Shown piece after piece: positions 1 to 25,524 of a stretch of 25,524 nucleotides of DNA; within the stretch, counting starts at the first letter, position 1; every line of letters begins with the position of its first letter. The notes beneath the pieces are model-generated. The model was not told the DNA's origin. It saw nothing but the letters and a program-made list of their open reading frames with translations, and did no database searches. Source of the stretch: a virus; the IMG/VR virus record IMGVR_UViG_3300017781_000113, positions 1 through 25,524 of that record. The stretch is one strand, 5' to 3'. A program made the translations under genes and the position numbers.

Positions 1-237
1 GGCTCCCTACCCTATATAAAGATGGGCAATACCACCAACAGTAAAGTCTTATTCGACATGTTAGATATACAGGAGTTCTTTGAGAGACGTAAGCTTAATG
101 TAGGAGAGCGACGACACCTGCAGGGTTTACACCGTGCCAACGGATTCCAGCCCAAGACCGAAGACTTTGCTACGGAGGATAGCGATAGCACATATATCCC
201 CGATCAAGACTACGACCAGCCGCCTGATATTTACTAA
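1..237 (+). CDS. Hypothetical protein, probably 5'-truncated by the window edge
   Basis: The reading frame is open from base 1 with no stop, and the first ATG (base 22) has no Shine-Dalgarno sequence in front of it. The gene therefore probably begins outside the window, and 22-237 (71 residues) is the minimum. The visible product is hydrophilic. A central helical, charged stretch (EFFERRKLNVGERRH) is followed by an acidic, Asp/Pro-rich tail ending in QPPDIY. No domain is recognised. The alternative that ATG 22 is the true start cannot be excluded, because CTATATAAAG just before it looks like an AT-rich promoter element, but this would leave almost no leader. Confidence 0.5.
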   Translation, partial: GSLPYIKMGNTTNSKVLFDMLDIQEFFERRKLNVGERRHLQGLHRANGFQPKTEDFATEDSDSTYIPDQDYDQPPDIY

Positions 238-260
238 ATTTATTTCATTTATTTTAAAAT

Positions 261-303
261 AAGCCTTTACTTTGTCCCAGAAAAGGGTTAGATTAGTATA
301 TCA
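261..303 (+). promoter_or_regulatory. Repeated promoter-like element, copy 1
   Basis: This is the first of six gap-free copies of an element beginning AAGCCTTTACTTT. A -35-like TTTACT is followed after 16 bases by TTAGAT and then an AT-rich GTATATCAA. It lies 70 bases before the ATPase start, and the leader carries the shared ribosome-binding block GAGGTTAC. The 238-330 gap holds no other feature. Confidence 0.6.
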
Positions 304-330
304 AATAAATAAGAATAACAGAGGTTACAC

Positions 331-1497
331 ATGAAACAATACAATTTAAATCCAGATACACAGGTTGTTAAGATACAACAACAAGGTACACGTCTAGTTG
401 CAATGGACGTTAATGGTAATAAAGTTAACGGTCCTTCTAAGAAGTGGAAGACCGTGGCATTAGAAGATAATAACGCACTAGCTGAGATCATTGGCTCTAC
501 AGGCCGTCCTTATTGGAGACCTGTACCGATGGATGAATTTAATACTAGAGCTAATATTCCTGCGGCTACTGAGGCGGTAGAGATACCTTCTGATAATGAT
601 GCTATACTTAACTTTATCCATACCAGTTATAAGCTCAAACCTGGAAGTTTAGTTATGAATGAGCTAAAGTGGAAATATCTGGTGCGTTCCGCCGTAAGAG
701 GTAAGAATATAATGATGACAGGTCCTGCCGGTTGCGGTAAGACAATGTCAGCTAAGGCCCTTGTAACCTCATTAGATAGGCCTGACTTCTACTTCAACTT
801 AGGCGCAACGCAAGATCCCCGAGCTACCTTAATCGGTAACACGCATTTTAACAAAGACTCAGGTACTTATTTCACCGAGTCATTATTTGTTAAGGCTATA
901 CAGACTGAAAATGCCGTTATACTTCTAGATGAGTTATCCAGGGCTCATCCAGATGCGTGGAACATCCTGATGACCGTGTTGGACGAAGGACAAAGATACC
1001 TTCGGTTGGATGAAGCCGATGGACAGGCTACCATTAAGGTTGCAAAAGGGGTAACATTTGTCGCTACTGCTAATATAGGTAATGAATACACCTCAACCAG
1101 AGTTATGGACAGAGCATTGGTAGATAGGTTTACACAGATAGAGATGGACGTCCTAAACAAGGACCAGGAATTAGGTCTACTATCCGCCCTATACCCAACA
1201 GTAGATAACGAGGTGCTAACTAATCTTGCCGAATTATCCTATATGACACGTATCGAATCTGCTGGTGATGAAGGTAAGCTTAGTACACACGTAAGTACTA
1301 GAACAAGTGTAGAAGCCGCCGGTCTCTTATCCGATGGGTTTACACTGGCCGAGGCTGCCGAGGTAACTATCCTCCCACGTTTCGATAATACTGGTGGATT
1401 GGAATCCGAGAGAACCTATGTAAAACAGGTCCTGCAGAAGTTCACCGGCGGAAGCTCTGAAGAACAGCTATTCACCGATGTTGAAGATACCGAATAA
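331..1497 (+). CDS. MoxR/CobS-like AAA+ ATPase
   Basis: A 388-residue AAA+ ATPase of the dynein-related (AAA_5, MoxR/CobS) group. Visible motifs are Walker A GPAGCGKT (131-138), Walker B AVILLDE (195-201), the sensor-1 strand TFVATANIG (242-250) and an arginine-finger segment RALVDRF (261-267). Residues 1-100 form a separate N-terminal region with no recognised domain. Family members use ATP hydrolysis to remodel or load a partner, usually one with a von Willebrand A domain (cobaltochelatase CobS with CobT, MoxR with VWA proteins). Close relatives are common in marine T4-like phages and are often annotated CobS. No VWA partner is visible in this window, so a metal-chelatase role is not supported here. 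The gene has its own promoter copy, an AGAGGTT ribosome-binding site and a strong terminator, so it is probably monocistronic. Confidence 0.85.
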   Translation: MKQYNLNPDTQVVKIQQQGTRLVAMDVNGNKVNGPSKKWKTVALEDNNALAEIIGSTGRPYWRPVPMDEFNTRANIPAATEAVEIPSDNDAILNFIHTSYKLKPGSLVMNELKWKYLVRSAVRGKNIMMTGPAGCGKTMSAKALVTSLDRPDFYFNLGATQDPRATLIGNTHFNKDSGTYFTESLFVKAIQTENAVILLDELSRAHPDAWNILMTVLDEGQRYLRLDEADGQATIKVAKGVTFVATANIGNEYTSTRVMDRALVDRFTQIEMDVLNKDQELGLLSALYPTVDNEVLTNLAELSYMTRIESAGDEGKLSTHVSTRTSVEAAGLLSDGFTLAEAAEVTILPRFDNTGGLESERTYVKQVLQKFTGGSSEEQLFTDVEDTE

Positions 1498-1523
1498 TTA
1501 ACTAACCTCCGTTAAGCAAAATC

Positions 1524-1559
1524 AGGGGCTCTCTGCCGAAATCGAGAGCTCCTTTTTTT
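1524..1559 (+). terminator. Rho-independent terminator after the AAA+ ATPase
   Basis: GGGGCTCTC (1525-1533) pairs with GAGAGCTCC (1544-1552), giving a 9-bp stem with one G-U pair and a 10-base loop. Seven T follow directly (1553-1559). The position 27 bases after the ATPase stop fits an intrinsic terminator. Confidence 0.85.
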
Positions 1560-1630
1560 ATTTCTTCTCACACAAGGTCAATTTTATATCACGTATACTT
1601 TTTTAACCTATACTAAAATATATACTATAT

Positions 1631-1642
1631 ACGGCATGCCGT
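1631..1642. promoter_or_regulatory. Perfect 12-base palindrome upstream of promoter copy 2
   Basis: ACGGCATGCCGT is a perfect inverted repeat in an otherwise very AT-rich stretch (1560-1669), about 28 bases before promoter copy 2. It could be an operator for a dimeric regulator. No second copy was noticed in the window, so this is only a candidate. Confidence 0.3.
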
Positions 1643-1669
1643 AACAACTATTTCACCTTATTGGAAAAT

Positions 1670-1712
1670 AAGCCTTTACTTTTACCCCGAGAAGTGTTAG
1701 ATTTAGATATAA
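1670..1712 (+). promoter_or_regulatory. Repeated promoter-like element, copy 2
   Basis: AAGCCTTTACTTTTACC begins the element and TTAGATTTAGATATAAT ends it. This is the most divergent copy in the middle, but the two outer blocks keep the same spacing as in the other five. It is followed by the leader block GAGGTTAC and lies 59 bases before the ATG at 1729. Confidence 0.6.
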
Positions 1713-1728
1713 TATTAAGAGGTTACTT

Positions 1729-2325
1729 ATGAAATACACCCCTACATTACAAAAGATACTCGAGCTAGCCAAATACGGCTCCAAGCCGGATGACGAACTA
1801 GAGTGCAAGATATTAGGAGAACTAGAGATATCGGAGCCGTGGACCAATCCCACCAACGACCTACGAGGATGCACCTTTACACTACATACAGACTATAAAA
1901 CTAACCGTGGAACGGATCGTAAGCGCTTAAATACAGTGGGGCCAGGAGCTTATATCATGATAGCATACAGGCCGGGTACCGAGGGTATAGAGGTACTGAA
2001 GGTGGGTGAGACATACAAGTTTGGGCAGCGGCTAGAGATGTATGAGCGGGGTGAACACCGTACAATTAATCGGGGGTTTGCCGATCCTACCAATACGAAT
2101 ATAGTCCGGATTATGAACCAGCTATCCTATACACATATTAAGTTTATTGCTATTGTCCCTACCCCGTCGGCTAAGATGAAGCGGATTACGATTACTAATA
2201 GTCTGATAGAGAGTCTTAGCGCACCGCTCAATTGGAAACAGATTTTAGAGAGCAGAATAGAACAACAATTAAAACTAGAGGGTCACACCCTTCCGGCTAG
2301 TATGAATAAAGCTAAGGGATCGTGA
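1729..2325 (+). CDS. GIY-YIG-like protein (possible nuclease)
   Basis: A 198-residue protein whose middle resembles the GIY-YIG nuclease fold. It has GAYIMIAY (73-80, first motif), LKVGET (90-95, in place of YIG), an arginine in GQRL (R101), an acidic residue (E161) and an asparagine (N168) at the spacing of the later catalytic positions. GIY-YIG domains cut DNA or RNA using a metal bound by that glutamate. The match is degenerate, and the tyrosine of the YIG part is replaced by Lys-Val, so activity is uncertain. The N-terminal 70 residues are not recognised. The gene is led by promoter copy 2 and the shared GAGGTTAC leader. It is the first gene of a short unit running to at least 2968. Its composition is GC-richer than that of genes after 3 kb. 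Confidence 0.45.
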   Translation: MKYTPTLQKILELAKYGSKPDDELECKILGELEISEPWTNPTNDLRGCTFTLHTDYKTNRGTDRKRLNTVGPGAYIMIAYRPGTEGIEVLKVGETYKFGQRLEMYERGEHRTINRGFADPTNTNIVRIMNQLSYTHIKFIAIVPTPSAKMKRITITNSLIESLSAPLNWKQILESRIEQQLKLEGHTLPASMNKAKGS

Positions 2326-2349
2326 TACTTATAACTAAAGGAGCGGATT

Positions 2350-2589
2350 ATGAATGAACTATTATATGCGATTATCGGATTTCTAATAGCTCGAGCATTC
2401 TATATCGGTAGACTCGCATGGTATAGGCATAATAAAGATATGATGGAATCCGCGCTAATCGAGGCCTCGGAACAAGTAGAAGCAATGGAAGTTAAACGTG
2501 GTATTCGCGAGCCCGACTGGGACTTGGATGACTGGGTGGAGGACGGTGAAGACTGGAATCCCTACAAAAAAGAACGTAATGAAGCATGA
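2350..2589 (+). CDS. Small membrane-anchored hypothetical protein
   Basis: A 79-residue protein with an N-terminal hydrophobic helix (about residues 4-20, LLYAIIGFLIARAFYIG) followed by a positively charged turn (RLAWYRHNK). The tail is helical and then strongly acidic and tryptophan-rich (DWDLDDWVEDGEDW). The layout predicts a single membrane anchor with the charged part inside the cell. The ribosome-binding site AAAGGAG is strong and sits at normal distance from the ATG. The stop overlaps the next gene's start region by 11 bases, so the two are probably translated together. No family is recognised. Confidence 0.7.
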   Translation: MNELLYAIIGFLIARAFYIGRLAWYRHNKDMMESALIEASEQVEAMEVKRGIREPDWDLDDWVEDGEDWNPYKKERNEA

Positions 2590-2818
2590 TACGGTTTATA
2601 ATCGGCCCGAAAATAAAGTGATGGTCCGTACGCGGGGTAACGAGATACTGATTATATGTAATGCTGAGAGTCAGATGGATGAGGTGGTGGATCGTATGAC
2701 CACCAATACATGTAAGTTATCCGGTTATGAGGAGTGGGATGATGGTCCGGACCGTAAATGGATATTAACATTTCTGGTGGTTGACGAAGCATATGAGTTC
2801 GCCCCGGAATTAAATTAG
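2579..2818 (+). CDS. Hypothetical protein
   Basis: A 79-residue protein starting MKHDTVYNRPENK. The same frame is open further upstream, but that part lies inside the previous gene, so the ATG at 2579 is chosen. The ribosome-binding signal is weak (AAAGAA), and the 11-base overlap suggests coupled translation. The composition alternates short strand-like segments (KVMVRTRGNEILIIC, WILTFLVVDEAYEF) with charged turns, like a small alpha/beta fold. No family is recognised. Confidence 0.6.
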   Translation: MKHDTVYNRPENKVMVRTRGNEILIICNAESQMDEVVDRMTTNTCKLSGYEEWDDGPDRKWILTFLVVDEAYEFAPELN

Positions 2819-2848
2819 GGCCGGAAAAAATTTTTTCGTTAAAGACGC

Positions 2849-2968
2849 ATGAATGATGATTTTGATATAATATTAATTTTGATCGGGGTCGGTATTGGTA
2901 TCGGCCTGGGTTTTATAATTAAAGTTGCAATGGACCAATACATCTTATTGAATATACTTCCTATTTAA
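2849..2968 (+). CDS. 39-residue single-helix membrane protein
   Basis: A 39-residue reading frame starting MNDDFDIILILIGVGIGIG. A glycine-spaced hydrophobic helix (about residues 7-25) is followed by a single lysine and a second short hydrophobic end. The alternating Gly-Ile/Val pattern (GVGIGIGLG) is typical of tightly packed transmembrane helices. AAAGA lies seven to eight bases before the ATG. The stop at 2966-2968 directly abuts the next ATG at 2969, so the downstream gene may depend on its translation. No function can be assigned. Confidence 0.55.
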   Translation: MNDDFDIILILIGVGIGIGLGFIIKVAMDQYILLNILPI

Positions 2969-3745
2969 ATGTTATCTAGAGAGTTTTTAATAGACAGGGG
3001 CTATTGTTGTGGGCATGGATGCTTAATGTGTCCATACGAACCTAAACATACTAAAGACAATAAAGTGTTAGCAGATGATGTGTGTCTATATTCCGGATTA
3101 CCATCACCTAACTCATACAGAAAAAAGGGCAATACTAATATGAGAGAAATAAAACGCATATACGTTACCGGAGTTAACAGATCCGGACACAGTACACTAT
3201 GGAAAAAGATTGAAGCTGATCCAGACATACCGTCTGCGATGATGGGAGACGAACAATTCATGCTTCCGTGGGATATAGAAAATCACAACCATACAGAGAT
3301 GCTTAGGAATAAATTTATAGACCGTGTTAAACAACTTGTCGAGTGGAGTCCAGACTGTAACACACATCTCGATATGGGACATTATTGGTTGCCACACATA
3401 CCTTGGCTAGTAGAGAATTTTGATGCACAGATACACATAATAAAAAGAAACAAAGACGATGTTATAGACGCATTTATGCAGAAGTTTGAAGATCATGTGG
3501 AGAACGATGTTGTACAGAAGTTTAGAACAACAGACATGTCAGCAACTAACTGGGAAATAGCATACCCAACATATGAAATAATCGAAGGTCTTGGACTACA
3601 AGAGAATTATAAGATACACACTAATATGTTTTATGATGACTATTATGCAATGGCTGATAAATTCTTAAGGGCATATCCAGACGAAGTACATATGCACACA
3701 TCAGAGCACTTGATAGAGGGAGATAATTACAAAAAATTATTTTAA
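2969..3745 (+). CDS. Two-part protein: CCGxGC..CPY (DUF5522-like) N-terminus plus sulfotransferase-like domain
   Basis: A 258-residue reading frame with two unlike parts. Residues 6-28 carry RGYCCGHGCLMCPY, with cysteines 13, 14, 18 and 21. This matches the small DUF5522 family (CCGxGCRHCPY), here without the usual Arg-His. From residue 58 a P-loop-like GVNRSGHST (68-76) and a later IIKRNKDDVIDAF (157-169) match the two PAPS-binding motifs of sulfotransferases, which move sulfate from PAPS to a hydroxyl or amino group. An internal ATG at 3140 (residue 58), preceded by AAAGGG, could start the sulfotransferase part alone. The first ATG follows the previous stop directly and has no Shine-Dalgarno sequence. 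It may therefore be a fusion or a gene with two starts. Substrate unknown. Confidence 0.6.
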   Translation: MLSREFLIDRGYCCGHGCLMCPYEPKHTKDNKVLADDVCLYSGLPSPNSYRKKGNTNMREIKRIYVTGVNRSGHSTLWKKIEADPDIPSAMMGDEQFMLPWDIENHNHTEMLRNKFIDRVKQLVEWSPDCNTHLDMGHYWLPHIPWLVENFDAQIHIIKRNKDDVIDAFMQKFEDHVENDVVQKFRTTDMSATNWEIAYPTYEIIEGLGLQENYKIHTNMFYDDYYAMADKFLRAYPDEVHMHTSEHLIEGDNYKKLF

Positions 3746-3758
3746 AAAAAGTGAAAAA

Positions 3759-3801
3759 AAGCCTTTACTTTCTCGCGAAAAAGGCTTAAGTTATAGCATA
3801 A
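3759..3801 (+). promoter_or_regulatory. Repeated promoter-like element, copy 3
   Basis: This is the variant with TTAAGTTATAGCATAA at the -10 end, the same as copy 5. Here the outer parts form an inverted repeat (AAGCCTTT at 3759-3766, AAAGGCTT at 3780-3787), preceded by A-runs. It lies 59 bases before the ATG at 3818 and is followed by GAGGTTAC. Confidence 0.65.
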
Positions 3802-3817
3802 TAAATAAGAGGTTACA

Positions 3818-4021
3818 ATGAAAAATACAAATTTTACAATCCAATTAACTGGAACTTTTAATGACGATGAAGATGAGATCTTATCTGACTGCTGTGCAGC
3901 TGATGTATATGAAGATCATATGATTTGCTCAGACTGTAATGATCACTGCGGGATTCAAGAAGAAGATCATTTAGTTGAAGAGATCGGTCACTCAATGGTT
4001 TTGGAGGCTTTACATGCGTAA
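3818..4021 (+). CDS. Small acidic cysteine-rich protein (possible zinc-binding)
   Basis: A 67-residue protein with 17 Asp/Glu and only one Lys, hence strongly acidic. The cysteines in DCCAADVYEDHMICSDC and NDHCG suggest a small zinc knuckle. Similar short CC...CxxC..HC proteins are seen in phage early regions, but no function is established. It is the first gene behind promoter copy 3, with the conserved GAGGTTAC leader. Its last 8 bases overlap the phosphatase gene, so the two are probably co-translated. As a very acidic promoter-proximal early protein it could act on host nucleic-acid-binding proteins; that is inference only. Confidence 0.7.
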   Translation: MKNTNFTIQLTGTFNDDEDEILSDCCAADVYEDHMICSDCNDHCGIQEEDHLVEEIGHSMVLEALHA

Positions 4022-4463
4022 TACAGTTATATTCGATTTAGATGGCACACTTGCCAATATAGAAAAGAGGCGTGATCTAGCACAAAGTGGTAGTAAGAAG
4101 ATGGACTGGGATGTATTCTTTGATCCTAAGAACATAGCATTAGATGAACCTAATTTGCCCGTTGTGTTATTGGCAAAGATGATGTTTGATAAGGGATTTA
4201 GAGTTGCAATATTCTCAGGACGTCTAAACGTTACTCAAGCAGCTACAGAAAGATGGTTGGAACAGAATGAAATTAATTGGGATATGTTAAGGATGAGACC
4301 GAAACATATGAAGTTTGTTGATGATGCAGAGCTTAAAAAAGAGTGGCTGGAAGAACTAGGAAAAGAATCAGTATTCTTAGTTGTAGACGATAGAACAAAA
4401 GTAGTTGATATGTGGAGAAGTGAAGGTTTAAATACTTTCCAGGTTGCAGATGGAAACTTCTAA
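4014..4463 (+). CDS. HAD-type polynucleotide 3'-phosphatase domain (T4 Pnkp-like)
   Basis: A 149-residue HAD phosphatase. Motif I is FDLDGTLA with nucleophile D8 and acid/base D10, motif II is FSGR (67-70), and the last motif is VVDDRTKVVDMW (123-134). The tail, ending FQVADGNF, closely resembles the end of the phosphatase domain of T4 polynucleotide kinase (DDRTQVVEMWR...QVASGDF). That domain removes 3'-phosphates from DNA or RNA ends so that they can be ligated. No kinase domain is attached, so this is a stand-alone phosphatase half. The ATG at 4014 is chosen because TTGGAGG sits just before it; an in-frame ATG at 3975 lies deep in the upstream gene. The nearby ligase fits a role in end repair. 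Confidence 0.8.
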   Translation: MRNTVIFDLDGTLANIEKRRDLAQSGSKKMDWDVFFDPKNIALDEPNLPVVLLAKMMFDKGFRVAIFSGRLNVTQAATERWLEQNEINWDMLRMRPKHMKFVDDAELKKEWLEELGKESVFLVVDDRTKVVDMWRSEGLNTFQVADGNF

Positions 4464-4487
4464 AAAAACTTTAAAAAAAGCAAAAAA

Positions 4488-4530
4488 AAGCCTTTACTTT
4501 GTCGCGAAAAAGGGCTAGATTAGTATATCA
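4488..4530 (+). promoter_or_regulatory. Repeated promoter-like element, copy 4
   Basis: AAGCCTTTACTTTGTCGCG with CTAGATTAGTATATCAA at the far end, preceded by two A-runs spaced about one helical turn apart (4471-4489). It lies 88 bases before the ATG at 4576, the longest leader of the six. GAGGTTAC is present at 4561-4568. Confidence 0.65.
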
Positions 4531-4575
4531 AATATGATAGATTTACAATCAATAAACAAAGAGGTTACAGATAAT

Positions 4576-4887
4576 ATGGGAAATTTACTAGATACAAGTT
4601 ATTTTCAGGAACTAGCAGAACAGGATGAGAACGAACCACAATATGTAGACGGCGTTGCGCTTTCTCCAGGTGTAGAGTTCATTCCTGATTTTATTTCAAC
4701 AGAAATTGATTTGGACAGAGATGTTCCAAACTACATTGCAGGCGACTTTGATGTTGATGTTGACGAAGACGGTCCATTTATCACTGCTAGTTTTGATGAT
4801 ACAGATGATGACTTTGATTTTGATGCATACTGTGAAGCTAATCCTGATTTTGATGCTGCTATTAACGGTCATTGGGAGTATGCATAA
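4576..4887 (+). CDS. Extremely acidic hypothetical protein (DNA-mimic-like composition)
   Basis: A 103-residue protein with 30 Asp/Glu, one Arg and no Lys. The acidic residues often alternate with hydrophobic ones (DFDVDVDEDG, DDTDDDFDFDAY), as in beta strands with one charged face. Such composition is known from DNA-mimic proteins of phages (for example Ocr-like anti-restriction proteins), but no homology to any of them is seen. The start is set by the conserved leader block GAGGTTAC at 4561-4568. An in-frame ATG at 4534 would place that block inside the coding region and lacks its own ribosome-binding site. The gene is first behind promoter copy 4 and overlaps the ligase start by one base (TAATG). 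Confidence 0.75.
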   Translation: MGNLLDTSYFQELAEQDENEPQYVDGVALSPGVEFIPDFISTEIDLDRDVPNYIAGDFDVDVDEDGPFITASFDDTDDDFDFDAYCEANPDFDAAINGHWEYA

Positions 4888-6239
4888 TGAATAATCGTAG
4901 ATTGGTTAACACACCAAGAGACAGAGAATTACTGTTTAATCTTAATCGTCTTCACGATCGTCTTAATGCTACAACTAGCACCAACGACAAAGTACAAGTT
5001 TTAAAAGACTATTTGATTCCTGACACAGAATTACAAAAACTGGTATCAGTAACATATAATTCTTATATGCAGTTTGGTGTAACTTGGAAGAATATTCTAA
5101 AACGTGAAGATCTTAACTTTGAGTTTTCCGGCAGAATATTCGATCTTCTAAAAATGTTAAGCGAAAGAAATATTACAGGTCACACTGCGCTAGGCTGTGT
5201 TAATAATTACAGACGTAGAATTGGTGCAGACTTTCCGTTATCACTTATTTTCGGTAGAAACTTAAAAGCACGTTGTGATTCAAAACTAATTAACAGAGTT
5301 ATTCCTGGTTTGATTCCTACATTTGATGTTGCTCTTGCTACAAAATATGAAGACTACGCGAAACGCTTTGATCCTAGTTCATATAAATGGATGTGGTCCA
5401 GAAAACTTGACGGTGTAAGAGTTATCATGCGAATCGAAAACGGTACTGTAAAATACTTTTCACGTCAGGGCAAAGAATTCTTCACACTAGGCAATGTTAC
5501 AGATGCTATTGCTCAACATTCTATCATGAATGAAAACATTGTGTTGGACGGTGAGTTATGTATTGTTGATGCTAACGGCGATGAAAACTTTCAATCAGTT
5601 ATCAAAGAGATCAGACGTAAAGATCACACAATTAAAAATCCTAAATTCAAGGTGTTCGATATTCTCACACTTGAAGAGTTTGATTCTGGTGTATCAAGCG
5701 AACACAGAGCTTTTGCAGCACGTTATGATGATATACATTGGAAGATCGGTAACCCACTATGGGATCACGACTTTCCAATCGATGTTGTAAAGCATGAATT
5801 TGTTAACGATAAAGATGAGATTATTGATCTGTTAAATATGGCTGAGTCAATGGGTTGGGAAGGTATCATGCTTCGTAAAGACGCGCCTTACAAAGGCAAA
5901 CGTTCTAATGATATTCTTAAAGTTAAGAAGATGCACGATGAAGAATATATCGTCAAAGACATTGAGTACGGACCATTCAGAATCGTTGATAAAGAACTTA
6001 AACAAGAAGTTACAATACAGACTATGACTAATGTGTTAATCGAACACAAAGGAAATACTGTATCTGTTGGATCAGGTTTTACGCTGGATCAGAGAAATCA
6101 CTACTACAATAATCCAAAAGATATTGTTGGTAAAGAAATCACTGTTCAGTATTTTGAAGAATCACAAGACAAGACAGGAAAATTCTCATTAAGATTCCCT
6201 GTTTGCAAAACAGTTTATAATAACGGAAGGCAGGTATGA
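4887..6239 (+). CDS. ATP-dependent DNA ligase
   Basis: A 450-residue nucleotidyltransferase-type ligase that seals nicks with a 5'-phosphate and 3'-OH. Motif I is KLDGVR, with K173 as the residue that takes AMP. VLDGEL (219-224), EGIMLRK (325-331) and ILKVKK (343-348) are the later motifs, followed by an OB-fold-like C-terminus. The N-terminal 150 residues are helical, as in T4 gp30-type ligases, and total length is similar (T4 ligase has 487 residues). The ATG at 4887 is chosen because GGGAG precedes it and it overlaps the previous stop (TAATG). It stands with a 3'-phosphatase upstream and a glycosylase and UvdE downstream, a coherent end-processing and repair group. Confidence 0.93.
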   Translation: MNNRRLVNTPRDRELLFNLNRLHDRLNATTSTNDKVQVLKDYLIPDTELQKLVSVTYNSYMQFGVTWKNILKREDLNFEFSGRIFDLLKMLSERNITGHTALGCVNNYRRRIGADFPLSLIFGRNLKARCDSKLINRVIPGLIPTFDVALATKYEDYAKRFDPSSYKWMWSRKLDGVRVIMRIENGTVKYFSRQGKEFFTLGNVTDAIAQHSIMNENIVLDGELCIVDANGDENFQSVIKEIRRKDHTIKNPKFKVFDILTLEEFDSGVSSEHRAFAARYDDIHWKIGNPLWDHDFPIDVVKHEFVNDKDEIIDLLNMAESMGWEGIMLRKDAPYKGKRSNDILKVKKMHDEEYIVKDIEYGPFRIVDKELKQEVTIQTMTNVLIEHKGNTVSVGSGFTLDQRNHYYNNPKDIVGKEITVQYFEESQDKTGKFSLRFPVCKTVYNNGRQV

Positions 6240-6328
6240 TCGAATCAATTGTAATGATGATGCTCATGCTGCTTGGCGGAATGACAACTTTAATTTTTAT
6301 AATAATGAAAGAAAAGGAAAACAAATGA
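6236..6328 (+). CDS. 30-residue membrane peptide overlapping both neighbours
   Basis: A 30-residue frame starting MIESIVMMMLMLLGG. It has a methionine-rich hydrophobic helix (about residues 5-24) and a short charged end (KEKENK). Its ATG overlaps the ligase stop (ATGA) and its stop overlaps the next start (ATGA), exactly the pattern of translationally coupled genes. AAGGCAGG lies just upstream of the ATG. Without this gene there would be an unexplained gap of 85 bases in a very compact region. Function unknown. Confidence 0.55.
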   Translation: MIESIVMMMLMLLGGMTTLIFIIMKEKENK

Positions 6329-6540
6329 AATACTACATCGCAACAGTTGTACAGGAAATAGAAGTACCTGTAGGCACAAAGGGCAATACTAAAATTAAGA
6401 AACTAAAAGAAGAAATTCTTGTAAGTGAAGCAACTTCAGTATCAGTTGTTGAAAAGAAAATTGGTGAGTTAATGTCTTCTAACCCAAATCACTGGGAATT
6501 AACATCTGTAAGAGAATCGAGAATCGTCGAAGTTATATGA
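6325..6540 (+). CDS. Hypothetical protein, DUF4494-like
   Basis: A 71-residue protein with the pattern of a short beta-alpha-beta domain: MKYYIATVVQEIEV, then a basic loop, EEILVSEATSVSVVEKKIGELM, and a final strand. The segment KLKEEILVSEATSVSVVE resembles the conserved core of DUF4494, small proteins of unknown function found in bacteria and phages. The match is by eye and weak. It starts in the stop codon of the preceding small gene and overlaps the glycosylase start by four bases. AAAAGGAAA lies before the ATG. Confidence 0.55.
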   Translation: MKYYIATVVQEIEVPVGTKGNTKIKKLKEEILVSEATSVSVVEKKIGELMSSNPNHWELTSVRESRIVEVI

Positions 6541-6959
6541 TAAAAATCCGCAATTTGAGACTTTTGCAAGATATATATAAAAATGACCCGTGGAGAATGC
6601 TGGTCTGTTGTATTATGTTAAACCTCACAACTAGAAAACAAGTAGATAAAGTCAGGCACAAACTGTTTGATAAGTTTCCTACACCAAAAGCTTTGGCAAA
6701 TGCTAAGCTAACAGAGTTGTCAGAACTACTAATGCCACTCGGCATGCAATACAAGAGAGCAGCAACACTTAAAAGATTCAGTCAGGAATACATAGACGGT
6801 TTTGCCGATCCTATTAACTTGCACGGCATCGGCAAATATGCAAAAGATTCATGGGAAATATTCCAAAACAATAATCTTAATGTGCAACCAACTGACAAAG
6901 TGTTAAATTTATATTTAGCTACTGCACTAGAGATGCAAACACAGATGGGACACAGTTAA
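6537..6959 (+). CDS. HhH-GPD DNA glycosylase, MBD4-like
   Basis: A 140-residue base-excision repair glycosylase. Its closest recognisable relative is the catalytic domain of MBD4, which removes T or U opposite G. Matching landmarks, in order, are DPWRMLVCCIMLN (17-29; MBD4 has DPWKLLIATIFLN), SELLMPLG (62-69), the helix-hairpin-helix LHGIGKYAKDSWEIF (95-109) and PTDKVLN (118-124). D120 in this last motif aligns with the catalytic aspartate of human MBD4 (D560 in PEDHKLN). No iron-sulfur cysteines follow, as in MBD4 and unlike endonuclease III. The protein is close to the minimum domain size and ends soon after the catalytic Asp. The role in removing deaminated or mismatched pyrimidines from phage DNA is inferred. 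ATG overlap with the upstream gene indicates coupling. Confidence 0.8.
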   Translation: MIKIRNLRLLQDIYKNDPWRMLVCCIMLNLTTRKQVDKVRHKLFDKFPTPKALANAKLTELSELLMPLGMQYKRAATLKRFSQEYIDGFADPINLHGIGKYAKDSWEIFQNNNLNVQPTDKVLNLYLATALEMQTQMGHS

Positions 6960-7072
6960 TGAAGATCATAGAAATAATGAAACAAGTCCAAGAGTTTATT
7001 CTTGGCAAAGAAGAAAAGAAAGTTGTTAAATCTAAAAGAAAATATCGTAGACGTCGTACTAAAAAGTCTTAA
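6959..7072 (+). CDS. 37-residue basic peptide
   Basis: A 37-residue frame starting MKIIEIMKQVQEFILG and ending in a very basic tail (KSKRKYRRRRTKKS). The ATG overlaps the previous stop (TAATG), which favours coupled translation. Its last 71 bases overlap, in another frame, the TTG-started 7002-7355 gene, so one of the two may be wrong or they are genuinely nested. The basic tail could bind nucleic acid, but the composition may also reflect the basic N-terminus of the overlapping frame. Confidence 0.4.
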   Translation: MKIIEIMKQVQEFILGKEEKKVVKSKRKYRRRRTKKS

Positions 7073-7355
7073 ATGGTTTATCATCGGCTTTTTATTATTG
7101 ACACACATAAGGTGCACAACAGCATCAAATGGTGCTATAAACAAATCAGTCGTAATAAAGCAGTCTACCGGATATACAGTGTATGATAAACTTAGGCAGA
7201 CCAATCATGTGTATGCAAAACCTGTTGATCTTTATCACCAAGAAAAGATGACGCAGTATTGTAAACAACATAAGAAATGGGAAATCATAACTGCATTCTG
7301 GCAGTCAACAGATGATAGTTATAACTACATAATTAATGAAAGTAGAAAATGGTAA
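7002..7355 (+). CDS. Hypothetical membrane-anchored protein, TTG start
   Basis: A 117-residue frame with a basic N-terminus (MAKKKRKLLNL), a hydrophobic helix (about 22-36, SLKWFIIGFLLLTHI) and a hydrophilic domain of about 80 residues ending NYIINESRKW. There is no in-frame ATG before the helix. TTG at 7002 is used because AAGAG lies seven bases before it and the encoded start looks natural. A cysteine follows the helix (IRC), but it does not fit a proper lipobox. The topology suggests a single anchor with the C-terminal part outside the membrane. It overlaps the 37-residue peptide in a different frame. Family unknown. Confidence 0.55.
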   Translation: MAKKKRKLLNLKENIVDVVLKSLKWFIIGFLLLTHIRCTTASNGAINKSVVIKQSTGYTVYDKLRQTNHVYAKPVDLYHQEKMTQYCKQHKKWEIITAFWQSTDDSYNYIINESRKW

Positions 7356-7375
7356 TTAAAAACAAAGAGGGGCAA

Positions 7376-8314
7376 ATGAATTTAGGTTATGCATGCATTA
7401 ATATGCAACTGAGTTATCCACAACAATATGGTGGACAACCAAAAGGTGTAGGTAGGATTACAACAGGTCGCAAAATGATTAAACGCACATTTGAAGCAAA
7501 AGGTACTGACCTTGCTTCAGAATTAATTCTTAAAAATGTAAGAGATCTGGACAAGATAGTAGATTGGAATATTGCAAAAGGTTACAAACTTTTCAGGATT
7601 TCATCTACAATGATACCTTGGAAAACAGAATATGATTGGTCAGATCTTAAAGATCTAGAAGAGATTAAACAATGGTTACACTCAGCAGGCACAAAAGCAA
7701 ACACACACGGTCTGAGGTTAACAACACACCCTGGACAATTTAACGTTCTTACATCACCTCACGAACATGTAGTTCAAAACTGTATCAATGATTTGACGAT
7801 ACACGGTGAAGTATTTGATATGATGGGTTTATCACGAACACCATACAATAAAATTAATATTCATGCCGGCGGCGTTTACGGCGAAAAAGAAAATGCGATA
7901 GGGCGCTTTGTTAAAAACTTTCAACGTCTTCCTGAGTCAGTCCAGACGCGACTAACTGTAGAGAACGATGACAAGGCAACATGCTATTCAACACAGGAGT
8001 TATATGATTTTGTTTATAAGCGAGTTGGTATTCCAATTGTATTTGATTATCACCACCATAGGTTTTGTCCTGGTGATCTTTCGGAACGTGCTGCCGTTGA
8101 ACTTGCAGCATCTACTTGGCCTGAAGGAATCACACCGTGTTTCCATTACTCAGAATCAAGGAGTGAAGAAAAAGAAGATCCAAAGATAAGAGCACAAGCA
8201 CACTCTGATTATGTCTATCAGAAGATCGAAACTTACGGTCATGAACTAGATATTGTTGTTGAGGCAAAACATAAGGAGTTGGCAGTTGAGAGATATTATC
8301 AGATACACGGTTGA
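7376..8314 (+). CDS. uvdE: UV damage endonuclease UvdE/UvsE
   Basis: A 312-residue TIM-barrel endonuclease that nicks DNA 5' of UV photoproducts and other lesions, starting alternative excision repair. Family landmarks are the N-terminal LGYACINMQL, YKLFRISSTMIPW, LTTHPGQFNVLTSP, INIHAGGVYGEKENAIGRF, LTVENDDK, VFDYHHHRF and FHYSESR, with the His, Glu and Asp residues that bind the metals. The length agrees with bacterial UvsE (about 300-320). The ATG at 7376 follows AAAGAGGGG at good distance; an in-frame ATG at 7349 overlaps the previous gene and has no ribosome-binding site. The ligase and glycosylase just upstream make a phage-encoded repair set. Confidence 0.95.
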   Translation: MNLGYACINMQLSYPQQYGGQPKGVGRITTGRKMIKRTFEAKGTDLASELILKNVRDLDKIVDWNIAKGYKLFRISSTMIPWKTEYDWSDLKDLEEIKQWLHSAGTKANTHGLRLTTHPGQFNVLTSPHEHVVQNCINDLTIHGEVFDMMGLSRTPYNKINIHAGGVYGEKENAIGRFVKNFQRLPESVQTRLTVENDDKATCYSTQELYDFVYKRVGIPIVFDYHHHRFCPGDLSERAAVELAASTWPEGITPCFHYSESRSEEKEDPKIRAQAHSDYVYQKIETYGHELDIVVEAKHKELAVERYYQIHG

Positions 8315-8324
8315 TAAGATAAAA

Positions 8325-8411
8325 ATGTTTTTGTTTCTTATATGGTATAAGCGACACTTAAAAAATAGAATAGAAAAAAACGACTTCGGAAGGAGAGAAG
8401 AATGGACATAA
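8325..8411 (+). CDS. 28-residue possible small peptide
   Basis: A short frame beginning MFLFLIWYKRHLK with a hydrophobic start, then a basic and charged tail. It fills the gap between uvdE and the next gene and overlaps the latter by 10 bases. Only a weak ribosome-binding signal (GATAAGA) precedes it. It may be just the leader that carries the GGAAGGAG site for the 40-residue gene. Confidence 0.3.
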   Translation: MFLFLIWYKRHLKNRIEKNDFGRREEWT

Positions 8412-8524
8412 ATGCACTAAACGCAATAGGATATATGGAGATAATAGAAATCTCTTTCTATCTAGGGATGATGTATACAGCAAAAGGATTCATAGATGAG
8501 TTCTTTAACAGGAGACTAAAATGA
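8402..8524 (+). CDS. 40-residue hypothetical protein
   Basis: A 40-residue frame (MDINALNAIGYMEIIEISFY at the start) with a strong Shine-Dalgarno sequence (GGAAGGAG, about eight bases upstream). The stop overlaps the thioredoxin ATG (ATGA). It is predicted to be mostly one amphipathic to hydrophobic helix, with a basic end (NRRLK). No family is recognised. The good ribosome-binding site and the coupling to thioredoxin support its being real. Confidence 0.6.
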   Translation: MDINALNAIGYMEIIEISFYLGMMYTAKGFIDEFFNRRLK

Positions 8525-8769
8525 AAACAGCAAAATATTTTACAGCTACTTGGTGTGGACCCTGTCAACAATTCAAACCAATTATGGAAGAATTAAAATC
8601 AGATGGACTTCCAATAGAAATAATTGATATTGATTCTAATGAGGATTTAGCGAGAGAATTTGTGGTTCGTTCAGTTCCAACTACAATTATAATGGACGGT
8701 GAAGTAGAGGTAGAGAGATTCATTGGAGCAAAAACAAAAAGGCTTATTAAAAATAGGCTAGGAGAATAG
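8521..8769 (+). CDS. Thioredoxin
   Basis: A short thioredoxin of 82 residues. The active site is WCGPC (11-15) and the cis-proline segment is SVPTTII (51-57, P53). Thioredoxins reduce disulfides and supply electrons to ribonucleotide reductase. Compared with the usual 105-110 residues, the N-terminal strand and helix are missing, as is common for compact phage thioredoxins. It lies directly behind a coupled small gene and two bases before the next start. Whether it serves nucleotide synthesis or another phage protein cannot be told from this window. Confidence 0.92.
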   Translation: MKTAKYFTATWCGPCQQFKPIMEELKSDGLPIEIIDIDSNEDLAREFVVRSVPTTIIMDGEVEVERFIGAKTKRLIKNRLGE

Positions 8770-8770
8770 A

Positions 8771-9364
8771 ATGGTATTAGACAGTTTATTAGCAGGTGTA
8801 ATGTTATTCAGTTCATTCGCTGCAAGGACACCAAATACACAGCCTAACCCAGATGATTATGAGGTTAGTGTTGGAATTAGTAATGATAATTTTTATGCTA
8901 ACAGACAATGGGAAAGAGAACTTGGTGAGTTCTATATAGATGATTTGTTTTGGTATAAGTTTGACAATGGTATTTATTTCAAACCTGAGTATATGGATAA
9001 ACAAAGTCAAGATGTAAGGTATCTCAAAATTGATGCAAGAAGAAGTTTCAAAAGTTTATCATTTGGTTTTACCAGTCGTAATACAAATGAAAATCTATTC
9101 AGTAGAAACTTTGTGACATTCATATCTTTTGGTATGTCTAAAAAGAAGTCGTATTACAAAGATAAAATAGAAGTTGATGTTTCTTTTGATGGCTACTTAC
9201 CGCCAAGTGAAGAAGACGGTAGAGATACGTTTGAATTTGAAGACAAGTTTAAAGTGTCATACAAGCTCACTGAAAAAATTAGGTTGTATAATGTAGGCGA
9301 AATATCCAAACTTCAAGGCAAAGAATTTTATAAAGCTAAAATAGGAATTGAGGTAAAAATATGA
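8771..9364 (+). CDS. Hypothetical exported protein, possibly beta-rich
   Basis: A 197-residue protein with a signal-peptide-like start (LLAGVMLFSSFAARTP; a possible cleavage site around residue 19). The rest is rich in alternating aromatic and polar strands (YEVSVGISNDNFY, FNLF-type turns, VTFISFG, KIEVDVSFDGYL, KAKIGIEVKI). This is compatible with a small beta-barrel or beta-sandwich. No family is recognised. AGGAGA precedes the ATG, and the stop overlaps the next ATG (ATGA). Together with the next three genes it forms a group of envelope-directed proteins. An outer-membrane location would suggest a role at the infected cell surface, but that is speculation. Confidence 0.65.
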   Translation: MVLDSLLAGVMLFSSFAARTPNTQPNPDDYEVSVGISNDNFYANRQWERELGEFYIDDLFWYKFDNGIYFKPEYMDKQSQDVRYLKIDARRSFKSLSFGFTSRNTNENLFSRNFVTFISFGMSKKKSYYKDKIEVDVSFDGYLPPSEEDGRDTFEFEDKFKVSYKLTEKIRLYNVGEISKLQGKEFYKAKIGIEVKI

Positions 9365-9894
9365 AGCAAGCAATAGCAATAGCTGCATGCGGTTTATTTT
9401 GCTTTACATCAGGGTTGTATCTTGGTGTTCAAAAAGCAAACGATCGTGTAGCAGAATTAGGTGAACAATATAAAAAGACTGATGAAAGAGTCGCTGTGTT
9501 CACTGATCTAAGTGATCCAAAAACAATACAGAGTTATGTCAGTCAGTTAAGAAAAATACTAGATGATATTACATTCTTAGGTAAACTTATAGAGTCTGGT
9601 CAGGTTGCAGATGAAGCATTGGCTGAGATGAAAAGAGGCATAGACACTAAACTAAATAGAATGGTAACGATTGATGAATTCGCATCATCAGTCAACTTAA
9701 CACAATCACGAATGGCACAAATCGGTGGAGATCTAGATGATCTATACATGATGACAGAAGACATAGATGATAAAGCAGATAAGTCTAATAAGAAGATTAA
9801 TAAACAATTAAATACTATTCAAAAAGAATTAGATGATGTCAAAGATCTACTTAAGACTTTTAATAAAAAGAAATTCTTTCACACACACAAATGA
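9361..9894 (+). CDS. Membrane-anchored coiled-coil protein
   Basis: A 177-residue protein. The N-terminal hydrophobic segment (about residues 4-24) could be a signal anchor, followed by long helical heptad-rich parts (about 25-60 and 105-170, for example NKKINKQLNTIQKELDDVKD). The end is basic. The topology suggests a rod held in the inner membrane with its coil in the periplasm. It is coupled to the exported protein upstream by an ATGA overlap, and it directly precedes a small helical protein. Spanin-like or scaffold roles would fit this shape, but no motif supports one. Confidence 0.65.
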   Translation: MKQAIAIAACGLFCFTSGLYLGVQKANDRVAELGEQYKKTDERVAVFTDLSDPKTIQSYVSQLRKILDDITFLGKLIESGQVADEALAEMKRGIDTKLNRMVTIDEFASSVNLTQSRMAQIGGDLDDLYMMTEDIDDKADKSNKKINKQLNTIQKELDDVKDLLKTFNKKKFFHTHK

Positions 9895-9905
9895 GGGAGC
9901 CAAGT

Positions 9906-10076
9906 ATGAAATCACTATGGGCTGCAATAAAAGATTTATTTACTACTATCTATCAAGCATTAAATGCTGATCAAGAAAAAATGGATCGTTTAAAAGAAGA
10001 ACATTTAAAAGCTAATCAAGTTGAAGATGAATACTATCCTGAAAGAAAGGATGATGAGGATATAATAGGAATATGA
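9906..10076 (+). CDS. Small helical hypothetical protein
   Basis: A 56-residue protein (MKSLWAAIKDLFTTIYQALN at the start) with an amphipathic N-terminal helix and a charged, acidic C-terminus. The ATG at 9906 is preferred over the in-frame ATG at 9891 because GAGGGAG lies eight bases before it. It ends four bases into the next gene (ATGA). The amphipathic helix could lie on the membrane surface. No family is recognised. Confidence 0.6.
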   Translation: MKSLWAAIKDLFTTIYQALNADQEKMDRLKEEHLKANQVEDEYYPERKDDEDIIGI

Positions 10077-10432
10077 ATCAAATTACAGTATTAATAATTT
10101 ATCTAGTTGTTGCGAATGTATTTGCTTGGTTTCAAATACAGGGACAATTTCTTGAAGGAAAATTAGGCCAATGGCTTAACAACGACATAGTAGTAGTGCT
10201 GCTCGGAATACCGATCGGTTGGCTATTGTGGAAAGCAGCATCATTATCATACTTAATTTTTGGTGGTGTATGGAATATAAGAATGATTGGTTTTGGTTTA
10301 GGAACAGTTATATTTGGCATTATGACATGGTTAATACTAAACGAAATACCGGCATGGCACACAATAATTTCTATAATATTAGCAATTGCAATAATACTGC
10401 TACAATTTTCAAACTTAAACATAAAGGTATAA
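10073..10432 (+). CDS. Four-helix membrane protein
   Basis: A 119-residue, very hydrophobic protein with four predicted membrane helices at about residues 4-22, 38-60, 71-90 and 96-112. Only short loops join them (QFLEGKLGQWLNND being the longest). Size and helix number would allow a holin or a small transporter-like protein, but no diagnostic motif is present. Overlapping ATGA couples it to the gene before. Two bases separate it from the next start. Confidence 0.7.
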   Translation: MNQITVLIIYLVVANVFAWFQIQGQFLEGKLGQWLNNDIVVVLLGIPIGWLLWKAASLSYLIFGGVWNIRMIGFGLGTVIFGIMTWLILNEIPAWHTIISIILAIAIILLQFSNLNIKV

Positions 10433-10434
10433 AA

Positions 10435-10719
10435 ATGGAATACAATCAACTATCAGGATATGATCAGTACATTCTACTGACGAACCAGACAAAAGGAATC
10501 GGCGCAAATGTTGCGGCTTACAATCAATTCGCAGAAGTTCTAAAATTCTTAGAAAGCTGTGCGAAGTCTGACAATACTGTTGTTCACATAAAAGACAAAG
10601 TAATTACAAAGCCGTTCAACAGGACACAATCACAACAAATTCTAGATGCCATAGGAAGAAATAAATGGGATAATAGAATTAAAGAATGTGCAAAAGCTAT
10701 TGGAGCAGAATTAAGGTAA
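10435..10719 (+). CDS. Hypothetical protein
   Basis: A 94-residue soluble protein beginning MEYNQLSGYDQYILLTNQT. It has an alpha-rich core (NVAAYNQFAEVLKFLESCAK), one strand pair (TVVHIKDKVITK) and a helical end. The frame is open for a further 216 bases upstream, but that part overlaps the membrane protein gene. AAAGG before the ATG at 10435 fixes the start. No family is recognised. Confidence 0.65.
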   Translation: MEYNQLSGYDQYILLTNQTKGIGANVAAYNQFAEVLKFLESCAKSDNTVVHIKDKVITKPFNRTQSQQILDAIGRNKWDNRIKECAKAIGAELR

Positions 10720-10766
10720 GTCAAAATGACATACAAAAAAATAAGTTATAAAAAAAGGATGACAAT

Positions 10767-10850
10767 ATGACATACGGTGAAGTCTGGCATAGTTTTTTCT
10801 CTATAATATATGGGTACGCTAATCAATTAGGTACTCGAGTTAGTTCATAA
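10767..10850 (+). CDS. 27-residue possible small peptide
   Basis: A short frame starting MTYGEVWHSFFSIIYGYANQ, preceded by AAAAAAAGGA at usable distance. It fills most of the gap of 153 bases before the Hsp20 gene. Within it, CTATAATATA (10801-10810) also resembles a -10 promoter box, so the sequence may be regulatory instead of coding. Confidence 0.35.
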   Translation: MTYGEVWHSFFSIIYGYANQLGTRVSS

Positions 10851-10872
10851 GAATAACATAAGGAGAAAAACA

Positions 10873-11322
10873 ATGAGCTTAATAATAAAAAGAGATGACT
10901 TTCTAACACCATTTGACAGGATGTTTGATAGTATGTTTGAAACAAACTTCCCAGAAGTCGCGCAGACTGTTGGGGTTAATCCATTTTCTGGAACAGCATA
11001 CCCAAAAGTTAATGTGTATGAGTACGAAGACAAAGTTGGTGTTGTTGCAGAAATACCTGGAATTGACAAAAAGAATCTAGACGTTGAAGTCGAAGATGGA
11101 GTTATGACAATCAAAGGCAGCAAGCACGGTTTTGATGAAGATGCCGAGGCTACAGTTCTTAGGCGTGAATTAAAGCACTCTGCTTTTGAGAGAAAGTTTA
11201 CATTAGGTGAATCACTAGACGGTGATGATATTACGGCTAATTTCAAAGATGGGATTTTATCCATTGAAATACCGAAGATTGAGCCAGAGCAACCTAAGAA
11301 AACTTTTGTTAAAATAAGTTAA
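10873..11322 (+). CDS. hsp20: Small heat-shock protein, Hsp20/alpha-crystallin family
   Basis: A 149-residue ATP-independent chaperone. The alpha-crystallin domain spans about residues 43-135: YPKVNVYEYEDKVGVVAEIPG, NLDVEVEDGVMTIKG and the conserved motif ANFKDGILSIEIPK, with its Gly-Ile-Leu (A122 to L129). The N-terminus starts DDFLTPFDRMFDSMF and the C-terminus is short (PKKTFVKIS). Family members form oligomers that hold unfolding proteins. Hsp20 genes are a typical passenger of marine T4-like phages. A strong AAGGAGA ribosome-binding site precedes the ATG. Confidence 0.95.
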   Translation: MSLIIKRDDFLTPFDRMFDSMFETNFPEVAQTVGVNPFSGTAYPKVNVYEYEDKVGVVAEIPGIDKKNLDVEVEDGVMTIKGSKHGFDEDAEATVLRRELKHSAFERKFTLGESLDGDDITANFKDGILSIEIPKIEPEQPKKTFVKIS

Positions 11323-11326
11323 GGTT

Positions 11327-11419
11327 ATGACGTTGATCTGTGAAGAGGTGATTTTCCGTTTCTTACACTATAAACTAAGGAAAACGGGAATTGTGTGTAG
11401 GCTTAGGGTGGCTTCATAG
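11327..11419 (+). CDS. 30-residue possible small basic peptide
   Basis: A frame starting MTLICEEVIFRFLHYKLRK that exactly fills the gap between Hsp20 and the next gene. Its TAG overlaps the following GTG start (TAGTG), a coupling pattern seen elsewhere in the window. The ribosome-binding site (AAGG) is too close to the ATG, and an RNA hairpin lies inside it, so coding is uncertain. Confidence 0.3.
   Translation: MTLICEEVIFRFLHYKLRKTGIVCRLRVAS
11353..11390 (+). other. RNA hairpin before the GTG-started gene
   Basis: TTTCCGTTT (11353-11361) pairs with AAACGGGAA (11382-11390), 9 bp with one G-U. CTT/AAG may extend the stem inward with a small bulge. No T-run follows on the + strand, so it is not a classical terminator. 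It may control translation of the downstream gene or stabilise the mRNA end. Confidence 0.4.
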
Positions 11420-11604
11420 TGAAACAAATCATCGAAGTTGCGGGGCAGTTGTACCTTGTAAAAGGAAAACAATCTGTCCCCAGCTGTGATGAAAGGGGGA
11501 CTCAGTTTTGGAAAATACAGTGGAATGCTGATACAGTCTTAAGAAATAATAATGAATATTACTTTTGTCAAAACATTCTAGAAGCTGAGTTCGATGATAT
11601 TTAA
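11419..11604 (+). CDS. Hypothetical protein, GTG start
   Basis: A 61-residue protein (MKQIIEVAGQLYLVKG at the start, read from GTG). It is predicted to be mainly short beta strands, with two cysteines (VPSCDERG and YYFCQN) and an acidic end. GTG is used because there is no in-frame ATG near the beginning and AGGGTGG lies upstream. The GTG overlaps the preceding TAG. Family unknown. Confidence 0.6.
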   Translation: MKQIIEVAGQLYLVKGKQSVPSCDERGTQFWKIQWNADTVLRNNNEYYFCQNILEAEFDDI

Positions 11605-11610
11605 TACTAT

Positions 11611-12570
11611 ATGGATTTTGTAAACTCAAAATTATTTCCGTACCTAGTCGCGATTAGCGCTGGCGCTGTAGCATTCAGTGCAGCATTTTTCTCTGTGTTC
11701 GGATTATCAAAGTTATTTGCCGGCGCACAAATGAGTGTTGTTATAATGGCAGGATCACTAGAATTTGCTAAGTTAGTGACAGCCTCATTTCTCTACAGAT
11801 ATTGGAATACAGTACCCACGTTCTTAAGAAACTATTTATTAGTCGGCACACTTATTCTTATCGTAATTACTTCAGCAGGTATATTTGGCTATTTGTCAAA
11901 TGCATATCAGGGAGCAACTACAACTTTTGAAAAACAGTCTACTGTGCTTATGTTTAAAGAAGACAAGCTAGAACAGTTAAATGAAGATAAAGTTTTTCTA
12001 AAAAAAGAGTTAGAAGACGCTATAGCAGAATTACCTGATAATTACAGGACTGCTAGAAAGAAGTTAAGAGAAGAATACCAGCCACAAATTACTGAAATCA
12101 ATAAGCAAACACTAGATGTTAAACAAGAAATAGGTGATCTAAAGGCACAGTTAGTTGATACAGGTGTTGATGTTGGACCGGCAATCTATTTGGCAAGAGT
12201 TTTTAATACTGAAATAGACACAGTTGTAAAATTCTTTATATTCATATTAATCTTCGTATTTGATCCGTTAGCTGTATCACTTGTTATTGCTGCAAATATG
12301 GCATTTGAATTGTCAACAGGTGTTCCAGTTAAGAAAGAGCGCAAGAAGAATAAAAAACGTTGGTGGGAGATGTATAAAGAAAAACAACCAAAAAAAGTTA
12401 AGCCACCAAAAGAGGACATCCCGTTATACACAGAAGAAGACGAAGAGCGAATGGATATAATCGGTCAGAATGGTAACGAAGGTATTCATTATGAAGCAGA
12501 GTTACCAAAGGGTGCAGTAGATTTACGCGAAATAAATAAGCGTAATGAAGAAAAAATTAAAAATAATTAA
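11611..12570 (+). CDS. Membrane protein with central coiled coil
   Basis: A 319-residue protein. Three membrane helices (about 9-33, 40-60, 74-95) are followed by a long helical coil (about 105-183, rich in Lys/Glu heptads). A fourth helix (about 206-229, FFIFILIFVFDPLAVSLVIA) and a cytoplasmic tail come next, the tail first strongly basic (KKERKKNKKRWW) and then acidic. Proteins of this build occur in marine T4-like phages as unassigned membrane or coil proteins. No clear ribosome-binding site precedes the ATG, so coupling to the previous gene is likely. It ends 4 bases before promoter copy 5, closing a long transcription unit. Confidence 0.7.
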   Translation: MDFVNSKLFPYLVAISAGAVAFSAAFFSVFGLSKLFAGAQMSVVIMAGSLEFAKLVTASFLYRYWNTVPTFLRNYLLVGTLILIVITSAGIFGYLSNAYQGATTTFEKQSTVLMFKEDKLEQLNEDKVFLKKELEDAIAELPDNYRTARKKLREEYQPQITEINKQTLDVKQEIGDLKAQLVDTGVDVGPAIYLARVFNTEIDTVVKFFIFILIFVFDPLAVSLVIAANMAFELSTGVPVKKERKKNKKRWWEMYKEKQPKKVKPPKEDIPLYTEEDEERMDIIGQNGNEGIHYEAELPKGAVDLREINKRNEEKIKNN

Positions 12571-12574
12571 AAAA

Positions 12575-12617
12575 AAGCCTTTACTTTGTCGCGAAAAAGG
12601 CTTAAGTTATAGCATAA
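12575..12617 (+). promoter_or_regulatory. Repeated promoter-like element, copy 5
   Basis: Nearly identical to copy 3: AAGCCTTTACTTTGTCGCG, an inverted-repeat partner AAAGGCTT, then AAGTTATAGCATAA. An A-run precedes it. The ATG at 12634 lies 59 bases from the element start, and the leader has GAGGTTAC. Confidence 0.65.
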
Positions 12618-12633
12618 CAAATAAGAGGTTACA

Positions 12634-12945
12634 ATGAAAGAAGAACTTTTCGATAACAAAACAATGTTAGACAATCAACAAACAGATGAACAAATTGGTT
12701 TCATAGACTACATGAAAGATTTAGGCTTCATCGATAAAGATAGGAACGTATCAGAATTAGGTGCTGTATATGAAGAAAATGATTTTGAAATACATGTTCA
12801 TCACATATATGATAACACAGAAAATAGTGTTAATCAAGGTGAGATATATGTAGATTTTGGTGCTGAGGATTATACAGATAATCATGATGATCTTTACACA
12901 TCTATTTTAATGAACTGTGAATTTAACTCACAATATTCTTTATAA
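12634..12945 (+). CDS. Acidic hypothetical protein
   Basis: A 103-residue protein with 25 Asp/Glu against 5 Lys/Arg. Its first part is helical (TDEQIGFIDYMKDLGFIDKD), then come strand-like segments (FEIHVHHIYDN, GEIYVDFG) and an acidic loop (DNHDD). It has the same length and promoter position as the 4576 protein, but no clear sequence similarity to it. It is the first gene behind promoter copy 5 and is probably expressed early. Function unknown. Confidence 0.7.
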   Translation: MKEELFDNKTMLDNQQTDEQIGFIDYMKDLGFIDKDRNVSELGAVYEENDFEIHVHHIYDNTENSVNQGEIYVDFGAEDYTDNHDDLYTSILMNCEFNSQYSL

Positions 12946-12959
12946 GGAGAAAATAATAT

Positions 12960-13436
12960 ATGAATGAAACATTCAAGAAAAATGGTGGCTACTTCATAGA
13001 TGGGGTGGCATACATGGACTGTAGAGAAACAGGAGAACCTGTTGCTAATGTAAGCACAAATATTAAATCTGTATTGTGTAGTACTGCAGTGATGCGTTTA
13101 TGTTTAAGCTTGATGACAGAAAACGAAAGAGAAAAACTATTCGGAAAAGGCAGTGGAACTTCTAAATCTACTGGACGTCCACGTGGATGGAGATGGATGA
13201 AGGAATTTGTGGACAGTGAGGGCAACGTCTACCACAAGGGTGTGGAGCAGCCTAAACTTAAAGGTAAGAGACAAGTCACTGACGTTGGTGCTATTAAAAA
13301 AGACAGACTAGCAGCAAAAGAAGTTAAAAGAAAAAAAGAAACTAAGAAGCTTATTAAGATGGCAGCAGAAAAGAAAGAACTTAAGAAGGCAATTGAAGCT
13401 CAAAAAGATTTCTTGAATCATAAGGCAGGTAAGTAA
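12960..13436 (+). CDS. Hypothetical protein with basic C-terminal helix
   Basis: A 158-residue protein. The N-terminal part (about 1-65) contains four cysteines, in MDCRETG, VLCST, LCLSL and upstream turns, and an alpha-helical segment. The middle has GRPRGWRWMKEFVDSEGN, a pattern I have seen in unnamed proteins of T4-like phages. The last 60 residues form a very Lys-rich helix (VKRKKETKKLIKMAAEKKEL). The basic tail and GRPRG stretch suggest nucleic-acid binding, which is inference. AAGGAGA precedes the ATG, and the stop overlaps the next start (TAATG). Confidence 0.65.
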   Translation: MNETFKKNGGYFIDGVAYMDCRETGEPVANVSTNIKSVLCSTAVMRLCLSLMTENEREKLFGKGSGTSKSTGRPRGWRWMKEFVDSEGNVYHKGVEQPKLKGKRQVTDVGAIKKDRLAAKEVKRKKETKKLIKMAAEKKELKKAIEAQKDFLNHKAGK

Positions 13437-13618
13437 TGGATAGAAAAACACAGTTAAAAAATCAAAATGACTTTTCAATATATGGAGTATTTAGATTCAC
13501 AGCATATCTGTTATCATCGATAGCATTGTATATGGGTAACCTACAAGTAGCTGGAATAGCATTAGGGTTTGGAGCAACACTGGGTTTTATAAGAAGGATT
13601 GCGAGGATCTGGGAATAA
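13436..13618 (+). CDS. Small membrane protein
   Basis: A 60-residue protein. Residues 1-14 are hydrophilic, then two close hydrophobic helices (about 17-33 and 36-52, with the Gly-rich NLQVAGIALGFGATLGF) lead to a basic end (IRRIARIWE). The layout fits a helical hairpin with both ends in the cytoplasm. It is coupled at both ends by one-base overlaps (TAATG). Function unknown. Confidence 0.6.
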   Translation: MDRKTQLKNQNDFSIYGVFRFTAYLLSSIALYMGNLQVAGIALGFGATLGFIRRIARIWE

Positions 13619-13797
13619 TGACTAAAACACAATGGTTAGAAGAAAAAGTTATGTGTGATCTATATGGTAGACCATTAAATCTATCTGATGTTCCAATGAC
13701 AATAATGACAAGAAAAGAGGCCTTGATAAAACAAGGTGGAGACACAAAATCAATCAATCAGTTATATAAGGAGTCAATCAATGGCAAAGAAAAGTAA
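13618..13797 (+). CDS. Hypothetical protein
   Basis: A 59-residue protein starting MTKTQWLEEKVMCDLYGRPL and ending KESINGKEK. It is hydrophilic and mostly helical, with a segment (GRPLNLSDVPMTIMTRKEA) that looks like a small DNA-binding or adaptor turn, although no family is recognised. It starts in the stop of the previous gene (TAATG) and overlaps the next gene by 17 bases; the next gene's AAGGAG lies inside it. Confidence 0.6.
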   Translation: MTKTQWLEEKVMCDLYGRPLNLSDVPMTIMTRKEALIKQGGDTKSINQLYKESINGKEK

Positions 13798-13939
13798 ACA
13801 GTTTTCAGACTACAAGCCGTACACATATCTTGAAGGTGTAGGTAAAGATGCAGTACCGGTGAAGTTCGTCGCAAAGAACGATGAAGATGCACAGTTATAC
13901 ATAAAAAAAGTAGGGGCGACATCTTGGAAAAAGTCATAG
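13781..13939 (+). CDS. Small basic hypothetical protein
   Basis: A 52-residue protein (MAKKSKQFSDYKPYTYLEG at the start) with AAGGAG nine bases before the ATG. The frame extends 15 codons further upstream, but only into the previous gene. It has a strand-turn-helix look (VPVKFVAKNDEDAQLYIKKV) and a basic end. It overlaps the deformylase gene by 16 bases, so the two are probably translated together. Confidence 0.6.
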   Translation: MAKKSKQFSDYKPYTYLEGVGKDAVPVKFVAKNDEDAQLYIKKVGATSWKKS

Positions 13940-14571
13940 ACTGTAATAAGCATGACAATCCTGTTATACGTAAGCAATTAAAGGAGGTCACCGTTGAAGA
14001 AGGAATGGCTATCGCAACGAAACTATTTCAGATACTTAACAAAAGAAAAGACGGTATTGGGTTGGCAGCTAATCAAGTGGGAATTGATGCACAAGTGGCC
14101 GTTGTCAATGTTCGTGAGCCTTTGGTATTCATCAATCCGAAGATTATATCAAAGGAAAATGAGATTAATTATTATGAAGGTTGTCTATCTTACCCTGGCA
14201 AAAGAGTACGAACCAGACGATACGAAACAGTAGAAGTTAGCTCAGATACTGTTGAAGGCACGATGATATTTAGTGGCGTAGACACAGGAGAATCTGGAAA
14301 AGGAAGCTGGGAAACAGATGATAAAAAGCAAGACAGAGCATTAAGGACATTAGAAGCAGTCTGCGTACAGCATGAGATTGATCATTTAAACGGAGTAATT
14401 TGTATGGATAGAAAAATAGATGCTACTGTTAAGAGAACAGAAAAGAAAATTGGTCGTAATAGATTGGTTACAATTAAAAAAGGTGATGCTGTAAGAGTGA
14501 TGAAATATAAACGAGCACAAACGTTTTTAAATGACGGATATGAAATTGATTGGGACAGGACAGCTATATGA
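13924..14571 (+). CDS. def: Peptide deformylase
   Basis: A 215-residue metallohydrolase that removes the formyl group from new proteins. Motif 1 is GIGLAANQ (44-51), motif 2 is EGCLS (85-89, metal ligand C87) and motif 3 is QHEIDH (149-154, H150 and H154 ligands, E151 catalytic). Compared with bacterial enzymes (about 165-170 residues) there is an insertion between motifs 2 and 3 (about 112-140) and a C-terminal basic extension. The start is TTG at 13924, with AGGGG just upstream. The segment before motif 1 (KHDNPVIRKQ) is needed for a complete fold, which supports this start over the ATG at codon 28. Phage deformylases are known from marine phages, where they are thought to help process photosystem or other fast-turnover proteins; here no such target is visible. 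Confidence 0.93.
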   Translation: MEKVIDCNKHDNPVIRKQLKEVTVEEGMAIATKLFQILNKRKDGIGLAANQVGIDAQVAVVNVREPLVFINPKIISKENEINYYEGCLSYPGKRVRTRRYETVEVSSDTVEGTMIFSGVDTGESGKGSWETDDKKQDRALRTLEAVCVQHEIDHLNGVICMDRKIDATVKRTEKKIGRNRLVTIKKGDAVRVMKYKRAQTFLNDGYEIDWDRTAI

Positions 14572-14699
14572 AAAAACCAATTGATGTAGTTAAAGAATTA
14601 GTAGAGGAAAATCCTAACAATATGCAATTAGGAGAATTAGTCAGGCAATACATAATGGAACTTATTAGGAGAGAGAAAAATAATGACAAGCTGGGATAA
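14568..14699 (+). CDS. 43-residue hypothetical protein
   Basis: A short frame starting MKKPIDVVKELVEENPNN, predicted all-helical, with a second helix (GELVRQYIMELIRREK). It starts inside the deformylase stop (ATGA) and overlaps the next gene by 17 bases, carrying the latter's AGGAGAG site. No family is recognised; coupling at both ends supports it. Confidence 0.55.
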   Translation: MKKPIDVVKELVEENPNNMQLGELVRQYIMELIRREKNNDKLG

Positions 14700-14820
14700 A
14701 GTAGAAAAAAGAAAAAGCCCTATATCATTTACAAAACAAGATGAAATTATGGAGTATTTAAAGATTGCTGTGTGTGTTTTTCTTGCTGGTGTTTACTGTT
14801 ATTTTATGATTTGGGGTTAA
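14683..14820 (+). CDS. 45-residue single-pass membrane protein
   Basis: A short frame starting MTSWDKVEKRKSPISF, hydrophilic and basic at first, with a C-terminal hydrophobic helix (about residues 26-44, LKIAVCVFLAGVYCYFMIW). This is a tail-anchored layout. AGGAGAG lies at a suitable distance before the ATG. It is separated from the next gene by a single base. Function unknown. Confidence 0.6.
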   Translation: MTSWDKVEKRKSPISFTKQDEIMEYLKIAVCVFLAGVYCYFMIWG

Positions 14821-14821
14821 T

Positions 14822-14995
14822 ATGAAAAAGAAGATAGAATTGACAATTGATAAAAAAGTGATAGAAGACGTCTTAGAAGAGTTTTCAAAAACACAAACAA
14901 ACTTAGAATCTATTGCAGCTAGACAAGTGATAGCAGAAAAAATTGAAGAAGCTTTATTAATTAAGGGACTTCGCCACGATACTTATTGGAAATAA
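14822..14995 (+). CDS. 57-residue helical hypothetical protein
   Basis: A short frame starting MKKKIELTIDKKVIEDVLEE and continuing as helices (NLESIAARQVIAEKIEEALL) to a basic end (RHDTYWK). The first strand followed by helices is reminiscent of ribbon-helix-helix proteins, but the match is too weak to claim. There is no strong ribosome-binding site; reinitiation after the adjacent stop is likely. Confidence 0.55.
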   Translation: MKKKIELTIDKKVIEDVLEEFSKTQTNLESIAARQVIAEKIEEALLIKGLRHDTYWK

Positions 14996-15002
14996 GAAAA
15001 AT

Positions 15003-15443
15003 ATGAAATTTACAACTGTAATAAAAAATAAATCATTTTGGTTTGTTAAGAAGCAATTTACGACTAAAGACGGAAAACTCTTAAAATACTTAACTCCGTT
15101 AGGTTGCGAGGTAGTGCATCACAGAGGCCTTAGACGAGGAGCAATAACTAAAATATTAATGTTATCTAGACTGATAACGTTTAAAGTTGTTACATACACC
15201 ACAGATATGAATAAACTTTATTTCAATGACATTCTAAAAGAAGGAAACTTTTTTGGAATAAAATTCTGGTCTCACAGACATAAGATAGAAAAGCATGGTC
15301 CAACGCAGGATGATACTATTATTGTTGATGAGCTAGAATTTACTACAAAAAATAAAGCTTTGGACTTGCTTTATAAAGCAATAATAACACTATACTTTTT
15401 AAATAGAAAGTTTAGATACAAGTTATTCTTTACACTTAATTAA
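15003..15443 (+). CDS. Hypothetical protein, SRPBCC-like (lipid-binding fold)
   Basis: A 146-residue protein. The middle and end follow the pattern of the SRPBCC/cyclase-dehydrase ligand-binding fold: GIKFWSHRHKIEKHG, then DDTIIVDELEF, then a long C-terminal helix with FLNRKFRYKLFF (compare W.H.H.F...T.v.D...y...f..R in the family). An HHRG segment near residue 40 also fits. That fold binds hydrophobic ligands. The N-terminal strands are not well matched, so the call is tentative. It lies among small unknown genes; AAGAAAAAT precedes the ATG weakly. Confidence 0.4.
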   Translation: MKFTTVIKNKSFWFVKKQFTTKDGKLLKYLTPLGCEVVHHRGLRRGAITKILMLSRLITFKVVTYTTDMNKLYFNDILKEGNFFGIKFWSHRHKIEKHGPTQDDTIIVDELEFTTKNKALDLLYKAIITLYFLNRKFRYKLFFTLN

Positions 15444-15450
15444 GGAGATT

Positions 15451-15681
15451 ATGATGAAGAAGTCTTGGCCTGAAGAGAGGTCTGAAATAGCAATATGGTT
15501 GTCTGGTTTTTTAGGCATTTATAAAAAATGGGTGGATAAAATACTTGACAATGACGATCACGATGTAACAAAAATAAAAATAATAGAGTTGTTAGAAGAA
15601 TGGATAAGCAAGCTTGAGGAGATGAAGCTACAAATAATTAAGATGCCGGACACACCAAAGCGACAAGAGGAAGATATTTAA
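15451..15681 (+). CDS. Helical hypothetical protein
   Basis: A 76-residue protein beginning MMKKSWPEERSEIAIWLSG, mostly helical with two amphipathic helices (SEIAIWLSGFLGIYKKWVDK and IKIIELLEEWISKLEEMKLQ). AAGGAG lies close before ATG 15451; ATG 15454, the next codon, may be the true start. Immediately adjacent to the next gene. No family is recognised. Confidence 0.6.
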   Translation: MMKKSWPEERSEIAIWLSGFLGIYKKWVDKILDNDDHDVTKIKIIELLEEWISKLEEMKLQIIKMPDTPKRQEEDI

Positions 15682-15930
15682 ATGTATGAGAATCAAGACA
15701 TGATAGATCAATCAGCACCAATATTAGACTTTGAAACATTACAGTATGAGCTGTCAAAGGTTTGGAAAGTTCTACCTGCGCTTATGCCCAAATCAGAGTA
15801 CATCAATCAGGATATTAATGAGTGTGTACAGGAAATATTTGAGCATATGATTTATGATTACTGGAAGGAAGTTAACAATAAGCGTGGCAAAAAAGCAGAG
15901 ATGTTAAATTATAAATTAGGTGAAGCATGA
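15682..15930 (+). CDS. Hypothetical protein
   Basis: An 82-residue, acidic, largely helical protein (FETLQYELSKVWKVLPALMP, INQDINECVQEIFEHMIYDY). The ATG directly follows the previous stop (TAAATG), with GAGGAAGA upstream as a ribosome-binding site. It overlaps the next start by four bases (ATGA). No family is recognised. Confidence 0.6.
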   Translation: MYENQDMIDQSAPILDFETLQYELSKVWKVLPALMPKSEYINQDINECVQEIFEHMIYDYWKEVNNKRGKKAEMLNYKLGEA

Positions 15931-16187
15931 GAATTAATTTATTATACAATGTTGATAAAAATTCAACAACAATAAGCAGCCTAAATTTACCTGAATATCC
16001 ATACTTAGTAGGGAACAGACAGGAGTCCTATATTATGAAACGTGAAGAAATAATATTACGTCTTGAAGCTGCAATCTATGAAAAAGACTGGGCAGCTGTT
16101 GAATTACTATTAGAAGATCTACAAATTGATGATGAAAATTTAGATCAGGGTTATGACCAATTCGTTGATTCAGATGAATGGGAGTAG
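15927..16187 (+). CDS. Hypothetical protein, two possible starts
   Basis: An 86-residue frame. The first start (15927) is coupled to the previous gene by ATGA. A second in-frame ATG at 16035 has a better ribosome-binding site (CAGGAG) and would give a 50-residue protein beginning MKREEIILRLEAAIYEKDW. The C-terminal part is acidic (DDENLDQGYDQFVDSDEWE). The N-terminal 36 residues (NSTTISSLNLPEYPYLVGN) look less protein-like than the helical remainder. Both products may be made. Confidence 0.55.
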   Translation: MRINLLYNVDKNSTTISSLNLPEYPYLVGNRQESYIMKREEIILRLEAAIYEKDWAAVELLLEDLQIDDENLDQGYDQFVDSDEWE

Positions 16188-16189
16188 TT

Positions 16190-16324
16190 ATGAAAAAAGT
16201 CTACAAACCAAAGATGTCTGACTTTCCAATACCAGCGACAAAAGTACACAAAACAAAAAAGAAGAAATCTAGACAACAGGAAAAAATAGAATTGTCAAAG
16301 AAATACAGTCTAGATATTGACTAA
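16190..16324 (+). CDS. 44-residue basic protein
   Basis: A short frame starting MKKVYKPKMSDFPIPATK with a lysine-rich stretch (HKTKKKKSRQQEK). GGGAG just upstream serves as ribosome-binding site. It is the last gene before promoter copy 6; the next bases are the phased A-runs of that promoter. The basic composition would allow nucleic-acid binding. No family is recognised. Confidence 0.55.
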   Translation: MKKVYKPKMSDFPIPATKVHKTKKKKSRQQEKIELSKKYSLDID

Positions 16325-16349
16325 AAAAAGCAAAAAAAAGCAAAAAAAG
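16322..16349. repeat. Tandem phased A-tracts (AAAAAAAGC repeated three times)
   Basis: Three runs of seven to eight A, each followed by GC, spaced 9-10 bases apart, run straight into promoter copy 6. Shorter versions precede copies 3, 4 and 5. Helically phased A-tracts bend DNA and act as UP elements for RNA polymerase. Confidence 0.6.
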
Positions 16350-16389
16350 CCTTTACTTTGTCCTAAAAAAGGGTTAGATTTATACATAA
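16347..16389 (+). promoter_or_regulatory. Repeated promoter-like element, copy 6
   Basis: AAGCCTTTACTTTGTCC with TTAGATTTATACATAA at the far end. It lies 65 bases before the ATG at 16412. Its leader differs from the other five: it has AAAGGAG in place of GAGGTTAC. Three phased A-tracts precede it. Confidence 0.65.
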
Positions 16390-16411
16390 CAAATTAAAGG
16401 AGAGCACAAAG

Positions 16412-16927
16412 ATGCAGAACTTAAGCAAATATCTAATATTAATTGCGTTTATAACTACGATAAACGGCTATGTCGCCACTCGTTTTATGAAGGCAAATAA
16501 AGAAACATATCATGAACACTATGAGTTTCTTGCAAGTCAAAACAAAGGTCTGTCTGACAGGCTCTCTGAGTTTTATCAACACGGAATTAAAGTTGATGTA
16601 ACAATGTATCAACCAAATGAGATTCAATGTGATGACACACCAGACATAACAGCTGATGGAACTAGAATAAGAATACATCACGCATCTAGATATAAATTTG
16701 TTGCACTATCACGTAATTTACTAACACGTTGGGGAGGCCCATTTAATTACGGTGACTTTGTATTATTAAAAGGAACAGACGGAAAAGACGGTGTTTATCA
16801 AGTTAGAGATACGATGAATCCTAAATGGGTAAATGTAGTTGATATATTAGAATCAGAACATGTCAAGCCGTACAAATTTACAAACGTAGATATTTTTAAA
16901 TTAAATTGGACTAAGGAGAACGCATGA
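16412..16927 (+). CDS. 3D-domain (double-psi beta-barrel) protein, membrane-anchored
   Basis: A 171-residue protein. An N-terminal hydrophobic segment (about 5-24) is a signal anchor, a short helical linker follows, and a 3D domain occupies about 62-160. The three hallmark aspartates are seen in ITADGT (D82), VRDTMN (D133) and VVDIL (D144), with YQPNEIQCDDTP and GGPFNYGDFVLLKG at family positions. The fold is that of MltA-type transglycosylases and resuscitation proteins, which act on peptidoglycan. A cell-wall role in the periplasm is therefore likely, perhaps in lysis or in wall remodelling; the substrate is not shown. It is first behind promoter copy 6 and overlaps the HD gene by four bases. 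Confidence 0.7.
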   Translation: MQNLSKYLILIAFITTINGYVATRFMKANKETYHEHYEFLASQNKGLSDRLSEFYQHGIKVDVTMYQPNEIQCDDTPDITADGTRIRIHHASRYKFVALSRNLLTRWGGPFNYGDFVLLKGTDGKDGVYQVRDTMNPKWVNVVDILESEHVKPYKFTNVDIFKLNWTKENA

Positions 16928-17676
16928 GACCAAACGCAGATCAGATACAAGAGAATTGGTCTGAACTAAACAAAGTTATAGAGACTCACTTTACAGGTGA
17001 ACGTCTAGAAAAAATAAAGTTACTTCACAAACATTTCGAAGAAAGAATGATAATGGCACCAGCCTCAGGGAGAGCTTGGTATCACAACGCATTTCCAGGA
17101 GGTTACGTAGCGCACATTCTTAATATAATACAGTGGTCGTTAAGTTACTATGAGCTATTCAAAGCACAGGGTATGCACGTTGATGATATATCAGCTGAGT
17201 CCGTTGTATTTGCAGCTATGTTCCATGACCTTGGAAAGATTGGAAATATGGACGATGATTATTATTCTGCAAACACAGATGAATGGCGTGCAAAGAAGTT
17301 ACAAGAATATTATAACCACAATCCCGCAATACACTATATGACAGTTACTGATAGAGCAATATGGATACTAAACCAGTTTGGTATTACAATGTCAGAATCA
17401 GAATACTTAGGTGTTAGACTTGCAGATGGGCTGTATAACGAACAAAATACATCTTACTTTATGGAAGGTGCAGAATGGAAAGCAATGAAAACTAATTTGC
17501 CTCACATTATACACTTTGCAGATTGCTCTGCTGCTAGGCAAGAGAAAGAAACTTTTATGTTATCAGGTGAATCTCGTATAGACTTTCCAAAGTATATGAA
17601 AGGTGAATCTCAAGAAGAAGAACTAGTAAAAAATCTAGATGTTAGCAAACTAAAGGGGTTATTTGAAAATGATTGA
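16924..17676 (+). CDS. HD-domain phosphohydrolase
   Basis: A 250-residue protein with the metal-binding HD pattern: H64 in GGYVAHIL, H101-D102 in FHDLGKIG and D200 in HFADCSAA, spaced as in HD hydrolases. The family removes phosphates from nucleotides or cyclic nucleotides and includes dNTPases and (p)ppGpp hydrolases. The residues that fix substrate choice cannot be read here. Similar HD proteins are common in T4-like marine phages. AAGGAG precedes the ATG. Its end overlaps the following gene by eight bases (ATGATTGA). Confidence 0.8.
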   Translation: MRPNADQIQENWSELNKVIETHFTGERLEKIKLLHKHFEERMIMAPASGRAWYHNAFPGGYVAHILNIIQWSLSYYELFKAQGMHVDDISAESVVFAAMFHDLGKIGNMDDDYYSANTDEWRAKKLQEYYNHNPAIHYMTVTDRAIWILNQFGITMSESEYLGVRLADGLYNEQNTSYFMEGAEWKAMKTNLPHIIHFADCSAARQEKETFMLSGESRIDFPKYMKGESQEEELVKNLDVSKLKGLFEND

Positions 17677-17929
17677 GACAATAGCACTAGTATTTTTTGG
17701 TATAGTATCAATAGTACAATTGTATGTAATAATAAATTTGTACAATAAAGTTGATTTCTTAGAACAAGTTTTAGATGGAACTTACACAACAATCCGTGAT
17801 ACAATACAAAACATGCAAGAGATCGATACATTGGGCTCTTTCGAGTCTGATGATGAAACAGGAACAACATTCGAAATGTTAAAAAAAGAAGTAGATAATT
17901 TAGACAACTTATTAGAAGGAAAAAAATAA
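17669..17929 (+). CDS. Small membrane-anchored coiled-coil protein
   Basis: An 86-residue protein. Residues 3-25 form a membrane helix (TIALVFFGIVSIVQLYVII) and the rest is an acidic helical part with heptads (FEMLKKEVDNLDNLLEG). The ATG at 17669 is chosen over TTG at 17663 because AAAGGGG lies 10 bases upstream of the ATG and only four from the TTG. It ends in the start of the sigma gene (TAATG), so it may couple to it. No family is recognised. Confidence 0.6.
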   Translation: MIETIALVFFGIVSIVQLYVIINLYNKVDFLEQVLDGTYTTIRDTIQNMQEIDTLGSFESDDETGTTFEMLKKEVDNLDNLLEGKK

Positions 17930-18645
17930 TGCCACGTAAAAAATCAAAAACAAGAATGTATTTTCATGAAGGAACTGAGCAAGGAATTGTCGATTACAAT
18001 GCTACAGATGACTGGAGAGAAAAGAATGCTATATACAATGAACATCTTAGACAACCGTTTGAAAAACTTGTAGAAAATATAATTCACACTTTTAAATTTT
18101 ATCACTTTGATGTTCCTACAGAAACAGTAAAACATGAAGTTATATCTTTTATGATTACACGTTTGGACAAATATAAACAGGGTAAAGGAAAAGCATTTAG
18201 CTATTTTAGTGTTGTAGTTAAAAACTGGCTGATTTGCCATAATAACGCAAATTATAAAAAGATGAAAACACACACTGATGTGATTGACTTAAAACATAAA
18301 GATGTAAAGAAAGTTGTATACGAAGAAAAAGATATAGAGAAAAGAGAAGGCAGCATGTTTTATAACTCTGTTATTGATTATTGGAAAACAAATACAGAAA
18401 CAGTTTTTAAGAAACAAAGAGATATTGATATTGCATATTCTATAATTGATCTTATGGACCGTGTAGAAAGTATTGAGATCTTTAATAAAAAAGCGCTCTA
18501 CATTCTTTTAAGAGAAATATCAGGTGCACAGACACAGCACATAACAAAAGTTCTTAATGTAATGAGAAATCATTTTAAAACATTAAACACACAATGGGAA
18601 CAGAGTGGTTATATTTCAGCATCAGGATCTTCTAGGGCTTATTAA
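17929..18645 (+). CDS. 55: Late-transcription sigma factor, T4 gp55-like
   Basis: A 238-residue protein resembling the gp55 family of marine T4-like phages. It starts MPRKKSKTRMYFHEGTEQG, has the N-terminal helical part NEHLRQPFEKLVENIIHTF, the core FSYFSVVVKNWLICHNN (region-2-like) and a helical C-terminus ending near TQHITKVLNVMRNHF, which resembles a region-4-like turn. gp55 binds host RNA polymerase and directs it to short late promoters, together with the sliding clamp and gp33. T4 gp55 has 185 residues; this one is longer. It stands two genes upstream of the baseplate block, which begins with an AT-rich late-promoter-like motif, so the arrangement fits its role. Confidence 0.82.
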   Translation: MPRKKSKTRMYFHEGTEQGIVDYNATDDWREKNAIYNEHLRQPFEKLVENIIHTFKFYHFDVPTETVKHEVISFMITRLDKYKQGKGKAFSYFSVVVKNWLICHNNANYKKMKTHTDVIDLKHKDVKKVVYEEKDIEKREGSMFYNSVIDYWKTNTETVFKKQRDIDIAYSIIDLMDRVESIEIFNKKALYILLREISGAQTQHITKVLNVMRNHFKTLNTQWEQSGYISASGSSRAY

Positions 18646-19346
18646 TGTCTCTTCTAAGAATAAAGCATAATAAAAACGAAGAAGAATTTGATCCGTTTGA
18701 AGATTATAATAGACCTGATGAGTGGGAAAATGACACTAGGTTAGATGATCTAGATTGGATTTCAAGATATGAACATGAAGCTAAAATATTAGAATATAGA
18801 ATTAATGAACATAAAGTAAAAACTATATTAGAAATTGGAAGTGGGCCAGGAGGACTATGTAAGCACCTAGATGACTTAGGCGCATTAGATGGTATAACAT
18901 ACCACATGATTGATAAAAAGAACGCTAAAAAATCACACGACAAGAGAGGGTGGCCTGGTGAAATATTTGTTAAAGATCTTAGAGAAGGTGTTAGCTCTGA
19001 TGGATTATTGGAAAGTTATGATTTAATAATTTGTAATGATGTCCTAGAACACTTACCCAATCCTACAAAAGTTATACAAGATCTATATCATCTAAACACA
19101 GATAAATTATGGATAAGCATACCAAATTGGAGAATGGGACATCAATTCTTTTATAGAGGTTTATTTGACTATGATAATTTTCTTTATTTTATGAGAATTC
19201 ATAGATACACAGGTGTTGCAATTAATGATTCACCGTTAAAAACACCGATGTATGCAAAACTCGAGAGTGAGGAATTATTACCTGATAAATTCGTTAGGAG
19301 CTGGAATTGGTATCTGTTATTTGATAAGATGGTTCCAAATAACTAA
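18645..19346 (+). CDS. SAM-dependent methyltransferase (class I)
   Basis: A 233-residue protein. Motif I is ILEIGSGPGGL (61-71), where SAM binds. DLIICNDVLEHLPNP (126-140) is the motif IV region. This pattern (EHLPNP) is that of class I small-molecule or protein methyltransferases such as UbiE-like enzymes, not of DNA methylases, which would have DPPY or NPPY. Before it is a 40-residue acidic N-terminus. It overlaps the sigma stop by one base (TAATG), and its end overlaps the late promoter-like motif. The substrate is unknown. Confidence 0.82.
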   Translation: MSLLRIKHNKNEEEFDPFEDYNRPDEWENDTRLDDLDWISRYEHEAKILEYRINEHKVKTILEIGSGPGGLCKHLDDLGALDGITYHMIDKKNAKKSHDKRGWPGEIFVKDLREGVSSDGLLESYDLIICNDVLEHLPNPTKVIQDLYHLNTDKLWISIPNWRMGHQFFYRGLFDYDNFLYFMRIHRYTGVAINDSPLKTPMYAKLESEELLPDKFVRSWNWYLLFDKMVPNN

Positions 19347-19358
19347 ATAAATATAATA
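19343..19358 (+). promoter_or_regulatory. Putative late promoter before the baseplate block
   Basis: CTAAATAAATATAATA overlaps the methyltransferase stop and lies about 40 bases before the first structural gene. T4 late promoters have TATAAATA, and related ATAAATA-like motifs are used in marine relatives. The position and AT-rich motif suit gp55-type recognition. Further on (19371-19378) TATTTATA could read the opposite way. Confidence 0.45.
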
Positions 19359-19396
19359 CTGTATTTCTCTATATTTATAATCAAAAGGCTAGTTTT

Positions 19397-19774
19397 ATGT
19401 CTAACGATTATGAAATATATGAAGGTATGAATCTTTCAGATCTCTTTAAGAAGATCGATAACAATACCAAAAGAAACAAAGTACAGATAGAGAGTTTAAT
19501 ACAAGAGCTCATGGTGTTTATAAAAGATCCCAATACTGCAATTCAATTGTTTCCTATGATCAGTGATTTTACAGAAGCTAATATAAGAAATGATGAGCTT
19601 CTAGTAAAGCTCGCCGCAGTTGTGCAACGCGTTATGTCTGTTGAAGGCAAGTCTGATTCTACAGAATTTGGTCTTTCTGATGAAGAGAAGAAGGGTATTC
19701 TAGACAGAATAAGCAAAGCGACAGAAACAATACAAAATGAGGTAGATGATATAAACCTACAAATACAGGAGTAG
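19397..19774 (+). CDS. Hypothetical structural-block protein
   Basis: A 125-residue, largely helical protein (LSDLFKKIDNNTKRNKVQIE, VKLAAVVQRVMS, DRISKATETIQNEVDD). It is the first gene after the late promoter-like motif and lies three bases before the gp5-like gene. Its place suggests a virion or assembly protein, perhaps a small baseplate chaperone, but no family is recognised. AAGG precedes the ATG at normal distance. Confidence 0.6.
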   Translation: MSNDYEIYEGMNLSDLFKKIDNNTKRNKVQIESLIQELMVFIKDPNTAIQLFPMISDFTEANIRNDELLVKLAAVVQRVMSVEGKSDSTEFGLSDEEKKGILDRISKATETIQNEVDDINLQIQE

Positions 19775-19777
19775 TAA

Positions 19778-20986
19778 ATGTCTAGTAATACTGTCGAACG
19801 TTACGGCGGAATCTGGATAGATAAAGTCAATAAACTCAATCCTGTGGAATTCTCCGATGATCTTGTTACCGAGAAGCGTGCAAGAGATATTGGTTTAGAC
19901 CTAGTTGATAAACTAAAGACTGCATCAATTCAAATCATTTCAGCTGAGGTGACAGGTGTAATATACAACGAGAAAGATGTCGAGAAAAATGCAGGCGTCA
20001 ATGATCGTCATATCGGGTGTATTCAAGTACAATGCTATCCAGGGTTTGATCTACCGACTGATTGGATTTATCCGTTAGAAGCTAACATTAAAAAATATCC
20101 CGTTTACGGTGAGATGGTTGCAATCATATGTTTAGGAGACATCGCATATTATTTCAATCCTATCAATGTAAGAAGATCATCTAATCATAATTCAGTAGTC
20201 GGCGCAACAGATGTTGGTGGTAAAAGACGTAAACACGACAGTAAAGATTATAAAGAAAAATTAAAGGGATTTAAGCCTGAGCCAACAAGACCTACAAGAC
20301 AGATTGCTGGAGATATTGTACTAGATGGTAGAGAGAGACAATCAATAAAATTAGGTAAAAACGATAATGTAGAGGCGAAGTCCGGACCAATAATAAAATT
20401 AAGAATAGCAAATACCGATACTGATGATGAAAAGATAGACACACCAAAGCCAGAAAATATTGTAAATGATGCAGGATCAATTTATATTTTAGAAAAAGAA
20501 GAAATTAGACTAACTCCTGCAAGGAATGTAAACAGTGAAATAACACCATCGACACACACTGGTAAACAAATATTAATAGACTCTGATAAATTAGTTTTCA
20601 ATACAAAAGAAGGCAACAACAATAATGTAGGAATATATTCTGGATATAATTTAAATTTAATATCTAAAAATGATTCTCATATTATAGGTAAAAGAGTTTA
20701 TGTTGGTGCAGAACCAGAAGCTGTAGGCGTTCAGCCAGTTGTTTTAGGTGATGCACTAGTTGACCTACTATTTTATATGGCACAAGCTTTAGAATCTGCA
20801 GGAACTGATTTACAGTCTGGAACAGGAATAAGTCCGTTGGCAGGTGCGCCTAGTATTGATCCTCTAAAACAAAAGGCTGGTGCTTCAATGAGTTCTTTGT
20901 TCGGATCAGGAGGAAAATTTAGTAAACAAAATTTAAAAGAAGCTTTATTAAGCAAACACGTTTATGTGTCTAAACAAGGGAAATAA
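19778..20986 (+). CDS. 5: Baseplate hub protein, gp5-like without a lysozyme domain
   Basis: A 402-residue protein. The N-terminal part (about 50-135: SAEVTGVIYNEKDV, HIGCIQVQCYPGF, KKYPVYGEMVAIICLG) matches the OB-fold of T4 gp5, which builds the centre of the baseplate. In T4 gp5 this is followed by a lysozyme domain and a C-terminal triple beta-helix needle. Here the middle is a low-complexity Lys/Pro linker (about 145-180) and no lysozyme motif is seen. The C-terminal half contains strand-rich segments (KQILIDSDKLVFNT, YSGYNLNLISKN, KRVYVGAEPE) compatible with a beta-helix. The loss of lysozyme is typical of marine relatives. Confidence 0.8.
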   Translation: MSSNTVERYGGIWIDKVNKLNPVEFSDDLVTEKRARDIGLDLVDKLKTASIQIISAEVTGVIYNEKDVEKNAGVNDRHIGCIQVQCYPGFDLPTDWIYPLEANIKKYPVYGEMVAIICLGDIAYYFNPINVRRSSNHNSVVGATDVGGKRRKHDSKDYKEKLKGFKPEPTRPTRQIAGDIVLDGRERQSIKLGKNDNVEAKSGPIIKLRIANTDTDDEKIDTPKPENIVNDAGSIYILEKEEIRLTPARNVNSEITPSTHTGKQILIDSDKLVFNTKEGNNNNVGIYSGYNLNLISKNDSHIIGKRVYVGAEPEAVGVQPVVLGDALVDLLFYMAQALESAGTDLQSGTGISPLAGAPSIDPLKQKAGASMSSLFGSGGKFSKQNLKEALLSKHVYVSKQGK

Positions 20987-22509
20987 TGTTAGATTGTAAT
21001 AATATAACTAGTCTTAGAAGGACACTTTCTGGTGGTGCAAAACTTCTTATGGGAGATCAAATATTAATTGGTTGCGCTGTAAAAGTTTCTAACAACTTCA
21101 TAAAAGAACCTATAACTGAAGAAGAAGAAAAACAAAACAAAGCTGTTGCTGAGATTTTTGATATTCCTCAAAATCAATTAGAAATGGATCCTCTTGTGAC
21201 AACACCAATTGGAACAAAATTAAATGCTCCTGAGCCGTTTTTTATAACTGAACCAGGTTGGGAAGTTTGTGAAGGATCAACTGTAGAAGTTATACATGCA
21301 GGTTATGGTGGTGAGGTTAGGCTTTTTGGAGCTGACGCTGATTTGTTACAAGGTGACTTAATTGTCAATGGTACAATTATTGGACCTGATGGCACTGTTT
21401 ATGAAGCACCGTTCACAATCCCAGGGCCGGGATTTAAAGTTGGGCCTGATGGTGCTGTAATATCACCTGCTGGTGGAGGTGAAGAAGACTACTGTAGTTT
21501 ACAAGAGCTAGCAGGAAATGTTAGGTCTGACACAAAAAGAGTAATAGATCTGGACATAGACTTTGACCTGGACTTAGACATTCCTGGTTTAGATATGACT
21601 TGGTGGGTTCCTATACAAGAAAAAATTAATGAAGTAACACAACTACAAACTAAACTTGTAGGAAAAGTACAAATGCTAGCAGACAAAGCAAAGTATGATC
21701 CAAAAGGAGATGTTTGTAAGTACAGACCAGAAGCACAAAAACTATTACAGCTTATAAGAGATATACAAAGAATATTATCACAAATAAGAAAAGTAGTACA
21801 AGCTGTAAGGACTGCTGTTAACACTGTAAAAAGAATTATAAGAATAATTGAAAGTATATTTATGGTTGGCAAGGCAGTCAAGCTAGCACTAGTATACATG
21901 ATGATAAAACAAATGGTTTTAGGTTTGGCACAAATGATAGATACACTTGCAAGATCAATATTAGACGCAAACAGAGTTTTGCCCACATTAATAGCAACAC
22001 TATCAGCAATGATACAGGCATGCGCTAATCAGAGAGGTTTGGAAGATGGCTTATCAAAAGAAGATTGTGAAGCATTAGGCGGCACTTGGATAGAAGGTAA
22101 GAGAAAAGGTGACATGGGTGATGGAAGTGCTGGTAGATATGGAGATGAGTTAGACGCAGAAGTTTCGAAACTAAATGATGATTTAGACCTATATTTAAAA
22201 CCAGGACTAGCTTTAAGTCCTGGAGATTTAATTACTGGTGGATGTGTAGAGTTTGAAAACCAAAAAGTATATGTTGGAGCTATTCCGCCAGAAGTTGAAC
22301 AAGAAGAAGATCACACATATCAAGTGGAATCTTTTGAAATACCAGGCGAAGGTTGGAAAGTTTGTAGTGAAGGAGCATCAGGTCAGTCTGAAAATGCTAC
22401 AATTTCTGAACAAGAAATGAGAGCAATACTTGATGCACAAATAGTTGATATATCTGCATGCTTGACAAGAATAGAAGATATTCAAGCAACTGCAGATTTT
22501 ATAGAGTAA
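20986..22509 (+). CDS. Virion structural protein with three GWxVC-type repeats
   Basis: A 507-residue protein of no named family, located between gp5 and gp25 and so probably in the baseplate or tail. Three similar segments lie at 83-97 (EPFFITEPGWEVCEG), 141-156 (APFTIPGPGFKVGPDG) and 449-463 (SFEIPGEGWKVCSEG). The third comes after a long helical part of about 250 residues (200-370) whose hydrophobic stretches (SIFMVGKAVKLALVYMMIK) could contact membrane or pack as a coil. The cysteines of repeats 1 and 3 are lost in repeat 2. A DLDIDFDLDLDIPG segment (about 186-199) precedes the helices. It starts within the gp5 stop (TAATG). Confidence 0.65.
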   Translation: MLDCNNITSLRRTLSGGAKLLMGDQILIGCAVKVSNNFIKEPITEEEEKQNKAVAEIFDIPQNQLEMDPLVTTPIGTKLNAPEPFFITEPGWEVCEGSTVEVIHAGYGGEVRLFGADADLLQGDLIVNGTIIGPDGTVYEAPFTIPGPGFKVGPDGAVISPAGGGEEDYCSLQELAGNVRSDTKRVIDLDIDFDLDLDIPGLDMTWWVPIQEKINEVTQLQTKLVGKVQMLADKAKYDPKGDVCKYRPEAQKLLQLIRDIQRILSQIRKVVQAVRTAVNTVKRIIRIIESIFMVGKAVKLALVYMMIKQMVLGLAQMIDTLARSILDANRVLPTLIATLSAMIQACANQRGLEDGLSKEDCEALGGTWIEGKRKGDMGDGSAGRYGDELDAEVSKLNDDLDLYLKPGLALSPGDLITGGCVEFENQKVYVGAIPPEVEQEEDHTYQVESFEIPGEGWKVCSEGASGQSENATISEQEMRAILDAQIVDISACLTRIEDIQATADFIE

Positions 22510-22526
22510 AAATAAAGGTAATAAAA

Positions 22527-22973
22527 ATGAAGTCAAATACAATAACAGCACTTAAAAAGATAATAAAGGAAACAGTTGAAAAAGAAGTAGCAAGACAAAT
22601 AAACATAGTTGTGAAAGAATTAGTTACTCCAACACAACCAGTAAATAGTCAAACTACAACACCTGAATTGGCAGCCTTAGAAAATACTGAGGCGAATATC
22701 CCTTCATATATGAAAGAGCCAAGAGAGGAAAGGCAACTTGCAAAAGATCCTGTATTGAATAAGATTTTAAATGAGACTCAAGGTGGAATTGGTCATGAGT
22801 CAATGCCAACTATGGGTGGTGGCGCATACACTTCAGATAGAATGGGAGAAATAGCAGGAGGTGTGCCAATGCAGCCAACTGCTGATACACCAGACTTTAT
22901 GAAGAAGGCAATGAGTGGACATTCAGCAAAAGTTGTTAAAGCTATAGAGGGTAAACATGGCACTAAGTCTTAA
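22527..22973 (+). CDS. Hypothetical structural-block protein
   Basis: A 148-residue protein. An N-terminal helix (SNTITALKKIIKETVEKEVA) is followed by a Pro/Gly/Met-rich, probably unfolded region (about 50-130, with TMGGGAYTSDRMG) and a short C-terminal helix. The frame is open upstream, but that part lies inside the previous gene; AAAGG before ATG 22527 decides the start. It overlaps the next gene by 17 bases. Its setting suggests a minor virion or assembly protein. Confidence 0.6.
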   Translation: MKSNTITALKKIIKETVEKEVARQINIVVKELVTPTQPVNSQTTTPELAALENTEANIPSYMKEPREERQLAKDPVLNKILNETQGGIGHESMPTMGGGAYTSDRMGEIAGGVPMQPTADTPDFMKKAMSGHSAKVVKAIEGKHGTKS

Positions 22974-23406
22974 AAGATTAATTTTTAATTTAGCCAATAT
23001 AAAGCACGAGCATACAAATCAGAATAAATTTCTGAAGACTAAGGCTAAAATAAAAGAAATGCGTAGTAATATTAAAGAAGCAACAAAAGATGCAAAAGCT
23101 ATACATGATTATGTTGAGAAAGCTGAAGTTTCATTTGGGAGTGGTGGTGGACCACCTATTTTAGAGAAAAAATCATTTGTCTTTATGGCAGACTATGTTG
23201 CAAGACTTCAACAGACACCTAATCTAATAGAAAGAGATAATTTAGTTAAACAAATGAAAAATGATTTAGAGTTAGGGTTGTCAACTTCTTCAGCTGGAAG
23301 ATATTTAACTACACGGGGTAGGTCTCGTGAGTTAAGAGGAAAGTTTAGAGAACTTAGCGGTGATCTTTTAAAAGCATTATTAAACCCTAAAGGAAGATTA
23401 AAATAA
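22957..23406 (+). CDS. Hypothetical structural-block protein
   Basis: A 149-residue basic protein, predicted almost all helical (RLIFNLANIKHEHTNQNKF, NIKEATKDAKAIHDYVEKAE, RSRELRGKFRELSGDLLKAL). A Gly-rich linker (SFGSGGGPPIL) sits in the middle. GAGGGT lies before the ATG. It ends at the gp25 start (TAATG). Conserved position between gp5 and gp25 suggests a tail or baseplate component; no family is recognised. Confidence 0.6.
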   Translation: MALSLKRLIFNLANIKHEHTNQNKFLKTKAKIKEMRSNIKEATKDAKAIHDYVEKAEVSFGSGGGPPILEKKSFVFMADYVARLQQTPNLIERDNLVKQMKNDLELGLSTSSAGRYLTTRGRSRELRGKFRELSGDLLKALLNPKGRLK

Positions 23407-23843
23407 TGGCACTAGAAAATCCAAGAAACGCAGCTGTAAGAACACGTGATAAAGATCCGGATACATTTATCGGTGTATCTCTTCCATTTTCTCGCGGCAA
23501 GAACGGTTGGTTTAGATCTACAAAAAGTTTAAGTGACCAAACAAAATCAAATTTAAAGAATTTATTATTAACTGTAAAGGGTGAAAGAGTTAATCAGCCT
23601 GAATTAGGGTGTGATTTATTTAATGTTTTATTCGAACCGATGGATGACTCGTTAAGTGTAAAAATAGACACATCAATTAGAGAGGCAGTCACAAAATGGT
23701 TGCCGCACGTAATAATAAAAAATATAAGTGTAGACCTTAGAGAGAATGAAAATCTTGTAAACGTTAGTTTAACATTTTCTACATCCGTAGATCCCGGAGC
23801 AACAGATTCTATTACACTAAATTTAGCTAGAGCCGGAGAATAA
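23406..23843 (+). CDS. 25: Baseplate wedge protein gp25
   Basis: A 145-residue protein of the gp25/GPW family, a small wedge component that also occurs in contractile injection systems. The core KNLLLTVKGERVNQPELG, then DLFNVLFEPMDD and the strand-helix end (EAVTKWLPHVIIKNISVDL) are the family landmarks. Length is near T4 gp25 (132 residues). It is the usual neighbour of gp6, which follows after one base. Confidence 0.93.
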   Translation: MALENPRNAAVRTRDKDPDTFIGVSLPFSRGKNGWFRSTKSLSDQTKSNLKNLLLTVKGERVNQPELGCDLFNVLFEPMDDSLSVKIDTSIREAVTKWLPHVIIKNISVDLRENENLVNVSLTFSTSVDPGATDSITLNLARAGE

Positions 23844-23844
23844 A

Positions 23845-25524
23845 ATGGCTATCGATCAACAAAGACCAAAAGATATTAATTTTCTAAACAAAGATTTTAC
23901 AGGATTACGAAGTGATCTTATTGAGTATGCTAAAACATACTTTCCTGCATCATACTCAGACTTTAATGAAACTAGTCCTGGAATGATGTTTATCGAAATG
24001 GCTGCTTATGTAGGTGACATACTTTCATTTTATATCGATGAACAATTTCGTGAATCTTTATTGGCTTATGCAGAAGAAAGAAAAACTGTCTTCGATATAG
24101 CACAATCATACGGATATAGACCAAAAATTTCTACACCTTCAAATGTTACAGTTGATTTCTTTCAAACAGTACCAGCTACAGGAACTGGTGATACAGTAGT
24201 ACCAGACTTTAGATACGGTCACAGAATCAAAGAAGGAACTGTCATAGCTTCAGACCAATATAGTAAAACATTTAGAACAGTTAGTGAAGTTGATTTTAGT
24301 ACATCAGGCTCATTGGACCCTGTTGTTGTGGAACCTTATGAAATTGACGGAACAATAACAAAATATCTCTTAAAGAAACAAGCAAGAGCTGTTAGCGGTG
24401 AAGTTATAACAGAAACTTTTACATTCGGTTCAGCTAAAGCTTATGATATGGTCACGCTGGCAAATAAAAATGTATTAGAAATAATATCTGTAACTGATGG
24501 CGGTGCTAGTAAGTGGTATCAAGTTGAGTCACTTGCACAAGATTTAGTTTATCAAGAAGTTAGAAATGATGCTGAATTCGATCCTAATTTGGCAGCTTTT
24601 AATGACACTACACCTTACATGATTAAATTGTTAAGGACAAAAAAGAGATATAAGTCTTACATAAAATCAGATGGATCATATCAGCTAAGATTCGGATCAG
24701 GAACTGCAACAGAAAATGATGAAGAAGTGATACCTAATCCTTCAACAGTCGGAAATTCAAATGTTAATTCTGACTTTTTAAATTCTAATTCTGCATTAGA
24801 TCCTGCTAACTTTTTGGAGACAGCTGTTTATGGTGTTGCACCAGCAAACACGACACTTACAATAAAGTATTCTGTTGGTGGTGGCGTTGATGATAATGTT
24901 CCTTCAAACAGTATTAATTCTTTAAGGAGCATAACTTCAGAAATAAACAATACAGGATTAGACGCTACCTTGGTAGAAGAATCACAAGCATCAATATCTG
25001 TTAACAATCCTGGACCTGCTACAGGCGGAAAAGGTTCAGAAACAATAGATGAAATAAAAGAAAATGTAAAACAGTTTTTTCAAGCTCAATCAAGAGCAGT
25101 AACAAAACAAGATTATATTACAAGAATTTATAGCTTACCTGCAAAATATGGTAATGTTGCAAAAGTTTACATCACACAAGATGATCAATTAAATTCAGGT
25201 GAAGGTGTAATACAAGGTGATGTTATTACGCCAGAAACTTTACAGACAGAATTTATTGACAAAGGCGAATCATTGAAAGTTTCTGATTTAGAAGTTAGAG
25301 TCCCTAATCCTATGGCATTAAACTTTTATGTTTTAGGGTATGATAACAACAAAAAACTTGTAAACGTAAATCAAGCGACAAAAAGAAATTTAAAAACTTA
25401 TATGGGACAGTACAGAATATTAACTGATGCTATAAACTTAAAAAATGCTTATGTGATTAATATAGGTGTTAGATTCACAATATACGCAAAAAGAGGATAT
25501 AACAAAGAAGAAGTAATTTTTAAA
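23845..25524 (+). CDS. 6: Baseplate wedge protein gp6, 3' end beyond the window
   Basis: An open frame of 560 codons running off the window without a stop; T4 gp6 has 660 residues, so most of the gene is present. The N-terminus (DINFLNKDFTGLRSDLIEYA, DFNETSPGMMFIEMAAYVGD, LSFYIDEQFRESLL) is the gp6/BplB-type N-terminal helical region that forms the inner baseplate ring by dimer contacts. A segment around AKTYFPASYSDFNE is typical. The rest is strand-rich. CGGAGAATAAA gives a ribosome-binding site before the ATG. It is expressed with gp25. Confidence 0.92.
   Translation, partial: MAIDQQRPKDINFLNKDFTGLRSDLIEYAKTYFPASYSDFNETSPGMMFIEMAAYVGDILSFYIDEQFRESLLAYAEERKTVFDIAQSYGYRPKISTPSNVTVDFFQTVPATGTGDTVVPDFRYGHRIKEGTVIASDQYSKTFRTVSEVDFSTSGSLDPVVVEPYEIDGTITKYLLKKQARAVSGEVITETFTFGSAKAYDMVTLANKNVLEIISVTDGGASKWYQVESLAQDLVYQEVRNDAEFDPNLAAFNDTTPYMIKLLRTKKRYKSYIKSDGSYQLRFGSGTATENDEEVIPNPSTVGNSNVNSDFLNSNSALDPANFLETAVYGVAPANTTLTIKYSVGGGVDDNVPSNSINSLRSITSEINNTGLDATLVEESQASISVNNPGPATGGKGSETIDEIKENVKQFFQAQSRAVTKQDYITRIYSLPAKYGNVAKVYITQDDQLNSGEGVIQGDVITPETLQTEFIDKGESLKVSDLEVRVPNPMALNFYVLGYDNNKKLVNVNQATKRNLKTYMGQYRILTDAINLKNAYVINIGVRFTIYAKRGYNKEEVIFK

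Follow-up and report, generated by a model that had tools for sequence, protein, structure and literature searches.

Shuffled (promiscuous) protein domains are common, one small domain being carried by many otherwise unrelated proteins. A second relevant arrangement is the nested gene, in which a start codon with a Shine-Dalgarno (SD) element lies inside a longer frame. In mycobacteriophage Ms6, lysA is reported to contain an internal in-frame start from which a second product of the same frame is made (PMC3111421), and for the Rpn nucleases, bacterial genes within genes are described that arise via an internal in-frame start (PMC10327210).

Here we describe an open reading frame (ORF) that shares traits with both arrangements. 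It lies in an IMG/VR virus record of 25.5 kb from an uncultured marine phage, which encodes a gp25-like baseplate wedge; the whole stretch of 25,524 nucleotides was analysed and is referred to as the window. The frame (2969-3745, plus strand) is uninterrupted for 258 codons and begins with a small module of the family DUF5522 (PF17653), hereafter called the tag. As in Ms6 lysA and Rpn, a single frame encodes an additional product that begins at an internal start, here a predicted one: the ATG at 3140, which has an SD-like element within the longer frame. The partner is fixed in those systems, whereas here one leader module is found with many unrelated partners. The likeness to promiscuous domains is that one small domain occurs on many unrelated enzymes, having been combined with several non-homologous partners in independent events; the tag differs from them in that its junctions lie at the ribosome-binding site, the start of the joined gene is kept, and each genome carries a single copy. 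As far as we have checked, the combination of one small leader domain with many unrelated phage genes at a ribosome-binding site is new. It would offer a phage genome a route for placing one small domain onto many enzymes while keeping their own expression.

The tag and its relation to DUF5522

The first-pass annotation had described a 57-residue DUF5522-like part that continues in frame into another protein. The fusion as such was borne out, as the frame is open and a database search found the ORF unchanged in one other contig, L001 (IMGVR_UViG_3300017738_000101); over 5736 aligned bases, L001 and the window show 13 differences. L001 backs the assembly of the window but does not count as an independent lineage, and this combination of tag and partner was seen in one lineage only. 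That two nearly identical contigs are its only source might suggest an assembly error or a chance open frame. Such an origin is most improbable and already largely refuted, given the identical ORF in L001, the recurrence of other partners across many contigs, and the identical position of the tag in L214, a locus collinear with that of the window. Comparison of the whole-window DNA with isolated phages gave no match.

PF17653 matched the complete ORF with 25.3 bits (E = 1.7e-5), a marginal pass of the cut-off of 25, and residues 1-57 alone with 29.0 bits (E = 1.2e-6; same cut-off). The family assignment of the N-terminal part stands, but the match spans residues 4-26 only and not all 57. The tag has the CCGxGCxxCPY core of the family and carries the expected residue (R, C, C, G, G, C, C) at all seven columns that are invariant among 42 aligned DUF5522 members. 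Profile positions 1-24, the N-terminal half with YYxExGxxVFTE, are absent from the window tag, which begins MLSREF; judged by its sequence, it is a truncated DUF5522 and no full member. The module shared between loci comprises about 33 residues (MLSxEFLxxRGYCCGHGCLMCPYxPKHxKGNT). Generic phage DUF5522 proteins are nearly all free, 60-80 aa long, with PKHxKGNT at the C-terminus, and because these free members end in the same way, the tail of the tag is DUF5522's own C-terminus.

The pN/pS of the tag core was 0.12 with synonymous sites near saturation (median dS about 1), and the protein sequence of the tag is therefore under purifying selection. Its four invariant cysteines suggest that it is probably a small metal-binding domain, as presumed for the family. 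A literature search for DUF5522 found no paper mentioning it. An AlphaFold2 model of DUF5522 built from the 42 members reached a pLDDT of 89; a Foldseek search with this model against the PDB gave no match at E <= 0.001, and the fold gives no functional hint. The exact tag core was absent from 84,980 bacterial and archaeal species genomes, and the tag protein gave weak matches only against isolated phages (best E about 3).

Table 1. Features of the window in and around the fusion ORF.
Feature	Position	Strand	Remarks
39-aa putative single-TM protein	2849..2968	+	TAA stop abuts tag ATG; same gene at distance -120..-1 in L214
Whole fusion ORF, 258 aa (DUF5522 tag, linker and 201-aa partner)	2969..3745	+	Identical in L001
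DUF5522 core, residues 1-26	2969..3046	+	PF17653 match at residues 4-26, profile positions 25-47 of 48
Tag tail/extension, HTKDNKVLADDVCLYSGLPSPNSY	3047..3121	+	Counterpart in free 57-58-aa DUF5522 protein of L193
AAAGGG, SD-like element for internal start	3124..3129	+	Within the K-K-G codons of KKGNTNM; -4.4 kcal/mol
Internal ORF from ATG, 201-aa partner, sulfotransferase-like by motif only	3140..3745	+	No family match; sole relative in L001
IYVTGVNRSGHSTL, resembles sulfotransferase 5'-phosphosulfate loop	3158..3199	+	Read from sequence; no profile support
IHIIKRNKDDVIDAFMQKF, resembles 3'-phosphate-binding motif RNxxDxxxSxxxF, Ala for Ser	3431..3487	+	Read from sequence; no profile support
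HAD/PNKP-type phosphatase	4014..4463	+	PF25109, E = 4e-26; directly downstream of tag ORF in L214 and L193 (partner absent)
Untagged peptide deformylase	13924..14571	+	Homologous deformylases carry the tag in eight loci

One tag in front of many partners

Additional tag members were gathered by pattern scans. The DUF5522 motif occurred once, and only once, in each of the 44 related virus records, among them some of 165, 120, 109 and 100 kb. The 34 other loci found with the window protein match its first 31-65 residues only, and their frames run on into unrelated proteins. The tag stands in front of at least seven unrelated partner families, nearly always in frame, and is free in a few records. 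The scenario raised in the first-pass annotation, that relatives always have two separate genes, does not apply, since the closest tags are mostly fused to various partners and few are free.

Among the partners are an MTA/SAH-nucleosidase-like phosphorylase (PNP_UDP_1, PF01048, E = 6e-15; NCBIfam nucleosidase models stayed below their cut-offs), a peptide deformylase that ends in a SEC-C motif (E = 2e-26 and 4e-10, respectively), a glycosyltransferase of family 2 (Glycos_transf_2, E = 5e-11) and, in L013, a putative sulfotransferase with a weak Sulfotransfer_2 match (E = 0.01, below the cut-off). Tagged deformylases occur in L002 (at 4001-4639), L005, L006, L019, L020, L032, L198 and L273. Other tag ORFs have a zinc-ribbon-like tail (L030, L034, L214), extend into a coil (L203) or a CWC-like tail (L215, by eye), or continue in yet another way (L011). 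Seven contigs (L189, L191, L195, L197, L200, L204, L205) share a near-unchanged fusion of PLSREFLLNRGYCCGNGCLNCPYKPK with an unknown domain of about 85 aa. The SEC-C metal-binding motif is also present on many untagged phage deformylases (e.g. L268-L281); others, including that of the window, are without it.

For the phosphorylase, corresponding loci with and without the tag were found. Behind a QueF-like gene, the phosphorylase comes immediately next in L249-L252, but the tag stands between the two in L004, L025 and L026. The same holds for an APRT-like gene, with the untagged phosphorylase next to it in L231, L234 and L257 and tag plus phosphorylase in L192 and L024 (both upstream genes were named by eye from sequence). 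The N-termini of untagged phosphorylases (L227, L265) equal the sequence after the junction in the tagged L025 and L004. On the phosphorylase tree at least eight changes of tag state are required, of which well-supported branches enforce three, with gain and loss indistinguishable.

At the position of the window fusion, L214 is collinear gene by gene, sharing also the phosphatase and a ligase on the downstream side, and has a tag ORF of 78 aa with no 201-aa partner. The longer version of the tag found in the window (..VLAEDICLYSGLPSAKSY..) is a free protein in L193. The DNA of the window matches that of L193 as far as the purine-rich SD element and no further, and the same is seen for L031 and L013. 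Two further features lie downstream of the fusion ORF. Directly 3' of it is an inverted repeat (window 3759-3787, AAGCCTTT...AAAGGCTT), possibly a terminator, and at 3818-4021 lies a small gene with DCCAADVYEDHMICSDCNDHC, possibly encoding a zinc-finger protein; a similar gene is located upstream, not downstream, of the tag in L193.

Starts, Shine-Dalgarno elements and reading frame

The start of the tag overlapped the upstream stop codon in 32 loci and abutted it in 4, i.e. in 36 of 41 distinct loci. Tag starts mostly had no SD, and none precedes position 2969 of the window; their median anti-SD energy was -1.5 kcal/mol, weaker than the -5.3 kcal/mol determined for the internal starts (n = 34). 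The internal starts were also stronger in this respect than other Met codons of the partners (-2.7 kcal/mol, p = 2e-7), and ordinary genes of the same contigs had a median of -5.4 kcal/mol (224 genes), so that these phages use SDs generally. For one gene the closest isolates were Flavobacterium and Microcystis phages, and a Bacteroidia host was considered. Bacteroidia ribosomes ignore SDs (PMC9976891); this host was not adopted because these phages do show SDs.

The overlapping starts could indicate that the tag is a leader only, i.e. a DUF5522 mini-gene that couples the downstream to the upstream gene and provides a ribosome-binding site, the fused protein being tolerated and not used. The mostly SD-less tag starts at upstream stops, the SD-like element ahead of each partner start, and the separate or out-of-frame downstream genes in L035, L193 and L031 would fit such a role. 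We nevertheless judge it improbable: the Cys motif is strongly conserved as protein despite near-saturated synonymous change, coupling would not be helped by in-frame read-through where an overlapping stop could stand, and untagged sites are already coupled without a tag.

Each of the seven partners kept its own start (ATG; TTG in several deformylases), preceded by AAGG, AGGG or AAGGA encoded by the K-G or K-D codons of the tag. Start and SD were retained in 34 of 34 junctions having a recognisable in-frame partner start. In the window, AAAGGG is 10 nt away from the ATG at 3140, which is rather far; the KGNTN-M arrangement is found in other fusions as well. With the pairing energy of this element (Table 1) and the same combination of start and SD-like element kept by seven unrelated partner families, the internal start is as plausible as the first-pass annotation had proposed.

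Part of the SD signal is evidently a by-product of the protein, as K-G yields AARGG anyway and KGN is conserved in free DUF5522. That AAAGGG is a mere Lys-Gly by-product is argued against, as the whole story, by the choice of AAG in K-D tags and by the comparison with free DUF5522. The Lys codon before G or D was AAG in 15 of 30 tags versus 14 of 69 free phage DUF5522 genes (p = 0.004; this test and the following one ignore shared ancestry). The former count consists of 9 of 24 K-G tags and 6 of 6 K-D tags with a start, K-N and non-Lys tags being excluded; it mixes K-D and K-G tags of differing sampling and becomes 15 of 32 with two K-D tags lacking an adjacent start. K-D tags followed by a start used AAG in all six cases, thereby keeping AAGGA, versus 3 of 17 for the K-D pairs that lie within partners (p = 0.0008, again irrespective of shared ancestry). 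In the K-D tags with no start directly behind (window, L193) the Lys codon is AAA.

Partners with a start next to KGN were in frame with the tag in seven of eight families (binomial p = 0.003 against 1/3), the exception being L035. If L031 is included, where the next start is more distant and not in frame, the ratio is seven of nine (p about 0.008).

A simpler reading of this frame retention is that DUF5522 acts at the protein level, as an adaptor or a regulatory domain, that only the tagged enzyme matters, and that internal start and SD are relics of joining. The frame kept in seven of eight families would be expected, as would the low pN/pS of the tag, and in L030, L034 and L214 (zinc-ribbon-like) and L215 (CWC-like) the tag runs into a domain without a start of its own; cellular DUF5522 is likewise fused to unrelated proteins. 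Relics, however, would not account for the start and SD kept in every one of the 34 junctions, TTG starts included, or for AAG in six of six K-D tags, and we hold this reading to be rather unlikely.

We favour, with somewhat more confidence than doubt, the interpretation that the ORF is one case of a swappable N-terminal translated leader domain, joined to its partners at ribosome-binding sites and giving a tagged and probably also an untagged partner. The shortened, one-copy DUF5522 gene occupies varying positions within densely arranged operons; its start is coupled to the upstream stop codon, and its 3' end (the KGN/KDN codons) doubles as a ribosome-binding site. New downstream genes have been joined at this 3' end, with their own start codon and the frame of the tag retained. 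The architecture, the exchange of partners, the retention of frame, SD and start, and the purifying selection on the tag are read directly from sequence, and the working proposed on this basis is as follows. Ribosomes coming from the upstream gene would then translate the tag straight into the partner and produce a tagged enzyme, while those entering at the internal SD would produce the untagged partner, so that both proteins may be made from one frame.

The tag might bring different enzymes to one binding partner or one place in the cell. A more specific version, which we consider unlikely and put forward tentatively, is that of an 'address tag': a metal-binding DUF5522 adaptor would deliver the joined enzyme to a single shared target, of the host or the phage, and spread by recombination between ribosome-binding sites, each capture yielding a tagged and an untagged enzyme. 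With the swappable leader, the widespread family DUF5522 becomes accessible to testing, as a property common to the tagged partners (place, binding partner or timing) should correspond to its function.

The window partner and cellular DUF5522

The 201-aa partner had been taken for a sulfotransferase-like domain, an identity that we could not confirm. Neither sulfotransferase profiles nor sequences matching it were found in Pfam, PHROGs, NCBIfam or PDB sequences, and the viral contigs contained no relatives besides the near-identical L001. Its resemblance to sulfotransferases (PF00685, PF03567, PF13469) consists of two short motifs, and it differs from them in having no profile or sequence match. 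The 5'-phosphosulfate loop and RNxxDxxxSxxxF, which we take to be PAPS-binding motifs (5'-PSB and 3'-PB), were matched by eye; the candidates are VTGVNRSGHSTL and KRNKDDVIDAFMQKF, respectively, the second with Ala instead of Ser. A single-sequence AlphaFold2 model of the 201-aa part had a pLDDT of 33.5 and was unusable, and when the profile of the window partner was compared with that of the L013 partner, which has the weak Sulfotransfer_2 match, no relation was seen at this depth. The suggested link between DUF5522 and sulfate transfer was not supported either. Because partners of the tag are interchangeable (deformylase, nucleosidase, glycosyltransferase and others), the partner in the window says nothing specific about DUF5522.

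The statement that DUF5522 is normally a free small protein holds for most members in phages and cells, but cellular fusions exist. In these the domain is C-terminal, in contrast to the phage tag, which is N-terminal to its partners. They comprise fusions to a TlyA-like S4+FtsJ methyltransferase (L381), to Peripla_BP_2 (L394; L363 was assigned by similarity to this fusion, outside the profile scan) and to DUF2064 (L350), as well as CWC-DUF5522 fusions (L406; L371 just below the cut-off; L355, L396 and L404 by eye).

In 9 of 80 cellular loci secA was located just upstream of DUF5522 (L336, L337, L339, L340, L342, L347, L362, L369, L376), and in 6 of 80 fmt was located just downstream (L359, L366, L386, L401, L410, L413); both genes were recognised by eye from sequence, and the loci, which come from some of the Bacteroidota, belong to related taxa and represent few independent cases. 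Together with the deformylase-SEC-C partner in phages and the cellular fusion to a TlyA-like rRNA methyltransferase, these neighbours point weakly to the ribosome or to nascent chains.
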